From Candidatus Gastranaerophilales bacterium (GTDB lineage: Bacteria; Cyanobacteriota; Vampirovibrionia; Gastranaerophilales; Gastranaerophilaceae): a DNA stretch of 64,000 nt. The translations under genes and the position numbers were made by a program. The notes beneath the pieces were generated by a model. It had not been told where the DNA came from and made no database searches. It worked only from the letters and a program-made list of their open reading frames with translations. Within the stretch, counting starts at the first letter, position 1. Each line of letters starts with the position of its first letter. Shown here one piece after another: positions 1 to 64,000 of the stretch. The stretch covers positions 1 through 64,000 of the forward strand of contig CALUVR010000009.1 of NCBI GenBank assembly GCA_944324285.1, read 5' to 3'.

Positions 1-280
1 AGCCTTTTGAAAAGTGATGGATGAAAAGTGAAGAGCGAGGGGTCAGTTTAGTTGAAAAGTTGAACGGGGGAATGGTTAAAAGGCTTCTTTTTTCCATCTC
101 CCTTTGGGAGAGGGGAGGAGTGAGGGACTGTGACGTCATTGCGAGGCGTCAGCCGAAGCAATCCAGCCTTTTGAAAAGTGATGGATGAAAAGTGAAGAGC
201 GAGGGGTCAGTTTAGTTGAAAAGTTGAACGGGGGAATGGTTAAAAGGCTTCTTTTTTCCATCTCCCTTTGGGAGAGGGGA
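1..280. repeat. 164-bp tandem duplication
   Basis: Bases 1-116 recur without visible change at 165-280, a period of 164. The unit holds a hairpin of the form CTCCC-ttt-GGGAG and the tail of a dispersed module that begins GTCATTGCGAGGCGTC (135-182). No credible gene is present. The first copy may begin before the window, so the copy number is a minimum. Confidence 0.9.
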
Positions 281-281
281 T

Positions 282-436
282 GTGATTTCCCCTCCCCCTT
301 TACAAAAAGGTGGCGGGTGGATTTTTGTCATTGCGAGGCGTCAGCCGAAGCAATCCAGCCTTTGTAAATTTTTGTTGGGCAGGTATGCCCAACCGACATT
401 ATTGCACTTATCGTCCTAACGTCTTAACGTCTTTTT
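282..436. repeat. Intergenic repeat cluster
   Basis: This gap holds a second GTCATTGCGAGGCGTC module (about 328-365) and a perfect hairpin, GTTGGGCA-ggta-TGCCCAAC, at about 374-393. Both recur elsewhere in the window (39.2, 41.4, 41.7 and 52.3 kb). Short open frames here are translations of the repeats and are not annotated as genes. Confidence 0.8.
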
Positions 437-1402
437 CTAAAACTTCAACAACACCTTCAACACATCTTTTTCTTTATTCTTCTCAAAAGCTTCAATGGCG
501 TCATCAATTGAATAAACTTTTGAAATCAGCGGAGAAAAATCAATTCTGTTATTTTCCAAAAGCCTCAACGCCGCCCCGAACTGTCCGCAACGGGAGCCTA
601 ATACCGTAATTTCATCAATTACAATCGGTGCAAGGTTAAGTTCTTTACCGGTTGCAACGGTGCTTTTCAGAACAAGAACCCCGCGCGGTCTTGTGAGCGC
701 GAGAGAAGTTTCAAAACCTGATACGGAACCGGTAGCTTCCACAACAACATCATATTTCTTTTCTATCGGAAAATCCTGTAATAAAGAAGTTTTAACCCCT
801 TGAGCTTTTGCGATATCAAGTTTATTCTGATGTTTACCGACCAGAGTGACGTCGAAATTCTGCGCATTAAGAGTTAAAGCTGTAATAAGCCCTAATTTAC
901 CGTCGCCGAGGACAACAACCTTTTCAAACGGTTTTATATGAAGCTGTTCGGTAATCTCGCAGGCTGCTGCAAGCGGTTCTACAAAAACAACCTGTTCATC
1001 TGTAACGTTTTCCGGAACTTCAAACAAAACCTCAAGCGGCATTGTGAAATATTCCGCAAAAACTCCGTCTTTATGCCAGATGCCAAGAGTGTGACGGTTA
1101 GGACAGTGGCGGTAAAGTTTTTCCGCACACCACGGACACTCAGAGTCTTTACATCCGTAGCTTATTTCAGATACAACACGTTTCCCGAGCAGAGATTGAT
1201 CAGGGTCGTTAATTTCTTCAACAACACCGACAGCCTCATGCCCTAAAATTCCTTTATAACCCATATAACCTTTTGTTATTTCGTAATCCGTATTACAAAT
1301 ACCTGCAAGAGTAACTTTCACAAGAGCTTCACCCTTTTTCGGCACAGGTTTTTCATAATCAGTTACGAGTTTAAGTTTTTCATCAAATACAACAGCTTTC
1401 AT
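437..1402 (-). CDS. Zinc-dependent alcohol dehydrogenase, MDR superfamily
   Basis: A 321-residue medium-chain dehydrogenase/reductase, probably oxidising an alcohol or polyol with NAD(P). Catalytic-zinc ligands appear in GICNTD, GHEAVG and VEPLAAACE. A structural-zinc lobe follows with cysteines in GCKDSECPWC and RHC; its first spacing is longer than the usual CX2C. The nucleotide-binding motif is VVLGDGKLGL. I chose the ATG at 1400-1402 because GAGAGGG lies just upstream and the protein then starts MKAVVFDEK, as the family does; a frame 20 codons longer has no such support. It stands alone between a repeat cluster and a pilin gene, so the substrate cannot be told. Confidence 0.85.
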   Translation of the reverse strand: MKAVVFDEKLKLVTDYEKPVPKKGEALVKVTLAGICNTDYEITKGYMGYKGILGHEAVGVVEEINDPDQSLLGKRVVSEISYGCKDSECPWCAEKLYRHCPNRHTLGIWHKDGVFAEYFTMPLEVLFEVPENVTDEQVVFVEPLAAACEITEQLHIKPFEKVVVLGDGKLGLITALTLNAQNFDVTLVGKHQNKLDIAKAQGVKTSLLQDFPIEKKYDVVVEATGSVSGFETSLALTRPRGVLVLKSTVATGKELNLAPIVIDEITVLGSRCGQFGAALRLLENNRIDFSPLISKVYSIDDAIEAFEKNKEKDVLKVLLKF

Positions 1403-1486
1403 AATATATCCCTCTCTTTCAAACCGATGTTGCGGGATAATCCGCAAACATCGCATACTCAATGAGATAATTCTATCATGAAAAAA

Positions 1487-2269
1487 CTACCACGGATAGT
1501 CGTCCTTTATCTCCCAGTTATCATACTGAATCACAGCCCCGCAATAAAATCCGGCATAATCGCCTCCTGACTTACTGCATATTTCACGGTCACTTCCGTT
1601 TAATAACCTATCACGGGATAATCCGACTCCGGCAAAGTTAATTTTATTAGTGTTGGATATAAATTTAAAGACAAAAATATCTCTTCCCAGTCTATTAGGT
1701 TTCTTATCACCGTTCAAGTCAACATATACATAAAGAATTTGCATCTTGCCGCCGGAATTATCAATCATAAATCCTACAATAGTACCATCAGTAAGATATA
1801 TTAAATAAGTGAACATATTATACCATATCCACTCATCACCGTTTAACTTGTAACGTTTCACATTCTTCTGGCGTTTGCAAGTAATCCCGCAATCATATTG
1901 TACATTCAAATATGGGGTAAAATATTTATGCGCCACTGAAGTAACTATGGCTACATAGTCATCTGTGGTACCTAAATTCATCAAATTCCACTCTGTCATA
2001 TCACCGTTATCGTATTGAGAGGATACAAGTGCCTGACTAATTACAGAATATGCTTTCTTTAGCTGTGAAACAGTATGTTTTTTCTGATAATTCTGAATCA
2101 AAGCAGGAAGTGTCATTGCTGCAACTATTCCGATTATGCCAAGCGTTATGAGGACTTCCGCCAGAGTAAATGCTGACTTTTTCTTATTGAGTAAACCCTC
2201 CGGCGCTTTCGCGCCACCTCCCTTAATAGGGAGGCATAGCCTAAGCCCTCTTTTGCCATTTTGACACAT
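1487..2269 (-). CDS. Type IV pilin-like protein with repeat-derived leader
   Basis: A prepilin-like protein (260 residues from this ATG). A basic NKKKSAFTLAEVL segment leads into the hydrophobic helix LITLGIIGIVAAMTLPALIQ, the class seen in pseudopilins cut by a PilD peptidase. The C-terminal domain has paired cysteines and ends CGAVIQYDNWEIKDDYP, a signature shared with the pilin at 57852. The leader is about 31 residues, longer than usual, and residues around LPIKGGGAKAPEGL are translated from a dispersed palindromic repeat (2196-2236). The chosen ATG has no clear ribosome site. A strong one (AAAGGAG) sits further upstream before an ATG at 2406 in another frame, so the 5' end may be frameshifted. 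Confidence 0.75.
   Translation of the reverse strand: MCQNGKRGLRLCLPIKGGGAKAPEGLLNKKKSAFTLAEVLITLGIIGIVAAMTLPALIQNYQKKHTVSQLKKAYSVISQALVSSQYDNGDMTEWNLMNLGTTDDYVAIVTSVAHKYFTPYLNVQYDCGITCKRQKNVKRYKLNGDEWIWYNMFTYLIYLTDGTIVGFMIDNSGGKMQILYVYVDLNGDKKPNRLGRDIFVFKFISNTNKINFAGVGLSRDRLLNGSDREICSKSGGDYAGFYCGAVIQYDNWEIKDDYPW
2196..2236. repeat. Dispersed palindrome inside the pilin leader
   Basis: Read on the minus strand, this stretch is GGGAGGTGGCGCG-aaa-GCGCCGGAGGG preceded by CCTCCCTATT. The same double hairpin occurs in gaps near 30096-30135 and 41600-41642. Here it is in frame and encodes part of the prepilin leader. Confidence 0.8.
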
Positions 2270-2355
2270 TAATTGCTGCGGTTCACGTAAACCGTCACTG
2301 TTCAGAATCTCTTTATCTTTATTCTCTAAACCACCTAAAATCTCAAGCGGAGAGC

Positions 2356-2406
2356 TTAAAAGAGTTTGCCCTCCCCGAAATCGGCTCTATTATTAGCTTT
2401 TAACAT
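2356..2406 (-). other. 16-codon ORF with strong ribosome site upstream of pilin
   Basis: An ATG at 2404-2406 follows AAAGGAGAGTTGAT, a much better ribosome site than the pilin's own. The frame reads MLKANNRADFGEGKLF and stops. The pilin frame itself stays open upstream of its ATG to about 2380 and reads through SSPLEILGGLENKDKE. One missing base between the two would join them, so this may be the original start of the pilin gene, now frameshifted. It could also be a leader peptide. Confidence 0.45.
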
Positions 2407-2468
2407 ATCAACTCTCCTTTTAAATTCCAACGTATCTACATTTATCCTACACTATTAACTATTGATTA

Positions 2469-3128
2469 TCAACCTTGCTTTATTTTATCCAATTCTTCTT
2501 TCAAATCCTGAACCTCGTATTTGAGGCGATTTAGTTCGCATTTAACCGGATCAGGAATTCTGTTATGCATAAGAACACCGTTTTGGTCTTTAATTTTTCT
2601 TCTTACAACCCTCCCCGGAATTCCGACAACCGTAGAATACTCGGGAACATCTTCCACAACAACGGAACCTGCCCCGACTCTCACGTAATCACCGAGTGTA
2701 ATATTTCCGAGAACTTTTGCTCCCGCACCGACGATTACACCATGCCCGAGGGTCGGGTGGCGTTTGCCGTGCTCTTTACCTGTTCCGCCGAGAGTTACCT
2801 GCTGGTAAATAAGCACATCGTCGCCGATTACTGTGGTTGCTCCAATTACAACACCTTCACCATGGTCTATGAAAAATCTTCTGCCTATCTTTGCCGCGGG
2901 ATGGATTTCTATACCGGTTATAATCCTTGTTATATAAGAAATTACACGCGGAATTAAAGGAATATGCCATTTATACAGCCTGTGGGCAAATCTATAGGCA
3001 ATCAGGGCATGAAGTCCGGGATAACAGAGAATTACCTCCAGCAGATTTTCCGCTGCAGGGTCTTTGTCGTAGATTACCTGAATATCTTCTTTTACTTTTG
3101 TTATTCCGCGTTTGAGAATTTTGAACAT
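2469..3128 (-). CDS. cysE: Serine O-acetyltransferase
   Basis: CysE acetylates L-serine to O-acetylserine, the substrate of cysteine synthase; a cysK lies at 27339 in this window. The 219-residue protein has the short N-terminal helical domain of the bacterial/EpsC form, then a left-handed beta-helix of hexapeptide repeats. Active-site stretches FIDHGEGVVIGATTVIG and VTLGGTGKEHGKRHPTLG are intact. A basic, helical tail follows PGRVVRRKI. AAAGG lies before the ATG. It stands alone between the pilin gene and a repeat cluster. Confidence 0.95.
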   Translation of the reverse strand: MFKILKRGITKVKEDIQVIYDKDPAAENLLEVILCYPGLHALIAYRFAHRLYKWHIPLIPRVISYITRIITGIEIHPAAKIGRRFFIDHGEGVVIGATTVIGDDVLIYQQVTLGGTGKEHGKRHPTLGHGVIVGAGAKVLGNITLGDYVRVGAGSVVVEDVPEYSTVVGIPGRVVRRKIKDQNGVLMHNRIPDPVKCELNRLKYEVQDLKEELDKIKQG

Positions 3129-3149
3129 TTGTAAGCCTTTCTTTTTCGC

Positions 3150-3472
3150 CCCCTCACCCCTACCCCTCTCCCGCAGGGCGAGGGGATATAATTTATGTCT
3201 TGCCGCCTCCTCACTGCTGTCCTCTCACGTAGGTCAAGGGTGAACAATTTTATTGGACTTTTCCTTCTGACATTTTATGAATTTCTTGCCGTCACCTCAC
3301 CGTTACATTCTCCCGCAAGGCGAGGGGATATATATTTATTACTTGCCGCCCCCCTCACCGCTGTCCTCTCACGTAGGGTAAGAGTGAACCATTTTATTGA
3401 GCTTATCATTCTGACATTTTACTGACGTCTTGCCGCCCCCTCACCCCTACCCCTCTCCCGCAGGGCGAGGGA
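3150..3472. repeat. Five same-orientation copies of a C-rich palindrome
   Basis: This gap between cysE and tyrS is a head-to-tail array. Copies start near 3150, 3208, 3293, 3351 and 3435. The first and last share CCCCTCACCCCTACCCCTCT followed by a short CCC/GGG hairpin. The CTTGCC lead-ins at 3199, 3285, 3342 and 3429 show a larger 143-144 bp period. The last hairpin could act as the tyrS terminator. Confidence 0.85.
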
Positions 3473-3481
3473 GGATAAGTC

Positions 3482-4705
3482 TTAAAACTTCAACTTAACA
3501 AATTTTCTTTTCCCTGCCTGTAATACTACATCCTCGGTGAGGTTAAGGGTATAACCCATATCGGCAATCTTTTCACCGTTGAGTTTTACTCCGCCGCCTT
3601 GAATAAGACGTTTGGCTTCGCCTTTACTCTGAACAAATTTAAGTTCAACAAGCACATCAAGAATACCTTTGCCGTTCATGCCGGAAACTTCTTCTATATC
3701 ATCAGGAATACCTTTATTAGATACGATATTTATAAACGCATCCTGACCTCTTTTTGCGCCTTCTTCGCCATGGTATTCAGCAGTGATAGTGTAGGCTAAT
3801 TTCATCTTTATGTCACGAGGGTTTACAGAACCTTCTGCCAACTGTTTATCAATCGTTTCAAGTTCTTCTTTTGTAGCATCTGTCAGGAGGCTAAAGTATC
3901 TTGAAATCATATTATCAGGAATACTCATCAACTTGCCGAACATATCAAATTCGGAATCGGTCAAAGAGATACAATGTTCAGGATAAGTTTTTGACATCTT
4001 AACTACACCGTCTGTACCTTCCAAAAGTGGAAGAAGCATTACAAGCTGCGGATATTTTTTACCGTACGCTGCCTGAATATCTCTCCCCAAAAGCGTATTA
4101 AATCTCTGATCCGTTCCGCCGAGTTCTATATCGGAGTCAATTTCAACAGAATCATACGCCTGCATTAAAGGATAGAAAAATTCATGGATTGCAATAGGCT
4201 TGCCTTCCGCATATCTTTTTGCGAAATCGTCACGTGTCATCATCTGCGCAACAGTAACCTGCGATGCGAGTTTTAGCAAATCAATAAAACTCATTTTATG
4301 CAGCCAATCAGCATTATTTGTAACTTCCGCTTTTGAAACATCAAGAACCTTAGACATTTGTTCAAAATAAGACTTTGCATTTTCTGCCACCTGCTCTTTT
4401 GTTAAAGCCGGTCTTGTTTCGGATTTACCGGAAGGGTCACCGACCATTGCAGTCGCTCCGCCTACGATTAAAACTATTTTATGCCCCAGATTTTGAAATT
4501 CTCTGAGTTTTCTCATTACAACGGTATGCCCGAGGTGCAAATCCGGTCTTGTCGGATCCATTCCGAGTTTCACTCTCAACGGAGTATTTGTATCGTGTGA
4601 ATGCTGCAATTTTATAGCAAGCTCTTCAATTCCGCCCGGTAATACTTCCGCATTTCGTGTCAAATGCTTTGCCTGTTCTAAAAATTCCTGTCTTATTTCA
4701 ACCAT
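3482..4705 (-). CDS. tyrS: Tyrosyl-tRNA synthetase
   Basis: This class I synthetase of 407 residues charges tRNA-Tyr. The HIGH signature is HLGH at residues 57-60, within DPTRPDLHLGHTVV. The tyrosine pocket lies around GGTDQRF, and the KMSKS loop reads VVKMSKT. A C-terminal S4 RNA-binding domain covers about residues 340-407, with LIQGGGVKLNGEKI. The ATG follows AAAAGGAGAG. It is divergent from the gene at 4816. Confidence 0.97.
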   Translation of the reverse strand: MVEIRQEFLEQAKHLTRNAEVLPGGIEELAIKLQHSHDTNTPLRVKLGMDPTRPDLHLGHTVVMRKLREFQNLGHKIVLIVGGATAMVGDPSGKSETRPALTKEQVAENAKSYFEQMSKVLDVSKAEVTNNADWLHKMSFIDLLKLASQVTVAQMMTRDDFAKRYAEGKPIAIHEFFYPLMQAYDSVEIDSDIELGGTDQRFNTLLGRDIQAAYGKKYPQLVMLLPLLEGTDGVVKMSKTYPEHCISLTDSEFDMFGKLMSIPDNMISRYFSLLTDATKEELETIDKQLAEGSVNPRDIKMKLAYTITAEYHGEEGAKRGQDAFINIVSNKGIPDDIEEVSGMNGKGILDVLVELKFVQSKGEAKRLIQGGGVKLNGEKIADMGYTLNLTEDVVLQAGKRKFVKLKF

Positions 4706-4815
4706 TTTTTCTCTCCTTTTAGTATATTCAATTGTATCAAAAACAAAATTTCTTTACAAAGTAGCAAAAACATTTTTATTTATGGTTTAATACCAGGAAA
4801 TACAAAGGAGTGTTT

Positions 4816-5352
4816 ATGGATATACATTTTACAGGGATAAGAAATGCAAGTTATATTGTTCTAAAGGGACAGCGCCATTCTTTTCCCGTAAAGGACAGAA
4901 TCCTGAATGTTCAATTGACGGATGACGAATTCGGTAAAGATTTAAGCGAATTTAAAAAAGCTATAAGAGATACCGGAAATAAATTTCTTAACCCGTTCCG
5001 CGACGATTTTGTGAATATTGACCACTACTCAATGAATAGAAACGAACTGCCTATGCTCTACCTGAACGGAGAAGCTATTCCTGAAACTGATGAGCATTTA
5101 CCCATATTCTCTTTTATCGGTAAATTGACTAAAAAAATTGCAACCATGCCTGAAGAAAATTTTATAAACGATTTAGGATATTTAAAACATTATGCAGACA
5201 AAGCACTGCTCCTCGACCAGAAACTGTCTGAAACTATAGGAAAAGAAATTCCTGATTGTCTGGAACGGGTTCATCAGCCTGAAAAAATCAAAAAAGGCGC
5301 AAATCAAATTAACAAACAACTTAATAATATGATGGTTGAATATTTTGCATAA
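4816..5352 (+). CDS. Hypothetical protein
   Basis: A 178-residue soluble protein that I do not recognise. It has no signal peptide or membrane segment. The N-terminal third looks beta-rich (MDIHFTGIRNASYIVLKG) and the C-terminal half helical and charged. I chose the ATG at 4816 because AAAGGAG ends six bases before it; a GTG two codons upstream overlaps that site. It is monocistronic, divergent from tyrS, and ends at a strong terminator shared with the convergent gene. Confidence 0.7.
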   Translation: MDIHFTGIRNASYIVLKGQRHSFPVKDRILNVQLTDDEFGKDLSEFKKAIRDTGNKFLNPFRDDFVNIDHYSMNRNELPMLYLNGEAIPETDEHLPIFSFIGKLTKKIATMPEENFINDLGYLKHYADKALLLDQKLSETIGKEIPDCLERVHQPEKIKKGANQINKQLNNMMVEYFA

Positions 5353-5356
5353 AATA

Positions 5357-5387
5357 AAAAAGGGCTTTTTTAAAAAGCCCTTTTTTA
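5357..5387. terminator. Bidirectional intrinsic terminator
   Basis: AAAAAAGGGCTTTTTT and AAAAAGCCCTTTTTT form a stem with T-runs on both strands. It separates the convergent genes at 4816 and 5391. Confidence 0.9.
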
Positions 5388-5390
5388 TTT

Positions 5391-5759
5391 TTATAATGAG
5401 TTATACTGCGCCCTTAGTTCATTAATCTGCGCCTGGAATTTATCCAGGAACGGAACCCCGTCCGTATCATTCCCGCCTTCTCTCAGTGCACGGATACACT
5501 TCAAATCAAGTGCATCAAGCTGTTCTTGAAGTTCCTGCTGCTTCGCAGCTTTTTCTTCCGCAGCTTTTCGGGCATGATATTCCTCAGTATTTGAAATATC
5601 AACCAAAACTCCATTTTCAATCTTGTATTTATCCTGATTCATACGGTATTCAAACCTTGTAACTCCAGGAAGTTCTTTCGCCTCTTCAGGGTAATTCATA
5701 GCTCTTGAAATCGTATCCGCATATTCATACATTTGCTCATTTTTTATCACGTAAAACAT
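5391..5759 (-). CDS. Phage-tail-associated-like small protein
   Basis: A 122-residue protein with a folded N-terminal part (MFYVIKNEQMYEYADTIS), a charged coiled coil rich in Ala, Glu and Lys (about residues 60-85), and a C-terminal segment ALDLKCIRALREGGND ending in INELRAQYNSL. That C-terminal layout resembles small proteins next to phage tail-fibre genes, but I cannot name a family. Its ATG overlaps the stop of the tail-fibre-like gene (TAATG), so the two are translationally coupled. Confidence 0.5.
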   Translation of the reverse strand: MFYVIKNEQMYEYADTISRAMNYPEEAKELPGVTRFEYRMNQDKYKIENGVLVDISNTEEYHARKAAEEKAAKQQELQEQLDALDLKCIRALREGGNDTDGVPFLDKFQAQINELRAQYNSL

Positions 5760-6700
5760 TACAAATCTCCTTCCATAGGTATAAATTCAATATAATTGTT
5801 ATTGTATGATCCGTAAAAATAATAAGTATCACCGCGTTTCAACGGGAACATTGTAGCCTGTCTGACTGCTGTATTAGTATTCGACCACCCGACATAATAC
5901 CAGTAATCATTTATAATTACACATTGATGCTGATTTGCCTTTGAAATTGATGATACCAGTAAATACCCTGATTGTTTAGCAGTATAAGTTCCTGAAGAAC
6001 TTTGAGTTACCGGAGATGCATAATTAGGCGCCCTCCAGTTAAGAATTGACATTCTGTCATTTGATGTCAATAATCGTACAGGCTTTGCAGTTTCGACAAG
6101 AGTAACCGTATCTGAGGTATTTTTGTAAGTCGCAACAACAACAGCCTGCATAACATCCCAGGTCTGGGTATCTGTTTTATAAAGGTAAACTTTATTTTCA
6201 GACATTTTATACCACACACCCTGCTTTGTTTTCGGTTCCGCTTCACAAACGTAATATGCCGTCGCGTAAAAACAGCCGCCAGTCGTCACGTATATACAGT
6301 TTAACTCTGAATTTGATACTGTTGTAACGGGTGTATCTTCTTCAACTTCGTATATAATATTTTTGACGGTTCCGTCACTGTTAAATCCGTCAGGAAGCAT
6401 CAGCTTCAACCCCGATTTTACTGTAATAATATTTTCTGAAACAGTGACAACTCCATTCGGGCATTCAAGCACACAATTCGTCAGGAGATTTGTATTTGAA
6501 AGATTTTTATCTGCCTTTTTGTTTTCTGATTCAGAAGCAGATTCTTCTATTTGTTCAACTGTTTCTGCAATTTTTGAGGTCGTATATTCGCGGTTTTCTT
6601 CAATCTTTTCCGCAAGCGCAATAAAATTCGCATTTACCTCCTGTGCTTTTGCTTTAGCACCCGGGGTAAAAGAATAGGGTATTAGAGAATTATTTGACAT
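5759..6700 (-). CDS. Putative phage tail fibre-like protein
   Basis: A 313-residue protein. The N-terminal region has a proline/glycine-bearing start (SLIPYSFTPGAKAKAQEV) and a coiled coil at about residues 30-65. Beta-rich, Tyr/Thr/Ser/Asn-rich sequence follows to the end, a design typical of phage tail or receptor-binding fibres. The ATG at 6700 follows AAGGAA; a start five codons earlier is less well placed. No capsid, portal, terminase or lysis gene is near, so the pair is either a prophage remnant or a captured adhesion module. The family assignment is inference from composition and layout. Confidence 0.5.
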   Translation of the reverse strand: MSNNSLIPYSFTPGAKAKAQEVNANFIALAEKIEENREYTTSKIAETVEQIEESASESENKKADKNLSNTNLLTNCVLECPNGVVTVSENIITVKSGLKLMLPDGFNSDGTVKNIIYEVEEDTPVTTVSNSELNCIYVTTGGCFYATAYYVCEAEPKTKQGVWYKMSENKVYLYKTDTQTWDVMQAVVVATYKNTSDTVTLVETAKPVRLLTSNDRMSILNWRAPNYASPVTQSSSGTYTAKQSGYLLVSSISKANQHQCVIINDYWYYVGWSNTNTAVRQATMFPLKRGDTYYFYGSYNNNYIEFIPMEGDL

Positions 6701-6776
6701 ATATTTCCTTCCCATATTCAGGAACAGAAATAAATAAGGCGTATATTTATATTATAACGTATGATTTAGAAATCCG

Positions 6777-7634
6777 TCAAGAAACATTTTTTTCATAAGA
6801 ACCCAGAAATTTCATAAATGTAGTTTTTTCTTTTACAAGACTCAATGCGTTCAAGACTTTTTTAGACTGTATATGTCCGTCAAAGTTGATTATAAATATA
6901 TAATCACCGAATTCCTGCTTAGAAGGTCGCGACGAAATATACGAAAGATTTATATTATTTTCGTAGAAGATATTCAAAATTTCCATTAATGCGCCAGGTC
7001 TGTTATCTGTGGCAAATGCAATAGAAGTTCTATCTCTGCCGGTTTTTTCGGTTTCAAAATCTCCAATTAGAATAAAACGGGTCTGGTTTGATTTGTCATC
7101 ATTAATGTTATATTTTAGAACATTCAGGTTATAAACTTCTGCAGTTTTTTCGCTGCCGATTGCCGCGTAAGTCAAATTGTAATTTGAAAGACTTCTTGCA
7201 GCTTCTGCTGTCGATGTGGCTTCTATAATATTGATATTCCTCGGCAATTCGCCATGGATAAAATTCTGGCACTGGGCAAGCGCCTGCGGATGAGAGATTA
7301 TGCCGCCTGTTATACTATAAAACTCAGTAGTTCTTGCTAATAAACAGTGATGTATCGGCATTATTATCTGGGAAAGAATTTTTATATTCTGATTTTTTGA
7401 ATGCATAAGGTTATCGAGAGTTTCCCTGACCGTGCCTTCAATTGAATTTTCAACAGGAAGCACTCCGAGAGTATCAGGGTGTTCCTCCACGTATTCTATA
7501 ACCTGCCGGATTGTCTGTAATGGCGTCGGATAAGCTATGATATTATATTTTGCACAGAATAAATCCTTTGCCATCTCTGAAAAAGAGGCATTCGGACCTA
7601 AATATGCAATATCTTTAACTGTGTCAAAATTCAT
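6777..7634 (-). CDS. pheA: Prephenate dehydratase
   Basis: A monofunctional prephenate dehydratase (285 residues) making phenylpyruvate for phenylalanine. The catalytic domain starts IAYLGPNASFSEMA and keeps PVENSIEGTV and the TRF motif (SNQTRFILIG). A C-terminal ACT domain (about residues 200-280, NRPGALMEILNIFYENNINL) should bind phenylalanine for feedback control; its SSRPSK matches the usual ESRP loop. There is no chorismate mutase domain. AAAGGATAAGT precedes the ATG. The zinc-ribbon genes lie just upstream on the same strand, 12 bases away. Confidence 0.95.
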   Translation of the reverse strand: MNFDTVKDIAYLGPNASFSEMAKDLFCAKYNIIAYPTPLQTIRQVIEYVEEHPDTLGVLPVENSIEGTVRETLDNLMHSKNQNIKILSQIIMPIHHCLLARTTEFYSITGGIISHPQALAQCQNFIHGELPRNINIIEATSTAEAARSLSNYNLTYAAIGSEKTAEVYNLNVLKYNINDDKSNQTRFILIGDFETEKTGRDRTSIAFATDNRPGALMEILNIFYENNINLSYISSRPSKQEFGDYIFIINFDGHIQSKKVLNALSLVKEKTTFMKFLGSYEKNVS

Positions 7635-7646
7635 ACTTATCCTTTC

Positions 7647-8222
7647 TTAAAATAAAATCGAAAATATAAAATCAAGCAGCCCGTAACGTCTGCGCCCGAA
7701 ACCGCGCCCCGGAGAACATCCGAACAAGACATTTCCTATCATTTCATTTCTGCGGTTGTTTATAAATTCCTCCTGTTGAAACTCTTTATAAAAAGTTCTG
7801 ATGGTATTTTCATCCACCATACCGTTTTGAATTTTTAAATCGTTAACAGTTGTTTTTCTGACACCCTGACGTATTAAATCAAGTTCGCCGTGGTCAAGGA
7901 ATATACCGCCGCAGGTATAGCAGGTATCTATTTGGACTTTCAAACCTTTTATTCTTGTTTTAACCATGGATTTGCCGCACGCAGGACAAATTCTCGTTTC
8001 ATTCACATCAACAGGGCAAAAACTTCTGCCCTCTAAAACTTTTTTAATCTCCGAAATATCATCAGAAGCTTTATTAAACATTTGCAATTCCTGATTATCA
8101 AAAAACATTCCGCCGCAGCCGTCAGCACAAATGTCAATATTTATTCCGGCAGACGGGATAAATATCTTTTTCATAACCGCCCCGCAGGCAGGGCATTTAA
8201 TTGTCTGGTATGTATCCGCCAT
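7647..8222 (-). CDS. Double zinc-ribbon protein (zf-TFIIB type)
   Basis: A 191-residue protein with two zinc ribbons. The first is CPACG with GCGGMFFDNQE, the second CPACG with CYTCGGIFLDHGE, both of the zf-TFIIB class. A helical linker and a basic, hydrophobic tail (GRRRYGLLDFIFSILF) follow. Residues 1-120 are clearly paralogous to the next gene upstream, only six bases away, so this is a tandem duplication. The function is unknown; metal or nucleic-acid binding is the general expectation. It is probably co-transcribed with pheA. Confidence 0.75.
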   Translation of the reverse strand: MADTYQTIKCPACGAVMKKIFIPSAGINIDICADGCGGMFFDNQELQMFNKASDDISEIKKVLEGRSFCPVDVNETRICPACGKSMVKTRIKGLKVQIDTCYTCGGIFLDHGELDLIRQGVRKTTVNDLKIQNGMVDENTIRTFYKEFQQEEFINNRRNEMIGNVLFGCSPGRGFGRRRYGLLDFIFSILF

Positions 8223-8228
8223 AAATAA

Positions 8229-8594
8229 TTATTGTCCTTTAATTCTCGAAAACTCACCGTGATCTAAAAATTTTCCGCCGCAAGTATAGCATTCATCAAT
8301 CTGAATATTCTGTTCTCTATTAGCATAATTTTTAACCATCTTAGCACCGCAGGCAGGACAATACCTGTCTTGAGTTTCATCCACGGCTTCGTACTCATTA
8401 TCTTCCGTTGCCTGTACAATCTCATCAAAATCCGCCACATTATCACTAAAAATTTTAAATTCACGATTGTCAAAAAATATACCACCGCACCCTTGAGTAC
8501 AGATATCAATATTTATACCCTTTGACGGAATAAAAACTTTCTGCATATCATTTCCGCAGGCAGGACATATCAGTGTATCGTGTGAATCAGCCAT
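8229..8594 (-). CDS. Double zinc-ribbon protein, short paralogue
   Basis: A 121-residue paralogue of the neighbouring gene at 7647. It keeps both ribbons (CPACG/GCGGIFFDNRE and CPACG/CYTCGGKFLDHGE) but lacks the C-terminal extension. I chose the ATG at 8594 because GGAGGATTAATT precedes it and the protein then starts MADSHDTL, parallel to MADTYQTI in the paralogue. The longer upstream frame has no paralogous counterpart. Confidence 0.75.
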   Translation of the reverse strand: MADSHDTLICPACGNDMQKVFIPSKGINIDICTQGCGGIFFDNREFKIFSDNVADFDEIVQATEDNEYEAVDETQDRYCPACGAKMVKNYANREQNIQIDECYTCGGKFLDHGEFSRIKGQ

Positions 8595-8695
8595 AATTAA
8601 TCCTCCGGTTGTTAATACAACTATCTTAACATATCTTAACAGATGTGTCAATAAAAACAACCCGTCTGACTCAGGCGTAGATTAATCACATAAAC

Positions 8696-9382
8696 TCAGT
8701 CAACAAATCGGTATTTTATTAACGCAATAAGAGCATAAATTCCGTCCTTCCAGGTAATTTTCTTTCCTTCGGAAAATTCTCTGCCGTAATAGGACACCGG
8801 AAGTTCATACAACCGTGCACCGCGCTTTAAAACTTTCGCTGTAATCTCCGGTTCAAAATCAAACCTGTCTGATTTTATTTTTATTCCTTTTATAAAATCA
8901 GACTTAAAAGCTTTATAGCACGTTTCCATATCAGTTAAGGTCGAACCGTAGAGAATATTTGTAACGAGCGAAAGAAATTTATTCCCGAGCAAATGTGTAA
9001 ACATAAAAGACCTTGAGGGTTTTCCGCCGGAAAGTCTGGAGCCGTAGCAGACATCAGCGTGCCCGTCTAATATAAGTTTAATCAAAGGGCTGTAATCCGC
9101 AGGCTCGTATTCTAAATCCGCGTCCTGAATTACAATAATATCTCCGGTTGCATTTTCAAATCCCGTACGAAGCGCTGCACCTTTCCCCTGGTTGTAATCA
9201 TGATAGAAAACTTTGTATGGCAAGTCGTTATACAATTCTCGAGTTCCGTCAGTTGAGTAATCATCTACAAGAATAATTTCTTTTTCTAACCCGCAAAAAT
9301 CCGCAGCCTTAACTTTTTCCAAAATCTGCAAAAGTGTTGCAGCTTCATTGTATACCGGGATTAAAATCGTAACTTTTTTCAT
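8696..9382 (-). CDS. Family 2 glycosyltransferase, DPM1-like
   Basis: A 228-residue GT-A transferase. It has the start VTILIPVYNEAATL, the nucleotide-sugar motif EIILVDDYSTDGT and the DXD-type QDADLEYEP. CYGSRLSGGKPSR and a later TDMETCYKAF motif place it with polyprenyl-phosphate mannose/glucose synthases. No membrane segment is visible. Such enzymes load sugar onto a lipid carrier for envelope glycans. It is divergent from the HD-GYP operon. The exact sugar cannot be told. Confidence 0.85.
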   Translation of the reverse strand: MKKVTILIPVYNEAATLLQILEKVKAADFCGLEKEIILVDDYSTDGTRELYNDLPYKVFYHDYNQGKGAALRTGFENATGDIIVIQDADLEYEPADYSPLIKLILDGHADVCYGSRLSGGKPSRSFMFTHLLGNKFLSLVTNILYGSTLTDMETCYKAFKSDFIKGIKIKSDRFDFEPEITAKVLKRGARLYELPVSYYGREFSEGKKITWKDGIYALIALIKYRFVD

Positions 9383-9458
9383 ACATTCTCTCTATTGATT
9401 TGTAATCTATAATAAAATATTGTATAATAAAAACAGAAGATTGTAAAAGGATAGTAAA

Positions 9459-11177
9459 ATGGAAAAGGTGATTGATACTGGTCGTGAACTCATTAAGCAG
9501 AGCTTATATTCGCTAGAAAATAAAGATTATGCCGCAGCAAAACAGCAAATTCTTGAAGCACAGGAAATTTTTAAAAATGAAAAATCTAATAAATATATGT
9601 CTGTCTGCCTGAGTATTATCGGTATGATTGATTACCTTGAAGATAAAACCCGCCTTCATTCAGCGCTGTCGCTTTTACAAGACAGCAGCTATATGGCGGA
9701 AATCGACGGAAGCGCAACTGCAAAACTTTTCTATGAGATTTCCATGGGAAACATAAATTACTGTGAAAATAACACTGATGTGGCACTTTTACATTTTCAA
9801 AACGCAAAAAATTACGGGATAAAAGAGGATGAATTTTCGCTCCTCGGTTTCATCCTAACCAGAATTAAACAGATAAGAAGTGGCTTGGAATTTACACTCC
9901 CGATACAGAGCGATCCTCTTGTATCACTTGTTAAAATAGGACGCTCAATCAATGCCCTCACAGATATTACGGAACTTTTAAAAGTTATTGCGGAAGAAAC
10001 AAAAGTTGCGATGCAGGCAGACCGCTGTACGGTATTTTTGCTTGATAAAGAGAAAAACGAACTGTGGTCAAAAGTGGCACTAGGGATGGACAGCCAGGAA
10101 ATCCGCTTCCCTGTTGATAAAGGTCTTGCGGGCTACGTTGTGAGAACAGGAGAATCCCTAAACATCGAAGATGCATATAATGACGAACGCTTTAACCCAG
10201 AGGTTGATAAAGCAACAGGCTACAAAACAAAAACAATTCTTTGTATGCCTATCAAAAACAATAATCAGGAAATTATCGGCGCATTTCAGGTTTTGAATAA
10301 ACTTCACGGCGTATTCACGAGAAACGACGAAGATTTACTGGTTGCAATCGGCGGCAGCGCAAGTATAGCCTTGGAAAACGCACAGCTTTTTGAACAGCAG
10401 AAAGAACTCTACAAAGAACAAAAATTACTGTTTGAAAGCTTTATCAATACTCTCGCCGCCTCAATAGATGCCCGCGATAAGATTACGGCAGGTCATTCAA
10501 ACCGCGTAAAACTCTATTCAATGCTTATCGTAGATGCCCTCGGACTCGACGAAAAAAACAAAGAAATTATTGAAAAAGCCGCAACTCTTCACGACATCGG
10601 AAAAATCGGCATAAGAGATTCCGTACTCCAAAAAGAAGGGAAACTCACCCCTGAAGAATATCAACATATTCAGGAACACGTTCAAATTACCCACAATATA
10701 TTAGACAAAATCTGTATGACAGAGGACTTTAAACAAATATCTGAAATTGCTTGCTCCCACCACGAAAAATACGACGGAAGCGGGTATTACAGACACCTTA
10801 AAGGAGAAGATATCCCTTACGGCGGAAGAATACTTGCCGTATCGGATGTATTCGATGCGATAACCTCACGCCGCCACTATCGTGATAAAATGCCTATCGT
10901 AAATGTTATAAATATCCTTCTTAAAGATTCCGGCACCCACTTTGATAAAAGCATAGTCGATGTATTTTTACAAATTCCGGCAGACAAAATTGTACGGGTG
11001 TTCTTAACCGAAAACCATCACGAACTAAAACCGGAAGATGCCCAAACATTAAGTAATTATAACCTTATGGATATTTTTAACTTTTCAAATGATGAAAATG
11101 CTTCACAAGAACAAAAAAATATTGTAGAATTATTTAATTATTACTATGCAGGGAAAACTAACAACGGAGAGTGCTGA
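9459..11177 (+). CDS. GAF domain/HD-GYP-type phosphodiesterase
   Basis: A 572-residue cytoplasmic signalling protein. An N-terminal TPR-like helical region (about 1-150) is followed by a GAF sensor (about 160-310), a short coiled coil, and an HD-GYP domain (about 330-525). The metal motif is HDIGK with H378 and D379. The signature loop reads HHEKYDGSGYYRHLKG, so GYP is GYY at residues 442-444. The family hydrolyses cyclic di-GMP or related dinucleotides; whether the variant loop alters activity is unknown. AAAGGATAG precedes the ATG. It heads a plus-strand cluster with a TPR protein and two response regulators. Confidence 0.88.
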   Translation: MEKVIDTGRELIKQSLYSLENKDYAAAKQQILEAQEIFKNEKSNKYMSVCLSIIGMIDYLEDKTRLHSALSLLQDSSYMAEIDGSATAKLFYEISMGNINYCENNTDVALLHFQNAKNYGIKEDEFSLLGFILTRIKQIRSGLEFTLPIQSDPLVSLVKIGRSINALTDITELLKVIAEETKVAMQADRCTVFLLDKEKNELWSKVALGMDSQEIRFPVDKGLAGYVVRTGESLNIEDAYNDERFNPEVDKATGYKTKTILCMPIKNNNQEIIGAFQVLNKLHGVFTRNDEDLLVAIGGSASIALENAQLFEQQKELYKEQKLLFESFINTLAASIDARDKITAGHSNRVKLYSMLIVDALGLDEKNKEIIEKAATLHDIGKIGIRDSVLQKEGKLTPEEYQHIQEHVQITHNILDKICMTEDFKQISEIACSHHEKYDGSGYYRHLKGEDIPYGGRILAVSDVFDAITSRRHYRDKMPIVNVINILLKDSGTHFDKSIVDVFLQIPADKIVRVFLTENHHELKPEDAQTLSNYNLMDIFNFSNDENASQEQKNIVELFNYYYAGKTNNGEC

Positions 11178-11183
11178 TTTAAA

Positions 11184-12722
11184 ATGACTAAAAGATTATT
11201 TTTAATAACATTACTCATATTATCCGCGAATTCGGCATTTGCCGTTAATTTTGACGATCTTAAACCGGCAAATCCGCTTGAAACTCCCGTTCAAAAAACA
11301 GAAGAAATCATTCAGATTAACCGTCCGCAAAAAGCGTCACTTACAAAAAATGACGTTCATAACCACTACGCAATAGCTCTCGAAAGATTTATCCAGTGTA
11401 ACGTCCGCTCATCCTATGCGGATTTCAGAATTCTAATAGAATCAATTGTACCGAATGATTATGCATATATGCTCATAGCAAATAAAATGGCTGATTTGGG
11501 ATTTTTCTCTCTTTCCGATATCGCTCTTTCAAAGGTGGATGATGAAGATATCTCATACGTGTTGAATGACGATATCAAAAGATTTTACTACCCTTCATTC
11601 AAATTAAATCCTAAAGACGAAATTTATCTTGCTGAGATGTATTCAAATATAATGTACAATGCGCAAAGCCTTGAAGCAGCAAGCGAACTTATGAAAAATA
11701 CAGTGCTGCTTAAAAATTCGGATTATGCCAATTATCTAGTAGCGCTGGGTCTTTTAAAAGCCAACAATATTGATAATGCTCAAAAATATATTGATATTGC
11801 AATAGATAAAAATCCGCAAAACTTAAACTATAAAAAATTAAAAGCGGAAATCGCGCTTCAAGATAACAAAAATAAAGCCGCAGTAAAAACTGTGGAAGAA
11901 ATGAAACAGGCGCCTGTAATGAACGAAATTTATGTCAATAAAATTTATTCACTTGAACAATATGTTCTTTATAAGGCGGCTAAACAGGATTACGAAAAGA
12001 AATACCACCTCGGGTACTACTATTATTATGAGGGCGAACTCAATAAAGCAATGCGAACCCTCCAGACAGCAGCAACAGGCAAAAAGAAACATAATGCAGA
12101 TGTTTATGCCCTTATGGCAAGAGTGTATTTTGATATGAAAGAATATGAAAAAGCCGAAAGTTTTGCTGAAAAAACACTCAGCCTAAAAAGCAATAATGTA
12201 ATGGCACTCCTTGTAAGCGGCGATTTGTGTTCTAAAGACAAAAATTTTGAAAAAGCATACAAATATTATGATAAAGCCTATTCTAAAGATAAAAAAGCAA
12301 TAGCACCGGCAATACGCCTCGCAGAAACCGCAAGAAAATTAGATAAACTTGATGTGACAAAAGAGATTTATTCAAAAATTCTGAAAACCCGCTCAGACGT
12401 TCCGCAAGCCTACTTTAACGTCGCGATGTCTGATGCGACAAGAAAACTTGAATACCTGAAAAAAACTGTTGCACTGGATTCCAATTTCACGGAAGGCTGG
12501 CTTGAATTAGGCAAAATGATGATAGATTTACAAAATTATACGGCGGCAAAAAAATACCTTGCAATAGCTAAATATATTGACGAAAATAATTTTAGATATT
12601 ATTATTATCAAGGATTGGTCTGCAAAGCCCAGGGGCTTGTACAGGATGCCGTTTATAATTTCAAAAAAAGCCTCGCGCTTAATCCTGATTTTCAACCGGC
12701 AAAAGAGGAATTGAGTATATGA
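11184..12722 (+). CDS. Exported TPR-repeat protein
   Basis: A 512-residue protein with a signal peptide (MTKRLFLITLLILSANSAFA), then a linker rich in Pro and Lys, then many tetratricopeptide repeats up to the C-terminus (for example DVYALMARVYFDMKEYEKAE). It is predicted to be periplasmic and to act as a scaffold. It starts six bases after the HD-GYP gene, and its stop overlaps the next ATG (ATGA), so the three genes are one transcript. No enzyme domain is seen. Confidence 0.8.
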   Translation: MTKRLFLITLLILSANSAFAVNFDDLKPANPLETPVQKTEEIIQINRPQKASLTKNDVHNHYAIALERFIQCNVRSSYADFRILIESIVPNDYAYMLIANKMADLGFFSLSDIALSKVDDEDISYVLNDDIKRFYYPSFKLNPKDEIYLAEMYSNIMYNAQSLEAASELMKNTVLLKNSDYANYLVALGLLKANNIDNAQKYIDIAIDKNPQNLNYKKLKAEIALQDNKNKAAVKTVEEMKQAPVMNEIYVNKIYSLEQYVLYKAAKQDYEKKYHLGYYYYYEGELNKAMRTLQTAATGKKKHNADVYALMARVYFDMKEYEKAESFAEKTLSLKSNNVMALLVSGDLCSKDKNFEKAYKYYDKAYSKDKKAIAPAIRLAETARKLDKLDVTKEIYSKILKTRSDVPQAYFNVAMSDATRKLEYLKKTVALDSNFTEGWLELGKMMIDLQNYTAAKKYLAIAKYIDENNFRYYYYQGLVCKAQGLVQDAVYNFKKSLALNPDFQPAKEELSI

Positions 12723-13366
12723 AGCAGAATATTTTAATAGTTGAGGATCATGAATTAACACGCTTCGGTTTAAAAACGACTTTTGAAGGGGTGGATTATG
12801 TAGAAAATCTTTTTGAAGCCGATTCCGCCGAAAAAGCACTTGAAATATTTAATGCCAACAGAATTGATATCGTTATAATGGATTTGGGGCTGCCTTTGAT
12901 GAACGGAATAGACGCAACCAAAAGAATACGGTCATCCAATAAAGACGTCAAAATAATCATCCTCACCTCCCATAATGACGAAAAAGAAGTGCTGAACAGC
13001 TTAAAAGCCGGTGCAAATGCCTACTGCTCCAAAGAAATCACCCCTCAAAGACTAATACAGGTGGTGCAATCGGTAGCAGACGGCGCCGCCTGGTTTGATC
13101 CGAGTATCGCCCATATTGTACTGAAAGCCACTGCGAATTCTCCTGTTATAGATTCCGAAAATAACAGTAAATCCTATGATTTGACAGCAAGAGAAACTCA
13201 GATACTGAAACTTATGACCGAAGGTTACAGTAATATGGAAATCGCGCAGATTCTTGTAATAAGCATTAATACCACAAAAGCCCACGTTGCAAATATCCTA
13301 CAAAAGCTGGAAGTAGATGACCGTCTGCAGGCGGCATTAAAAGCTCTGAAGTACAAAATTGTTTAA
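12719..13366 (+). CDS. NarL/FixJ-type response regulator
   Basis: A 215-residue regulator: a receiver domain (ILIVEDHELTRFGL, phosphoacceptor in IVIMDLGLPLMNG, Thr in IIILTSHN, Lys in YCSKEIT) and a C-terminal LuxR helix-turn-helix (LTARETQILKLMTEGYSN). It overlaps the TPR gene by four bases. No histidine kinase lies in the window, so its partner is encoded elsewhere or it responds without one. Confidence 0.92.
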   Translation: MKQNILIVEDHELTRFGLKTTFEGVDYVENLFEADSAEKALEIFNANRIDIVIMDLGLPLMNGIDATKRIRSSNKDVKIIILTSHNDEKEVLNSLKAGANAYCSKEITPQRLIQVVQSVADGAAWFDPSIAHIVLKATANSPVIDSENNSKSYDLTARETQILKLMTEGYSNMEIAQILVISINTTKAHVANILQKLEVDDRLQAALKALKYKIV

Positions 13367-13383
13367 CCAAAAAGGAAAACAGA

Positions 13384-14001
13384 ATGTCTGAATTAGCGAG
13401 AATATTGTTAGTTGACGACAATCCTAAATACCTGAAAGATGCCCTGCCGTTTTACGGATATCAGGTAGAGGCTGCTTTAGACGGGGTTCAGGCGCTAAAA
13501 CTGCTTTCGAAAAACTCTTATGATTTAATTCTGCTTGACATAATGATGCCGAATATGAACGGCTGGGAAACATTAAAAGCCATCAGGAACAACAAAGGCA
13601 CAGAGTATATTCCGATAATTATCCTGACAGCAGTAAATGAAGAACAAAAAATCATCTCCGGATTAAAACGAGGAGCCGATGATTATATTGTAAAACCATT
13701 TATTCTGCCTAATCTTCTTGCCAGAATAGAAGCAGTCCTCAGACGCTCAAGCTGGCAAAAACCTGTTGCAAAAAAATCAGACTTACCTTATAATACCGAC
13801 AAAAGCCTTTTATTAACCTCACGAGAAAAAGATGTTCTTTCTCTTGCAGCAAAAGGCGCAAGCAACAAAGATATAGCCGAAAAACTTGTCGTGAGAGAAG
13901 TAACAGTCAAAAGCCACCTGAATAATATCTTTAAAAAATTAAAAGTAACAAACAGAACTCAAGCCGTTCTTGTTGCTATGCAAACAGATTTGATAAATTA
14001 A
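13384..14001 (+). CDS. Response regulator with LuxR-type output
   Basis: A 205-residue regulator, 17 bases after the previous one. The receiver has ILLVDDNPKYL, phosphoacceptor LILLDIMMPNMNG, and the YIVKPF motif typical of OmpR-type receivers. The output is nonetheless a LuxR helix-turn-helix (LTSREKDVLSLAAKGASNK). Two adjacent regulators of different receiver types suggest a branched or hierarchical circuit around the HD-GYP protein. Confidence 0.9.
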   Translation: MSELARILLVDDNPKYLKDALPFYGYQVEAALDGVQALKLLSKNSYDLILLDIMMPNMNGWETLKAIRNNKGTEYIPIIILTAVNEEQKIISGLKRGADDYIVKPFILPNLLARIEAVLRRSSWQKPVAKKSDLPYNTDKSLLLTSREKDVLSLAAKGASNKDIAEKLVVREVTVKSHLNNIFKKLKVTNRTQAVLVAMQTDLIN

Positions 14002-14021
14002 AATTATAAAAGGAGAATAGA

Positions 14022-14552
14022 ATGATAGATTATACAAAAGAAGAACTGGTAGAAATTCTTCGCAGACACCCCGAAAAATTTAATGAGTGGAAAAAAGATC
14101 AGGAAGAAGTAGATCTTTCAGAAGTTGACTTTTCCGGAATAAACCTTTCGGAAATAGATTTTTCCGATGTTGATTTGAATTCAAGTTCTTTTGCGGATTG
14201 CGTCCTTTCTTTTATAAATTTTACAAATGCTGACTTAACCTCTGTTGATTTTACAAGAGCAAAAGTTATCGAGAGTGACTTTTCTGAAAGCTTATTGACA
14301 GGTGCGGACTGCAGCTACGCGGAAATGACATACTGTAATTTTACTGACGCGGATCTTGCCGGATGCATATTTTCGGAAAGTGATTTGAGCAATTCAGATT
14401 TTACAAATTCATATAATCTTCATGCCTGCCGCTTTGACAGCGACACAATCTGGCCGGATCAGGAACTTTTACCGGAAGACTTTGATGCCAGTTATAAAGA
14501 TGATTTATCATCCCTAAAAGATGAAGATGATTACGTAAATAACGACTACTAA
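14022..14552 (+). CDS. Pentapeptide-repeat protein
   Basis: A 176-residue acidic protein. After a helical N-terminus (MIDYTKEELVEILRR), residues about 30-135 form pentapeptide repeats of the A(D/N)LXX/VDFSG kind, predicting a right-handed beta-helix. The tail is strongly acidic (DDLSSLKDEDDY). AAAGGAGAATAGA precedes the ATG. It closes the HD-GYP operon. Its target is unknown; DNA-gyrase mimicry is known for other family members but is not shown here. Confidence 0.85.
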   Translation: MIDYTKEELVEILRRHPEKFNEWKKDQEEVDLSEVDFSGINLSEIDFSDVDLNSSSFADCVLSFINFTNADLTSVDFTRAKVIESDFSESLLTGADCSYAEMTYCNFTDADLAGCIFSESDLSNSDFTNSYNLHACRFDSDTIWPDQELLPEDFDASYKDDLSSLKDEDDYVNNDY

Positions 14553-14562
14553 AAAATATATT

Positions 14563-14655
14563 GGTCATTCCGGAAGTGTAGAAAAACTGATTGAAGCGCA
14601 GGCTGAAATCTTGTTTTTCAAGCTATGCAGAATCGCATTACCGGGGGAATTATGT
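14563..14655. repeat. Dispersed repeat beginning GTCATTCCGGAAG
   Basis: This gap contains GTCATTCCGGAAG-TGTAGAAAAACTGATTGA and then AAGCTATGCAGAATCGCAT. A closely matching copy lies at about 52031-52160, where it ends in CCCGGG...CCCGGGATGAC, an inverted match to its start. Confidence 0.75.
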
Positions 14656-14679
14656 ACTAATTAAATTAGGGGGAAATAA

Positions 14680-17600
14680 TTATCTTTTCTTCTGACCTCT
14701 TGCCATATTAACCCGTTTAGTATGTTCAATTTTATCCATTTTAGATTGTCTGCTGCGTTTTTCCTGATAAGAAACAAGTCTTCTTTCTTTTTTATTCTTT
14801 TTAGTAGATTCATCAGCATTTTGGAAAGGTTTATCTGCAGCTTTTTGTAAAGCTGCTGCACCAACAGTTGTAGCAGCGATTACCGCGCCAGTAACAGCAA
14901 CTGAAGTGCCAGCCTGAGCTGCAACCTGACCGACTGCGCCTAATGCGGTTACCGCAGCACCGCCAGCAGCAACAAAGGAAAGACCGGCAGCACCAAAGTT
15001 AATTAATGCGGCTTTTAAATTTCCGTTCGCAGCATAAATAGCACCATTTGTTGTATAGCAAGCAGCAGTACCGTAAGCTCCAACGTGGAACATAAATTCA
15101 CCTATAGCATGGGTCCAAGGAATAAGCATCAGTGCAATACCTGTGAGCGTAATTCCTGTGAATACTTTAGCCGCTTTATTTACTGTTTTCTGGAATTTGC
15201 TGTTTTCATTCTGGGTTTCATCAGCTTTTTTAGATTTAGCATTGTACATTTTATGTTTTTGTTCTGACATCTTTTGAAGCTGTTTTACCCTCTTGGTACT
15301 ATTCTTATTCATTACAGTAATAGACTTGTTATTTATTGTAATCTTATTAGAAGCTGCTGTTGACTGTGTAGAAATAGCCTGCAAACGTTCTACTTTAGCA
15401 GCAACATCACCTGATGCATTATTTTGTGTAGATGTCATAGTCACAGCAGGAGATTGGTTACGTTCATTATTATTATTAAGCGCTACCGGCTGGACTGCAG
15501 CGGAATCATCCTCTGACTGTTCTGCAGATGCGGATTCAAGCTCTGAATTCAAGACTTCTGCCTCATTATTCATTGTTTCTATAGACTGATTTAATTCTTT
15601 ATTTTCCGCATTTAATTTTTTAATAGTTTGTGCGGTTTTCTTCAATTCATTTGTTTCTTTTTTGCTGTCTTTATCAGCTTTCTTTTTGTCTTTTGCAGCC
15701 TCTTGCCCTTCTTTTTTGGCGTCATTACCCTCGCTCTTGATGTTTTTACCTTTATTTTCAATATTTTTGCCGTCACTTTCATCCAAATCTTCATCATCTT
15801 TCTTTTCAGATGACGTTTTATTATTGGAAGATGAACCATCAGCAGAATTCTTGCCATCAGCGGATTTTTTATCTTCTTTCTCAGGCTTTTTAAAGTCGTC
15901 CTGAATTGATGCAACTTTCTGATTAGTTTCTGAAATTTGGGTATTGAGTTCGTTGGAATAACTCATGGCAAAGCCCGCAAGCGGCAGTGACTTGCTTAAT
16001 CTTTCGGCAGATGCTGCAGAATTATTAATAAGGAGTTCACCATTATCAATAGCGTCACGACCGATTGATTCTCCGGCTTTACCGTAGAGAAGGTCGTATT
16101 GTTTTTCCTTACTCATTACATTAAACCAGAAATTCTCACTGAGGAAAGATCTATCGCCAAGAACTGACTGAGCGTATTCTTTACCTTTTGCAACGGCTTC
16201 TTTACCGTATTCCTGGTTATCTTTCGTCGCCTGAATACTATTTTGCAGCTGGCTGGTAAATCCTGTTAAGGAAGTTACTTTATCTTTCATTTGTGAAATA
16301 ATAGTGCCGTTATCTGCATTAAGTTCTTTTTCCAGAGCTTTTACCCGTTTTTGATCAGTGTCAGATAAAGTTTCGCCATTTTTAACCTTTTGTGCAAGTT
16401 TATCATATTCTGCAAGTTTCTTTTTCAAAATGGCTTTTGTTTTGAATTCTTCAATTTTTCTGGATGAGCGGATTTGTTTAACTTCTTCTGACTGAGCCTG
16501 AATTTGCTGTTCAGCCTGGGTCAGGGCAGTATTTCTGCGCTGGCATTCCGAAACATATTGGGAAGTTTCAGCTTCGGCAGGGTCTTCAGTTTCAACAGAT
16601 GTTTGGGTATTTTCGGTTGTTTCAGTAGTGCCTGTTGTAGACGAAGCATCTGTGGTTTCGGCAGAAGCGCTAGTTTCGGAGGCGGCTGCAGTAACTGTTG
16701 CATTACCGTCAACAGCGGCAGGAGTTGTCGTAGCTGCGGCTGAAGCATTATTAAGTGTTGCTGTTGCTTTTGTCTGGAGTTGGGTATTTGTTTTGGTTTC
16801 AGTTTCAGGATTTTCTTCAACAACATCAGCAAATCCGGTGACATTTCCGGTTTCGGAATCAAACTGATTTTCAGGCGATTCCGGCTGATTAACCGTATTA
16901 TTTGTTGTATTTGGCTGAGGTACAGCCTCTTCTGTTTCCGATTGTTTATTAACAGGTGTAAGTATTTGCTGAGCCTCTGTTTTATTAGGATTACCCTGAA
17001 CAGGAGTTTGAGTTTTATTTTCAGGCTGTTTGGCATTTTCATCTTCGTTTTCTGATTTTTTGTCACTGCCTTGAGTTTCAGCCTGTTTATTTGTCGTATA
17101 TTCTACTGTCGGATCTTTATCCTCTGCAGCATTATTAATGACATCCACCTGTTCCTGGACTTCTTCTGCCATAATTACGTTGCTTACCTGCAGATTGCTG
17201 ATTTCCTGACTGTCTGCCATAAGGCTGTTCCCTGTAAGAGTTGTATTTATTGAAAGGTTATTACCCATAGCAGCACTATATAAAGCGGAATTTAAGCCTG
17301 TTATCTGATTACCGTTGTTTGTCGGAAGAATTATGTGTTTTCTGTTGCCTTCAGTCCAGGATATCTGGGTTGCCACATTTTCAATTTCCGCATTAATTTT
17401 ATCGTTGATATTAAGAAGCATATCAATGTTTTCCAATTGAGATACCAGATCCTCAATATCAGCACTGACCTGTTGAGTTTGTATAAGAATTGTATTATTA
17501 CTGTTGTTCAACATAAGACCGAGTTCTTTGTATTTTTTCTGCTCGGCATCTGTCAATTCGACCCCGTTTTTAAACTTTCTATCCAGCGCCTTCCACTCAT

Positions 17601-18204
17601 TTGTCATTGATTCTAACTTCTGTAATGTAGCAGCCTGGGTTTGCTCAAGTTCATGTTTTTCAGCTTGAACCGTATTTAAAATAGGCTTAACCTCTTCGAC
17701 TTTACTATTAATCAATTCTTCCTGAGCCTGTGCTTTTGAAGTAAGCGCCTGTGCTTTTTTTCGTAAAGCGCTCTGGGTAAGGTCGCTTGTTTGTGCCATA
17801 AGGTTTTCGTATGCGTTTGGATCTTCCGAAGAACCCTCAATCTGGTACGACATAGTATCAGAATCCTGCATCGTACGCGCCCAATCTACAAACTCCTCAG
17901 GAACCATAACCCCGTTTTCAACCATAGCCAAAATTTCCTGATATGAATATTGCCCCCACATAGGATCTTTTGGTTTGCCGTTGTCAAATCCCATACGTTC
18001 AAAATCGCCTTTTAATGCTGTAGCATTTTGTTTGCTGACTATACCCGAGGCATAAGCATAAAGTGCCTCTTCCGATAAATCTTTATATTCATCCTTAGTC
18101 TTTAAATCTGCAACAATAGCATCCAAGTCAATAGCATTACTGCCGTCACGGTCAAAAACCGCACTGTGTACTTTTTCTTTAATTTGAGAGATGCTATCGA
18201 GCAT
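14680..18204 (-). CDS. Very large coiled-coil protein with hydrophobic C-terminal region
   Basis: A 1174-residue protein that I cannot assign to a family. The N-terminus carries an EF-hand-like stretch, FDRDGSNAIDLDAI, lacking the last acidic ligand. Long coiled coils (about 125-280 and 560-690) flank a disordered Thr/Ala/Glu/Asn-rich stretch (about 370-550). A second charged Lys/Asp/Glu region (about 760-850) follows. Residues about 1015-1125 are hydrophobic with several possible membrane helices (GLSFVAAGGAAVTALGAV), and the tail is very basic. There is no Sec signal. GAGG precedes the ATG. The layout resembles secreted pore-forming or effector proteins, which is inference only. Confidence 0.65.
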   Translation of the reverse strand: MLDSISQIKEKVHSAVFDRDGSNAIDLDAIVADLKTKDEYKDLSEEALYAYASGIVSKQNATALKGDFERMGFDNGKPKDPMWGQYSYQEILAMVENGVMVPEEFVDWARTMQDSDTMSYQIEGSSEDPNAYENLMAQTSDLTQSALRKKAQALTSKAQAQEELINSKVEEVKPILNTVQAEKHELEQTQAATLQKLESMTNEWKALDRKFKNGVELTDAEQKKYKELGLMLNNSNNTILIQTQQVSADIEDLVSQLENIDMLLNINDKINAEIENVATQISWTEGNRKHIILPTNNGNQITGLNSALYSAAMGNNLSINTTLTGNSLMADSQEISNLQVSNVIMAEEVQEQVDVINNAAEDKDPTVEYTTNKQAETQGSDKKSENEDENAKQPENKTQTPVQGNPNKTEAQQILTPVNKQSETEEAVPQPNTTNNTVNQPESPENQFDSETGNVTGFADVVEENPETETKTNTQLQTKATATLNNASAAATTTPAAVDGNATVTAAASETSASAETTDASSTTGTTETTENTQTSVETEDPAEAETSQYVSECQRRNTALTQAEQQIQAQSEEVKQIRSSRKIEEFKTKAILKKKLAEYDKLAQKVKNGETLSDTDQKRVKALEKELNADNGTIISQMKDKVTSLTGFTSQLQNSIQATKDNQEYGKEAVAKGKEYAQSVLGDRSFLSENFWFNVMSKEKQYDLLYGKAGESIGRDAIDNGELLINNSAASAERLSKSLPLAGFAMSYSNELNTQISETNQKVASIQDDFKKPEKEDKKSADGKNSADGSSSNNKTSSEKKDDEDLDESDGKNIENKGKNIKSEGNDAKKEGQEAAKDKKKADKDSKKETNELKKTAQTIKKLNAENKELNQSIETMNNEAEVLNSELESASAEQSEDDSAAVQPVALNNNNERNQSPAVTMTSTQNNASGDVAAKVERLQAISTQSTAASNKITINNKSITVMNKNSTKRVKQLQKMSEQKHKMYNAKSKKADETQNENSKFQKTVNKAAKVFTGITLTGIALMLIPWTHAIGEFMFHVGAYGTAACYTTNGAIYAANGNLKAALINFGAAGLSFVAAGGAAVTALGAVGQVAAQAGTSVAVTGAVIAATTVGAAALQKAADKPFQNADESTKKNKKERRLVSYQEKRSRQSKMDKIEHTKRVNMARGQKKR

Positions 18205-18305
18205 TTAAGAACCTCTTTTTCCTTAAAGACATTATTCGACACTATCTTTATCGGCATTTAGCTCCAAAAACTTTAGAAAAATTTTTTCGACTTTAGTTAA
18301 TAACG

Positions 18306-18351
18306 CAAAAAGCAGCGATACAAGCTGATTTGAGCTATATATCACTGCTTT
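18306..18351 (-). terminator. Terminator of trxA
   Basis: On the minus strand AAAGCAGTGATA pairs with TATCGCTGCTTT, enclosing a smaller AGCT/AGCT helix, and a T-run follows. Confidence 0.75.
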
Positions 18352-18370
18352 ATATTTCGTTACAAAAATA

Positions 18371-18694
18371 TTACAGATGTTTTTCTATATTGGAAATAAT
18401 TGACGATTTTGGCATCAAACCGACCAATCGTTCAACAGCTTTCCCGCCCTTGAAAACAAGAAGGCTCGGCAAACCGCTGATTGCATAATTTTTAGCAGTC
18501 TGTAAATTTTCATCCGTATTAACTTTTACAAATTTCACTCTGCCCGAAAATTCATTTGCAACTTCATCAAGAATAGGACTGAGTTTTCTGCAAGGACCGC
18601 ACCATGGTGCCCAGAAATCAACAACAACCGGAGTTGAAGATGACAAGACTTCCTGCTCGAAATTTGCATCATTAATATCCAATGCGTTAGACAT
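18371..18694 (-). CDS. trxA: Thioredoxin
   Basis: A 107-residue thioredoxin with the active site WCGPC at residues 31-35 and the cis-proline loop SGLPSLLVFKGG. It reduces cytosolic disulphides and feeds electrons to reductases. It is monocistronic, has its own terminator, and is divergent from the exonuclease gene. AAAGGAG precedes the ATG. Confidence 0.96.
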   Translation of the reverse strand: MSNALDINDANFEQEVLSSSTPVVVDFWAPWCGPCRKLSPILDEVANEFSGRVKFVKVNTDENLQTAKNYAISGLPSLLVFKGGKAVERLVGLMPKSSIISNIEKHL

Positions 18695-18783
18695 AATTTC
18701 TCCTTTACTTTCTTACAGTGGGTATTTTATCACAGAAATTTTTTTTGTGCTATTATCTTAATAGAGATAGACAGGAATAGAAT

Positions 18784-19701
18784 ATGGTACGAAAAAAAAT
18801 TATAGAAATTGTCCTTGATACAGAAACAACGGGACTTGATTATACAAAAGAAAAGATGGTAGAATTTGCCGCAGTGAGGCTGGAAAACGGCAAAATTAAA
18901 GATGAATTTCAAACATTAATTAACCCTGAACAACACATAAGAAAATCGAGTATTGCAATCCACGGAATAACACCGGAGATGGTTGCAGACGCCCCGACAG
19001 AAGCTGAAGTTATGCCGAAAATTTTAGAATTCATCGGAGATTATCCGATTGTTGCGCACAATGCGATTTTCGATTATACATTCATAAACGAGGCTGCAAA
19101 ACGTACTACCGGCAACGAAATTACAAATACCAGAATTGATACCCAGCAAATGTTTAAGGAAGTTTATCCGGATCTTGAATCTCATGGATTGGAGGCCTTA
19201 ACCAATAAATTCCACGTTGAACTTAACAATCACCATAGGGCAATGGCTGATACTATGGGGTTAGCGCTTGCTTATCCAAAACTAAAAAAACTCTATCTTC
19301 AAAAATATGATTGGGAACAAAAACAGTTAGAAAATGTTGAATATCTTTTTGAAAGATATTTGAGAATTCAGCAGACAGTCACAACATTACAATCAGAATT
19401 GCAGGATTTGAAATCAGTATTCAAACTCTATTTTGAACAGGGCGGAACCCCTATTGTCGCACAGACAGGCGAAACTCTTGTATATAATTCAAAACAAACA
19501 TTCGGTTACGATTTACACCAGATAAAAGACGTGCTGGAAGAAGTCGGTGCGTTTGACAAGGCAGTAAAATTAAACACAGGTTTCGTAGACAGATTAGTTG
19601 GCGGGTATAGATTAGACGAAGATAAAAGAGAAATGATAAAAGATGCCCGTCAGGAAATTACTGAAACCAGAAATATTCAAATAATAAAAGCAGGGAAGTA
19701 A
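18784..19701 (+). CDS. DnaQ-type 3'-5' exonuclease
   Basis: A 305-residue protein whose first 175 residues are a DEDDh exonuclease. Motif I is VLDTETTGLDY, motif II is VAHNAIFDYTF, and motif III is HRAMADTMGLA. This resembles the epsilon subunit or the PolC exonuclease domain. The C-terminal 130 residues are helical with a coiled coil around YLFERYLRIQQTVTTL and match no domain I know. It lacks a helicase part. The gene starts three bases before the OPA transporter's spacer and is probably co-transcribed with it. Confidence 0.85.
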   Translation: MVRKKIIEIVLDTETTGLDYTKEKMVEFAAVRLENGKIKDEFQTLINPEQHIRKSSIAIHGITPEMVADAPTEAEVMPKILEFIGDYPIVAHNAIFDYTFINEAAKRTTGNEITNTRIDTQQMFKEVYPDLESHGLEALTNKFHVELNNHHRAMADTMGLALAYPKLKKLYLQKYDWEQKQLENVEYLFERYLRIQQTVTTLQSELQDLKSVFKLYFEQGGTPIVAQTGETLVYNSKQTFGYDLHQIKDVLEEVGAFDKAVKLNTGFVDRLVGGYRLDEDKREMIKDARQEITETRNIQIIKAGK

Positions 19702-19704
19702 ATT

Positions 19705-21096
19705 ATGTTGGAAAAATTAGCTCAATTTTTTAAAGAGCCTCCCGTAAAAGAAACCATTCAAGACAGTGAAAAAGTCAAAAGCATGTATTCTCACTGGAGG
19801 CTGAGAATATTTTACGCTTGTTTTATAGGCTATACTGTATTCTACCTTTGTAAGAAGAATATCGCCGTAGCTTTACCGGGATTAAGTGCTGAATACGGTT
19901 ATTCAAACACTGAACTCGGGTTACTCGGGAGTTCATTATATTTAACTTACGGGATTGGTAAATTTGTAAACGGAGTTCTTGCTGATGGGTCGGATGTAAG
20001 AAAATTCCTACCGACAGCATTGATTATGACCGCGATTGCCAATATCTGTTTCGGGTTATCCGCAGTATTTATAACTCCGGGGCACATATCATTTTTCGGG
20101 TTACCGACAAATACGATTTTGCTCTGGCTTTTTGTATTCTTCTGGGGCGCAAGCGGATGGTTCCAGTCCGCTGGATTTCCGGCAGTTGCAAAGAGTTTAA
20201 CCTACTGGTATTCTAATTCCGAAAGAGGGACAAAATGGTCGCTCTGGTCTTGTTCTCATCAGGTCGGAACATTTTTAAGTGTAATTGTATCAGGATTTTT
20301 AGTTGCGCACTGGGGCTGGAAAATGGCATTCTTTGTACCGGGTACACTTGCAATCCTTGTTGCAATATGGCTTTTTGACAGACTCCGCGACAGACCGCAG
20401 TCACTCGGGCTTCCTGATGTAGAAACATATAGAGAAGAACCTGCTGTTAAAAAATCCGATTGCACGGAAGAAGATAACCGCTCTTACGTTGAAATTTTTA
20501 AACAAAATATTCTTTATAATAAAACAATCTGGCTTCTTGCTATTGCCTATATTTTCGTCTATATTATAAGATTTGGCGCAGAGGACTGGATGATAAAATA
20601 CCTCCACGAAGCAAAGGGGAACTCACTTGAAATCGCTGCAATGAAATTAAGTTCGCTGCCATTAGTCGGAATTGCCGGAACAATTTGCGCAGGTCTGATT
20701 TCTGATAAAATTTTCAAAGGACAGAGGGCGCCTGTCAATTTAATCTACCTTGCGGGGGTTGTAATGTGTCTTGTGTTGTTGAAATTCAATACAATCGGCA
20801 CGCTTGACTTTATATTAATCGGGCTTCTCGGTGCATTCACCTACGGTCCGCAGATGATGATAGGCGGTTTGTGCGCGGTTGAAAGCAGTTCTAAAAAAGT
20901 CGCTTCTGCCGCAACCGGATTTACAGGAACTTTCGGCTACATCGGGGCTGTATTTTCTTCAACCGGAACCGGTTTTATGGTTGATAAATTCGGTTGGAAC
21001 GGCGCCATCGTGTTCTGGGTTATGTCAGCAATCATTTGTATCATAATTTGTACAATGCTTATGCTGGACGAACGGAAGAAAAAGCATAACAATTGA
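19705..21096 (+). CDS. Organophosphate:phosphate antiporter family transporter
   Basis: A 463-residue MFS protein of the OPA family (GlpT/UhpT type) with about twelve membrane helices. Family features are the N-terminal RIFYACFIGYTVFYLCKKN, the ASGWFQSAGFP loop, the SNSERGTKWSLWSCSHQVG loop and WGASG. Members exchange glycerol-3-phosphate or hexose-6-phosphate for phosphate. The substrate cannot be resolved, so no symbol is given. It begins four bases after the exonuclease gene stop. Confidence 0.9.
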   Translation: MLEKLAQFFKEPPVKETIQDSEKVKSMYSHWRLRIFYACFIGYTVFYLCKKNIAVALPGLSAEYGYSNTELGLLGSSLYLTYGIGKFVNGVLADGSDVRKFLPTALIMTAIANICFGLSAVFITPGHISFFGLPTNTILLWLFVFFWGASGWFQSAGFPAVAKSLTYWYSNSERGTKWSLWSCSHQVGTFLSVIVSGFLVAHWGWKMAFFVPGTLAILVAIWLFDRLRDRPQSLGLPDVETYREEPAVKKSDCTEEDNRSYVEIFKQNILYNKTIWLLAIAYIFVYIIRFGAEDWMIKYLHEAKGNSLEIAAMKLSSLPLVGIAGTICAGLISDKIFKGQRAPVNLIYLAGVVMCLVLLKFNTIGTLDFILIGLLGAFTYGPQMMIGGLCAVESSSKKVASAATGFTGTFGYIGAVFSSTGTGFMVDKFGWNGAIVFWVMSAIICIIICTMLMLDERKKKHNN

Positions 21097-21127
21097 GAAT
21101 TATAATGCTAACGCACACCCGCAAGAA

Positions 21128-21343
21128 TCTGCTGCCGGCAGCCGAACGTGCACTAAGTGCTATAGTGAGGCTGAAAGGTTAAATGCGTCTGCATTTAACG
21201 ACATCCATTCGGTCTTGCGCTGCGCAGCAGCGCTGGAAATAAGCGAGTTTTTCTTTCTTGTCCAGTATTCTTTCTTTTGGCTTCGCAACCAAAAGAAAGA
21301 ATTCGGGTGCAGGGTATGGGGCTGCACAAGCCCCATATATAAA
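21128..21343. repeat. Multi-hairpin repeat element, copy A
   Basis: This gap before groES holds four successive hairpins: GCACT/AGTGC, GTTAAATGC/GCATTTAAC, GCGCTGC/GCAGCGC and GGGGCT/AGCCCC. A further long stem, TTCTTTCTTTTGG with CCAAAAGAAAGAA, lies between the last two. A second copy with the same order lies at 30181-30465. The rest of the gap, 21344-21498, holds the groES promoter region. Confidence 0.85.
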
Positions 21344-21498
21344 ATGGACAAGTCATTATTCTTGCTGGATTTATAAATCCACCCTTTCTGTATTTATTTG
21401 TTAATTAAATAATTAAAAAAACCTTAAGGATTTTAATTATTTTGAAAATCCGTTATATAAATATAATGTACTAGGTTAGTATAAGAAGGAGAATAAAT

Positions 21499-21783
21499 AT
21501 GTTAAAACCATTAGGCGACAGAATTGTTGTAAAAGTTATTGAAGATACAGAACAAACTTCAGGCGGAATTTTTATTCCTGACAGTGCAAAAGAAAAACCT
21601 CAAAAAGGTGAAATCGTTGCTGTTGGTCTCGGCAAAATGAACGACAAAGGAGAAAGAGAACCTATGGACGTTACAGTCGGTCAAACAGTTCTTTATGCAA
21701 AATACGCAGGAACCGACGTTAAAATGGACGGAACCGAATACAAAATTTTATCAATCAAAGACGCATTAGCAATTATTGAATAA
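21499..21783 (+). CDS. groS: Co-chaperonin GroES
   Basis: A 94-residue Gro[14 protein letters not shown] start, the mobile loop around [17 protein letters not shown], and the beta-barrel core [14 protein letters not shown]. It caps the GroEL ring. AGAAGGAGAATAAAT precedes the ATG, and a TATAAT box lies at about 21462. I saw no CIRCE operator (TTAGCACTC-N9-GAGTGCTAA) upstream. groEL follows after 15 bases. Confidence 0.97.
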
Positions 21784-23435
<1,652 letters not shown>

Positions 23436-23436
<1 letters not shown>

Positions 23437-23967
23437 TGGACGTAGTCCACTTTTATACTTTGTGACAACATTGTATAAACCGCTTTTACAGAATTTTACA
23501 CAAATTAAAAAAAACATGTATTATCGCTTTTGATGGTACATGTTTTTGTTTGCGAGCTGAGGGCACTCTGCCGAACAAAACAATCCGGTGAATTGTTTTG
23601 TGAGAGGTAAAGCTCCGGAGTCCCGTTAATAGCGAGCGAGTAAGACTGTGGACGTAGTCCACTTCTTTACTTTGTGACAACATTGTATAAACCGCTTTTA
23701 CAGAATTTTACACAAATTAAAAAACATGTATCATCGCTTTTGATGGTACATGTTTTTGTTTGCGAGCTGAGGGCACTCTGCCGAACAAAACAATCCGGTG
23801 AATTGTTTTGTGAGAGGTAAAGCTCCGGAGTCCCGTTAATAGCGAGCGAGTAAGACAGTGGACACAGTCCACTTCTTTACTTTGTGACAACATTGTATAA
23901 ACGCTTTTACACAATTTTACACAAATTACAAAAACATGTATCATCCTTTTGATGGTACATGTTTTTG
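23436..23967. repeat. Tandem 211-bp repeat after groEL, 2.5 copies
   Basis: Units start with GTGGACGTAGTCCAC (23436, 23648) or GTGGACACAGTCCAC (23858), so the period is 212 then 210. Each unit holds that palindrome, a terminator hairpin ending ACATGTTTTTG, and two smaller stems (AAAACAAT/ATTGTTTT and CTCCGGAG). The third copy is cut after its terminator. This fills most of the 553-base gap; no gene is seen. Confidence 0.92.
23508..23548 (+). terminator. groESL terminator
   Basis: AAAACATGTAT and GGTACATGTTTTTG form a stem with a T-run. It is repeated in the next two units, giving three terminators in series (about 23719-23758 and 23930-23967). Confidence 0.85.
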
Positions 23968-23989
23968 TGGTTTTAATTCAATTTCAATT

Positions 23990-26068
23990 TTATAACTTAT
24001 CTATCAGATTACCGTTTGAATCAAGCCCTAAGCCATACTTTTCAAGATTACTTAAATGGTCTTTAATAAAAGCTTTTTCAGGTTCCGTGAGTTCTGTTCC
24101 TGACTTTTGTTTATTTAAAAGATCATTATAGATAGCATTATTCATTGATATTTTTTGTCCGATAGCCGTAGCCTGCTTACTTACAATCCCCCAGGTATTA
24201 CCGGTAATACCCCTAAAACTGTAAAGTCCATCCTTACCTTTTATAATTTTATGATTATCATCAGCTAAAAGTCCTTGATCTCTAAAAAATTCACGAGCTT
24301 CATAATTGCTTCCAGGGAAACACTTTGACTCTAATCTATATCCCGACCCATCTGCTCCAGATGTAAGAGTGTAAATTCCTTCCAAACCATTCCTTGAAAT
24401 TCTCTGTGGAACAACTACGGTGTCTTGGTTATTTTTTTGAACTTTTTCTTCATCATTTACATCATCTGTAACTCCAATATCCTTGACCTGGTCAATCGGA
24501 GTTGTAGAAGTTTCTGCATCTGGGGAAGAAGAACTTAACGATATATCGTCATTTCCAATAATGTCACCCAAAGTTCCATCCATATTCATCCAGTAAGTCT
24601 TACCGTCTTTTACAAACACAGGGGAACCTTCAAAATCCTGAACTTCATATCCGTCTGCAACAACTTTTTCTATATTCGGCTGCATTCGGTTAAGCATAGA
24701 TTCACTGCCATACTGTGTTATTTCATCAGCAGTTATTATGTTATCACCATTTTTATTTGCATTATCATAATATGTTTTTAATTCATCTTTTGTAATTTCA
24801 CCGTCGCCATTTTCATCAATTACATTAAAATTAAAGTTGCTTACTTCTCTCAAAATATCTTCAGTGACACCTTCTTGGGCAAGAGCATCTTTATCCATTG
24901 AACTCATTTCATAGTTGAAATATTCATCAGAATTAACATTTCCTTGTTTATCACCGTATTTGTTATTTATTACATCAAACTGGGCAGACGCGAGTTTTTC
25001 GGAATCATTAATCTCTGCAGCACCAAATTGAGCAATCTGAGAGTCAAATTTCTCAACACGCTGTTCCTGCAAACCTCTGACATATTCTTTCAATTGCGCA
25101 TTATCCATGACTTTTCCGTCTTGTTTAAAGACAAGAGTAGGTTCCCCGCCTATTGAAACAAATTCACCTTTTATATCCTCAGGAATTGCCTCATTATCGG
25201 CAAGTCCAAGGGCTTGGCGCATACGGTTATCCATTTCAGTCTGGGTTATATATTTATTTTTGCCGGCAGTGCTTATTGCAACAAGATTATCTCCAAGACG
25301 GTATTCGCCCGTATTTGGGTCTTGTTCAACAAGCCTTCTCATCTTGTTGCCGTTTTCATCTTCATATATACCAATCTGTTGTTTTTTACCGTTAACTTCA
25401 CGTTCAAGAACTTTTGTTTCAGGAGGGAAGTCGCCGCTTATATATTCGTTTTTGCCAAAAGTTTTTGTAGCAGCAAGATTATCGCCGAGTGTACCATCCT
25501 CGTTAATCTCACGGCGTACGGTCTGACCGTCAATTTCCACAACCGCTATATCTTGCTTTTGTCCGTTGACAGAACGTTCAATTATTTTCCCGCCAAGCTT
25601 ATCTATCATAGCTTCTGTCTGGGCGCGTTGATTTCCCTGCGGCTTATCCAAAGGTTCGTCCGATATGGAAGTTTCCGTCGGTAATCCGGCAGGTTCATCT
25701 TTCGAAGGGTCTAATGCATCAGGATTTGCAGGTGCACCTTCTTCCCCCTGCGCGACTATTTCATAACCGGCAGCTTCTGCCATCGCTTTCAGCTCTTCAA
25801 CAGAATAATCAAATGACTGCCCGACCTGCATTGTCGTATAATTAGTTGTCCGATTGGTATCCTGATGGATTTTATTCAGCGTATTATAAAGGTTCAAGGC
25901 ATCCTGCTTTGTCAAACCTTTGCCATCTTTGTCTTTAATAATTCCCTGCTTGGAAAGTTCCTCAAAAACAGACTTCAATTCAAAAGTAATTCCGGAGCCT
26001 TTTGCACCTCTGTCTTTTAGCTCTATTTTTTGACCGGTTTTAAAAATATTATTAATACCGTCTACCAT
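23990..26068 (-). CDS. EF-hand protein with shared C-terminal domain
   Basis: A 692-residue protein of unknown function. Two tandem copies of about 60 residues carry NGQKQDIAVVEIDGQTVRRE and NGKKQQIGIYEDENG, each followed by LGDNL. A canonical EF-hand loop DENGDGEITKDE is at 418-429 and a second, weaker one NKNGDNIITADE is at 438-449. Residues 561-692 form a domain shared with the next gene (GIYTLT, LYSFRGITG, SMNNAIYNDLL, KQKSGTEL). There is no Sec signal or membrane helix. AGGAGAG precedes the ATG. Calcium-dependent folding after export is plausible but inferred. Confidence 0.7.
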   Translation of the reverse strand: MVDGINNIFKTGQKIELKDRGAKGSGITFELKSVFEELSKQGIIKDKDGKGLTKQDALNLYNTLNKIHQDTNRTTNYTTMQVGQSFDYSVEELKAMAEAAGYEIVAQGEEGAPANPDALDPSKDEPAGLPTETSISDEPLDKPQGNQRAQTEAMIDKLGGKIIERSVNGQKQDIAVVEIDGQTVRREINEDGTLGDNLAATKTFGKNEYISGDFPPETKVLEREVNGKKQQIGIYEDENGNKMRRLVEQDPNTGEYRLGDNLVAISTAGKNKYITQTEMDNRMRQALGLADNEAIPEDIKGEFVSIGGEPTLVFKQDGKVMDNAQLKEYVRGLQEQRVEKFDSQIAQFGAAEINDSEKLASAQFDVINNKYGDKQGNVNSDEYFNYEMSSMDKDALAQEGVTEDILREVSNFNFNVIDENGDGEITKDELKTYYDNANKNGDNIITADEITQYGSESMLNRMQPNIEKVVADGYEVQDFEGSPVFVKDGKTYWMNMDGTLGDIIGNDDISLSSSSPDAETSTTPIDQVKDIGVTDDVNDEEKVQKNNQDTVVVPQRISRNGLEGIYTLTSGADGSGYRLESKCFPGSNYEAREFFRDQGLLADDNHKIIKGKDGLYSFRGITGNTWGIVSKQATAIGQKISMNNAIYNDLLNKQKSGTELTEPEKAFIKDHLSNLEKYGLGLDSNGNLIDKL

Positions 26069-26233
26069 CTGGACTCTCTCCTGTAATTAAAGCCTCTCTA
26101 TTTATATAAAACCATTTGATAATTGCGAAATTTCAACTTTTTAATAGACACAGAAAAAATTTTAAGGCTGTAACGCAGACTAATTAACTATTTTAGCCCA
26201 TTTTTACATGGATTGAATTGTTACATTTCTTAA

Positions 26234-27253
26234 CTATTCAGATATATCAATCAAGTTTCCCTGTTCATCAACACCCAATCCGTAACGCTCTATATTTGAT
26301 AGATGATAGTCCATAAAACTTTTCTCTGCATCAGTGAGTTCCGTTCCTGACTTTTGTTTGGTTAACAGGTCATTATAAATTGCATTATTCATAGAAACAT
26401 TCTGGGCAGCAACTGTCATTTTTCTTTGCACAATACTTCTATTTCTGCCTGAAATTCCACGGAAGGAATACAGTTTTGTTTTATCATCATAGTCAATATC
26501 ATTTCCTTTGAGCGGATTTAAATGGAAAAATTTAGCAGCTTCTCCGTTAAAGTTAACCGTCATATTGGTACTGAGGCTAAATCCTTTGCCATTCTTCCCC
26601 GGTGTCAAGGTATATGTACCGGTAACCCCTTTTCTATCAATAGTCTGCGGTTCTGCAGGCTCTGCGGGTTCTGTAGGTTCAGATAACAAAATTGGCTTTG
26701 TCAGTATCGGTCTTGGACTTGCTATTGATGTCGGTTCAACAGATACAGGCTTATCAAACTGCTCAAGTGGTTTTGCATCTTGAATAGTTGAATCTGAATT
26801 CTCGGGCTTATAAACCGGCGGTTTATCAGGTTTTCCCTCTAATGGGGATGGTATTGGCTCTTCTAATTTATATTCTTTCCAGTTATCAGGATTACTCAAG
26901 ATTTCTGCATAGTCATCATTCAAAGTATCTCTTGCAGACGCATCCTCCGGCGGAGTCGCGGAGGTTGGCTCAGAAGTAGTTTTGCCGACCACGGAATCTC
27001 GGAAAGATTGAAACCTCTCCAGTGCTGCATTTCTAAAGTTGTTAAAATCTTCCTGCGCCTGATTACGGAAATTTTCAAATTCCTGCCGCTGTTCATCTGC
27101 GAAATTTTCATATTCCCGAAGCTTTTCCTGCTGATATCTGCGGTACTCATCAAAAGCATTCACACTTGATTTGTCCGAGATGTTTTGCTTTATCTTTTTA
27201 GGTCCGTTTTCGCCATTATCACCAAATGCACCGATATTTGATATTTCAACCAC
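26234..27253 (-). CDS. Coiled-coil protein with shared C-terminal domain
   Basis: A 339-residue protein and partial paralogue of the gene at 23990. Residues 30-95 are a heptad-like run of Phe, Glu, Gln and Arg (EFENFRNQAQEDFNNFRNA). A Pro-rich spacer (about 110-205) precedes the shared domain at 209-339 (GTYTLT, LYSFRGISG, SMNNAIYNDLL, KQKSGTEL). It starts with GTG after AGGAGAGATAACT. There is no Sec signal. The pair share a strand 165 bases apart, and that gap holds no gene. Confidence 0.7.
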   Translation of the reverse strand: MVEISNIGAFGDNGENGPKKIKQNISDKSSVNAFDEYRRYQQEKLREYENFADEQRQEFENFRNQAQEDFNNFRNAALERFQSFRDSVVGKTTSEPTSATPPEDASARDTLNDDYAEILSNPDNWKEYKLEEPIPSPLEGKPDKPPVYKPENSDSTIQDAKPLEQFDKPVSVEPTSIASPRPILTKPILLSEPTEPAEPAEPQTIDRKGVTGTYTLTPGKNGKGFSLSTNMTVNFNGEAAKFFHLNPLKGNDIDYDDKTKLYSFRGISGRNRSIVQRKMTVAAQNVSMNNAIYNDLLTKQKSGTELTDAEKSFMDYHLSNIERYGLGVDEQGNLIDISE

Positions 27254-27338
27254 AGTTATCTCTCCTATAGTGTTTCACTATATTTAATAAATAAAACTTA
27301 AAATAGAATTTTCAACAAAACTAAAATTGTAACAAAAA

Positions 27339-28259
27339 TTAATCTTGAAAAAGTTCACTTGAAAGATAACGTTCTCCGCTATCCGGAAGAATTACAACAA
27401 TAAGTTTTCCATTATTTTCAGGTCTTTTTGAAAGTTTATTGGCAGCCCACATTGCAGCTCCTGATGAAATCCCAGATAAAATACCTTCTTGTGTTGCGAG
27501 TTTTCTTGCCGTTTCCATAGAATCTTCATCCGATACAGGGATAATTTCATCCACTACATTACGGTCAAAATTCTCCGGAACAAAATTTGCTCCTATACCT
27601 TGAATTTTATGACTGCCAGCAGGTTTTCCCGCCAGAACCTGCGAGGTAGCCGGCTCTACCGCAACAGCTTTAATTTTCGGATTTTTTGCTTTTAACCCTT
27701 TGGCAATTCCCGAAATTGTTCCGCCGGTCCCGACACATGCAACAATTATATCAACTTTTCCGTCCGTATCATTCCAGATTTCTTCTGCGGTTGTTAAGAT
27801 GTGGCTTTCCGGATTTGACGGGTTCGAAAACTGCTGCGGGATAAAGGAATTTTTAATTTCTCTATGTAGTTCCTCCGCCTTATCAACAGCCCCCTGCATG
27901 CCTTTTGAACCATCAGTTAAAACAAGTTCAGCACCGTAAGCTTTTAAAAGAAGTCTACGCTCAAGACTCATAGTTTCCGGCATTGTCAAAATCATTCTGT
28001 AACCTTTTATTGCACACACCATAGCAAGCCCGATACCTGTATTGCCGCTTGTCGGTTCGATTATGACAGTATCTTTATTTATAAGTCCTGCCTCTTCCGC
28101 TCTTTTAATCATATTATAAGCCGGTCTATCTTTAATAGAACCGGCAGGGTTCCGCGACTCTATTTTAGCTGCAATAATTGCCTGCCCGTCATTTAATTTA
28201 TTTATTTTTACAAGCGGAGTTCCGCCGATTAATTCAATCAAATTTTCTGCTATTTTCAT
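27339..28259 (-). CDS. cysK: Cysteine synthase (O-acetylserine sulfhydrylase)
   Basis: A PLP enzyme of 306 residues that makes cysteine from O-acetylserine and sulphide. The PLP lysine is in [11 protein letters not shown], the substrate loop is [10 protein letters not shown], and the phosphate-binding loop is [13 protein letters not shown]. It works with CysE (2469), which is 24 kb away. I chose the ATG at 28259 because AAGGAAAATT precedes it and the protein then begins [16 protein letters not shown]. The longer frame translates a repeat. Confidence 0.95.
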
Positions 28260-28289
28260 TAATTTTCCTTTCCATGTTGTTGCAGCCGT

Positions 28290-28678
28290 CCCCTCAACCT
28301 TAATTCCTCTCCCGCAGGGCGAGGGAAATTGTCTCAAATACTCCATCAATATTGTTGTCAATATCATTATTCCAAAAACGAAGTATTTTAAATCCTCTTG
28401 ACATTAAATACTTGGTTCTTTCTTCATCATATTTTTGCTGCTCCGGAGTATTATGACCTCCTCCATCCAATTCGATTATAAGCATTTTTTGTATAGCTAC
28501 AAAATCAACTATATATTTCCCAATTTTATATTGTCTCTTAAATTTTATATTCATAAATTTGCTATTACGAACTAAATTCCAGAATTTAATTTCTTGCGGC
28601 GTCATATTTCTTCGCAAATGTCGGGCGAGATAGAAACGTTTCCCTCTCCCTACGGGAGAGGGAGCAAGGGTGAGGGGG
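28290..28678. mobile_element. DUF559 cassette bounded by 37-bp inverted repeats
   Basis: The left arm at 28290-28326 starts CCCCTCAACCTTAATTCC, and the right arm at 28642-28678 ends AGGGTGAGGGGG. Aligned as inverted copies without gaps over 37 bases, they differ at six positions. They enclose only the endonuclease domain. Both arms belong to the C-rich palindrome family found alone at 3.2, 39.2, 41.6 and 52.2 kb. The arms are translated, and the left one supplies the stop codon. No target-site duplication is obvious. Mobility is inferred. Confidence 0.6.
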
Positions 28679-29688
28679 CTAACAAAATGATTTCTGAAAC
28701 CTTTTTTATGAGAAATTGTGCGCTCAATTTGCGCTAATTTCTTTGATAATTCCGCATAATTTACCGCCGCTTTATTCGGATAAATCTCATACTTTCCTCT
28801 GACATCCTCCGCCGTCACATTCGGCATTACAACATTAGCTCCTGCCTGCAGTGCCATTATCCGCCCTTCAGAATTTAACGTTTCCATAGCAGTGGTCGCC
28901 GGAATATTAATATCCGGAAGCAGAAGCCGCGTAAGCGCCATAACCTTCAACGCCAGCGTAAGATTGCCGCATTCGCTATCTCGTAATGGTGTATGAGGAT
29001 GCGGGATTAAAGGGCCAATTCCAATCATATCAGCATCAAGTTCTTTAAAAAACAAAATGTCATCAGCAAGCGATTCAAGAGTCTGCCCCGGAAGCCCCAC
29101 AAGACAGCCCGTTCCCGTCTCAAAGCCCAATTCTTTTAAATCATATAAACATCTTTTACGATTTTCTAAGCTGGCTTTCGGGTGCATTTTTTCGTATAAG
29201 CCTTTGTCCGTAGTTTCAATTCTCAAAAGAAATCTATCCGCGCCTGACTTTTTCAGAATCTTATATTCCTCATAACTTCTCTCGCCTATGCTTAAAGTAA
29301 CAGCGACATCCAGCTTTTTTATCCCGGCTACAATTTCTGCAAGATAATCCGCTTTAAACGAAAAATCCTCTCCTGATTGAAGAACAATTGTTTTATATCT
29401 GGAAGCGGCTGCATGTTGTGCAAGCTCTAAGATTTCTGATTTCTCCAATCTATACCGTTCAACAAGATTATTCTCTGCGCGTATTCCGCAATAAAGACAA
29501 TTACATCGGCAGTAATTTGAAAACTCGATTAAAGCCCTCAAATGAACTTCATCCCCGACAAATTCACGCCTTACACTATCGGCAGCCTGAAAAAGCTCCT
29601 CATTAATCCCATCATCCGCCAGAAGCGAAACAAGTTCACCTTTTGTCAAGGTATGAAACTCTTTTGCCTTCTCAATAAGTTCATTCAT
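28300..29688 (-). CDS. hydE: HydE radical-SAM maturase fused to DUF559 endonuclease
   Basis: A 462-residue fusion. Residues 1-336 are HydE, the radical-SAM enzyme for building the [FeFe]-hydrogenase H-cluster: cluster cysteines C60, C64 and C67 (CRCNCLYC), then [19 protein letters not shown] and [14 protein letters not shown] near its normal end. Residues about 352-462 are a DUF559 (Vsr-like, PD-(D/E)XK) domain with [17 protein letters not shown]395, E406, D408 and LRFWNND. Residues 337-351 ([13 protein letters not shown]) and the last codons (ALRERN and stop) are translated repeats. TATAAT lies six bases before the ATG and there is no ribosome site. No other hydrogenase gene is present here. 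Confidence 0.88.
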
Positions 29689-29694
29689 AGTTGA

Positions 29695-29700
29695 ATTATA
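29695..29700 (-). promoter_or_regulatory. -10 box of hydE, leaderless type
   Basis: TATAAT lies six bases upstream of the hydE ATG. Transcription should start at or next to the A of the ATG. Confidence 0.55.
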
Positions 29701-29739
29701 CAACAAACCATAAAATATGTTATCGGAAGAAACAATCCC

Positions 29740-30180
29740 CCCATCCCCCCTTTACAAGGGGGGTAAATCATATCCCCTCTCCCCTTGAGGGATACAAAGG
29801 GAACCGCCGAGCTGTGCGAAGCGAGTGACCCTGTATGTCTTGTGCTGAGGGAGGAATTTCTTAGCGAGCTTTAGTGAGCTTAGAAATTCAGGTGAGGGGT
29901 AATTTTATATTCTTTAGGTATGTTCATTTCTTTTCTTTTTTAGCCAGAAAAAAGAAAAGAAACGAACCAAAGAAAAGAAAAATCGGCAAAAAGTTTCAGC
30001 GTCGCTTCGCGCCGCGAAATAAAATGGAAGTAGTTGAAGGCAAAGCCTTCAACCTTATATGCTCGCTATCGCGGCAAAGCCGCACGCTCGCATGAAAACC
30101 CTCCGGCGCTACGCGCCACCTCCCTTACAATGGAGGTGCTGAACTACCCCCCTTGTAAAGGGGGGATGGGGGGATTCAGA
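29740..30180. repeat. Intergenic repeat cluster upstream of hydE
   Basis: About 440 bases of stacked hairpins. They include CCCCCC/GGGGGG around 29747-29763 and 30149-30170, GAATTTCT/AGAAATTC (about 29850-29887), a 15-base purine/pyrimidine stem TTTCTTTTCTTTTTT (about 29927-29964), GTTGAAGGC/GCCTTCAAC (about 30034-30054), and the CTCCGGCGC/GCGCCACCTCC palindrome also found in the pilin leader. No gene is credible here. Confidence 0.75.
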
Positions 30181-30465
30181 CCTGCCGTAGGCAGTTGCCG
30201 AACGTGCACGAAGTGCAACAGTGAGGCTCAAAGGTTAAATGCTGACGCATTTAACTACATCCATTTGGTCTTGCACTGCGCAGCAGTGCTGTAATTTAGC
30301 GTGTTTTTCTTTCTTGGTCGATATTCTTTCTTTGCTTGCTTGCCGCCGTTAAACGGGCACGCATACGCTATGCGTATGCTTATGCCCTCTGGCGGCAATA
30401 CGCTTTGCATCGCAACAAAAAGAAAGAATATCCGGTGCGGGGTTTGGGGCTGCATAAGCCCCAAT
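30181..30465. repeat. Multi-hairpin repeat element, copy B
   Basis: This copy has the same hairpin order as 21128-21343. The third stem reads GCACTGC/GCAGTGC where copy A has GCGCTGC/GCAGCGC, a paired change. The long stem TTCTTTCTTT...AAAGAAAGAA is interrupted by about 80 extra bases that form their own hairpins. It ends GGGGCT-gcata-AGCCCC. Confidence 0.85.
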
Positions 30466-30514
30466 AATAAAAAGCAGGACTGCTTTTTTTATTTCCGATA
30501 ACATATTTTATGTA

Positions 30515-30549
30515 TTAAAAAAAGAGTACCTTCTGCAAGGTACTCTTTT
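30515..30549 (-). terminator. Terminator of the ribosomal operon
   Basis: AAAAGAGTACCTT pairs perfectly with AAGGTACTCTTTT and is followed by a T-run on the minus strand, 19 bases after rpsI. Confidence 0.92.
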
Positions 30550-30567
30550 GATATTTGATATAACGTA

Positions 30568-30963
30568 TTAACGTTTTGAGAACTGGAAGCGTTTTCTTGC
30601 TCTTTTTCTACCGTATTTCTTACGTTCTTTAACACGCGGGTCACGGGTTAAAAGTCCTTCTAATCTCAATACGTTTTTGTATTCTTCATTAGCTTTTACT
30701 AACGCTCTTGAAATACCATGTCTGATTGCACCGCATTGAGCAACAATACCGCCGCCTACTGCTTTTACTCTTACATCGTATTTTTCCTGATTGTCAGTCA
30801 ATACTAACGGTCTATATACTAACATTTCAACAGCAGGTCTGTTACCGATATAGTTTTTCAATGTTTTACCGTTAACAAAAATTCTGCCTTTACCTTTAAC
30901 TAATTTTACTACTGCAATAGAGGTTTTTCTGCGGCCTGTTGCCATAATTTCTTTATCTGCCAT
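30568..30963 (-). CDS. rpsI: 30S ribosomal protein S9
   Basis: A 131-residue S9 with the N-terminal TGRRKTSIAVVKL, the GGGIVAQCGAIRHGI motif, and the conserved Lys/Arg-rich C-terminus RKRFQFSKR that reaches the P-site tRNA. It overlaps the rplM stop by one base and is the last gene of the operon. Confidence 0.97.
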   Translation of the reverse strand: MADKEIMATGRRKTSIAVVKLVKGKGRIFVNGKTLKNYIGNRPAVEMLVYRPLVLTDNQEKYDVRVKAVGGGIVAQCGAIRHGISRALVKANEEYKNVLRLEGLLTRDPRVKERKKYGRKRARKRFQFSKR

Positions 30964-31400
30964 TATTTAGCCTCCTTTTCCAACACGATTGGTTTTTGTG
31001 CAGCGTGCGGATGTTCGCTTCCTGCATAGATTTTTAATTTTGTTAACTGCTGTGCGCCAAGCGTATTGTGCTGAAGCATACCTTTAACTGCTTTTTCTAA
31101 TGCAAGAGTGCCGTCTTTTTCCATTAATTCTTTGAAACTTGCAGATTTCAAACCACCCGGATATCCTGTGTGGTGATAATAAATCTTATCAGTTTCTTTA
31201 TTACCTGTTACACGAACTTTGTCAGCATTGATTACAATTACGAAATCACCAGTATCAACGTTCGGAGTGTATTCAGGTTTATTTTTGCCTCTTAGGATGT
31301 TGGCAATTCTGACAGCTAATCTGCCAAGAATTTCATCCTCAGCATCAATCAGATACCATTTTCTTTCAACTTCCAGAGGTTTAGCTGAATATGTTTTCAT
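30963..31400 (-). CDS. rplM: 50S ribosomal protein L13
   Basis: A 145-residue L13 ([47 protein letters not shown]). It follows truA by about 22 bases. The order rplQ-truA-rplM-rpsI is the one found in cyanobacteria. Confidence 0.97.
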
Positions 31401-31422
31401 TATTCGTCTCCGTTTATGTTTT

Positions 31423-32193
31423 TTAATATTGTACTTCTAAAAGTGTCAATCCATAGGGACTAACTGTTGCACCCGCCTTACGGCGGTCTTTCGCATCAAG
31501 CACATCTTTCATGTGACTTGAGGGCAGGTTGTGTCCTTCTATTTCTAAAAGGGTTCCGACGATTGTTCTTACCATATTATAGAGAAATCTGTTCCCGATA
31601 ATATCTATAACAACCCGGTCGCCGACTCTCCTGCATTCGGCGTTTTCGATAAAACAGACTGTGCTCGGGTTAAGCGTTCCGGAACTCTTGAAACTTGAAA
31701 AGTCATGCTCACCTTTGAGATAATCCAAAGATTCCTGCATTCGCTGAATATTAATTCCATACTTAATCCTCATCAAATCCCCGTCAAAAGCATTTTTGCA
31801 TTTACGATTTATAAATTCAAATCTGTAATGACGCCTTTTTGCTGATTTTTGAGCGTGAAACCTTTCATTAACATTTTTCAAGTCCGTGACAGAAATATCT
31901 TTCGGGAGAATTTCATTCAAATGATAGATAAACTCAGAAGCAACAATCGTTTTATCTGTATCAAAATGAACAACCTGTCCGAGAGAATTTACACCTCTGT
32001 CTGTTCGTCCGGAAAAGACTGTTTTAATCGGTCTTTTATTATTCACGGCATCTCTGCCGCATATCAATGTACTAAGAGCCTTTTCAAGTTCGCCTTGTAT
32101 TGTTGGAAGTTCTATCTGTTCGCCGTTTTTAAATTGTATCTGGCTTCCCGCATAGTTTTTCCCGATATACTGAACCTTAAAGGCATACCGCAT
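31423..32193 (-). CDS. truA: tRNA pseudouridine synthase A
   Basis: A 256-residue TruA that makes pseudouridine at positions 38-40 of tRNA. The catalytic aspartate is in [14 protein letters not shown], and the family motif [15 protein letters not shown] is present near the C-terminus. It starts three bases after the rplQ stop. Confidence 0.95.
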
Positions 32194-32196
32194 GGC

Positions 32197-32625
32197 TTAT
32201 ACCAATTGGATCAAAGCCATTTCAGAAGCATCGCCGCGTCTTGGAGGCAGTCTGAATATTCTTGTGTAACCGCCTTTACGGTCTGAATATTTTTTGCCGA
32301 TTACGACAAACAACTGTCTTAATACTGTCTGGCGTGCAAGTTTTTTATCTGCTACAGGAGCTTCAAACACTTCGCCGGTTGCAAGATCCATATATTTACC
32401 TGTTTCTTTGTTGTAAATATGTCTTGCTGCCTGACGGATTGCGTGAAGGTCACCTCTTTTTGCAAGGGTGATAATTTCTTCAGCGTATGGTCTTAATGCT
32501 TTTGCACGAGCCATAGTTGTTTTGATTTCACCGTGTACAAAAAGTTCAGTAGCTAATGAACGCAAAAGTGCATCGCGCTGGTCTTTTGCTTTGCTTAGCG
32601 TATGTTTTTTAGTTTGGTGTCTCAT
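32197..32625 (-). CDS. rplQ: 50S ribosomal protein L17
   Basis: A 142-residue L17, slightly longer than the usual 116-130. The conserved N-terminus is present (RDALLRSLATELFVHGEI and ARAKALRPYAEE), followed by an insertion around YMDLATGEVFEAPVADKK and the typical C-terminus GGYTRIFRLPPRRGD. Confidence 0.95.
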   Translation of the reverse strand: MRHQTKKHTLSKAKDQRDALLRSLATELFVHGEIKTTMARAKALRPYAEEIITLAKRGDLHAIRQAARHIYNKETGKYMDLATGEVFEAPVADKKLARQTVLRQLFVVIGKKYSDRKGGYTRIFRLPPRRGDASEMALIQLV

Positions 32626-32682
32626 TTTGCTTTTCCTTTATATTATTTGTTATTAATTTTTATTTGTTTGTGAATTAATTAT

Positions 32683-32790
32683 TAGGTTTTCCCGCTCCTC
32701 ATTTTCGCTTAGCATATTTTGATAATTTGCTGCCCTTCAAACAGAGCTTTGGATATCACGAGTTTCGGGCTTTGCACTCCACTTTAGCGG
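32683..32790. repeat. Structured spacer between rpoA and rplQ
   Basis: The spacer is bounded by CCCGCT/AGCGGG. On the minus strand it carries CAAAGCCCG, AAGCTCTG, GCAAATTAT and AAGCG...GAGCGGG in the same order as the rpsM-rpmJ spacer (35700-35948). Confidence 0.55.
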
Positions 32791-32794
32791 GAAA

Positions 32795-33766
32795 TTAACC
32801 TACTTCTTCTTCTTCCACTTCAGGATTTGGAGCAAGGTCTAAACCAAAGTGGTGAAGTCTTTCGATTACTTCATCAGAAGATTTTTTACCGAAGTTTTTA
32901 ATATTCAGCAAATCATGTTCTGATTTTTTGAGTAATTCAGCCATTGAATTGATACTTGCACGTTTCAAACAGTTATATGCTCTTACGGAAAGTTCCAATT
33001 CTTCGATTGTCATTGACGGAACATTTGAATCTTCTTCAACTTCTTCTTCCACAGCTGCAACCGGAGCAACTACAGGCTGACCTGTGATTGCCGCAATCTG
33101 CATAAAGTGGTCAATAAGTAAGTTAGAGGCCTGGCTCAATGCTGTTGAAACTTCAATTGAACCGTTTGACCAAATTTCCAGAGTCAATTTATCGAAATCA
33201 ATAGAATCACCTACACGAGTATTTTCTACGTTGTAGCTAACTCTTTTGATTGGCATAAATGTTGCGTCGATAGGCAATACATCAATTGAAATAGCTTTTG
33301 AATCTCTAGGAACGTCGTGAGCAACGTAACCTTTACCGGTTTCAACGATGATATCAGCGTGGAAGCTGCCGCCTTCTGCAACGGTACAAATTAACCAGTC
33401 AGGGTTAACAACTTTAACGCCTGCAGGTAATTGAATATCACTTGCAAGTACAGCACCTGCTTTATCTACATCTATTCTCAAATGCTGTGCTTCTTTAGAA
33501 TCGGTTTTTACAACTAAGCCTTTTAAATTCAACATTACATCAATTACATCTTCAAGAACACCCGGAATTGCTGTGTATTCGTGAGTAATACCTTCTATTC
33601 TTGCTGATGTAACGGCTGTTCCTTCAAGACTTGATAATAATACACGTCTTAAAGAGTTTCCGATAGTTGTACCGAAACCTTTTGCCAAAGGCTCGATTAC
33701 AAACTTACCGTATTGTGAACCGTCTGAACTTGTTGTCGTATTAACGCATTTAATTTTTAATTCCAT
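32795..33766 (-). CDS. rpoA: RNA polymerase subunit alpha
   Basis: A 323-residue alpha subunit. The N-terminal dimerisation domain has EPLAKGFGTTIGNSLRRVLL, followed by a linker rich in Glu and Val (EEEVEEDSNVPS). The C-terminal domain that binds promoters and activators has LELSVRAYNCLKRASI and NFGKKSSDEVIERLHHFG. AGGAGATTAAAAGA precedes the ATG. Confidence 0.97.
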   Translation of the reverse strand: MELKIKCVNTTTSSDGSQYGKFVIEPLAKGFGTTIGNSLRRVLLSSLEGTAVTSARIEGITHEYTAIPGVLEDVIDVMLNLKGLVVKTDSKEAQHLRIDVDKAGAVLASDIQLPAGVKVVNPDWLICTVAEGGSFHADIIVETGKGYVAHDVPRDSKAISIDVLPIDATFMPIKRVSYNVENTRVGDSIDFDKLTLEIWSNGSIEVSTALSQASNLLIDHFMQIAAITGQPVVAPVAAVEEEVEEDSNVPSMTIEELELSVRAYNCLKRASINSMAELLKKSEHDLLNIKNFGKKSSDEVIERLHHFGLDLAPNPEVEEEEVG

Positions 33767-33829
33767 TCTTTTAATCTCCTAGTTGTTAAATAACTATTTT
33801 GGATTTCTCCGATTGATTTGGATTTAAGC

Positions 33830-33928
33830 AAAATCCGCATCTTGCTCGTTCGCGTTTAACGGGTCTTCGCTCACCAATGCCACACAGGGTTATGTGCCAT
33901 TTCGAGCTGCGCCCTCAGCTCACTCGCG
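33830..33928. repeat. Structured spacer between rpsD and rpoA
   Basis: On the minus strand it begins GCGAGTGAGCTGAGGGC and ends CCCGTTAAACGCGAACGAG. These match the inner ends of the groEL-downstream repeat, GCGAGCTGAGGGC and CCCGTTAATAGCGAGCGAG. Confidence 0.6.
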
Positions 33929-34531
33929 TTATTTAGAGTAATATTCAATTACAAGTTGTTCTTTAATTTCAGGATCTAATTCTTCTCTTTCCGGAATTCT
34001 GTCGAAAGTAATTTTTAATGCTTCCTTGTCGATAGTCATCCAGGCAGGAGCACAAGCCATATCTATCATTTCTGTTACAGATTTCAAGAATGCCGCACTC
34101 TTTGATTTTATAGTGATAACATCACCTGCTTTTACTGAGTATGATGGAATATCTACTTTTTTACCGTTTACAAGAACGTGACCGTGATTTACGATTTGTC
34201 TTGATTGTTTACGTGTAATACCTAAACCTGCTCTATAAAGAATGTTATCAAGTCTTGATTCTAATAACTGTAAAAGAATTGTACCTGTAACACCGCTTTT
34301 TCTTGCAGCTTCATTATAATATTTTGCGAATTGTTTTTCGCTTACAACGTAAGTAAATCTGATTTTTTGTTTTTCTGCTAAGTGAATTGCATATTCAGAA
34401 AGCTTCTTTCTTACAGCGCCATGCTGACCTGAAGCGGTTTGCCTCATAGAAGAAGTTAATTTTCTGTTTGACAAATCTTTAACTTTTTTATTTCTGAATA
34501 ATTTATTACTTGGACCTGTGTATCTTGCCAT
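33929..34531 (-). CDS. rpsD: 30S ribosomal protein S4
   Basis: A 200-residue S4 with the S4 RNA-binding domain (LESRLDNILYRAGLG, QIVNHGHVLVNGKKVDIPSY). I chose the ATG at 34531 (MARYTGPSNKLFRNKK); AAAGGAGAAAT lies upstream. The 21-codon upstream extension translates the spacer. The zinc-type cysteines of some S4 proteins are absent. Confidence 0.96.
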   Translation of the reverse strand: MARYTGPSNKLFRNKKVKDLSNRKLTSSMRQTASGQHGAVRKKLSEYAIHLAEKQKIRFTYVVSEKQFAKYYNEAARKSGVTGTILLQLLESRLDNILYRAGLGITRKQSRQIVNHGHVLVNGKKVDIPSYSVKAGDVITIKSKSAAFLKSVTEMIDMACAPAWMTIDKEALKITFDRIPEREELDPEIKEQLVIEYYSK

Positions 34532-34559
34532 TTTTTTTATTTCTCCTTTTGATTGTGCG

Positions 34560-34775
34560 GGGCATCTATGGTTTGCTTTATTGGCTTTCAGCAAGCCCCC
34601 GCGGTTTCTACTTTTGTATTTGTTGTTTCGGATTATTATTTCACAAAAACAACTTGCTCATTTCACTACGTTGTCATTCGCTATTGTTTTTGCTACTTCG
34701 TGTTAGTTTCGCCCTGATATTGCTCGCTGATTTCATCAGCTCGCCCAAGCTCAACGTCACACTACATAAAATCCG
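34560..34775. repeat. Long structured spacer between rpsK and rpsD
   Basis: About 245 bases separate two ribosomal genes. On the minus strand there is GAGCTGAT-gaaATCAGCGAGC, then several short imperfect stems. It is unusually long for a gap within an r-protein operon. No ORF is supported. Confidence 0.5.
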
Positions 34776-34776
34776 A

Positions 34777-35163
34777 CTATACACGTCTTTTCTTAGGCGG
34801 ACGGCAGCCGTTGTGAGGGATTGGAGTTACGTCTTTGATTAATGTAATTTCCAAACCTGCTGCCTGAATTGCTCTGATAGCAGTTTCTCTGCCTGAGCCA
34901 GGACCTTTGATATGAACTTCAACTTTTTTCATACCCTGGTCAATTGATTTTTTAGCTACCAATTCAGCTGCAGACTGTGCTGCAAACGGAGTACCTTTTC
35001 TTGCACCTTTAAAACCGCTGGCACCTGCTGTTGCCCATGCAATAGCATTACCCTGAGTATCGGTAGATGTTACAATTGTATTGTTGAATGTTGACTGGAT
35101 ATGTACAACACCCTGCAATACATTTTTCTTTTCTTTTTTCTTTGTTTTTACTGGTCTTGCCAT
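34777..35163 (-). CDS. rpsK: 30S ribosomal protein S11
   Basis: A 128-residue S11 ([36 protein letters not shown], conserved C-terminus [15 protein letters not shown]). It lies in the operon between rpsM and rpsD. Confidence 0.97.
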
Positions 35164-35303
35164 TTTCTTATCCTTTATCTTTTCTTGTTATTTTTTATTA
35201 TAAGATATTGATTATTAAGGCTCTAAGCACTAAGTTCATTTGATTAGCTGTCTTATAAACACCACGAAACTTTATTGCCTTAGTCCCATAATAATTCTAT
35301 TCA

Positions 35304-35675
35304 CTACATCGTTTTCTTCTTAGTGATTGCCAAACCTTTTTTACCGCGGCGGGTTCTTGCATTAGTCTTAGTTCTCTGACCTCTGCAAGGAAGGTTTCTT
35401 TTGTGGCGCATACCTCTGTATGAACCGATTTCCTGAAGGCGTTTGATGTGCATTGAAACTTCACGTCTTAAATCACCTTCAATATGATAATTTGCGAGTT
35501 CGTTACGCAAATTTTTAATATCTTCTTCTGTCAAGTCATCTGTTCTCAAATCAGGTGAAATACCTGTAGCTGCGAGAATTTTCTTACTTCTTGTAGGACC
35601 TATTCCGTAGATATAGGTTAATGCTATTTCCATTCTTTTGTTACGAGGTAAATCTACCCCTGCTAATCTTGCCAT
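35304..35675 (-). CDS. rpsM: 30S ribosomal protein S13
   Basis: A 123-residue S13 ([49 protein letters not shown]) with a basic tail. AAAAGGAGAAATTTAAACA precedes the ATG. Confidence 0.97.
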
Positions 35676-35699
35676 TGTTTAAATTTCTCCTTTTCTTGT

Positions 35700-35948
35700 T
35701 GTTAGATTTTTTTATGTAAGAGGGATAAATCCTTCCTCTCCACCTGCCGTTGAGCCCGCAGGTTCGGCTTTTGTTTAATTTGCTGGTTTTGAATTATCGG
35801 CAACATAAAACCGAAATCCTATATTAGTTTATTCGGCTGTCCGGCTCCTACCTTTCGCTTTGCAAATTTTTCAAATTTGCCCCGCTCAATCGGAGCTTCG
35901 GAAGTCACGGGCTTGTCTCGCTAACGCTCGCCATCGCCCTGCCGAAAA
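35700..35948. repeat. Structured spacer between rpmJ and rpsM
   Basis: About 270 bases without a gene. On the minus strand GCGAGCGTTAGCGAGACAAG is followed by GCCCGTGACTTCCGAAGCTC, a GCAAATTTGAAAAATTTGC hairpin and AAGCGAAAGGTAGGAGCCGG. The order of elements parallels the rpoA-rplQ spacer. Confidence 0.6.
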
Positions 35949-35949
35949 A

Positions 35950-36063
35950 CTAACCCTGTCTTTGTTTGTGTTTAGGGTTTTCGCAGATTACGGCAATTCT
36001 GCCTTTTCTTTTGATAACCTTGCATTTATCACACATTGGTTTTACTGATGATCTTACTTTCAT
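35950..36063 (-). CDS. rpmJ: 50S ribosomal protein L36
   Basis: A 37-residue L36 found by translating the minus strand: [20 protein letters not shown], then [17 protein letters not shown]. The zinc ligands are the three cysteines and the histidine (CDKC, C, H). AAAGGAAAAGAAAA precedes the ATG. It lies between infA and rpsM, the normal bacterial position. Confidence 0.97.
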
Positions 36064-36161
36064 TTTTCTTTTCCTTTATATTAATTATTTCGTGAGATTT
36101 TGTATTATCGCGCAGCAATTATTTTAACTTCCGCGCCTGTAAATTTATGTTCGCACCCTTG

Positions 36162-36377
36162 TTATTTCAATCTGAAGGTGATTCTGCCTCTGCTTAAATC
36201 ATAAGGGGTCATTTCGACTTTTACACGGTCACCCGGTAATATTCTTATGAAATTTTTTCTAATTTTTCCTGATATATGAGCCAGAATTTCGTGGTCATTT
36301 TCCAGTTTAACTCTGAACATTGCATTCGGCATGGATTCTAGAATCACGCCTTCTATTTCAATAACGTCTTTTGACAT
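36162..36377 (-). CDS. infA: Translation initiation factor IF-1
   Basis: A 71-residue IF-1, a single OB fold ([46 protein letters not shown]) acting in the A site during initiation. It is the first gene of the operon; the usual adk, map and secY are not upstream, because a divergent gene lies there. Confidence 0.97.
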
Positions 36378-36546
36378 AGAGTTTCCTTTTTTGTTTTCGG
36401 CTTGTCTACAATCGGTCTAAAACTGCCGCCGCACAAACATTCTGTAAGGTCTTGCGAAATATTTTCTGACACTAGACAAAGCTGCTATATTGTGAGCTGC
36501 GCCCGATTTTACATGTGCATAGTACGCCCTTTTAGGGTACATGATA

Positions 36547-36574
36547 ATCATACTTGGAAAATATTCAATTGCAA
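36547..36574 (-). promoter_or_regulatory. Candidate infA operon promoter
   Basis: On the minus strand TTGCAA is followed by 16 bases and TATGAT, about 170 bases before infA. The leader would contain GTACCCT-aaa-AGGGCGTAC and other stems. The 477-base gap 36378-36854 otherwise shows no gene. Confidence 0.4.
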
Positions 36575-36854
36575 GCGTATCAGACCGATTTTCGATAAGA
36601 AATTTAACATGATTTAATAATTGTTTTTATAAAAACGGCACACTTTCAATATTTGCTTGCATGTTCGAAAATCTTATTACAGGCAACTTTACAGCTTTTT
36701 GTAAATTTTTCTTAATGATTTTAATTATTTTATTTTTAATTAAACAGACATATAACAGCATATTGTTAATTTTTATTACGAATTTCCACACTTTCGAAAT
36801 TTCACTTTTCTTTTAATCTTTATATATATAGCGAAAACTATAAGGAGAGTAATT

Positions 36855-37232
36855 ATGGCTTTCAGAGTAGACGGTATTGAATCAGAAGATGAATTAAAAA
36901 AAGCCCAGGCTGCGGCGCAGGCTCAAGGTGCCTCCGTACCGAATTATAACGAATGGGCTCAGATATTAAAAGATTTAAACGAAGCGGGCGTTGAATCAAC
37001 AGGCTCCTATGCTGGCGACAAAGCAAAGCTAAAAGAAATCGAAACCGCTGTTGAAAACTTTATACAAGAAGTTCAGACAGAACAAATTGCGCAGGAAAGA
37101 CAAAAAGAAACACAGCAGGTGAAAGAAACCTCCGAAACCGACAGCGAACAAACAGTAAAAGCCAACGTCGCAAATGCCACAAGTTCCATGATTATGGCAG
37201 ATTATATGAAATACTACCATCTTCTTTCGTAA
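36855..37232 (+). CDS. Small helical protein, unknown function
   Basis: A 125-residue, Gln/Glu/Ala-rich helical protein with a likely coiled coil in the second half (NFIQEVQTEQIAQERQKE). It has no signal peptide or cysteines. AAGGAGAGTAATT precedes the ATG. It begins MAFRVDGIESE, loosely like the amidase at 45413 (MDFRIDLNAAK). It ends at a strong terminator, so it is monocistronic. I do not recognise it. Confidence 0.65.
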   Translation: MAFRVDGIESEDELKKAQAAAQAQGASVPNYNEWAQILKDLNEAGVESTGSYAGDKAKLKEIETAVENFIQEVQTEQIAQERQKETQQVKETSETDSEQTVKANVANATSSMIMADYMKYYHLLS

Positions 37233-37255
37233 AGAAAATTGAAGAAAATCTTTAT

Positions 37256-37297
37256 GCCCGAACAAGCCATTTTGATAACGCCTGTTCGGGCTTTTTT
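37256..37297 (+). terminator. Intrinsic terminator
   Basis: GCCCGAACA and TGTTCGGGC form a stem followed by TTTTTT. Confidence 0.9.
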
Positions 37298-37414
37298 ACG
37301 ACAAGAATTCTCGAAAACGTGTAGTATCAACACTTTTAGACACCAAAAAGTATTAATTTTTGTAAAAAATATTACTAATGTAGTACCTTAGGATGAGAAA
37401 ATTTTGTTAAAAAG

Positions 37415-37423
37415 TGGTATAAT
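37415..37423 (+). promoter_or_regulatory. Extended -10 promoter of the R3H ATPase gene
   Basis: TGGTATAAT fits the TGnTATAAT consensus. The start would give a leader of about 85 bases before the ATG at 37515. No good -35 box is visible. Confidence 0.55.
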
Positions 37424-37514
37424 ATAAGTGGGAGAGATAATATATATAAACTAAATACCACATATAGCCAATAACGATATTTTGTATATAGCAAAATAGA
37501 AAGGCATAAAGAAA

Positions 37515-39140
37515 ATGAGCAACCTGCAATTTCAAAACGATCTGGACAGATTAATCGAAATTCTACCCGAGAAGGTGAGGAAGCACATTAACTACGGGCA
37601 AATGGAGGATGTTATAGAAATTGTTCTTGATATCGGACGAACGCCTGAGGTTCGGCATGCAGGAGGCAGGATAGAGTATTTAGGGACGGAAACCGTCAAT
37701 GATGAGGATATCTCGTATATTACAAGCCGAATACAGGAATTTACTTCGGATAATCGTTCAGGAATCCCCGGAACACTCCACAGAATCAGTGCAATAAGAA
37801 ACCGTCAGGGTAAAGTGATAGGTCTTACTTGCAGAATTGGTCGAGTTGTTACGGGGACAATTGCTTGTATAAAAGATATTTGCATGATGAACAAGAGTAT
37901 TTTGTTCTTAGGACGCCCGGGGGTAGGTAAAACTACAAAACTCAGGGAAATTTCGCGGCTTGTTGCTGATGAATTAGGCAAAAGAGTTGTAGTTGTGGAT
38001 ACTTCAAACGAAATTGCAGGCGACGGCGACACACCGCACCCTGCAATAGGACATGCAAGACGCATGCAGGTTACCCAGCCTGAATTTCAAAAAGATATTA
38101 TGATAGAGGCCGTTGAAAATCACACGCCAGAGGTTATAGTTGTTGACGAAATAGGGACGGAAGCCGAGGCGCAGGCGGCAAGAACTATTGCTGAACGCGG
38201 GGTTATGTTGATTGCAACCGCTCACGGAAACAGTCTGGAAAGTCTAATTAAAAACCCGACGCTTTCCGATTTGGTGGGCGGAATTCAGTCTGTAACCTTA
38301 GGCGATGACGAAGCCCGCCGCAGAGCTTCTCAAAAAACCGTTCTGGAAAGAGAAAAGCAGCCGACTTTTGATATTGTAATCGAAATTCTTGACAGAAACA
38401 CTCTTGCTGTTTATAAAGATACTGCGGAAGCGGTTGATTATATCTTAAGAGGCTGGCCTATCAGACCTGAAATAAGAAAGGTTGATAAAACCTACGAAGA
38501 GCAGCCTGCCGCGCCAAAACAGGAAGAAAAACACGAGCCTACAATCAGCGAACAGATTAATAAGCTTGAGAAAAAAATCCAGCCTTCCGACAGCCTGAAT
38601 TTCAGCTTTTCAAGACAGAAATACGTTGAAGAAGTCAAAGGATTCAAGAAAATATATCTGTATGCGGTTTCGAGAAGCATTGTAGAAAAGGTTATAGAAA
38701 GACTTGATTTAAAAGCTGAAATTACCAGAAATCTTGATGATGCAGATATTGTGATTGCGCATAAAAACTTTGCCAAAGGAGGCGCAAAAATTCTCTCAAC
38801 CGCAAACGATTACAGGATACAGGTTTTTTATATAAAAACCAATTCTATGGCGCAAATACAAAAGGTTCTAAAAGATGCGCTCCAGATTACGGAAGCCTCT
38901 GAAACTTTGCAGGGCTATTATGACGACGCTGAACGCGCGCTGGATGAAGCAAAAGCCGCAATAAATAAAATCCTTGCGGGTGCAGAGGATGTCGAATTAC
39001 AGCCGCAGAGCCACCACATCAGAAAGCTTCAGCATGAACTTGTCGAACAGCACAATCTCATAAGTAAAAGTGTCGGAGAAGGTGCCGAAAGACATCTGCG
39101 CATTGTAGGCGGCAAAGACTTTGAGGAGAAAACAGGATAA
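37515..39140 (+). CDS. AAA ATPase with R3H domain (SpoIIIAA/Ycf45-like)
   Basis: A 541-residue protein. The N-terminal 300 residues are a SpoIIIAA-like ATPase with Walker A GRPGVGKTT at 133-141 and Walker B VIVVDE at 207-212; a Glu/Pro-rich linker follows. A middle domain spans about 375-455. The C-terminal R3H segment has IRKLQHELVEQHN. Cyanobacteria and chloroplasts carry this architecture (Ycf45), and it is one of the best taxonomic markers here. R3H domains bind single-stranded nucleic acid; the cellular role is unproven. AAAGGC precedes the ATG. It is monocistronic with a terminator. Confidence 0.9.
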   Translation: MSNLQFQNDLDRLIEILPEKVRKHINYGQMEDVIEIVLDIGRTPEVRHAGGRIEYLGTETVNDEDISYITSRIQEFTSDNRSGIPGTLHRISAIRNRQGKVIGLTCRIGRVVTGTIACIKDICMMNKSILFLGRPGVGKTTKLREISRLVADELGKRVVVVDTSNEIAGDGDTPHPAIGHARRMQVTQPEFQKDIMIEAVENHTPEVIVVDEIGTEAEAQAARTIAERGVMLIATAHGNSLESLIKNPTLSDLVGGIQSVTLGDDEARRRASQKTVLEREKQPTFDIVIEILDRNTLAVYKDTAEAVDYILRGWPIRPEIRKVDKTYEEQPAAPKQEEKHEPTISEQINKLEKKIQPSDSLNFSFSRQKYVEEVKGFKKIYLYAVSRSIVEKVIERLDLKAEITRNLDDADIVIAHKNFAKGGAKILSTANDYRIQVFYIKTNSMAQIQKVLKDALQITEASETLQGYYDDAERALDEAKAAINKILAGAEDVELQPQSHHIRKLQHELVEQHNLISKSVGEGAERHLRIVGGKDFEEKTG

Positions 39141-39171
39141 AAAATTTACATATATTTAGATATCAAGCGAA

Positions 39172-39198
39172 CGCCGGCATCTCAGCCGGCATTTTTTT
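39172..39198 (+). terminator. Intrinsic terminator
   Basis: GCCGGC-atctca-GCCGGC is followed by a run of seven T. Confidence 0.85.
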
Positions 39199-39205
39199 GA
39201 GTATC

Positions 39206-39470
39206 TTAGTTGGGCAGGTATGCCCAACCGACAGAACCCCTCACCCCTACCCCTCTCCCTCAAGGGGAGAGGGGATAGGATTCTGCGTCATTGCGAGCGT
39301 CAGCGAAGCAATCCAGCTTTTTGAAAAAGTGATGCGTGAAGAGTGAGTGGGGAGATAGGTCGGTTGGGCATACCTGCCCAACTACAATCCTCACGCTTCA
39401 CTCATCACTCTTCACACGTCTAAAAGTTGAATTCTTTCGAACTTCGCCCTCAGAATGACGTATTTTTACT
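39206..39470. repeat. Composite repeat cluster
   Basis: The modules in order are the GTTGGGCA/TGCCCAAC hairpin (39209-39231), the C-rich palindrome (39237-39280), GTCATTGCGAGCGTC (39287 on), AGTGATGCGTGAAGAGTGAG, and an inverted GTTGGGCA hairpin (39361 on). The remainder to 39649 holds only the upstream region of the next gene. Confidence 0.85.
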
Positions 39471-39649
39471 TAGTGCCTTAATATCCTAGCATATTTACCC
39501 ATAATTTCACGTCAACAGACTTATCGTTCTACTTTGTAAACATTTGTTACATACATTTCTCATAATTTAAAGTTTTAAAGCCGAAAATCCGTAATACATC
39601 ATGAAAGATCAGGAAATGTTACTAAGTCGAAAGGATTTTAAGTAAAACA

Positions 39650-41314
39650 ATGGGTTTATCAGCATCACAAGCTAGATTATTAACCATAACCGCAAGAAAA
39701 TCTGATTGCGAATATGAATCTATGAGATTATCGCACCAGAAAATTGCGCTTTCGAGAGATATGGATGTTGTATCTGCCGAATATCAAGATGCCATAAACC
39801 AAACAAAATTAATGTATGATTTCTACGGAAATAATACTCAGGTTAACCCGTTGTCATATAACTTATTGATGAGTCCGTCGGCTTTGAATGATTATATTCC
39901 GACAACCATAACGGACAAAGGCGGACGAGTTGTATTGAATCCGGCTCTGGCACGTGCTGCAAAAGCAGCAGGTATTCCGCAGGAAGGTATGGACGGACTT
40001 CCGTCATCAGAGATGAGAAATGCCTTCATCGACGGCTTGGTCGCAAATGACGTAATCTCTGATATTCAGGGGGAAAACATTAAAAAGACAACCTACAACC
40101 AGATGGCAGGTGTCGGATCCACTGACCTTGTAACTGTTAATACTTCTGAAGCTAGTTATTCTGAATTTGTAGACATGTTGAAGGGTATAAGATTAGACTT
40201 ATCAGATATTCTTGGAGAACATAACTATGCAGGTGGACAAAATACCAGCTTTGGTTTATTTGAAGTAAACGGGAATAACCTTACGCAAATAACCCCTGAC
40301 TCTATATCATTAACAGATTTATTAAACGGGAACTATGCATTAAGAGGGGCTGCACACCACCAGGGTGACGGGGAAGGCAGAGAATTTAAATCTTGGGAAC
40401 TTCTTGTTGACTTCATTGGCAGCAGCACTTTATGGGAGAGCATATTTACAGGCGTTGAATCCTTCCTTGATACCGGAGATGCTTACACCCAGGCAGCTTT
40501 GGAATATGCAAGCAGCAAGATTAAGGAATCTGTGGAACTGCTGGGTCAAAGAAATGACAGCAAAGGCGGCAATGTAGATTACTCTAACTTTGCATTCTGG
40601 AAACAATGCGGCGGTAACATATTCGGAGGTAACAACGGTACTGATACGGTTCTGAAAGAAATTAACGGACGTCTTGATGAGTATGTTGGTATCATATACA
40701 GTGAAAATAGCGGTGATGAAAATGAAGGCGGATTTACAAAAGACGGTTACGGTATTAACCTTTCATATATGGTAAAAGCATACCTGACTTACTTCGCTGA
40801 ATATATGCAGGGTATTTCAAATTCAGATTACAATGTTGATAAATTATTAGAACAATGTAACTTTGTAGATGATATGTTCACCTTCACTTATGTAACGGAT
40901 GTTGATACATCAGGTGACAACCTCCTGATAGCAGGCTTCTATGATGCATTGTTCAACCAGATTTGTCTGAATGGCTGGACAGAAAATGAAAATATCGACG
41001 ACATTGAATATCTTGAAGAGATGCTCAAATCCGGCGCTATGTATATGTCTACAATGGCTGACGACGGTTACTACTATCAGGGCAACTACTCGACAAATAC
41101 TTATGTTAAAGAAGTTACCGATGAAACAGCCGTCGCACAGGCTGAAGCTAAATACAACAGAGAAAAACAAAAAATTAATTCAAAAGAAAATATTATTGAT
41201 ATGAAGATGAAAAATCTTGATACGGAAATCTCGGCACTGACAACCGAGTATGATACGGTCAAATCGGTCATTGATAAGAATATTGAGAAAACATTTAAAC
41301 GATATAACGCTTAA
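39650..41314 (+). CDS. Large signal-less protein with terminal coiled coils
   Basis: A 554-residue protein of unknown function. It starts MGLSASQARLLTITARKSD with an amphipathic helix and a short coiled coil. A long Asn/Gly/Asp-rich middle part follows, and the C-terminus is a coiled coil (KYNREKQKINSKENIIDM, FKRY end). Helical ends around a variable centre and the absence of a Sec signal recall flagellin-like or type III-exported proteins; this is a structural analogy only. The ribosome site is weak (AAAGGATTTT, 15 bases away). It is monocistronic with a terminator. Confidence 0.65.
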   Translation: MGLSASQARLLTITARKSDCEYESMRLSHQKIALSRDMDVVSAEYQDAINQTKLMYDFYGNNTQVNPLSYNLLMSPSALNDYIPTTITDKGGRVVLNPALARAAKAAGIPQEGMDGLPSSEMRNAFIDGLVANDVISDIQGENIKKTTYNQMAGVGSTDLVTVNTSEASYSEFVDMLKGIRLDLSDILGEHNYAGGQNTSFGLFEVNGNNLTQITPDSISLTDLLNGNYALRGAAHHQGDGEGREFKSWELLVDFIGSSTLWESIFTGVESFLDTGDAYTQAALEYASSKIKESVELLGQRNDSKGGNVDYSNFAFWKQCGGNIFGGNNGTDTVLKEINGRLDEYVGIIYSENSGDENEGGFTKDGYGINLSYMVKAYLTYFAEYMQGISNSDYNVDKLLEQCNFVDDMFTFTYVTDVDTSGDNLLIAGFYDALFNQICLNGWTENENIDDIEYLEEMLKSGAMYMSTMADDGYYYQGNYSTNTYVKEVTDETAVAQAEAKYNREKQKINSKENIIDMKMKNLDTEISALTTEYDTVKSVIDKNIEKTFKRYNA

Positions 41315-41317
41315 CAG

Positions 41318-41342
41318 AGCCGGCTATAAGCCGGCTTTTTAA
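41318..41342 (+). terminator. Intrinsic terminator
   Basis: AGCCGGC-tata-AGCCGGCTTTTT: stem and T-run directly after the stop of the 39650 gene. Confidence 0.88.
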
Positions 41343-41343
41343 C

Positions 41344-41800
41344 ATTAATAGTGAAAAGTGAATGGAAAAAGTAATCGTCATTGCGAGGCGTTAGCCGAAG
41401 CAATCCAGCCTTTGAAAAAGTGATGCGTGAAGAGTGAGTGGTGAAGGGTTCAACAATAATATGTCATTCTTTATTCGTTCAACCATTCACCGTTCAACTT
41501 TTCTAATACACTTACCCCTCTCCCCTGCCCCTCTCCCGCAAGGGCAGAGGGGATAGGATTTTTCCCCTCTTGTAAAGGGGGGATTAAGGGGAAATTTTTG
41601 CCTCCCTTTGTAAGGGAGGTGGCGCGTTAGCGCCGGAGGGTTTTCTTTGCCACCCCTCACCCCACCCCTCTCCCTAAAGGGGAGAGGGGATAGAATTCTG
41701 CGTCATTGCGAGGCGTTGCCGAAGCAATCCAACCTTTTGAGAAGTGATGCGTGTTGGACTAATTACTTTATAGAACCCTTCACCACTCACTTCTCACTTA
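41344..41800. repeat. Composite repeat cluster
   Basis: Two GTCATTGCGAGGCGTT modules (41382 and 41702) are each followed by AGTGATGCGTG. C-rich palindromes lie at about 41512-41560 and 41645-41695, and the CTCCC...GGAGGTGGCGCG/GCGCCGGAGGG palindrome at 41600-41642. The block 41650-41750 repeats the module order of 39237-39345. No gene is seen. Confidence 0.85.
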
Positions 41801-41849
41801 ATTGCACTTAACGCTTTTTACATAGTGCCCGCTTATCTCTAACACAACC

Positions 41850-42668
41850 CTACACATCCGCAACAGGAGGGATATCAATACGTTTAAGCCGTTGTTCTAT
41901 ACGACGATACCATTTCAAATGCTGTTTAAAAAGTATTTTGTAATCGGAAATTTTCCCCGATGAAATTTCGTGGAATTGCTCATCACAAGTTTGTGCCATA
42001 CTGTTCTCAAGAATATGTGTAAGCTCTTTTCTGTCAAGAGTATTCTCCGTCAAGGAGATTTTATCACCAAATTTAACAACGACTTCAGGTCTGTTATCTC
42101 TGAAAAAGCAATAATCAACCGCAACAGGTACAAGATTAACCTTTCCGAAGCGTTTGACTGCGTTCTGAGCAATATAAGCAAGCCCTGTCTGGAACACAAT
42201 AGGTCTGTAGTGAGGCGGTCTGATAATCCCTTGCGGAAATATACATAGAATATTTTTTAAATCTCCGACAACATCAACGGAATATTTAAGCGCTTTCATA
42301 GCAGATTGCGGAGATTTTTTACAAACCGAATACCCGCCGCCGCGTCTGAGAAGAGGAAATCTGTTCAACTCCTCAATCATAAGCCTTATTTCTTTATGAA
42401 AAATTCTATGAGTAATATTATACATGACAATACCGTCCCACCAGTTGCAGTGAGGGGCAAAAAGGATAGTCGGAACTCCCTTTTCCATAACATTTTCCGC
42501 ACCCTTATACCGGAATGCGAAAAATCTGTTCTGAAGCATATTAAAGAAAAACAAACTTGCTACCATAAGCCAGAATTTGTTAGTCTTTGCGGGTTTGAAT
42601 TTCTCCTCTTTATTCCTCAATTTTGTCGGAGGGATGTCAGAATATAATTGTTCTTCAACACTACTCAT
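41850..42668 (-). CDS. plsC: 1-acyl-glycerol-3-phosphate acyltransferase family protein
   Basis: A 272-residue PlsC-type acyltransferase. The catalytic HX4D motif is in LFAPHCNWWDG, the glycerol-phosphate-binding region is around CIFPQGIIRPPHY, and a hydrophobic stretch near residue 30-45 anchors it to the inner membrane. It acylates lysophosphatidate or a related lipid; a role other than phospholipid synthesis cannot be excluded. It is monocistronic. Confidence 0.85.
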   Translation of the reverse strand: MSSVEEQLYSDIPPTKLRNKEEKFKPAKTNKFWLMVASLFFFNMLQNRFFAFRYKGAENVMEKGVPTILFAPHCNWWDGIVMYNITHRIFHKEIRLMIEELNRFPLLRRGGGYSVCKKSPQSAMKALKYSVDVVGDLKNILCIFPQGIIRPPHYRPIVFQTGLAYIAQNAVKRFGKVNLVPVAVDYCFFRDNRPEVVVKFGDKISLTENTLDRKELTHILENSMAQTCDEQFHEISSGKISDYKILFKQHLKWYRRIEQRLKRIDIPPVADV

Positions 42669-42759
42669 AATAGAATTATTTTACTCCGCTGAAATTAAAT
42701 AGTGAATAGCTGATGTACTAATTTTAAGAAATCTTTACTTGTCAATCAAATTAAACGGC

Positions 42760-43560
42760 TCAAAGTTTTGCTAAGATTTTCAAGATAAACGATTTAAACT
42801 TAGATTTTGCCTTATTTGTGGTTTCAATGACTTCTGCATGGGATAGACGGTCACCGTCGTGGGAGCTTGCAGCATTGGATATACAGCTTATCCCGAGAAC
42901 CCGCATGCCGCAATAATTTGCGACTATTGCTTCCGGAACAGTAGACATCCCGACTGCGTCTGCTCCAAACATTCTTGCCATGTGAATTTCTGAAGGAGTT
43001 TCATAGCATGGACCGGAATTTGCAAGGTAAACGCCCTCTTTAATATCAATAGACAACTCTTCTGCGCATTTTTTTGCAAGTTCACGCAAATCTTTTTTGT
43101 AAACCTCTGACATATCAGGGAACCTTTCGCCGAGAGAATCGTCATTTGGTCCTATAAGAGGGTTAGACCCCATACAATTGATATGATCTTTTAATATCAT
43201 TAAATCGGAAGGTCTGTAAGATTCATTCACGGCACCCGCGGCATTTGTGAGAATAAGCGTTTCAACACCGAGTTTTTTCATAACCTTCACAGGATATGTA
43301 ATCTCCTGCATTGTATGTCCTTCATAAAAGTGGTTCCGACCCTGCATCATAACGACTTTTTTGCCGGAAATTTCAGCAAAAACAAGTCTGCCCTTGTGCC
43401 CGCTTACGGTTGATTTTATAAATCCCGGAATTTCGGAATAAGGTATTGCTAAATCACAGTACTCATCGGCAAGTTCGCCAAGACCCGAACCCAGAATAAT
43501 ACCTATTTCAGGCTTAAACCCGTTAGTTTTCTCTTCAATAAATCTGATAGCTTCATCCAT
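42760..43560 (-). CDS. punA: Purine nucleoside phosphorylase
   Basis: A 266-residue family II (trimeric) PNP that splits inosine or guanosine with phosphate. The phosphate loop is GIILGSGLGELAD, and LTNAAGAVNESYRPSDLM, GVYLANSGPCYETPSEI and GMSTVPEAIVANYCG complete the active site. Its task is nucleoside salvage; upp, 1.1 kb away, serves uracil. Confidence 0.95.
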   Translation of the reverse strand: MDEAIRFIEEKTNGFKPEIGIILGSGLGELADEYCDLAIPYSEIPGFIKSTVSGHKGRLVFAEISGKKVVMMQGRNHFYEGHTMQEITYPVKVMKKLGVETLILTNAAGAVNESYRPSDLMILKDHINCMGSNPLIGPNDDSLGERFPDMSEVYKKDLRELAKKCAEELSIDIKEGVYLANSGPCYETPSEIHMARMFGADAVGMSTVPEAIVANYCGMRVLGISCISNAASSHDGDRLSHAEVIETTNKAKSKFKSFILKILAKL

Positions 43561-43623
43561 TAACCCTAATACCCCTTTAATATTTAAATTTCACCTCTGC
43601 CGCATACTCTAGCGGACTCACAC

Positions 43624-43661
43624 AAAAAGACACACAAATGGATTACCGTTGTGTGTCTTTT
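43624..43661 (-). terminator. Terminator of rpoZ
   Basis: AAAAGACACACAA and TTGTGTGTCTTTT form a 13-base stem immediately after the small gene at 43675. Confidence 0.85.
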
Positions 43662-43674
43662 GATTAAATTTATA

Positions 43675-43914
43675 TTAGCCAACCAAACGGTTGTCATCAG
43701 CTTCGGAAGCTTTTACCATAATAGCATGCTCAACCGGATTTTCTCTTGTATAGCCGGTTTCGTGACTATCATCAAAAACAAATTCATCATGAGCTTTTTT
43801 CGCCTGATTTTCATCAACCAGTTTCTTTGCAAGTTCTGCAATTTCGTAAACCAGTTGATATCTGTTATCTGTATTTTCGTTCAAATCCCATGCTACTTTT
43901 ATTATTTGCTCCAT
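43675..43914 (-). CDS. rpoZ: RNA polymerase subunit omega (putative)
   Basis: A 79-residue protein with the omega layout: NRYQLVYEIAELAKKL (compare NRF-LV-AA-RA in omega) and the later NPVEHAIMVKA, with an acidic insertion between. Omega aids assembly of beta prime with alpha. Sequence similarity is modest, so the call is tentative. The start is uncertain: an ATG at 43929 adds five residues, while the one used here has GAGG about 12 bases upstream. Confidence 0.6.
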   Translation of the reverse strand: MEQIIKVAWDLNENTDNRYQLVYEIAELAKKLVDENQAKKAHDEFVFDDSHETGYTRENPVEHAIMVKASEADDNRLVG

Positions 43915-43992
43915 ATATGTAAACCTCATTTCTTAATTAGTAAATTAATAATATAATATAAAAAATTTTTTCGCAAGTAGTAAAAATCATGC

Positions 43993-43998
43993 TATAAT
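43993..43998 (+). promoter_or_regulatory. -10 box of the MCE gene, leaderless type
   Basis: TGCTATAAT (extended -10) ends seven bases before the ATG at 44006, and no ribosome site fits in between. Confidence 0.6.
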
Positions 43999-44005
43999 CA
44001 AAGAC

Positions 44006-44644
44006 ATGAATATCAAAGACAAATTTAAAATCTTACAATGGGCAGAAGCTCTGATATGGGTTATTATAATAAGTCTGGTTATTTTCGGGATAAGGTATCA
44101 CAATTACCAAAAAACAAAGGGGTTAAAAACTTATCAGATATTTTTGCAGGATGTGGACGGACTCATAGTCGGTTCACCTGTCAGAATGCTCGGAGTTGCA
44201 ATAGGATACATTGAACAGGTTAAAATCGTAGGCGATACGGTTTATGTAAAATTTGTACTTAATGATAAAAATATGTCCATTCCGAAGGGTTCCATTGCAA
44301 CCGTAGAATTTAACGGACTCGGCGGTTCTAAGTCACTGGAGATTTATCCTCCGACAGAACAGAGTCTTGCAACAAACAAGTTAATCGTCACCCAAAGACC
44401 TATGAGGCTCAATGATTCCATTGGATTAATTGACGATATGTTTGATAAATTAACCTCAATGATTATTAGAGGCTCACATTTTGCAACAGAAATCAACGGA
44501 TTTATGCCTATGCCTGCAAAAAGAGGCGCAATGACCTTTAGTAAGCAGGAAAAAGAGATTAAAGAAATTGATAAACTTATAGATAAACTGCAAGAAAACC
44601 GCCAGATATTCAGCGACAAGCTAAAGGAGGCTAAAAATGATTAG
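44006..44644 (+). CDS. MCE/MlaD-family lipid transport protein
   Basis: A 212-residue protein with one N-terminal membrane helix (ALIWVIIISLVIFGI) and a periplasmic MCE domain (IFLQDVDGLIVGSPVRMLG, IGYIEQVKI, ATVEFNGLGGSKSLEI). A coiled tail follows. MlaD-like proteins bring lipid between the membranes with an ABC transporter, which is not in this window. The gene implies an outer membrane. Its stop overlaps the upp start by eight bases (ATG at 44637). Confidence 0.88.
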   Translation: MNIKDKFKILQWAEALIWVIIISLVIFGIRYHNYQKTKGLKTYQIFLQDVDGLIVGSPVRMLGVAIGYIEQVKIVGDTVYVKFVLNDKNMSIPKGSIATVEFNGLGGSKSLEIYPPTEQSLATNKLIVTQRPMRLNDSIGLIDDMFDKLTSMIIRGSHFATEINGFMPMPAKRGAMTFSKQEKEIKEIDKLIDKLQENRQIFSDKLKEAKND

Positions 44645-45287
44645 CAAAAACATAAAAGTCATAACAAATCCTGTTATCTTAGAAAATTTAAGGGTAATGA
44701 GGGACAAAAATACCGATTCTCAAGGGGTGAGGATTGCGACGAGAAAAATCACCCGCTGCCTTCTTTATGAAGCGGCAAGAAACCTTCCGCTTGTCGATAA
44801 AGAAGTTACGACACCTCTCACGACTTTTACAACAAAGGTTATAGATCCTGATATAAAAATTATTATATCCCCTATTTTACGAGCAGGTCTGATTTTTACG
44901 GATGAAGCAATTGATATCCTGCCGCAGGCCTGCATACGTCATATCGGGATGTATAGAGATGAAAAAACGCTGAAACCTGTCTGGTATTATAATAAGGTTC
45001 CTATGGAGGCGCCAAATCCGGAAAAATTCTATATATACCTGACAGATCCTATGCTTGCTACAGGAAACACACTTGTTGAAGCAATCAAACTCTATGCTGA
45101 TAAAGGTATTCCGATTGATAATATTAAAATTATATGTATAATCGCAGCACCGGAAGGTTTGGAAAATATTCAAAAACACTATCCTGATATTGAAATTACA
45201 ACAGCAGCAGTTGACGACCACTTAAACGACAAGGGGTATATTGTTCCAGGTATGGGCGATGCAGGCGACAGAATTTTCAATACATAA
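44637..45287 (+). CDS. upp: Uracil phosphoribosyltransferase
   Basis: A 216-residue UPRTase converting uracil and PRPP to UMP. The PRPP loop is YLTDPMLATGNTLVEA, ILRAGL binds phosphates, and the uracil site is near the C-terminus (GYIVPGMGDAGDRIF). AAAGGAGGC precedes the ATG, and it overlaps the MCE gene, so the two are one transcript. Confidence 0.95.
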   Translation: MISKNIKVITNPVILENLRVMRDKNTDSQGVRIATRKITRCLLYEAARNLPLVDKEVTTPLTTFTTKVIDPDIKIIISPILRAGLIFTDEAIDILPQACIRHIGMYRDEKTLKPVWYYNKVPMEAPNPEKFYIYLTDPMLATGNTLVEAIKLYADKGIPIDNIKIICIIAAPEGLENIQKHYPDIEITTAAVDDHLNDKGYIVPGMGDAGDRIFNT

Positions 45288-45332
45288 TATTTTGGCGCAG
45301 CCGGTCGTGCACAATTTTCTGTTAAATTTTGT

Positions 45333-45383
45333 AAAAAATAATGGCAGTTTTTAAAGTTTATTTTAAAGCTGCCGTTATTTTTT
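45333..45383 (+). terminator. Terminator of upp
   Basis: AAATAATGGCAG and CTGCCGTTATTT form a stem with a T-run. Confidence 0.8.
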
Positions 45384-45412
45384 GTGTGTAGAAGTTTATA
45401 AGGAAAAATATT

Positions 45413-47290
45413 ATGGATTTCAGAATTGACCTCAATGCTGCAAAAGGTACAGCAAAGGCTTCGCAGCAGGAAGATACAGAAAAACTCAAACGTGAAGCTA
45501 AAGCAAAGGGCGAATATATAGTAAGTGTGAGCGGGGATGAAAAAGGTCTATTCGCAATAGCTAAAAAATTTAATATGTCATTAACCGACTTTAAAAATAT
45601 GACAGGACTTACAAAAGATACACTGCAAAAAGGACAGGTAATTAAAAACATTCCGACAGCCAAAATCGAATCAGGAATGGGGCTTGCATCTATCGCCAGA
45701 AAACACGGTATGACACTTGAACAGTTCTGCACACTGAATAATATTGATAAAAATTACAAACCTCAAAAAGGGGAATACTTCTATGTATTTCCTGATAAAA
45801 GCAGGCAAAAACCGGATGCCGGCAAAGACACCCCGGCACCTCAACCTAAACCGGAAACAGAACCTCAACCTGAGGCAAAACCTCAGCCAAAACCTGAGGT
45901 AAAACCTATAGAGCAGCCCGAGCCTCCTATGAGCGCGGAAGATATAGCAGCGGGTCTGGAACAGGCTGCAAGTGATTACAGAGGCGCTGTTGGAAGAGAT
46001 GAATTTAACCAAATTTTTAATAAAATTAACAAAAATAACGTCATTGATGTAGTTCAAAGTTTTGAAGAACAAAACGGTAAAAGTTTAATCAATATGATTT
46101 CCGATGAATGGAGCAGCAGCCATGAGGACAGAAAAGCTGCAATGACAAAAATTTTCGATTTGGTAGCAGGAAAAACCGGCAACCGAAACCCGAAATTGAG
46201 AGAAGAATTCATTGATAACCTTAATGACGAATTTGATTCGTGGGGATTTGTATCCACAAAGAAAATGGATAAAATCATCAACGGTATGATAAATCCTGAT
46301 GAAAGTTTTATTGAAGAATACGACATAGAAACAAATGACCGCGATAATACAGGTATCCGCGCAGAGCACATGAGCGGAAAAGTTTATCCGAATGAAGTAT
46401 TCCACACAACAAACGGCGGCAGAAGCAGAGATATCACTCCGGAAACAAAAACTTCGATAAAAGATGGCGACGGAAACACAGTTACTGCAGGAACACTAAA
46501 AAACTGGGCACTACACAGCGGCAGACGGGATAAAGGTTTCAGCGACGTAAAAGATCCGTTTATAGTTCGACCGCTCCCTAATTACAACACTGAAACAAAG
46601 AAAATTGAAGCAGTTACAGAAGTCTTAGAGCCTACCTCAAGCGGAAATCTCGACGGTAAGGTTGTAATTCTTAATCCGGGACACGGCGGCTATCAGCAAA
46701 ACAACGGATTTTTTGATGCCGGAACAGTGCTTTCCGTTGAAAATGCCGAAGGCGAACAAATGCCGATTGAAGAATGGCGGGTTGCACAGATGTATACAGA
46801 CAAAATTGCAGACAATTTAAGAAACCGCGGCGCACAGGTTGTAATAGTGTCAGGTGCTGTCAGAAACGGAGGTATGGCGGCTCAAAAATATATAGAAAGA
46901 ATGCTCGATGGTAAAAAAGGTGACGATGCCGTAAGAGATGTTATGCAATCTACGGATAAGGAAGATATGCTGTTTCTCTCAATTCACGTTGAATCAGCCA
47001 AAGAAAGACCGGATCAAAAAGCTTGCACGGTAAGGTACTCAAAAGATATGGATAAAGAACTTGCAGAAAACATCAATAAACACGTAAATCAAGGCTTTAT
47101 GGCTCTGACTCCAAATCCCGTACACGATAACTTGTACGTAAATAAAGCGGCAAAAGGGGTTACTGCATCTCTTCTTGAAATCGGCAACATTGCAAACGGT
47201 AGCATTACAAATTCTCTGCTGTCAGACTTTGACCAGAAAAAATACGCTGAATGTATTGCCGATGCAATAGAAGAAACAATGCTTAACTAG
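45413..47290 (+). CDS. LysM/N-acetylmuramoyl-L-alanine amidase without signal peptide
   Basis: A 625-residue cell-wall hydrolase. Two LysM-like segments (about 35-75 and 85-125) are followed by a Pro/Glu/Lys-rich linker (130-180) and a helical middle part (180-320). The Amidase_3 domain (about 415-622) has zinc and catalytic residues H424 (NPGHGG), E453/E454 (EEWR), H525 (SIHVES) and E589 (LLEIGN). It cuts the lactyl-peptide bond of peptidoglycan. The N-terminus (MDFRIDLNAAKGTAKA) is not a Sec signal. AAGGAAAAATATT precedes the ATG. A lysozyme gene follows after 12 bases. Confidence 0.88.
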   Translation: MDFRIDLNAAKGTAKASQQEDTEKLKREAKAKGEYIVSVSGDEKGLFAIAKKFNMSLTDFKNMTGLTKDTLQKGQVIKNIPTAKIESGMGLASIARKHGMTLEQFCTLNNIDKNYKPQKGEYFYVFPDKSRQKPDAGKDTPAPQPKPETEPQPEAKPQPKPEVKPIEQPEPPMSAEDIAAGLEQAASDYRGAVGRDEFNQIFNKINKNNVIDVVQSFEEQNGKSLINMISDEWSSSHEDRKAAMTKIFDLVAGKTGNRNPKLREEFIDNLNDEFDSWGFVSTKKMDKIINGMINPDESFIEEYDIETNDRDNTGIRAEHMSGKVYPNEVFHTTNGGRSRDITPETKTSIKDGDGNTVTAGTLKNWALHSGRRDKGFSDVKDPFIVRPLPNYNTETKKIEAVTEVLEPTSSGNLDGKVVILNPGHGGYQQNNGFFDAGTVLSVENAEGEQMPIEEWRVAQMYTDKIADNLRNRGAQVVIVSGAVRNGGMAAQKYIERMLDGKKGDDAVRDVMQSTDKEDMLFLSIHVESAKERPDQKACTVRYSKDMDKELAENINKHVNQGFMALTPNPVHDNLYVNKAAKGVTASLLEIGNIANGSITNSLLSDFDQKKYAECIADAIEETMLN

Positions 47291-47302
47291 AAAGGATTTA
47301 TT

Positions 47303-48484
47303 TTGAGCGAAATAAATTTCAATTTTTCAATAATCCCCCAGCAAAACGGCGGACACAAAGTTAAAGCCGGAGAAACTCTCTATTCTATTGCAAAATCAAT
47401 GGGAGTTTCCGTTGAGGAACTAAAAAAAGCAAACGGCTTAAAAGATAATACCATTTCAATAGGACAAATCTTAAGAGCACCGTCGGCATCATCGCAATCT
47501 TCGTCTGTAGAAATTCCTATGATGCGAGATATTTCCGATGAACAGATTGAAACGGACAGCAAAAGAAGCCGATATTTAAAAATTACCCCGCACGCCGACC
47601 ATACCTTAAAAGCGGGCGAAACCCCTTCCACCCTTGCGAGAAAATACAATGTGGAAGAGCGGGTTATCCTCATGCTGAACGGACTTTCAAAAGAAGATGC
47701 CACAAAACTTCAAATAGGACAGACTCTGAAAATTCCCCCGACCCGCACAGCGCGAAATATAAATAACCTGAATGATGCAGCATCTGCCTTAGGGGTCAGT
47801 GTGGATTTTGTAAAAAGATTAAAAAGAATAGAAGATGGGCTTGATGCAAATAAAAAACCTTTCCCTGATAACAAATTCCATAATACGCCCTACACCGATG
47901 ATGAAGGAAACCCTACAATTGGAATAGGTCACGTTGTTAAAAAAGGCGAAAAGACAAATCTTACGAATAAAGAAGTTCTTGAACTTTTCGTGAATGATAT
48001 GCTCAAAATGGAAGAAAACCTCTGGACTGTTATGGGCGGGAAACAAAATTACGACAAGCTGCCGCAGAACATAAAAGAAGCCCTTCTTGATATGACATTC
48101 AACAAAGGCACGGCGATTATTGAAAAATCTCCGGGGTTAGTCTGGGCGCTGAAAAACGGAAAATACGAGGCTGCAATCTGCAAAATGACGAACAATAAAT
48201 CGCTTAAAGGTAAAGAGATGAGCGGTCTTAGCAAGCGCAGATTGTTTGATATATCGACCGCCGCAAAAATGTACAACGGCAACCCGCCGCAAAGTATTAT
48301 AAATACTGCGCAGCAAGTTTATAACCGAGGGATTGAACTTTTAAAAACTGAAAGTGCAAAAGCCTACAAGGAGTTAAAAAATCCGGGGATTTCCCTCCAG
48401 GAATACATCCAAAACCAGATAAACGGCTACAACTCCTATGCTAGAGAATATATGGGAGATAAAATTAAACTTAAAGACAGGTAA
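47303..48484 (+). CDS. LysM/T4-type lysozyme (GH24) without signal peptide
   Basis: A 393-residue protein. LysM 1 is at about 18-60 ([18 protein letters not shown]), LysM 2 at about 98-142 ([18 protein letters not shown]), and a GH24 muramidase domain runs from about 155 to 350. The probable catalytic glutamate is E177 (RIEDG), with [16 protein letters not shown] after it. It starts at TTG (47303) with AAAGGATTTATT upstream. There is no Sec signal. Its 3' end overlaps the convergent asparaginase gene by 14 bases. Confidence 0.85.
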
Positions 48485-49430
48485 CAATTTCGCCTACAAT
48501 ATCACCGTGAAGTGTTTTTATATTGTAATCAGCCTCAATATTTGCCCAGTGTAAATTTTTGAGGCTGTCGAGTGTCAGAAGTTCACGAGCCTTCATATCA
48601 CAGTCGGAAATCTTCACTATCAAACCTTCCTGACTTTCAAGGTTAACAACAATACAAAGCCCGCCCGCACCGACTTTTGCAACAAGGTTTTCAGAATCTG
48701 CTATAATCTTGGTATCAGTCCTGTCCTCTCCGCCGATTACGTAAGGATATTCGCGGAAAGCTTTTGCTATTTTATCGTATTTAGGATTACAGAAAAGTTT
48801 TATGAAACCTTTCACCATATTTTCTAACGGCATTGAATGAATCGGAACCCCGCAGCCGTCTTTTGTCACGGGATAATCTTTTTTTATGCCGCATAGTTCA
48901 TATATTTTTCTTTTAATTTCTTTTTGAAGCGGATGGTCAGGAGAGTCGTAACTTTCTAAATCCCAGCCGTTCATCTTGCATAACCCGAGCATCATAATAT
49001 GTTTTCCGACGCAGTTGTTATGGAAAATGCTTTCCTGCTGCCCGCTCAAAAGCAATTCTTCTTTTGCTGTTTTGGAGATTGGTTTATGAAATCCGCATTT
49101 GAGATATGTTTCATCAAGACAAATTTTCTTTAAAAGATTTTTTGCTGTTTCAACGTGGATTTTTTCACCAGCGTGGGAAGCGCAGCAAATTGCAATTTCC
49201 TGCAGCGACATATCGTATCTTATATCCATTCCATAATCAATCAAAAGACTTGCCTGCAGTGGTTTTGCACAGGAACGCAAAAAGAAAGGATACCCGTTTG
49301 TTTCACCAATACTATCTATAATATGCTGACCGTCAGAAACCAACATATAGCCGAAATGCTCTTCTTCTATCAGCCCATCTCTAATATATTTTACAAGAAT
49401 TTCAGGTTTACCCGTCGTCATCATTGTCAT
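48471..49430 (-). CDS. Asparaginase, Rhizobium etli-type family
   Basis: A 319-residue member of the asparaginase II (pfam06089) family, which hydrolyses asparagine to aspartate and ammonia. Motifs are [52 protein letters not shown] and GGEDRTDT. It lacks the usual type I/II asparaginase motifs. The start is uncertain: several ATGs lie within ten codons, overlapping the upstream gene's end. Confidence 0.85.
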
Positions 49431-50169
49431 CTTTTGCCATCAAATGTAATAAATGTGTCATTTTACGTTTCAAAGCGTCATTTGCTTTTTCTAAAAGCTC
49501 GATTTTTGCAAGAAGCCGCTCCTTTTCGGAAGTTACAAGTTCTGTTTCCGGTACAAGGGAATAATCCAATATAAATCTCTGTTTTGCATCAGCTTTAAGG
49601 GTAAATAATGTCTGAACATTTTTCTCTGTTATAAATCCTAAGTCAACAAGGATTTTCCCGAAAAGTTTATGCTCCATCCTGTCATCAAGATTTCTCTGGG
49701 TCATCACAGCTTGATCAAGCTGGTCGATTGTAATTGAGCCGTTAATTTTATAATATTCACCCGTTCTGAATTTTCCGGCAATAAATCCGCCCATTGCATA
49801 AACTTCATCACTTTCAGGCTTTTCTATAAAATTCTGTTCAAGACAGAACATAAAATTCTTAGCGGCTTCTTCCATTGAAAGAAAAGTATTCAGGGAGATT
49901 TCCAGAATACTGTAACCTTCCACACATAAGCGCAAAAAATTATAAATATTGGAATCCAATCCGCTCGCCCTGTCCCAGAGTTCTGTTTTCCCTTTAAAAG
50001 TAACTGTCGGGTTATAGAATGCAAAAAGATTATTCGCATTTTTTATAACAAGCCTCTCGCAGTAATTCTCTTTCATATTGAGATACAGCCTGTAATATAC
50101 TGCCTGCTTAACCCAGAGAGGATATGCAAGAAGTTTCCCCATAAAAAGTTCAAACAAATTCTTTTTCAT
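49408..50169 (-). CDS. PqqD-like and MshEN-like domain protein, putative
   Basis: A 253-residue protein I do not recognise as a whole. Residues about 40-120 (ASGLDSNIYNFLRLCVEGYS, then ILEISLNTFLSMEEAAKNF) resemble a PqqD-type winged fold. Residues about 140-195 (ITIDQLDQAVMTQRN, GKILVDLGFITEKN) resemble the MshEN repeat of type II/IV secretion ATPases. The C-terminus is a coiled coil ending DDNDDDG. TATAAT lies seven bases before the ATG, with no ribosome site. It overlaps the asparaginase start by 23 bases, which suggests co-expression. Confidence 0.55.
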   Translation of the reverse strand: MKKNLFELFMGKLLAYPLWVKQAVYYRLYLNMKENYCERLVIKNANNLFAFYNPTVTFKGKTELWDRASGLDSNIYNFLRLCVEGYSILEISLNTFLSMEEAAKNFMFCLEQNFIEKPESDEVYAMGGFIAGKFRTGEYYKINGSITIDQLDQAVMTQRNLDDRMEHKLFGKILVDLGFITEKNVQTLFTLKADAKQRFILDYSLVPETELVTSEKERLLAKIELLEKANDALKRKMTHLLHLMAKDDNDDDG

Positions 50170-50176
50170 AAAAAAT

Positions 50177-50182
50177 ATTATA
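50177..50182 (-). promoter_or_regulatory. -10 box, leaderless type
   Basis: TATAAT on the minus strand, seven bases (ATTTTTT) before the ATG of the 49408-50169 gene. Confidence 0.55.
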
Positions 50183-50279
50183 CTATAAAAATCGGAATGA
50201 GCGCAATATAATACTTTCCGGTATTGATTTATAATTATAAAAATTGTAAAATAGCCCTAGAGAATAGGAGAACTTTATA

Positions 50280-51488
50280 ATGGAAAATACACGTATGAAA
50301 AAAATCTGGATTTTCATAATTGCTTTAATAGGGTTTGTGACAACGATTGAACTTGCTAAAGTTTATTATGATGCAAACTTTAACCCGTATGCACTCGCGA
50401 GTTTTTGTACAGTAAACGAATTTATTGACTGTGACGGAATTGCGAGAACAACCGAATCTCAATTCTTCGGGATTCCGCTTGCATATTGGGGAATGTTTTT
50501 GTATGCGTTCATTTTCCTTATGCTGATTGCAGACAAACTCAAAAACTTCAAACTTCTAAAATTTATGGAAGTATTCAAAAATCCGCTTGATTATATTGCC
50601 TGCCTCGGAATAATCGCATTTACAATTTCTATGATTTTGTTATGCCTGAGTTTGTTTGAAATTCAAAAGCTCTGCATTCTCTGCGCTTTTACATATATTT
50701 TAAACCTTCTGATAGGGCTTATTGCACTTGACTATAAAAACGGAGGTCTTGTAAAAGCATTCAAACAGAGTGTAACAGATTTTCTTGACGCTATTAAAAA
50801 TAAAGCCTACCTCATTGCATTTATTGTTGTAATGCTCCTTGCAGGCGCTGGACTTGCTTATACAACAGTAACTCTCAAATTTGCACCGCAGGTTAAACAC
50901 GCAAAAATGTTTGATGAATTTGTGAAAGCAAAAACGAATAAATATGCAATCTCCGGAAACGTTCTCGGAAATCCTGAAGGGAAAATCATTCTCTATACTT
51001 ATACGGATTACCGCTGCCCGATTTGCAAAGTCAATAATATGATGATTTATAAGCTTGCAAAAGAATTAAAAAATGTCAGAATAGAACACCGCAACCTTCC
51101 GCTTGATACGGAATGCAACAAGTATTTGACACAACCGTTCCACGACGGCTCCTGCACAATGGCAAGATATGCACTTGCCGCAAAAAAACAAGGAAAATTC
51201 TGGGATATTGATAATGCCTTCTTCCAGAATATCCCTGCAAACGAACCGTTTGACGAAAAGAAAATGCTGAAAATTGCGGAAGATTTAGGGCTTAATATGG
51301 AAAAATTGAAAAAAGATGCCGACAGCCTTGAAATAATACAGGAAGTTCAAAAGGAAATAGATGAAGCTTACAAACAGGGTATCAACGGAACCCCTTCAAT
51401 GAAAGTTGGCAACGATATTTATACCGGAATAAGGGCATATCCTGATTTAAAAAAATGGGTAATCGAAAAAAGTGAACAGCAAAAATAA
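50280..51488 (+). CDS. VKOR-DsbA fusion thiol oxidase
   Basis: A 402-residue inner-membrane protein for making disulphides outside the cytoplasm. The VKOR part has C43 and C51 in the loop and the quinone-proximal CXXC at C132/C135 (LCILC), within about four helices. A fifth helix (about 178-195) leads to a periplasmic DsbA-like thioredoxin domain with CPIC at C246/C249. The fusion takes the place of DsbA plus DsbB. VKOR-thioredoxin fusions are typical of cyanobacteria. TAGGAGAACTTTATA precedes the ATG. Confidence 0.93.
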   Translation: MENTRMKKIWIFIIALIGFVTTIELAKVYYDANFNPYALASFCTVNEFIDCDGIARTTESQFFGIPLAYWGMFLYAFIFLMLIADKLKNFKLLKFMEVFKNPLDYIACLGIIAFTISMILLCLSLFEIQKLCILCAFTYILNLLIGLIALDYKNGGLVKAFKQSVTDFLDAIKNKAYLIAFIVVMLLAGAGLAYTTVTLKFAPQVKHAKMFDEFVKAKTNKYAISGNVLGNPEGKIILYTYTDYRCPICKVNNMMIYKLAKELKNVRIEHRNLPLDTECNKYLTQPFHDGSCTMARYALAAKKQGKFWDIDNAFFQNIPANEPFDEKKMLKIAEDLGLNMEKLKKDADSLEIIQEVQKEIDEAYKQGINGTPSMKVGNDIYTGIRAYPDLKKWVIEKSEQQK

Positions 51489-52026
51489 AATAATACTTCA
51501 CGCATGTTGCGCAATATGTTCAGGTTATCCCGTGTCGTACTTAATTGACGCGGGATATTCCGTTACTGTTTATTTTTATAACCCGAACATCTACCCTGAC
51601 ACTGAATACAAAAAACGTCTGGACGCGGAAAAAACTTTATGCAGTCATTTCGGCGTCGAACTTATTGAAGGAGAGTACGACAGAGAAAGCTTTTTTAATT
51701 GCGCCAAAGGACTTGAAAACGAACCTGAAAAAGGAAAACGCTGTGTGGAATGTTTTAAACTCAGATTAGAAAAAACAGCACAGCTTGCAAAAGAAAAAGG
51801 GATAGAAAATTTCACAACTTCAATTGTAATAAGCCCGCACAAAAATTTCGCCCTCCTTTCCGCTCTCGGGAAAGAAATTGCACAAAAATACAACCTCAAT
51901 TACCTTGACATTGATTTCAAGAAAAAGGACGGATTTTTAAAAACGAACAAAATATCAAAAGACCTTGGTTTATACCGCCAAAACTATTGCGGCTGCGAAT
52001 TTGCCTTGTATAAGTCACGGGATTAG
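51472..52026 (+). CDS. queH: Epoxyqueuosine reductase QueH
   Basis: A 184-residue QueH (formerly DUF208) that reduces epoxyqueuosine in tRNA to queuosine. The conserved cysteines are C12, C13 and C16 (HACCAICSGYP), the middle CVEC pair, and C173/C175 (YRQNYCGC) for the Fe-S and metal site. It starts at GTG and overlaps the VKOR-DsbA gene by 17 bases, so translation is probably coupled. Confidence 0.92.
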   Translation: MNSKNKIILHACCAICSGYPVSYLIDAGYSVTVYFYNPNIYPDTEYKKRLDAEKTLCSHFGVELIEGEYDRESFFNCAKGLENEPEKGKRCVECFKLRLEKTAQLAKEKGIENFTTSIVISPHKNFALLSALGKEIAQKYNLNYLDIDFKKKDGFLKTNKISKDLGLYRQNYCGCEFALYKSRD

Positions 52027-52480
52027 TCAGCGTCATTCCGGAAGCGTAGAAAAACTGATTGAGCCAAAAGGCGAAATCGCATTTTTCTAGCTATGCGAAA
52101 TCGCATAATTGTCGAATTCAACGGCTATGCGATCCCGGGTCTAGCCCGGGATGACGAAACGAGGAACGCTCTTTGACTCCTATGCAATTGCGGGTTTGAC
52201 AGCAATCACGTTTCCCCCCCTACTTTCCTTTTCAAGGGGAGAAAAATACTTAATCCCTCTCCCCTTGCGGGAGAGGGTGTCCGAAGGACGGGTGAGGGGT
52301 AAAGTTCTGTCGGTTGGGCATACCTGCCCAACAAAGATACTGGTGAAATATTACGTCATTCTGAGGACGAAGCCAGAAAGAATCCAACTTTTGGAATGTA
52401 AAGAATAATTTGTAAAGCGTGAAAGGACTTATTATTATTATTGAACCACTCACCCACTTCACCCTTCACTTACAAAAAGG
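52027..52480. repeat. Composite repeat cluster after queH
   Basis: The modules are GTCATTCCGGAAG (52031 to about 52160, ending CCCGGG...CCCGGGATGAC), C-rich palindromes (52211-52305), an inverted GTTGGGCA/TGCCCAAC hairpin (52311-52331) and a diverged GTCATTCTGAGGAC module (52353 on). No gene is supported; the remainder to 52644 holds the upstream region of the LysM gene. Confidence 0.8.
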
Positions 52481-52644
52481 CTAGATTACTTTGGCTAATG
52501 CCTCGAGATGACACTAAAGACTCTGTTCATCAACTAAAATAGGTCAAGTCTGCAACATAAATTAACATTCGCTTGCCCGACGGAATAACTCATGATACGA
52601 TACCCATATAATAAACAATTTACTAATTAGGGTGTGAGGTTTGT

Positions 52645-53178
52645 ATGAAGAGTTCAACAATCAGAAGATCAAATTTATCTAAGGAGAAGATGGCAGTATT
52701 GGAGGCTTTATCTAAATACAAATCTGAAGATATGACCCCTAGCGTTTACGTAAGACCTAACAGAGAAAAAGAACTTGACGTTCTCTGGCAGAATTTCAAA
52801 TTAAATCAAAAAGCAGAAAAATCGCCTAGTGTATATCTTGCTACCGGTTTTGTTGCAGGGGTTGCTGCAACAATTATCACAGGAGCAATTATAGGCTTAT
52901 CTTCAAACGGTATTATGTCAACTCACAACTTTTCTGCTGATAAAAAAGCTAACGTAAAACAAGAAAGTTTAAACTTTGTACCAGCTGCAGAACAGGCAGC
53001 AGCAACAGTTGCCGATGAAGTTTATACCGTACAAAGCGGCGACACAATGGAAAGCATTTTAACACGATTTTACGGCGGATACACTCAGGAAAGAGCCTGG
53101 AAAGTTATGAATGCTAATAACATGAAAAATCCAAACAAACTTTCAATCGGACAAAAATTGACTATTCCGATGAAATAA
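52645..53178 (+). CDS. Membrane-anchored LysM protein
   Basis: A 177-residue protein with a cytoplasmic, basic N-terminus, one membrane helix (about 66-90, YLATGFVAGVAATIITGAII), an Ala/Lys-rich linker, and a C-terminal LysM domain (about 127-176, YTVQSGDTMESILTRFYGG). It is a likely inner-membrane protein touching peptidoglycan. The ATG follows GGTGTGAGGTTTGT. It ends at a perfect terminator. Confidence 0.8.
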   Translation: MKSSTIRRSNLSKEKMAVLEALSKYKSEDMTPSVYVRPNREKELDVLWQNFKLNQKAEKSPSVYLATGFVAGVAATIITGAIIGLSSNGIMSTHNFSADKKANVKQESLNFVPAAEQAAATVADEVYTVQSGDTMESILTRFYGGYTQERAWKVMNANNMKNPNKLSIGQKLTIPMK

Positions 53179-53195
53179 TAAAAGTTGTTAGTATG

Positions 53196-53225
53196 AAAAA
53201 GCCACCTGTTTAGGTGGCTTTTTTA
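53196..53225. terminator. Bidirectional intrinsic terminator
   Basis: AAAGCCACCT-gttt-AGGTGGCTTTTTT serves the LysM gene and, on the other strand, tsaC. Confidence 0.92.
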
Positions 53226-53241
53226 ATAAAGAAATTTTTCA

Positions 53242-53838
53242 CTATATACATTCGATTTTAATAGCACCCTGACGAAAAATCTTTATTTTGTCATCGTCAA
53301 ACACTCCGGCAACGGTAGATTCCAAACCTTTACAGAAGCAGCCGTAATCTTCAATGACTAAATCAGCAAGCCCTTCCATATTCTCTTTTGCCTGTTCGTA
53401 GGTTTTAGCAGAAGGCTGATGAGAAAGGTTAGCACTTGTTGTAGCCAGAACATGCCCCGGTGCAATTTCACAGATTTCTCTGAAGACCTCGTTATCCGGA
53501 ACTCTTATACCAACAGTATCCATGCCGGAGGTTATATAATCAGGCGTCAGGTCGGGATTTTTTTTCACAACAAGCGTCAATGCACCCGGGAAATATTTTT
53601 TTATAAGTTTTTGTCCGATTTTCGGAATTATTTGAACATAATTCAACAAATGATATGTTTCATTAGACATTAAAATCAAAGGTTTTTGTGCTTCTCGTTT
53701 TTTAATATCATAAATTTTTTTAACTGCTTTTTCTGATGAAGGAAGGCAGCCCAGTCCCCAGACGGTATCTGTGACATAGGCGATTACTCCGTCATTTTCC
53801 AGTACTCTTTTTATTTCTTCTTTATTTTTTATTAGCAT
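53242..53838 (-). CDS. tsaC: Threonylcarbamoyl-AMP synthase
   Basis: A 198-residue Sua5/YwlC/YrdC-family enzyme making threonylcarbamoyl-AMP for the t6A modification of tRNA. Motifs: YVTDTVWGLGCLPSSEKAV, KREAQKPLILM, FPGALTLVVKK, VGIRVPDNE and TTSANLSHQPSAKTY. It lacks the C-terminal Sua5 domain. AAAGGAGAAACTT precedes the ATG. Confidence 0.93.
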   Translation of the reverse strand: MLIKNKEEIKRVLENDGVIAYVTDTVWGLGCLPSSEKAVKKIYDIKKREAQKPLILMSNETYHLLNYVQIIPKIGQKLIKKYFPGALTLVVKKNPDLTPDYITSGMDTVGIRVPDNEVFREICEIAPGHVLATTSANLSHQPSAKTYEQAKENMEGLADLVIEDYGCFCKGLESTVAGVFDDDKIKIFRQGAIKIECI

Positions 53839-53861
53839 TGTTAAGTTTCTCCTTTAAGGAC

Positions 53862-53890
53862 TTGAAATTCTTAAAAAAATACGTTATAAT
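53862..53890 (+). promoter_or_regulatory. Strong promoter of an antisense RNA
   Basis: TTGAAA (53862-53867), a 17-base spacer, then TATAAT (53885-53890). The spacing is optimal and 11 of 12 bases of the two hexamers fit or nearly fit consensus. It points away from tsaC into a region with no plus-strand gene. Confidence 0.7.
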
Positions 53891-53896
53891 ATAAAT

Positions 53897-54008
53897 ATAA
53901 GGGAGTTGGCTAAGCTCCGTGAAAGCTCAACCAACTTATCACCCCTTTAATTGATTACAGCTAAAATCAATTTAACTAAAAGCTCTATTACCAGTAGAGC
54001 TTTTTTAA
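53897..54008 (+). ncRNA. Candidate antisense antitoxin RNA
   Basis: A predicted transcript of about 110 bases from the promoter at 53862. It could form AGCT/AGCT with TTGG/CCAA near its start, then the perfect hairpin AATTGATT-acagctaa-AATCAATT (53949-53972), and a terminator AAAAGCTCTA/TAGAGCTTTTTT at 53978-54006. It is antisense to the last three quarters of the small peptide ORF on the minus strand. Start and end are predictions. Confidence 0.6.
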
Positions 54009-54027
54009 TTGCTTTTAGTTTCATCAT
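53947..54027 (-). CDS. Small hydrophobic peptide, candidate type I toxin
   Basis: A 26-codon ORF starting MMKLKAIKKALLVIELL and continuing hydrophobic with one Lys to a final Asn. It could form a single amphipathic, cationic membrane helix. AAAGGAGGT lies a few bases before the tandem ATGs, one of the strongest ribosome sites in the window. A complementary ACCTCC lies in the leader at 54074-54079. It follows murJ on the same strand by about 95 bases. The ORF spans the hairpin of the opposite strand's terminator, so coincidence must be considered. Confidence 0.5.
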   Translation of the reverse strand: MMKLKAIKKALLVIELLVKLILAVIN

Positions 54028-54029
54028 TT

Positions 54030-54079
54030 GACCTCCTTTCCGCCCATATCTACCACTAATATGTCGTGACGCTGGAGGT
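54030..54079 (-). promoter_or_regulatory. SD/anti-SD hairpin in the peptide leader
   Basis: GGAGGT of the ribosome site (54031-54036) is the exact complement of ACCTCC at 54074-54079 upstream in the same transcript. Pairing would mask the ribosome site, as in known type I toxin mRNAs. Confidence 0.45.
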
Positions 54080-54122
54080 TTTTCAGGGCTACCCTTTATA
54101 TTTAATTTTCAAAGTTCATTCC

Positions 54123-55724
54123 TTACTTTTTGAACTTTGCGGCAAGGCGATTGAAAAGTTCTTGCGCATAATCCATCTTCATTAGTAAGTTTAATTCAAT
54201 ATAAACTGCAAGGCAGACAACTCCGATTATACAGATTTTTGTTAATTCAAACACGTATTTCGGAAGTTCCACAACCCTGTCGTAAACTAAAGACATTACA
54301 CCACAGACAAGAAGAGTCACAAAACCTGCTATACACATTTTGAAAAGGTTTACGAAAAGTGTTTTGTAATCCATTCTCATCTTTTTTGTAATCAGAACGC
54401 CTAAAACAACCGCGTTAAATAAGGTCACAAGAGATGTGGAAAGTGTAATTCCGCCGATACTCATGTGCATTATGTTTATAAAAAGAATATTCAAAAGGAC
54501 TTTAAGTACAATTGACGAAAACGCCACAACAAACGGGGTCACAGAATCATTGAAAGAGTAATACACTCTTGTGATTGAATCTCTGAAAACGTAAGGCAGA
54601 ATTGATACAGACAAAAACCACAAAGCCTCGGTTACCATAAATGTAGCCTTAGCATCAAACGCGCCGCGTTCAAAAACAATCCTTACCCCGTCAAGCCCGA
54701 CAACAAGAATGCCGATTATAATGGGGATTGCGCCGAAAAATAATACACCTACACCTTTGTTAAAATAATTTTTTATACCGTCATAATCCTTATCTGCAAC
54801 AAGCCTTGCAAAAATCGGGAAAAGAGGAACAAGAAAAGCCGTCACAAGAATTCCAACCGGAAACTGAAACACTCTGTTTGCATAACCGATAGCAGTCCAT
54901 GCACCCTCTCTTAAGGCTGATGCAAAAAACATATCTACATAAATATGAATTTGCCCGACAGTCGAACTTAATACGGCAGGAAAAAGGAGTTCGCAAATAT
55001 TTTTATATTCAACATTATTAAACACATCCAGATTAGGTTTCAGCCTAAACCCCAGCTGCCTTATTTTCGGATACTGCATAACCCACTGAAAAACTGCACC
55101 GATAGTTGTAGCCCAGGCAAGAATTGCACCTGTATTATCCTTGCCGTTTGCTCCCATTACCATCGCAATTATCACAAGCGACATAATTATAGGTGACAGG
55201 TTCGGAAGCATAAAGTATCTGTAAGTTACAAGAATTCCGTAATAAATTCCGACAATTCCGCCGATAATCAAAACAGGCGACATAATTTTTAAATGTTCAG
55301 CCGCAAGGGAAATCAACTGAGCGTCCCCGCCCGAGGCGATTATACCCATAATCTGCGGGGCAAAAAAGTAACAGAGAACCGCAAGTATTGTAAAAAATAT
55401 TATGGTAGTTGTCATAAAAGTGCTGTATAGCTTATTTACCACCTCTTGAGGCTTTTCGTTTAGATTTGGAATAAGTTTTGAAAAAACAGCAACCGTTGCA
55501 CTATGGAAAGGACCGCCAACCCCGCCGAGTAAAATTATTGCCAAAGCCGGAATTTGATACGCATAAAAATATGCGTCAGAAACCGTTGAGGCGCCGTAGT
55601 AATTTGCTATTACCACATCCCTTATAAAACCTATTAATTTTGAAAATATCGTAACTACTGCAATCAGCCAGGCTGCTTTCAAAAGCCCTGACGATTTATC
55701 ATCACCAGATGTCGAATTTGTCAT
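54123..55724 (-). CDS. murJ: Lipid II flippase MurJ
   Basis: A 533-residue MOP-superfamily protein with about fourteen membrane helices, which moves lipid II across the inner membrane. Family features are SKLIGFIRDVVIANYYGAS, the PIFARLVAD region, and FERGAFDAKAT followed by LPYVFRDSITRVYYSFND. It overlaps the end of the SpoIID-like gene by 23 bases. Confidence 0.93.
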   Translation of the reverse strand: MTNSTSGDDKSSGLLKAAWLIAVVTIFSKLIGFIRDVVIANYYGASTVSDAYFYAYQIPALAIILLGGVGGPFHSATVAVFSKLIPNLNEKPQEVVNKLYSTFMTTTIIFFTILAVLCYFFAPQIMGIIASGGDAQLISLAAEHLKIMSPVLIIGGIVGIYYGILVTYRYFMLPNLSPIIMSLVIIAMVMGANGKDNTGAILAWATTIGAVFQWVMQYPKIRQLGFRLKPNLDVFNNVEYKNICELLFPAVLSSTVGQIHIYVDMFFASALREGAWTAIGYANRVFQFPVGILVTAFLVPLFPIFARLVADKDYDGIKNYFNKGVGVLFFGAIPIIIGILVVGLDGVRIVFERGAFDAKATFMVTEALWFLSVSILPYVFRDSITRVYYSFNDSVTPFVVAFSSIVLKVLLNILFINIMHMSIGGITLSTSLVTLFNAVVLGVLITKKMRMDYKTLFVNLFKMCIAGFVTLLVCGVMSLVYDRVVELPKYVFELTKICIIGVVCLAVYIELNLLMKMDYAQELFNRLAAKFKK

Positions 55725-57441
55725 CTTTTTTCACCAATTCCACATAAAGTCTGAGCGCTTTTCTAAATGCACTGTCCGCAAAATCCGGAGAACTGAACAC
55801 TATTGTATTTTTCCCGCGTTTAATATATTTGGAAATATCAATTTCCGTAAACCTGTTCGCACCGAGAAGTGCCGGCGGCAAATCAAAAGTATGCATTTCT
55901 CCATTGATTTCCGCCATCAATTTTGTAACCATAAATTTATTATCAACAACAATTACCGCTTTTTTGTAAGGAGCGTAAAAATGTTGGGTGGCATAGAGTT
56001 GCGAAGGGTCGGAGGAAATTATAACAGGCTTTGTGCCCAAAGTAACCCCTGTATAATAGTGCTGGAGAATTTTATCATAAGAAAGATGCAGTTCTTTATC
56101 CATAAACCCTGCACCGTACTGACTCATTCCGACGCCATGCCCGAAACCTCCGCCATACGCTTTAACAGAAACCGGATTTCCGTTTTCATCTTTTTGTAAT
56201 TCAAAAACCACATTAGCGCTAGGGAGGGCTTTTCCTGCGTTTTTAAGCAGGCGGCGAATTACAAGTTCTTTATAAATTTTATAGGTTTGGGAATCTGTTA
56301 CGATTTCCATTTCAATAATTTTTCCTGAATTTCCGCGGCGTACGACACGCAGATCCGTAACCTTACCAAGAGTTTCATCTTTATTGAAAGCAGGGGACAC
56401 AAAGCCTGTTGCAGATTGAGCGGCAAGATTATCCTGCAAAGTTTTCTGCAATTCATCAGCAGTCCATTCCCTTGTCCAGCGGAAATAAGGAGAGCGCATA
56501 TCGTAAGCTGTTGTTTTAGATTTGTAATACTCCGCCGCGGCTTCTTCCGTATTTAAAGGCGACTGTGTCAAGATATCCGGACGAGCCTTAAGATAAGGTT
56601 TTTCTTTTGACGGAAATTCTTTTGTCGTCGGATCGGAAAATGCGTTTGCAAAATCTTCTGTATATCCTCCTGCGGTTGATGAATACTGTGCAAGAATTAA
56701 ATCCCAGTTATAAAGCGCAACAACGCCTTCGGTTTCTTTTACAGCCTGGTTTGAAAGGGGTTTTTCCGTATTAGCGCCGAAATAGACCTGACTTGCAACG
56801 GAATCTACCACATCATAGTTAGGGGAAGATTTTACCCTTGGGGAGAGAACATAATTTCGTGCAGCGACACTCTGGGCTTTTAAGGCTTCCAGCCCGAAAT
56901 GCACAGGCATTTCATTCGGAACCACACCTTTTAAATATTCTTCCAGTTCAATCAAATTGACAATATTAAATAGCCCGTCCTTGGCAGGAATTATCTCAAA
57001 TACCCCGTGATAAAGCGCCTGTTTTCCTGCACGCTTAAGCCCTTTAACACCTAAAAGACCCTCAGGACAGAGGATACGAAGTCTGCCACTAACAGAGGTA
57101 AGATCTTTACCATCCTCAAAGGTTAGAGAGAAACCTTTATCCTGCACAAATTTTATATTTACGACAGTATCCGCAGGCACGGTTTCAACAACCCTGTCGT
57201 CGTCGCAAATCATAATTTCTCCAGTTCCGAAAACTCCTGTCTGCTTATACACGTAGGTTTTAAATCCCGTATCCCCAATACCTACCCTTATAACCTCGGA
57301 AGAAGGGGTTCTTGCTGCCTGTTTAAGCTCTGCTTCTCTTGCAATCTGGAGTGTTTGAGCGGGGATAGGCGACGAAAATGAATACGCAGGCGAACATACG
57401 AAAAAAATATTTAAAAGTAAAATAATTCCTAATCTCTTCAT
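55702..57441 (-). CDS. SpoIID/LytB-domain cell-wall protein
   Basis: A 579-residue exported protein with a signal peptide (MKRLGIILLLNIFFVCSPAYS). The SpoIID domain has GVVPNEMPVHFGLEALKAQS, AARNYVL, YSSTAGGYTEDF and GFGHGVGMSQYGA. SpoIID-type enzymes cut glycan strands lacking stem peptides. The C-terminal 120 residues form an extra domain. TATAAT lies six bases before the ATG and there is no ribosome site. Overlap with murJ points to one envelope operon. Confidence 0.88.
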   Translation of the reverse strand: MKRLGIILLLNIFFVCSPAYSFSSPIPAQTLQIAREAELKQAARTPSSEVIRVGIGDTGFKTYVYKQTGVFGTGEIMICDDDRVVETVPADTVVNIKFVQDKGFSLTFEDGKDLTSVSGRLRILCPEGLLGVKGLKRAGKQALYHGVFEIIPAKDGLFNIVNLIELEEYLKGVVPNEMPVHFGLEALKAQSVAARNYVLSPRVKSSPNYDVVDSVASQVYFGANTEKPLSNQAVKETEGVVALYNWDLILAQYSSTAGGYTEDFANAFSDPTTKEFPSKEKPYLKARPDILTQSPLNTEEAAAEYYKSKTTAYDMRSPYFRWTREWTADELQKTLQDNLAAQSATGFVSPAFNKDETLGKVTDLRVVRRGNSGKIIEMEIVTDSQTYKIYKELVIRRLLKNAGKALPSANVVFELQKDENGNPVSVKAYGGGFGHGVGMSQYGAGFMDKELHLSYDKILQHYYTGVTLGTKPVIISSDPSQLYATQHFYAPYKKAVIVVDNKFMVTKLMAEINGEMHTFDLPPALLGANRFTEIDISKYIKRGKNTIVFSSPDFADSAFRKALRLYVELVKKDDKFDIW

Positions 57442-57447
57442 AAAAAT

Positions 57448-57453
57448 ATTATA
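57448..57453 (-). promoter_or_regulatory. -10 box of SpoIID-like gene, leaderless type
   Basis: TATAAT on the minus strand, six bases (ATTTTT) before the ATG, lying just beyond the stop of the XRE-type gene. Confidence 0.55.
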
Positions 57454-57462
57454 TGACAAACA

Positions 57463-57723
57463 TTATTCATCACAAACAGAAAAATTTTCGGGTAAATCTT
57501 TTTCAAGTTCTCTCATAAATTCAGAAATAGAAAGCCCGAATGCTCCTGCGAGTTTAAAAATGGTTGTGAGCTGCGGGTCTTTCACGGCACGTTCCAAATC
57601 GCTCAGAACCGATGACGGAATGTCGAATTCCGCCCCGAGCATAAACTGGCTTTTACTGCCGCGAAGTCGTTTAACGGTTTTCGCAATCGCATTAAAAATT
57701 ATTTTCTTTTTCGCATCTTGCAT
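57463..57723 (-). CDS. XRE-type helix-turn-helix regulator
   Basis: An 86-residue protein with a Cro/C1-type DNA-binding domain (FMLGAEFDIPSSVLSDLERA, DPQLTTIFKLAGAFGLSI) and a short acidic tail. It is probably a repressor. It lies 21 bases upstream of the SpoIID-like gene on the same strand and may regulate that gene. It is divergent from the pilin at 57852. Confidence 0.8.
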   Translation of the reverse strand: MQDAKKKIIFNAIAKTVKRLRGSKSQFMLGAEFDIPSSVLSDLERAVKDPQLTTIFKLAGAFGLSISEFMRELEKDLPENFSVCDE

Positions 57724-57851
57724 AATTCTAATTTTGAATGTAATATATGAAACATCCTATCGCGAACGCGATAATAAATAGGAGTCCGGCGTTTGTGCCA
57801 ACTGACACAATGACAGTTCAAAATAAATCAATAATATACGTTGGAGGTTTT

Positions 57852-58565
57852 ATGGCAAAGACTACAAAGAATATAGCTTTTACATTGGCAGAAGTCTTAA
57901 TAACTCTGGGTATAATCGGAATAGTTGCAGCAATGACTCTGCCTGCGCTAATACAAAGAAATAACAACCAGGTTGTTGAAACAAGGTTAAAAAAATTTTA
58001 TTCGTCTATGAATCAAGCAATTATAAGAGCAGAGGCTGATTACGGAGATAAAAAATACTGGTTTGAGGATTTGTCTGCGATTGATGAGGATGGAAACATA
58101 AATTCGTCAAAAATAGAAGAGTGGTTTAATAAATATTTTACGCCATATATAAAAATAATTAAAATCGAACAAAACGCAGATGGAACCTTCATTGTATATT
58201 TCCCGGATGGAAGTGCCCTTGAACTGGTGGTGAACACAACAACCAGAAATTGGGATTTTTACCCCGGAAACATACAAAAATGCAAACAAAAAGAAAAAAA
58301 TAATGAAAAGGTAACCGGAATATGCAGATTCACATTTCTATTTAATCCGGCCATAAAAAGCAACTCTGGTCCCTCTAGTTGGACTTATCATTTAAATAAA
58401 GGTATTGAACCATTTAAGACCGATTGGGACGGGGACATCAGGAAACTGTATGACCACGGACAATTTGGTTGTAATGCCGCTGCAGGACGCAATTATTGCA
58501 CAGCAATTATACAAATGAACGGCTGGAAAATTCCGAATGATTATCCGTTTAAGGTAGCATATTAA
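57852..58565 (+). CDS. Type IV pilin-like protein
   Basis: A 237-residue prepilin with a short leader (MAKTTKNI) and the conserved N-terminus AFTLAEVLITLGIIGIV, helix continuing AAMTLPALIQ. The C-terminal domain has two cysteine pairs and ends CTAIIQMNGWKIPNDYP, the signature shared with the pilin at 1487. I chose the ATG at 57852 because GGAGG lies seven bases upstream; the longer frame covers the XRE promoter region. It is monocistronic. Confidence 0.88.
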   Translation: MAKTTKNIAFTLAEVLITLGIIGIVAAMTLPALIQRNNNQVVETRLKKFYSSMNQAIIRAEADYGDKKYWFEDLSAIDEDGNINSSKIEEWFNKYFTPYIKIIKIEQNADGTFIVYFPDGSALELVVNTTTRNWDFYPGNIQKCKQKEKNNEKVTGICRFTFLFNPAIKSNSGPSSWTYHLNKGIEPFKTDWDGDIRKLYDHGQFGCNAAAGRNYCTAIIQMNGWKIPNDYPFKVAY

Positions 58566-58572
58566 AATTTAT

Positions 58573-59946
58573 TTACTTCACTTCCCAGACTGTTCCGTCT
58601 TTAGAATCTTTCAGAACAATTCCGCATTCATCCAGCGCAACTCTGATTTTGTCTGCAACTTCCCAGTTTTTGGCGTCGCGGGCTTCTTTACGGTATGCAA
58701 TTAAATCTTCCATTGACGCAAACTCTTTGCCCAGTTTTTCTGATACGTGTTTCACTGCGGCTGTAAGTTCACCTTCTGACAGGGTTGCTTTTTCAAAACT
58801 AAAACCTAAAACTCCTGCAAGTTTATACAAAATCGTGAACGCGTCTTTGTCGTCTTTGTTCGCTTTATTGGCAAGTTCAAAAAGAACGGCAAGCGCTTTT
58901 GATGTGTTCAAATCGTCATCCATCGCCTCAACGAATTTTGTATATTCATCTGTTTTTGTAATATCCAAATCCTCGTTAATCTTGGTACGTTTTGCATTAA
59001 GCATTCTTTTAACGCCTGCCTGTGCTGACGAAAGCGCTTCATCAGAGAATTCAACAGGCATTCTGTAATGATTTGTCAAAATAAAGAAGCGGATTGTGTT
59101 TGCGTCGTATTTTTTCAACAAATCATCAATCGTCAAAAAGTTACCGAGAGATTTTGACATTTTTTCTTTATTAATTGTCACAAACCCGTTATGCAGCCAG
59201 TAATTTACAAACTTACATCCGTTAGCGCATTCTGATTGGGCGATTTCATTTTCGTGGTGTGGAAAGATTAAATCAGCACCGCCGGCGTGAATATCAATGG
59301 TTTTTCCAAGATACTTGCGGCTCATGGCAGAACATTCAATGTGCCATCCCGGACGTCCGACACCCCACGGCGAATTGTAGCCGAATTTTTCATCTTTTTT
59401 CCAGAGTGCAAAATCAAGCGGATCTTCTTTATGTTCGCCGACTTCAATTCGGGCACCGCTTTCAAGCTGGTCTATCGGCTGTTTGGAAAGATAGCCGTAA
59501 CGAGGGAATTTTTTCACCCTGAAATACACATCACCGCCAGCCTCATAAGCGTATCCGTTTTTAATCAAATCTTTTATAATTGAAATCATTTCGCCTAACG
59601 TTTTTGTCGCAAAAGGTTCAATGTCGGGTTTTAAAGTGTTGAGGGCTTTCATTGAATTTTCAAATTGTTTATACCAGAACTGCGAAACTTCCTGCGGTGT
59701 TTTGTTTTCTTTTTCGGCTTTTTTAAGAATTTTGTCATCAACATCGGTTACGTTACGACAGTATGTGACATCGTAGCCTTTGAACTTTAAATATCTGTAT
59801 AAAACATCCCAGGTAATATAGCATCTTGCATGCCCGAGGTGTGCGTAATCATAAACAGTAGGTCCGCAGACATACATTTTAACCTTATTTTCTTCAATAG
59901 GAGTAAACTCTTCAATTTTATTGGTAAAAGAATTATGTAACTTCAT
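58573..59946 (-). CDS. cysS: Cysteinyl-tRNA synthetase
   Basis: A 457-residue class I synthetase. Zinc ligand C27 is in YVCGPTVYDYAHLGH, with HLGH at 36-39; GWHIECSAMS supplies another zinc cysteine, and the KMSKS loop reads KEKMSKSLGNF. A helical DALR-like domain closes the protein. I chose the ATG at 59946 because GAGGGATG precedes it and it matches the family start. Confidence 0.96.
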   Translation of the reverse strand: MKLHNSFTNKIEEFTPIEENKVKMYVCGPTVYDYAHLGHARCYITWDVLYRYLKFKGYDVTYCRNVTDVDDKILKKAEKENKTPQEVSQFWYKQFENSMKALNTLKPDIEPFATKTLGEMISIIKDLIKNGYAYEAGGDVYFRVKKFPRYGYLSKQPIDQLESGARIEVGEHKEDPLDFALWKKDEKFGYNSPWGVGRPGWHIECSAMSRKYLGKTIDIHAGGADLIFPHHENEIAQSECANGCKFVNYWLHNGFVTINKEKMSKSLGNFLTIDDLLKKYDANTIRFFILTNHYRMPVEFSDEALSSAQAGVKRMLNAKRTKINEDLDITKTDEYTKFVEAMDDDLNTSKALAVLFELANKANKDDKDAFTILYKLAGVLGFSFEKATLSEGELTAAVKHVSEKLGKEFASMEDLIAYRKEARDAKNWEVADKIRVALDECGIVLKDSKDGTVWEVK

Positions 59947-60139
59947 CAAATCATCCCTCATCTTGTCCTAATTTTAACACAAAAAGATTTTTTTTCATGC
60001 AGAATTCAAAGGAAAAATAATCGGAACAAACACAAATCTATTTACTTAAAATATGTAAACTTTTTTTATATCAACGCAATTTAACCGAAAAAAAATACTT
60101 TATATACATGTAAGGTAGTGTTTAGAAGGTTATAGTATA

Positions 60140-60799
60140 ATGTCAGTTTCAACAGCATTACTTGAAGTATGTGTTCCAAGCGGAATATTCTGCTACAGGA
60201 ATATTAAAAAGGTCGAAGACGGTGAACCTCAAAGAGGTACGGTCGCTTTTGCACAGGGCGCCAAAATTGCTCAGGCTCTAGCGAATTATAACGAAGCTAC
60301 CGCAAAGACCGCAGGCAGTGCTGTTAGTATTTTTAACGAGTATGCAAAAAAATATAAACCTGTGGATTATGCAGGTAAAGCAGTTAAGTGGGCAACAAAA
60401 AACGTTAACCCGCTTATTTGTGCATCAAGTGTTATAAAAACCGCAACATCCGACGATAAAGTCGGCACAGGTATTACGGAAGCCGGTGCTCTTGCAGGTA
60501 TGTTTGCAGGTGAGGGAATGTTAAAACTTCACATGGATAAATTTATTAATGCCGAAAATATTACAAAAGCGGCAAAATTGGCAGATAAAGTTAATTGGCT
60601 GAAACCTGTTGCCAAATTTATGAATAAAGCAGGCAATAATTCCAAAATCGCAGCAGTGATAAAAGGAATAATCTTTGTATGCGGCTCAATGGGCTCATAC
60701 GCAATCGGTCAGAGTATCGCGGAAAAATATTCAGACAAGGTTAAGGCAAGCCTGGGAATAAAGGATAAACCTGAACCAAAAATCAATCAAAAGGTCTAA
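60140..60799 (+). CDS. Hypothetical protein with hydrophobic helices
   Basis: A 219-residue protein, Ala/Lys-rich and helical, with a hydrophobic patch GIIFVCGSMGSYAIGQSI near residue 175-192 and another around GTGITEAGALAGMFAGEG. There is no Sec signal. AGAAGG lies about 14 bases before the ATG. It resembles in style the other signal-less proteins here, but I know no family. Its end is followed after 38 bases by a SpoIID-like gene on the same strand. Confidence 0.6.
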   Translation: MSVSTALLEVCVPSGIFCYRNIKKVEDGEPQRGTVAFAQGAKIAQALANYNEATAKTAGSAVSIFNEYAKKYKPVDYAGKAVKWATKNVNPLICASSVIKTATSDDKVGTGITEAGALAGMFAGEGMLKLHMDKFINAENITKAAKLADKVNWLKPVAKFMNKAGNNSKIAAVIKGIIFVCGSMGSYAIGQSIAEKYSDKVKASLGIKDKPEPKINQKV

Positions 60800-60818
60800 T
60801 CCCTTTTCTCTGACTGTA

Positions 60819-60827
60819 TGTTATAAT
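60819..60827 (+). promoter_or_regulatory. Extended -10 promoter of the short SpoIID-like gene
   Basis: TGTTATAAT (TGnTATAAT) ends ten bases before the ATG at 60838; no ribosome site fits. The mRNA would be leaderless or nearly so. Confidence 0.5.
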
Positions 60828-60837
60828 TTAACATGTA

Positions 60838-61716
60838 ATGAGAAAGATTTGCCTTTTAGTTTTAATATTTGTTTTTACAATATTTGTACCAAATCCGGCT
60901 AACGCTATTAAAATAGGGCTGCAAACAGGAGTGGACCGAATAGGTATAGGCTCTTCCAACGCCACATCTCTAATTGATGCAAATACCAATAAAACGGTAG
61001 TAAAACTTGATGCAATGAAAGGCTATGAAATTGTTCCCTATAAGAATACAATGGCTATCCGCCTCGACGGAAAATTCTATCAGATATATTCAGACAATGT
61101 AGTTTTGAAGCCTGCCGAAGGCGGCTTTATCAGTGCTAAAAACAGATGGTACCGCGGATATCTGATTATACAGAATAAAAATAAAAAATTAACTGTTATA
61201 AATGAGGTTAATCTTGAAGATTACATAAAAGGGGTAGTGCCTTCCGAAATGCCGTCCGGCTGGGAGTTGGAAGCACTGAAGGCACAGGCAATTGCCGCAA
61301 GAAGCTATGCACTCGCAAACCTCGGGAAACGCGCCTCTTTAGGATATGATTTAAAAGATACTCCTGAAGATCAAGCCTATGGCGGCGCATCCGCTGAAAC
61401 CGCAAAAACTAATCGTGCGGTTGATGATACAAATGGTTTAGTCTTAACTTACAATTATAAAGTTGTTTCAGCCTTTTATTCAGCCTCCGCAGGCGGACAA
61501 ACCGTTACTGCAAAAGAAGCCTGGGGAAATGATGTTCCTTATATACGCTCGGTACCGTCATTTGATGATAATGTCAAAAAAAACGGGCACGGTATAGGTA
61601 TGTCGCAGCATGGTGCAAATAATCTAGCAAAACAGGGATATAATGCTTATCAAATTTTAAACTATTTCTATAAAAATATTAAATTTGCCAGGGCAAACAG
61701 CAGTTCAATTAATTAA
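60838..61716 (+). CDS. Short SpoIID-domain protein
   Basis: A 292-residue exported protein with a signal peptide (MRKICLLVLIFVFTIFVPNP, then ANA). The SpoIID domain has GVVPSEMPSGWELEALKAQA, AARSYAL, SASAGGQTVTA and NGHGIGMSQHGA. Compared with the 579-residue paralogue it lacks most of the segment between the GG loop and the GHG motif, and the C-terminal domain. It may act on different glycan ends. Confidence 0.85.
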   Translation: MRKICLLVLIFVFTIFVPNPANAIKIGLQTGVDRIGIGSSNATSLIDANTNKTVVKLDAMKGYEIVPYKNTMAIRLDGKFYQIYSDNVVLKPAEGGFISAKNRWYRGYLIIQNKNKKLTVINEVNLEDYIKGVVPSEMPSGWELEALKAQAIAARSYALANLGKRASLGYDLKDTPEDQAYGGASAETAKTNRAVDDTNGLVLTYNYKVVSAFYSASAGGQTVTAKEAWGNDVPYIRSVPSFDDNVKKNGHGIGMSQHGANNLAKQGYNAYQILNYFYKNIKFARANSSSIN

Positions 61717-61816
61717 ATTATCCCATAATGGCTGCTTTTACTGGATTTTCTTTTCACAATATCCCTATATCCCTTATATATTAAGAAAAATTTTCAAAAA
61801 AATCCCTAAAACCCCC

Positions 61817-61844
61817 TTGTCAAAAACAAATAACGTGCTATAAT
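61817..61844 (+). promoter_or_regulatory. hup promoter
   Basis: TTGTCA, a 16-base spacer, and TATAAT (61839-61844), also with TGC before the -10. It gives a leader of about 70 bases with GAGAAA-atgg-TTTCTC. Confidence 0.65.
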
Positions 61845-61921
61845 AAATCTGTCGAATACAAAAGCATGCGGAGAAAATGGTTTCTCTATTTACCGTTTGC
61901 TAAAGGAAGAAGGAGGTTCCA

Positions 61922-62194
61922 ATGAACAAAGAAGAATTAGTAAAAGAAGTATCAAAAAAAGCAAAAGTTTCTCAAAAAGCAACTGCAGACGTTGTTGCAG
62001 CAGTTTTAGAAACAATTGAAAAAACAGTTTCTAAAGGTAAAAAAGTTACTTTGGTTGGTTTCGGTACATTTGAAGCAAGAAAAAGAGCTGCAAGAACAGG
62101 TCGTAACCCTCAAACAGGTGCAGAATTAAAAATCGCTGCAAAAACAGTTCCGGCATTCTCTGCAGGTAAAAAATTCAAAGAACTTGTAAAATAA
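61922..62194 (+). CDS. hup: DNA-binding protein HU
   Basis: A 90-residue HU/IHF-family protein (MNKEELVKEVSKKAKV, KVTLVGFGTFEARKRAARTG, RNPQTGAELKIAAK). It bends and packs DNA. AGAAGGAGGTTCC precedes the ATG, a near-perfect ribosome site for an abundant protein. It is followed by a terminator. Confidence 0.97.
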   Translation: MNKEELVKEVSKKAKVSQKATADVVAAVLETIEKTVSKGKKVTLVGFGTFEARKRAARTGRNPQTGAELKIAAKTVPAFSAGKKFKELVK

Positions 62195-62211
62195 GTCTTG
62201 AAATTTAATAT

Positions 62212-62246
62212 AAAAAAGGGTCTGATTAGTTTCAGACTCTTTTTTT
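62212..62246 (+). terminator. hup terminator
   Basis: AAAGGGTCTGA and TCAGACTCTTTTTTT form stem and T-run. Confidence 0.85.
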
Positions 62247-62332
62247 ATGCCTTGAATTCCGACAAACTGCAATTAGGAAATATTGTTTAAATATGTTGTT
62301 AAGATATGTAAAATATATATATGATATGTGTT

Positions 62333-62442
62333 ATATAAATAATTCTAAGTGGCATACATGTAATATAACCATTTTCTTTATTTTCTCCTACACACTAACC
62401 TTTTACAAATTGATATAAGCCGTATCCTCGCACGGCTTTTTT
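62333..62442 (+). ncRNA. Candidate small RNA
   Basis: The 410-base gap 62195-62604 contains a second terminator (AAGCCGT-atcctcgc-ACGGCTTTTTT, 62417-62442) with no gene before it. TTGTTA (62296-62301), 18 bases, TATGAT (62320-62325) could start a transcript of about 110 bases. It would be unstructured and CU-rich (TTTTCTCCTACACAC) before the terminator, so TCTCCT could pair with ribosome sites. It is not a proven gene; 62443-62604 shows nothing. Confidence 0.4.
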
Positions 62443-62604
62443 ATTTGCGTAAAAATAGGGGAGATTTTTTAGTTGAGCGCGGTACGGAACCAATAAAGAC
62501 CTCAGTAATTTTTCCGCGAAATTCCGACGCAAGTCAATTACCATGCTGCAAATTTATCAGATAATGGATATTCTTAATATTGATATCGAGTTTAAGGACA
62601 GAAA

Positions 62605-63606
62605 TTAAAACATTTTAACAAGTTCTCTCACGTGTGTGAGAACCTTTTGTGCTTCTGTTCTTGCCTTTTTAGAGCCGTCGTTTAAGATATCTTTTACTTC
62701 GTCAATGTGGGTTTCATAGTAGCGGCGTTTTTCTCTGATAGGCGCAAGTTTTTCGTTTATCAATGCACCGAGCTGGCGTTTGCAGTCAGCGCAGCCGCGT
62801 TCACCTTTTTCACATTCAGTACGCACTTTTGCAACCAGTTCTTCCGTTCCGAAAATCTCCCAGTATTTGAATGCTACTTCACATTCATCAGGATGTCCGA
62901 GGTCTGTTTTTCTCATACGGCTTCTATCAGTGATTGCCGTCATAACTTTTTTTGCTGTTTCTTCTTCTGTGTCGGAAATTTTTATGTCATTTTTGAAAGA
63001 TTTACCCATTTTGTTTCCGTCAAGACCGCAGATGAGTGAACAGTGATTAAGAAGCGGTTTAGGCTCATTAAAGAATTCTTCTTTATAAACCTGATTAAAT
63101 CTTCTTGCGATATCGCGGGTAATCTCAATATGCGCTACCTGATCGATTCCCACAGGAACGTGAGTAGCATTCATCATCATAATATCAGCACTCATTAAAA
63201 CAGGATAACCAAGAAGCCCGTAACTCATTTGAGAATTTTGCCCCTCTTTGGAACGCAGGATTTTAACCATATCTTTAAGACAAGGATCGCGCTCAACCCA
63301 GTTTTGCGGGGTAATCATCCCGAGATAAACATTTAATTCGGCAATTTCCGGCACAAGTGACTGCACATAAATCGTTGAAACATCAGGATCAATTCCTGAT
63401 GCAAGCCAGTCAATAGCGACATCAAGAGTATTTTCTTTTAAGCTTTCCGTGCTGTCGTATTTGGTTGTAAGGGCGTGCCAATCAGCTACGAAGAAAAAGC
63501 TGTCGTATTTATGCTGTAATTCAACCCAGTTTTGAATAACACCGAGGTAATGTCCAAGGTGTAACTTTCCTGTAGGGCGCATTCCCGAAACTATTCTTTC
63601 TCTCAT
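62605..63606 (-). CDS. trpS: Tryptophanyl-tRNA synthetase
   Basis: A 333-residue class I synthetase. HLGH is at residues 16-19 (MRPTGKLHLGHYLG), the tryptophan site is around YPVLMSADIMMM, and the KMSKS loop reads GNKMGKSFKND. GAGAGGACAATAAGTT precedes the ATG. Confidence 0.97.
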   Translation of the reverse strand: MRERIVSGMRPTGKLHLGHYLGVIQNWVELQHKYDSFFFVADWHALTTKYDSTESLKENTLDVAIDWLASGIDPDVSTIYVQSLVPEIAELNVYLGMITPQNWVERDPCLKDMVKILRSKEGQNSQMSYGLLGYPVLMSADIMMMNATHVPVGIDQVAHIEITRDIARRFNQVYKEEFFNEPKPLLNHCSLICGLDGNKMGKSFKNDIKISDTEEETAKKVMTAITDRSRMRKTDLGHPDECEVAFKYWEIFGTEELVAKVRTECEKGERGCADCKRQLGALINEKLAPIREKRRYYETHIDEVKDILNDGSKKARTEAQKVLTHVRELVKMF

Positions 63607-63686
63607 AACTTATTGTCCTCTCTATGCCGTAAAATCTGATTTTATTATACACAAAATATAAATTTTGTTGAATATTTAGGAAAAAA

Positions 63687-63695
63687 TGTTATAAT
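63687..63695 (+). promoter_or_regulatory. Extended -10 box, leaderless type
   Basis: TGTTATAAT (TGnTATAAT) ends seven bases before the ATG at 63703, with no ribosome site. Confidence 0.6.
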
Positions 63696-63702
63696 AAATA
63701 CT

Positions 63703-64000
63703 ATGAAGAGGGTATTGTTAATTCTTTTTATAGGGATTATGAGCATCGCGGGCAGTGTGTGTTTCGCGGCGGAAGAGCCTGTAATGGAGGATGTAAAGCT
63801 TGATTTAAGGAGTTATGATGCAATAGAGGTGCCTGCCGGTACTTTTATACCTGTTGTGAGTGCTCAGGAGATTTCAACGCAATACTGTCCTGTCGGGTAC
63901 AAGGTTCGTTTCACTTCTACGAACGATTTATATATGCACGAAACAAATATAATTCCGCAGAATTCGGAATTTTACGGGTATGTGGAACAGGTTCATGAGC
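63703..64000 (+). CDS. Exported protein, cut by window end
   Basis: The first 99 residues of an open frame running off the window. A signal peptide (MKRVLLILFIGIMSIAGSVC, then FAAEEP) is followed by VKLDLRSYDAIEVPAGTFIP and a beta-rich stretch. The cysteine in the leader end could be a lipobox only loosely (SVC). The function cannot be told from this fragment. Confidence 0.7.
   Translation, partial: MKRVLLILFIGIMSIAGSVCFAAEEPVMEDVKLDLRSYDAIEVPAGTFIPVVSAQEISTQYCPVGYKVRFTSTNDLYMHETNIIPQNSEFYGYVEQVHE

Follow-up and report, generated by a model that had tools for sequence, protein, structure and literature searches.

DUF559 endonuclease genes from many phyla lie, far more often than chance allows, between copies of short REP-like hairpins, and in related genomes the resulting cassettes are present or absent at the same sites of conserved genes. 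We give a somewhat better than even chance to the reading that these cassettes are minimal selfish elements, in which a DUF559 nuclease carried between REP-like hairpins would spread in the manner of a homing gene, without splicing, and would leave solo hairpins behind as deletion relics. The window, that is, the whole stretch of 64,000 nucleotides analyzed here, belongs to the genome that we call G000 and carries such a cassette with the following features.

28290..28677, minus strand: whole cassette (arm-DUF559-arm) at the 3' end of the hydE-like gene, hydE-cysK junction
28639..28677, minus strand: 5' arm (left, in gene sense), tail CCCCTCACCC plus stem-loop CCCTCTCCC-GTA-GGGAGAGGG, from the inverted-repeat search
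28642-28662: palindrome inside the left arm, from the palindrome search
28290..28328, minus strand: 3' arm (right, in gene sense), stem-loop plus tail GGTTGAGGGG, from the inverted-repeat search
28305-28325: palindrome inside the right arm, from the palindrome search
28315..28629, minus strand: DUF559 domain (PF04480), predicted Vsr-/EDxHD-fold nuclease, Pfam E 5.5e-36, residues 360-464
28687..29688, minus strand: HydE-like radical SAM protein, the fusion host, from the domain search
27339..28259, minus strand: cysK-like PALP enzyme, downstream, from the ORF list and domain search

A single ORF (28300-29706, minus strand) joins the radical-SAM/BATS HydE-like N-terminal part to the C-terminal DUF559 domain. 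The arms, each built of a stem-loop (CCCTCTCCC..GGGAGAGGG) plus a tail (CCCCTCACCC), lie 310 nt apart and enclose the DUF559 domain as ungapped inverted copies, as a preliminary description of this DNA had proposed; it gave them 37 nt with six mismatches, but we measured 39 nt at 85% complementarity. Its claim that both arms are translated also stands, since the left arm encodes a 13-residue stretch on the 5' side of DUF559 and the fusion ends, its last codons and stop included, in the inner part of the right arm. The cysK-like frame stays open across the right arm as well (ORF to 28367). Searches of the window against Rfam gave no match, including none to a group I or II intron ribozyme, and the insert is an open frame continuous with that of its host. 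Transcription terminators were set aside as an explanation of the arms because these lie inside open frames, and the idea that the arms evolved to be stop-free for translation was rejected because their six-frame stops match those of shuffles (263 versus 256.8 +/- 13.3).

The only other DUF559 gene of the genome (contig C12) sits in frame inside priA between inverted arms of the same family, and one frame encodes, in order, the 3' DNA-binding domain, an arm, DUF559, an arm and the helicase of PriA. In-frame embedding was observed directly in further proteins: besides HydE, which carries the cassette at its end, the hosts include PriA, PrmA, Mfd (L081), a leucyl-type class I tRNA synthetase (L085), a GHMP kinase, an M14 peptidase and an Eco57I-type methylase, and two homologous UvrD-type helicases (recB/uvrD type; L047, L098) have cassettes in roughly matching regions. 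Each insert comprises the arms and a nuclease domain of ~110 residues, nothing more, and a Pfam scan of nine cassette-bearing host ORFs found no match to a protein-splicing domain, which sets these inserts apart from inteins. Homing into host genes is not the only life style of the family, as many other DUF559 genes stand alone in intergenic positions. We note that one Rickettsiales single-cell genome (AM-377-L16) has in-frame cassettes in both mfd (L081) and the leuS-type gene (L085), and that the mfd cassette sits within a tandem array of in-frame palindromes.

The association between nuclease and arms was surveyed at 100 non-redundant DUF559 loci, taken from relatives and from a genome-wide scan across many phyla. 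At a single fixed score, inverted arms were found at 71% of the loci, and a comparable inverted pair at 5 of 2500 random nearby positions (0.20%) and at 6 of 593 other ORFs (1.0%), so that chance does not explain the enclosure. When either orientation was allowed, the proportion was 85% versus 1.1% in the control, and with a stricter score 77% versus 0.08%. Two results had been named beforehand as telling against the pairing, namely arms absent around most DUF559 genes and arms just as frequent around unrelated genes, and neither was obtained. That the ends are inverted holds for ~70% of loci, but the direct orientation was favored at about a third, and several isolates have a single arm; a few of the direct-orientation loci proved to be duplicated neighboring genes and not hairpins. 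In independent sets, arms were found at 12 of 14 DUF559 genes on viral contigs, and all seven isolate records examined had a REP-like hairpin on at least one side, on both sides in Deinococcus and Picosynechococcus and on one side only at E. coli ycjD and in N. gonorrhoeae, Azospirillum, Shinella and a broken Klebsiella copy. The survey also bears on an explanation that we regard as quite improbable, in which the palindromes owe their spread to a RAYT or other factor, with DUF559 genes tolerated or captured within repeat arrays: the direct-oriented arms at a third of loci would suit it, but the rarity of enclosure among other ORFs would not.

Arm sequences vary between genomes and phyla. Most combine a stem-loop with a G- or C-rich tail, some have a second mini-hairpin, and in G024 an extra hairpin, GGCACTTCGTGCC, is identical on both arms. 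At L062, from a horse feces MAG, identical 104-bp complex palindromes with nested hairpins stand on both sides of DUF559. Members of a divergent DUF559 subclade (L041-L044, in G005, G011 and G004) have directly oriented copies of the CCTCCCTT..AAGGGAGG family at their flanks. Solos of this family were also seen in G000, a genome in which no nuclease of this subclade was found. In the E. coli sapF-fabI region (L132, L135), a row of REP-like palindromes lies downstream of ycjD, the DUF559 gene of that species. We discarded ycjD as a clean pair of empty and occupied sites, because strains without it have an RND/MFS efflux operon beside sapF, and phages as the main vehicle, because only 18 relatives were present among 2.9 million viral contigs.

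A series of occupied, remnant, solo and empty alleles was observed directly in relatives. For hydE, the full cassette is present in G000, G001, G007, G024 and the independent MAG L052 (five genomes, at least two genera), a left-tail remnant in G004 and G008, and an empty site, for which the preliminary description had suggested searching sister strains, in six genomes: G005, whose HydE is 95% identical, G010, G011, G012, G002 and G003. For priA, the cassette is complete in G000, G001, G004 and G008, reduced to the right tail in G011, and absent from G002, G003, G006, G009 and G012, while G010 retains one solo palindrome whose left tail CCCCTCACCCC runs directly into the right stem, with an unchanged right flank. 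This is the structure that would result from a deletion joining the C-rich strand of the left tail to that of the right stem, and the helicase part of the G010 gene is 97% identical to that of G001 at synonymous positions. The claim that solos are relics is therefore convincing for G010 when set against the full cassette of G001, but the comparison is one case only. In prmA, the G007 cassette sits between ..KEC and DFELNTADK.., and all 11 other aligned relatives read ..NNADC-EFELNTADK.. or a close variant. Occupied and cassette-free alleles of one site, a combination by which homing elements are recognized, thus occur among relatives at priA, hydE and prmA. No obvious target duplication was seen at prmA or hydE.

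We further compared the divergence of the inserts with that of their host genes, scoring synonymous identity as third-position identity at codons with identical amino acids. In priA, the insert and its flanks matched at 139/144 (0.97) versus 572/696 (0.82) positions between G000 and G004 (p=1.6e-6), at 135/141 (0.96) versus 543/693 (0.78) between G000 and G008 (p=9.6e-8), and at 143/146 (0.98) versus 634/753 (0.84) between G004 and G008 (p=5e-7). In all three pairs, the identity of the flanks drops with distance from the insertion, and the same gradient was seen when G004 or G008, which carry the full priA cassette, was paired with G011, which has a remnant. The cassette-free priA pairs G003-G012, G003-G006 and G012-G006 showed no gradient, and the G000-G011 pair was flat. 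At hydE, the L052 insert shares 76-78% identity with the inserts of G001 and G000, whereas HydE itself is 49-50% identical. In the nuclease tree, the hydE nucleases form one clade (support 98) and the priA nucleases another (87). Taken together, the excess similarity of the inserts, the flank gradient and the site-specific clades indicate that one and the same site has been entered in separate species; the inserts have moved more recently than their host genes diverged, with a flank gradient like that of co-conversion, as is the mark of homing. Ordinary recombination that carried the insert along could also yield the excess similarity. By the modeled fold and by analogy with the known behavior of homing genes (PMC3943268), we infer that the encoded nuclease may drive the invasion.

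These alleles and divergences also weigh on a reading that we consider very improbable, namely that HydE-DUF559 and PriA-DUF559 are domestic fusions, inherited vertically for a host function, whose arms serve as structural or regulatory hairpins. The catalytic residues and the frames are conserved, and the HydE fusion recurs across genera, which speaks for such a function. Against this, the inserts are far more alike at synonymous sites than the host genes are, unrelated host genes are used, congeners have full-length hydE and priA free of the cassette, and of two sister genomes one (G001) has both cassettes and the other (G010) neither nuclease.

For the DUF559 protein, an AlphaFold2 model built from a 29-row alignment reached a pLDDT of 92.9, compared with only 53.8 for a single-sequence model. 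It matches 3hrl (Z 16.9), the catalytic domain of I-Bth0305I (3r3p, Z 12.0) and Vsr (1cw0, Z 10.2), and the relation to I-Bth0305I was also found by Foldseek (2.3e-5) and by sequence (E 3.6e-5). E14, D43, E54, D56 and H60 (alignment numbering), all residues of catalytic type, are invariant in the 29 sequences. As the preliminary description had stated, DUF559 is thus predicted to be a Vsr-like PD-(D/E)XK nuclease, and its modeled fold, related to that of I-Bth0305I, is what one would expect of an EDxHD/Vsr-like homing endonuclease. YcjD had earlier been predicted as a PD-(D/E)XK nuclease (PMC1189080), and one DUF559 gene has already been assigned to the EDxHD homing family (PMC9403480). Known EDxHD homing enzymes, including I-Bth0305I, have additional DNA-binding regions (PMC3943268). 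No such region is present in our inserts, and we therefore call them homing-like and do not assign them to that enzyme family; the protein by itself does not account for target specificity.

As shown by the palindrome search, the arms belong, as had been claimed, to a dispersed C-rich palindrome family. The core CCCTCTCCC-N2-7-GGGAGAGGG has 90 exact sites in the 2.03-Mb, 55-contig genome and its reversed control none, and about ten such palindromes lie within the window, including the following solos.

39251..39273, plus strand: solo palindrome of the cassette-arm family
94, 258, 3164, 3451, 41529, 41666, 52255: further solos of the cassette-arm family in the window

The palindrome gave no match in Rfam. 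At window positions 94-278, two palindromes spaced 164 bases apart follow identical 25-base upstream sequences (GGAATGGTTAAAAGGCTTCTTTTTT), and this segment is a tandem duplication of a solo-containing unit. Solos far outnumber cassettes in G000, where they form same-direction arrays, mixed with other repeat families, in intergenic blocks of several hundred bases; the solo-bearing blocks are absent from G011. Two blocks (L139 10450-11050 and L150 9500-10150) are composite arrays with units of ~235 bp or 140 bp, in which the hairpin families are CCCTCTCCC, CCTCCCTTACAAGGGAGG with CGGCACCAGTGTGCC, and a GCTGGATTGCTTCGGCTAACGCCTCGCAATGAC repeat. Dispersed solos that match the arms are present in G000, partly present in G011, G023 and G031, and nearly absent from G015, G017 and G024. 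We rejected the idea that solos are MITE-like inverted pairs that lack the nuclease, since neighbors run in the same direction.

At least three exact palindrome copies were found in 7 of 14 relatives with DUF559 versus 1 of 45 without it (p=7e-5), whereas RAYT presence was no predictor of palindromes (4/20 versus 4/39, p=0.42), and RAYT was discarded on this ground as the driver of the solos. The genome has a single Y1 gene, a RAYT-like transposase gene of 178 aa (G000:C39:5603-5968; L136 1860-2396, minus strand), with no C-rich palindromes of the cassette-arm family in the surrounding 2.7 kb. The presence of this gene and the composite intergenic arrays shared with other repeat families would fit a spread of palindromes by a RAYT with DUF559 genes as passengers; the palindrome-free surroundings of the gene, the absence of a correlation and the palindromes of G005, G031 and G001, genomes with no RAYT match, speak against it.

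The preliminary description had drawn a parallel to REP/RAYT, and a transposon of that style, which we think unlikely, though less so than the passenger explanation, would have the nuclease act on the arm hairpins in single-stranded or cruciform form, excise the cassette, reinsert it anywhere and mobilize solos in trans. Consistent with this, the arms are hairpins, multicopy solos are enriched where DUF559 is present and RAYT presence does not explain the enrichment, and solo-bearing blocks are present or absent between G000 and G011. However, different species have, at hydE and at priA, nucleases of a clade specific to that site, target duplications were not seen at the sites inspected, the solos run in direct arrays and not in inverted pairs, and some cassette genomes lack solos. 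A further exception to the co-occurrence is G043, from the same order, with 29 exact palindromes and neither a DUF559 nor a Y1 match. The parallel thus holds in that hairpins flank a nuclease gene, but the data on conserved genes favor repeated invasion of the same site and point to homing-type spread as the stronger reading over scattered transposition of the REP/RAYT kind. Likewise, the proposed minimal mobile element recurs across phyla and is present or absent in sisters at hydE, priA and prmA, but the trans-mobilization of solos as a class, read from sequence, is only correlative and can be put no more strongly than that the nuclease may play a part.

In the homing-type mechanism that we propose, a Vsr/EDxHD-fold endonuclease of ~110 residues, with a copy of a REP-like hairpin on each side, would cut cassette-less alleles of a conserved gene at a favored position (the hydE 3' end, priA or prmA; in other bacteria mfd, leuS or a recB/uvrD-type helicase). 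Repair from a cassette-bearing copy would bring the cassette in and drag some flank along. With no intron or intein, arms and nuclease are read in the frame of the host gene and would be tolerated in its protein as a loop or tail. The C-rich strands of the two arms, which are nearly identical, would later recombine and so remove the nuclease, leaving a solo palindrome or a tail remnant. Here we infer the cleavage and its target, and each gain or loss could in principle have run in the other direction. The flat G000-G011 pair, the direct arms at about a third of loci, the single arms of several isolates, the lack of an extra DNA-binding region and the scarcity of solos in G015, G017 and G024 count against homing. 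A wider proposal, which we hold tentatively and judge to fall short of an even chance, is that DUF559 with palindromic arms forms a widespread and categorically new selfish class, a splicing-free coding homing element that is tolerated in essential proteins by being translated, and that its deletion relics or trans-mobilized arms are the source of the C-rich CCCTCTCC/CCCTCCCC palindromes of many phyla.

Now that one nuclease family is seen to lie between C-rich palindromes much more often than chance allows, and that empty, full and relic alleles exist at defined sites, the origin of these repeats becomes testable, also in laboratory E. coli, a species carrying ycjD. If the homing-type reading is true, genes of this type can live in essential proteins (PriA, Mfd, leucyl-tRNA synthetase) without a splicing device, and annotated DUF559 "fusions" may be parasites and not enzyme domains. 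The literature that we searched names no mobilizing gene for the C-rich palindrome families found beside DUF559 in many phyla. The pairing had been put forward as undescribed, and in the accessible text of the literature searched on DUF559, REPIN with nuclease, EDxHD and YcjD, the DUF559 family is not linked to palindromic repeats. In Legionella, DUF559/transposase segments have been described as recombination hotspots (PMC12308824).

Among known systems, the E. coli YcjD and N. gonorrhoeae NGO0050 (PDB 3hrl) proteins are DUF559 members with a REP-like palindrome beside the gene, but their genes are free-standing, with a hairpin at just one end. The Rickettsia palindromic elements (named in PMC10969869) are, like other coding palindromes, inserted in frame within protein genes. 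To our knowledge no nuclease gene is associated with such elements, whereas here the palindromes bracket one. Homing-endonuclease inteins resemble the cassettes in lying in frame in conserved, often DNA-processing genes (PriA, Mfd, RecB/UvrD type, LeuRS) and in having empty alleles, but the cassette carries no splicing domain. Set beside a classical insertion sequence, with its strict terminal inverted repeats and target duplication, the cassettes show arms of mixed orientation and no obvious target duplication at prmA or hydE. With REP/REPIN-RAYT systems the cassettes share short hairpin repeats, in some genomes dispersed as solos, and a flanked gene for a single-domain endonuclease; in place of a Y1 (HUH) transposase beside the repeats, however, they encode DUF559, with its predicted PD-(D/E)XK/Vsr fold, and they occupy recurrent sites within essential genes, whose frame they keep. 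With EDxHD homing (I-Bth0305I) and free-standing homing genes they share the predicted nuclease fold, the occupancy of the same sites in conserved genes and a flank gradient like that of co-conversion, but they lack an intron, an intein and an extra DNA-binding region, are framed by REP-like hairpins and are translated within the host protein. The element thus resembles a homing gene crossed with REP-like repeats, and it has a fair chance of meriting a separate class.

Follow-up and report, generated by a model that had tools for sequence, protein, structure and literature searches.

A candidate type I toxin-antitoxin module of an undescribed family, located between murJ and ywlC in Gastranaerophilales

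Results

Locus and its parts

The locus lies in a window of 64,000 nucleotides (the whole stretch of DNA analysed, contig CALUVR010000009.1 of a Candidatus Gastranaerophilales bacterium), between two genes that we take, from the preliminary description or from their sequence, to be murJ (54123-55724, minus strand) and ywlC (53242-53838, minus strand), and it is oriented as both of them. The following parts were assigned.

53947..54027, minus strand: peptide ORF (putative toxin) of 25-26 aa, hydrophobic and cationic; match to the A-type profile with E 4e-6
54031..54039, minus strand: Shine-Dalgarno sequence (SD) AAAGGAGGT, with an unpaired probability of 0.00 when the whole mRNA is folded and of 0.83 once the 5' leader is removed
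54074..54079, minus strand: leader anti-SD ACCTCC, partner GGAGGT; from the fold, CCTCC enrichment in A leaders and a helix kept in A4
54051..54056, minus strand: direct repeat, leader copy GTGGTA, upstream of the SD; from the family-wide repeat test
53937..53942, minus strand: direct repeat, 3'UTR copy GTGATA, directly after the stop codon; from the family-wide repeat test
54092..54096, minus strand: arm AAGGG of helix P1, mRNA 5' end; from the fold and the 5'-3' covariation test
54085..54088, minus strand: arm CCCU of helix P2, its partner AGGG past the stop codon; from the fold and the complementarity test
53904..53936, minus strand: mRNA terminator hairpin, followed by the P1 3' arm CCCTT; covarying stem in A4
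53862..53890, plus strand: antisense RNA promoter TTGAAA-17-TATAAT, 11/12 matches
53897..54007, plus strand: predicted antisense (antitoxin) RNA of about 110 nt, its ends placed by promoter and terminator
About 53978..54006, plus strand: antisense terminator hairpin and U-run within the peptide codons; from synonymous resampling, fold and covariation

The preliminary description had proposed a type I toxin-antitoxin locus at 53862-54079, and every part which it named is present there: a 26-codon ORF for a cationic hydrophobic peptide, an SD ahead of ATGATG, a leader ACCTCC able to mask this SD (which is closed in the fold model), and on the opposite strand a near-consensus promoter with 17-base spacing and a terminator whose RNA overlaps the ORF, the hairpin lying inside the codons. 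The interval itself has to be extended, as the mRNA must begin upstream of it, at about 54098.

The window peptide, MMKLKAIKKALLVIELLVKLILAVIN, begins with ATGATG and carries a net charge of about +4 (counted); it contains no proline, ends in AVIN and has the length of one helix. The second ATG (54022-54024) is better spaced from the SD and aligns with the start of homologues. The predicted antisense RNA starts in the toxin 3'UTR and ends at the terminator hairpin inside the codons. In 3.5 kb we counted 7 promoter-like sites (10.1 in shuffles) and 5 terminator-like sites (3.2 in shuffles), so that the promoter and terminator matches of the window are unremarkable by themselves and the argument depends on structure and conservation. 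The promoter scan gave no minus-strand promoter of at least 9/12 at the start of the window mRNA, and mRNA promoters of at least 10/12 are few in the family (19/82 copies, versus 3/82 when shuffled); read-through from murJ may therefore supply the window mRNA.

Searched with the peptide models, the window genome gave a single copy for the A type and no copy for the B type. At the murJ site the module was detected in 4 of 80 named murJ loci (L028, L031, L034 and L035), and in L029, L030, L036 and L075 murJ and ywlC adjoin directly, the module being absent.

Several side observations concern the same region. Just downstream of murJ, L032, L033 and L039 contain a small GIY-YIG endonuclease-like ORF (judged by eye) beside GATCCTGAAACAAGTTCAGGATGACA-like palindromes, and the murJ-ywlC junction may be an insertion hot spot. 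The records L031, L080 and L090 are labelled Brachyspira, Clostridiaceae and Fusobacterium, with MurJ 66-91% identical to that of the window, and are probably mislabelled. Elsewhere in the window, translation of one strand of the intergenic segment 52151-52462 contains LPLRERVSEGRVRG, which looks like a translated repeat.

Size and distribution of the family

A DNA search of the 13 genomes of the genus revealed several sites with related loci, whose peptides differ. Low-scoring matches were not counted where the promoter stretch alone matched (for example L002, L021, L025) or where no module was seen (L017, L022, L023), and L003 is an unrelated terminator hairpin. For the wider survey, a pattern composed of the SD, its spacing and the opposite-strand promoter was used, with the same pattern read backwards as a control. 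Matches were obtained in 84 of 383 genomes and 23 of 41 genera of one Gastranaerophilales family, versus two matches of the reversed pattern in the family genomes; four of the pattern matches (G001:C148, G010:C21, L115 and L132) have no family ORF and are read as chance, hence the pattern counts are slightly high. Merging gave 146 intact copies, of which 82 were left once near-identical leaders had been removed. Besides near-identical leaders, promoters two mismatches off were left out of the counts, with the exception of L064, L087 and L093. Copies were assigned to the subfamilies A, B, C and E by a rough text rule, which misfiles some of them (for example L125, L154 and L131). Subfamily B (SITEKALLLILLIIALK) includes, for example, L018, L056, L123 and L126.

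Peptide profiles of the A and B type matched 57 and 58, respectively, of 292 genomes sampled across the phylum. All these matches fall in the family of the window apart from one marginal B match in another family of the order (E 0.0018), and neither profile had a match outside the order among the 292 sampled genomes. A class-wide search with the B profile (74/289 genomes) gave matches exclusively in the window's family. In the order-level search 219 of the 241 genomes belonged to this same family; two of the 22 genomes from other families matched, one plausibly (G402), the other (G397) judged not to be a plausible member. At 13 loci the copies stand in tandem arrays of two or three.

Two true members were recognised among 63 pattern matches on viral contigs. 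L266 (IMGVR_UViG_3300011008_002740) is a C-type copy on a contig with an integrase-like ORF, and L270 (IMGVR_UViG_3300021400_000707) is a B-type copy accompanied by terminase-like, portal-like and capsid-like ORFs, all judged by eye. The mRNA ends of L270 could pair over 11 bases, in a sequence unlike the usual AAGGG/CCCTT. One peptide searched against phage records and one against plasmid records gave no match, nor did the A profile against PDB.

Selection on the peptide and on the antisense RNA

For pairs of close copies (85% identity or more) pN/pS is 0.26, a value to be read with the synonymous sites themselves being constrained, and it rises to 0.57 and 0.70 in the more distant bins, which would be expected if many of the hydrophobic residues can replace one another. 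Judged by these codon comparisons, the peptide is under purifying selection.

The codons also carry the predicted end of the antisense RNA. An intragenic antisense terminator is found in 28/33 A and 31/33 B copies (59/66 together), while synonymous resampling that preserves the peptide leaves a mean of 2.55 (maximum 6) for A and 1.15 (maximum 4) for B; only 1/9 C and 4/7 E copies contain it. Among 18 A-type relatives 19 of 44 consensus pairs are changed on both sides, pairs of the ORF hairpin included, and the ten pairs of this hairpin show no broken cell. To avoid circularity the antisense promoter was evaluated at 27 loci for whose selection only the peptide profile had been used. Each of the 27 has, on the opposite strand and 15-115 nt beyond the stop codon, a promoter of at least 10/12; this includes all 16 loci outside the pattern set, for which two control stretches gave 3/16 and 2/16. 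Taken as comparative evidence, these results indicate that both products, peptide and antisense RNA, are under selection. The sister genomes thus bear out the preliminary description in the comparative checks that it had proposed: they retain the peptide along with an antisense terminator that covaries, close copies have more synonymous than nonsynonymous change per site, and loss of the ORF with retention of the hairpins, which would have spoken for a plain terminator, is rare (L143, L153 and L221, versus 146 intact copies).

Structure of the mRNA

The predicted mRNA (53896-54102, minus strand) folds with -62.8 kcal/mol, z -4.2 versus shuffles; in the optimal fold 5' AGGG is paired with 3' CCCU, a second leader stretch with bases following the stop codon, and ACCUCC with GGAGGU. 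The predicted antisense RNA, 3.9 sd below its shuffles, forms separate hairpins and has a U-run at its end. Across the family, complementarity of the 5' end to its own 3' end scores 9.77 (8.18 with ends exchanged) and to its own post-stop bases 7.72 (6.52 exchanged), with 0/5000 permutations in both cases. The 5'-3' test is weaker inside the subfamilies, at 1, 17, 7 and 171 of 5000 for A, B, C and E. Paired words change together, as in AAGCCC/GGGCTT, AAAGTC/GACTTT and CGTTTCC/GGAAACG, and CCTCC occurs in 25/33 A-type leaders, compared with 1.0 in shuffles. By prediction and covariation, the toxin mRNA would be structured and translationally inert.

According to the fold model the A-type SD has an unpaired probability of 0.057 in the full-length mRNA, 0.057 in the nascent and 0.058 in the 3'-trimmed form, and 0.58 when the 5' leader is removed. 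Activation from the 3' end in the manner of hok or aapA is not supported, as 3' trimming leaves the SD closed. Since the modelled SD opens only without the leader, the folds point to 5' processing rather than to 3' trimming of the aapA type. Processing at the 5' end occurs in tisB, zorO and dinQ.

Direct repeat beside the SD and the stop codon

A short word located upstream of the SD recurs just after the stop codon, its sequence varying between copies (GCGACAA, GTGATA, ACGAAGAAA, AGTTAAGA, CTGTAAA, GTTGAACAA, ACTTCGATTTC). In 49 A, C and E copies the shared word has a mean length of 6.92 nt, versus 4.79 with leaders and 3'UTRs exchanged (0/5000 permutations), and it reaches at least 6 nt in 39 of the 49 copies, where 9.4 are expected; two neighbouring region pairs, used as controls, were not significant. 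In the window the two words (GTGGTA/GTGATA) differ by one base, which gives a G.U pair with the antisense RNA, and the repeat is exact in the near relatives L011, L209 and L213. Presence of the word at both sites means that the predicted antisense RNA could also pair beside the ribosome site. We regard a direct repeat near the SD, as detected by these comparisons, as a newly described feature of the module. The B copies have no significant repeat between leader and 3'UTR and so must recognise each other in another way; they keep the antisense promoter, the intragenic terminator and the paired ends.

Mosaic copies

Compared with L009, which occupies the same site, the window copy is 98% identical in the leader and 92% in the 3'UTR, but only 71% in the ORF. 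For the window ORF, identity reaches 95% with the ORF of L213, a copy in a different genome with an unlike upstream flank (57%). From this distribution of identity we infer that peptide cassettes have been exchanged between copies.

Discussion

Proposed mechanism and alternative explanations

The locus, in our view, very probably belongs to an undescribed family of type I toxin-antitoxin modules, as the preliminary description had supposed for this lineage. Statistics of the sequence establish the predicted peptide, the antisense promoter and terminator, the repeat, the anti-SD and the covarying ends; transcription, repression, the order of unlocking and toxicity are inferred. The mRNA would be made in a locked form, with its ends paired through P1 and P2 and the leader anti-SD lying over the SD. 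Driven by a strong promoter, an antisense RNA of about 110 nt would run from the toxin 3'UTR through the last two thirds of the codons, stop at the hairpin hidden in them, and pair fully with the 3' half of the mRNA, while the same antisense stretch could, by means of the repeat, also pair beside the ribosome site. Loss of the antisense RNA together with opening of the leader, perhaps by 5' processing, would allow synthesis of a single-helix membrane peptide, which would harm the cell or slow its growth.

The most serious competitor is a small membrane peptide under the same antisense control that is not a toxin, for example a regulator of a membrane enzyme or an envelope peptide induced by stress. 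The comparative evidence all concerns regulation and coding, and several known single-helix peptides of similar size are regulators, both of which count for such a peptide. We nevertheless consider it unlikely, as many dispersed, tandem and phage-borne copies with varied peptides in one locked design are more readily understood as a selfish or addiction-like module than as a housekeeping regulator.

Position between murJ and ywlC on their own strand, together with two terminator hairpins, would also be expected of a plain terminator or attenuator that overlaps a chance ORF. This we find barely credible: the same module stands at many unrelated places, the two genes adjoin without it in the four loci named above, the ORF is retained with its SD and under purifying selection, and the hairpins are constrained beyond what the peptide requires; with hairpins lacking an ORF in only three sister copies, such an explanation is largely refuted. 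Dispersal of the copies, presence or absence at one site and short inverted repeats at both ends could in turn indicate a MITE-like mobile element, the terminal repeats of which would account for the pairing of the mRNA ends. The end repeats, however, vary from copy to copy with matching changes (for example AATACAGGGT/ACCCTGTATT, ATAAACGGGGCA/TGCCCCGTTTAT, GAGGAC/GTCCTC), unlike transposase sites, and a mobile element would leave promoter, terminator, direct repeat and SD helix unexplained, which makes it a highly improbable sole explanation. The two are compatible if the toxin-antitoxin module is also mobilised.

Going beyond the single locus, it is possible, and we propose it tentatively, that the type I modules of Gastranaerophilales form a superfamily whose members are insulated from one another: antitoxin specificity would reside in a short exchangeable word (the repeat and the paired ends), peptide cassettes would be swapped between copies and the antitoxin terminator would be placed in the leucine-rich codons of the toxin. 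Multiplication in tandem arrays and carriage by phages suggest that such modules may serve, in the gut, in conflict between phage and host or in the maintenance of elements. The dozens of matched leader/3'UTR words could allow a direct test of how antisense specificity and insulation of type I paralogues evolve.

Comparison with known systems

A small hydrophobic peptide with its own SD and apparently under coding selection, and a predicted antisense RNA gene overlapping the toxin mRNA, would place the locus in the type I class. No family was found in Pfam, NCBIfam, PHROGs or PADLOC at E up to 1 (up to 10 in Pfam for the window peptide) with 5-9 peptides per library, sensitivity being low for queries of 24 aa, and Rfam gave nothing at gathering thresholds in the window; its sub-threshold matches near the locus (STnc230, RefA9 and others, E 0.16 to 4.1) are attributed to chance or to generic terminator resemblance. 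A search of the open-access literature on type I systems, cyanobacteria, Gastranaerophilales, Melainabacteria and T1TAdb yielded no description of this family, and in that literature msoT1/msoA1 of Microcystis was the only type I system found reported for Cyanobacteria. According to the Microcystis report, Proteobacteria, Firmicutes and Tenericutes had until then been the only groups with known type I systems (PMC12390103). With the present family, an entire lineage of gut bacteria, non-photosynthetic relatives of cyanobacteria, would join them; some species of this lineage have many copies per genome, and further copies occur on phage contigs.

In txpA/RatA and bsrG/SR4 of Bacillus the antisense RNA overlaps the 3' end of the toxin mRNA, as it is predicted to do in the module described here, and the TxpA and BsrG peptides are longer than that of the module. 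Neither of these two systems is known to have direct repeats or paired ends. TxpA/RatA is described as acting by RNase recruitment and BsrG/SR4 by SD sequestration (PMC12390103). The msoT1/msoA1 system belongs to the same phylum and likewise has an antisense RNA directed against the 3' part of the coding sequence and the 3'UTR, but MsoT1 has 63 aa and two predicted helices, whereas the peptide here has 25-26 aa and the length of one helix; the predicted toxins of the Microcystis study range from 39 to 81 aa (PMC12390103).

A locked primary mRNA with paired 5' and 3' ends, in several chromosomal copies, is shared with aapA/IsoA of Helicobacter and with hok/sok (PMC6733600). In aapA the long-range pairing itself masks the SD and 3' cleavage unlocks it (PMC6733600); in the model of the present module the SD is masked by the leader anti-SD and stays masked after 3' trimming.

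With fst/RNA II of par(pAD1) the module has in common convergent promoters, direct repeats, an SD-masking leader and a single hydrophobic helix; there the repeats let RNA II cover the fst start and leader structure masks the SD (PMC7472228). As in Fst/Ldr systems, the direct repeats lie near the SD and are crossed by both predicted RNAs in the 39 of 49 A, C and E copies mentioned above, the B copies giving no significant repeat. Unlike Fst/Ldr peptides (PMC7472228), the window peptide has no PXXXG motif, no proline and no charged C-terminal tail. The module also differs from par(pAD1) in having two separate terminators (53904-53936, minus strand, and about 53978-54006, plus strand) instead of a shared bidirectional one, in an antisense RNA that terminates within the codons and overlaps a much larger part of the mRNA, and in phylum. 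The preliminary description had named txpA/RatA and ibs/sib as parallels; the former holds for the overlap geometry, and the latter is less close. The closest regulatory parallel is par(pAD1), and for the geometry of overlap txpA/RatA and bsrG/SR4, rather than ibs/sib.
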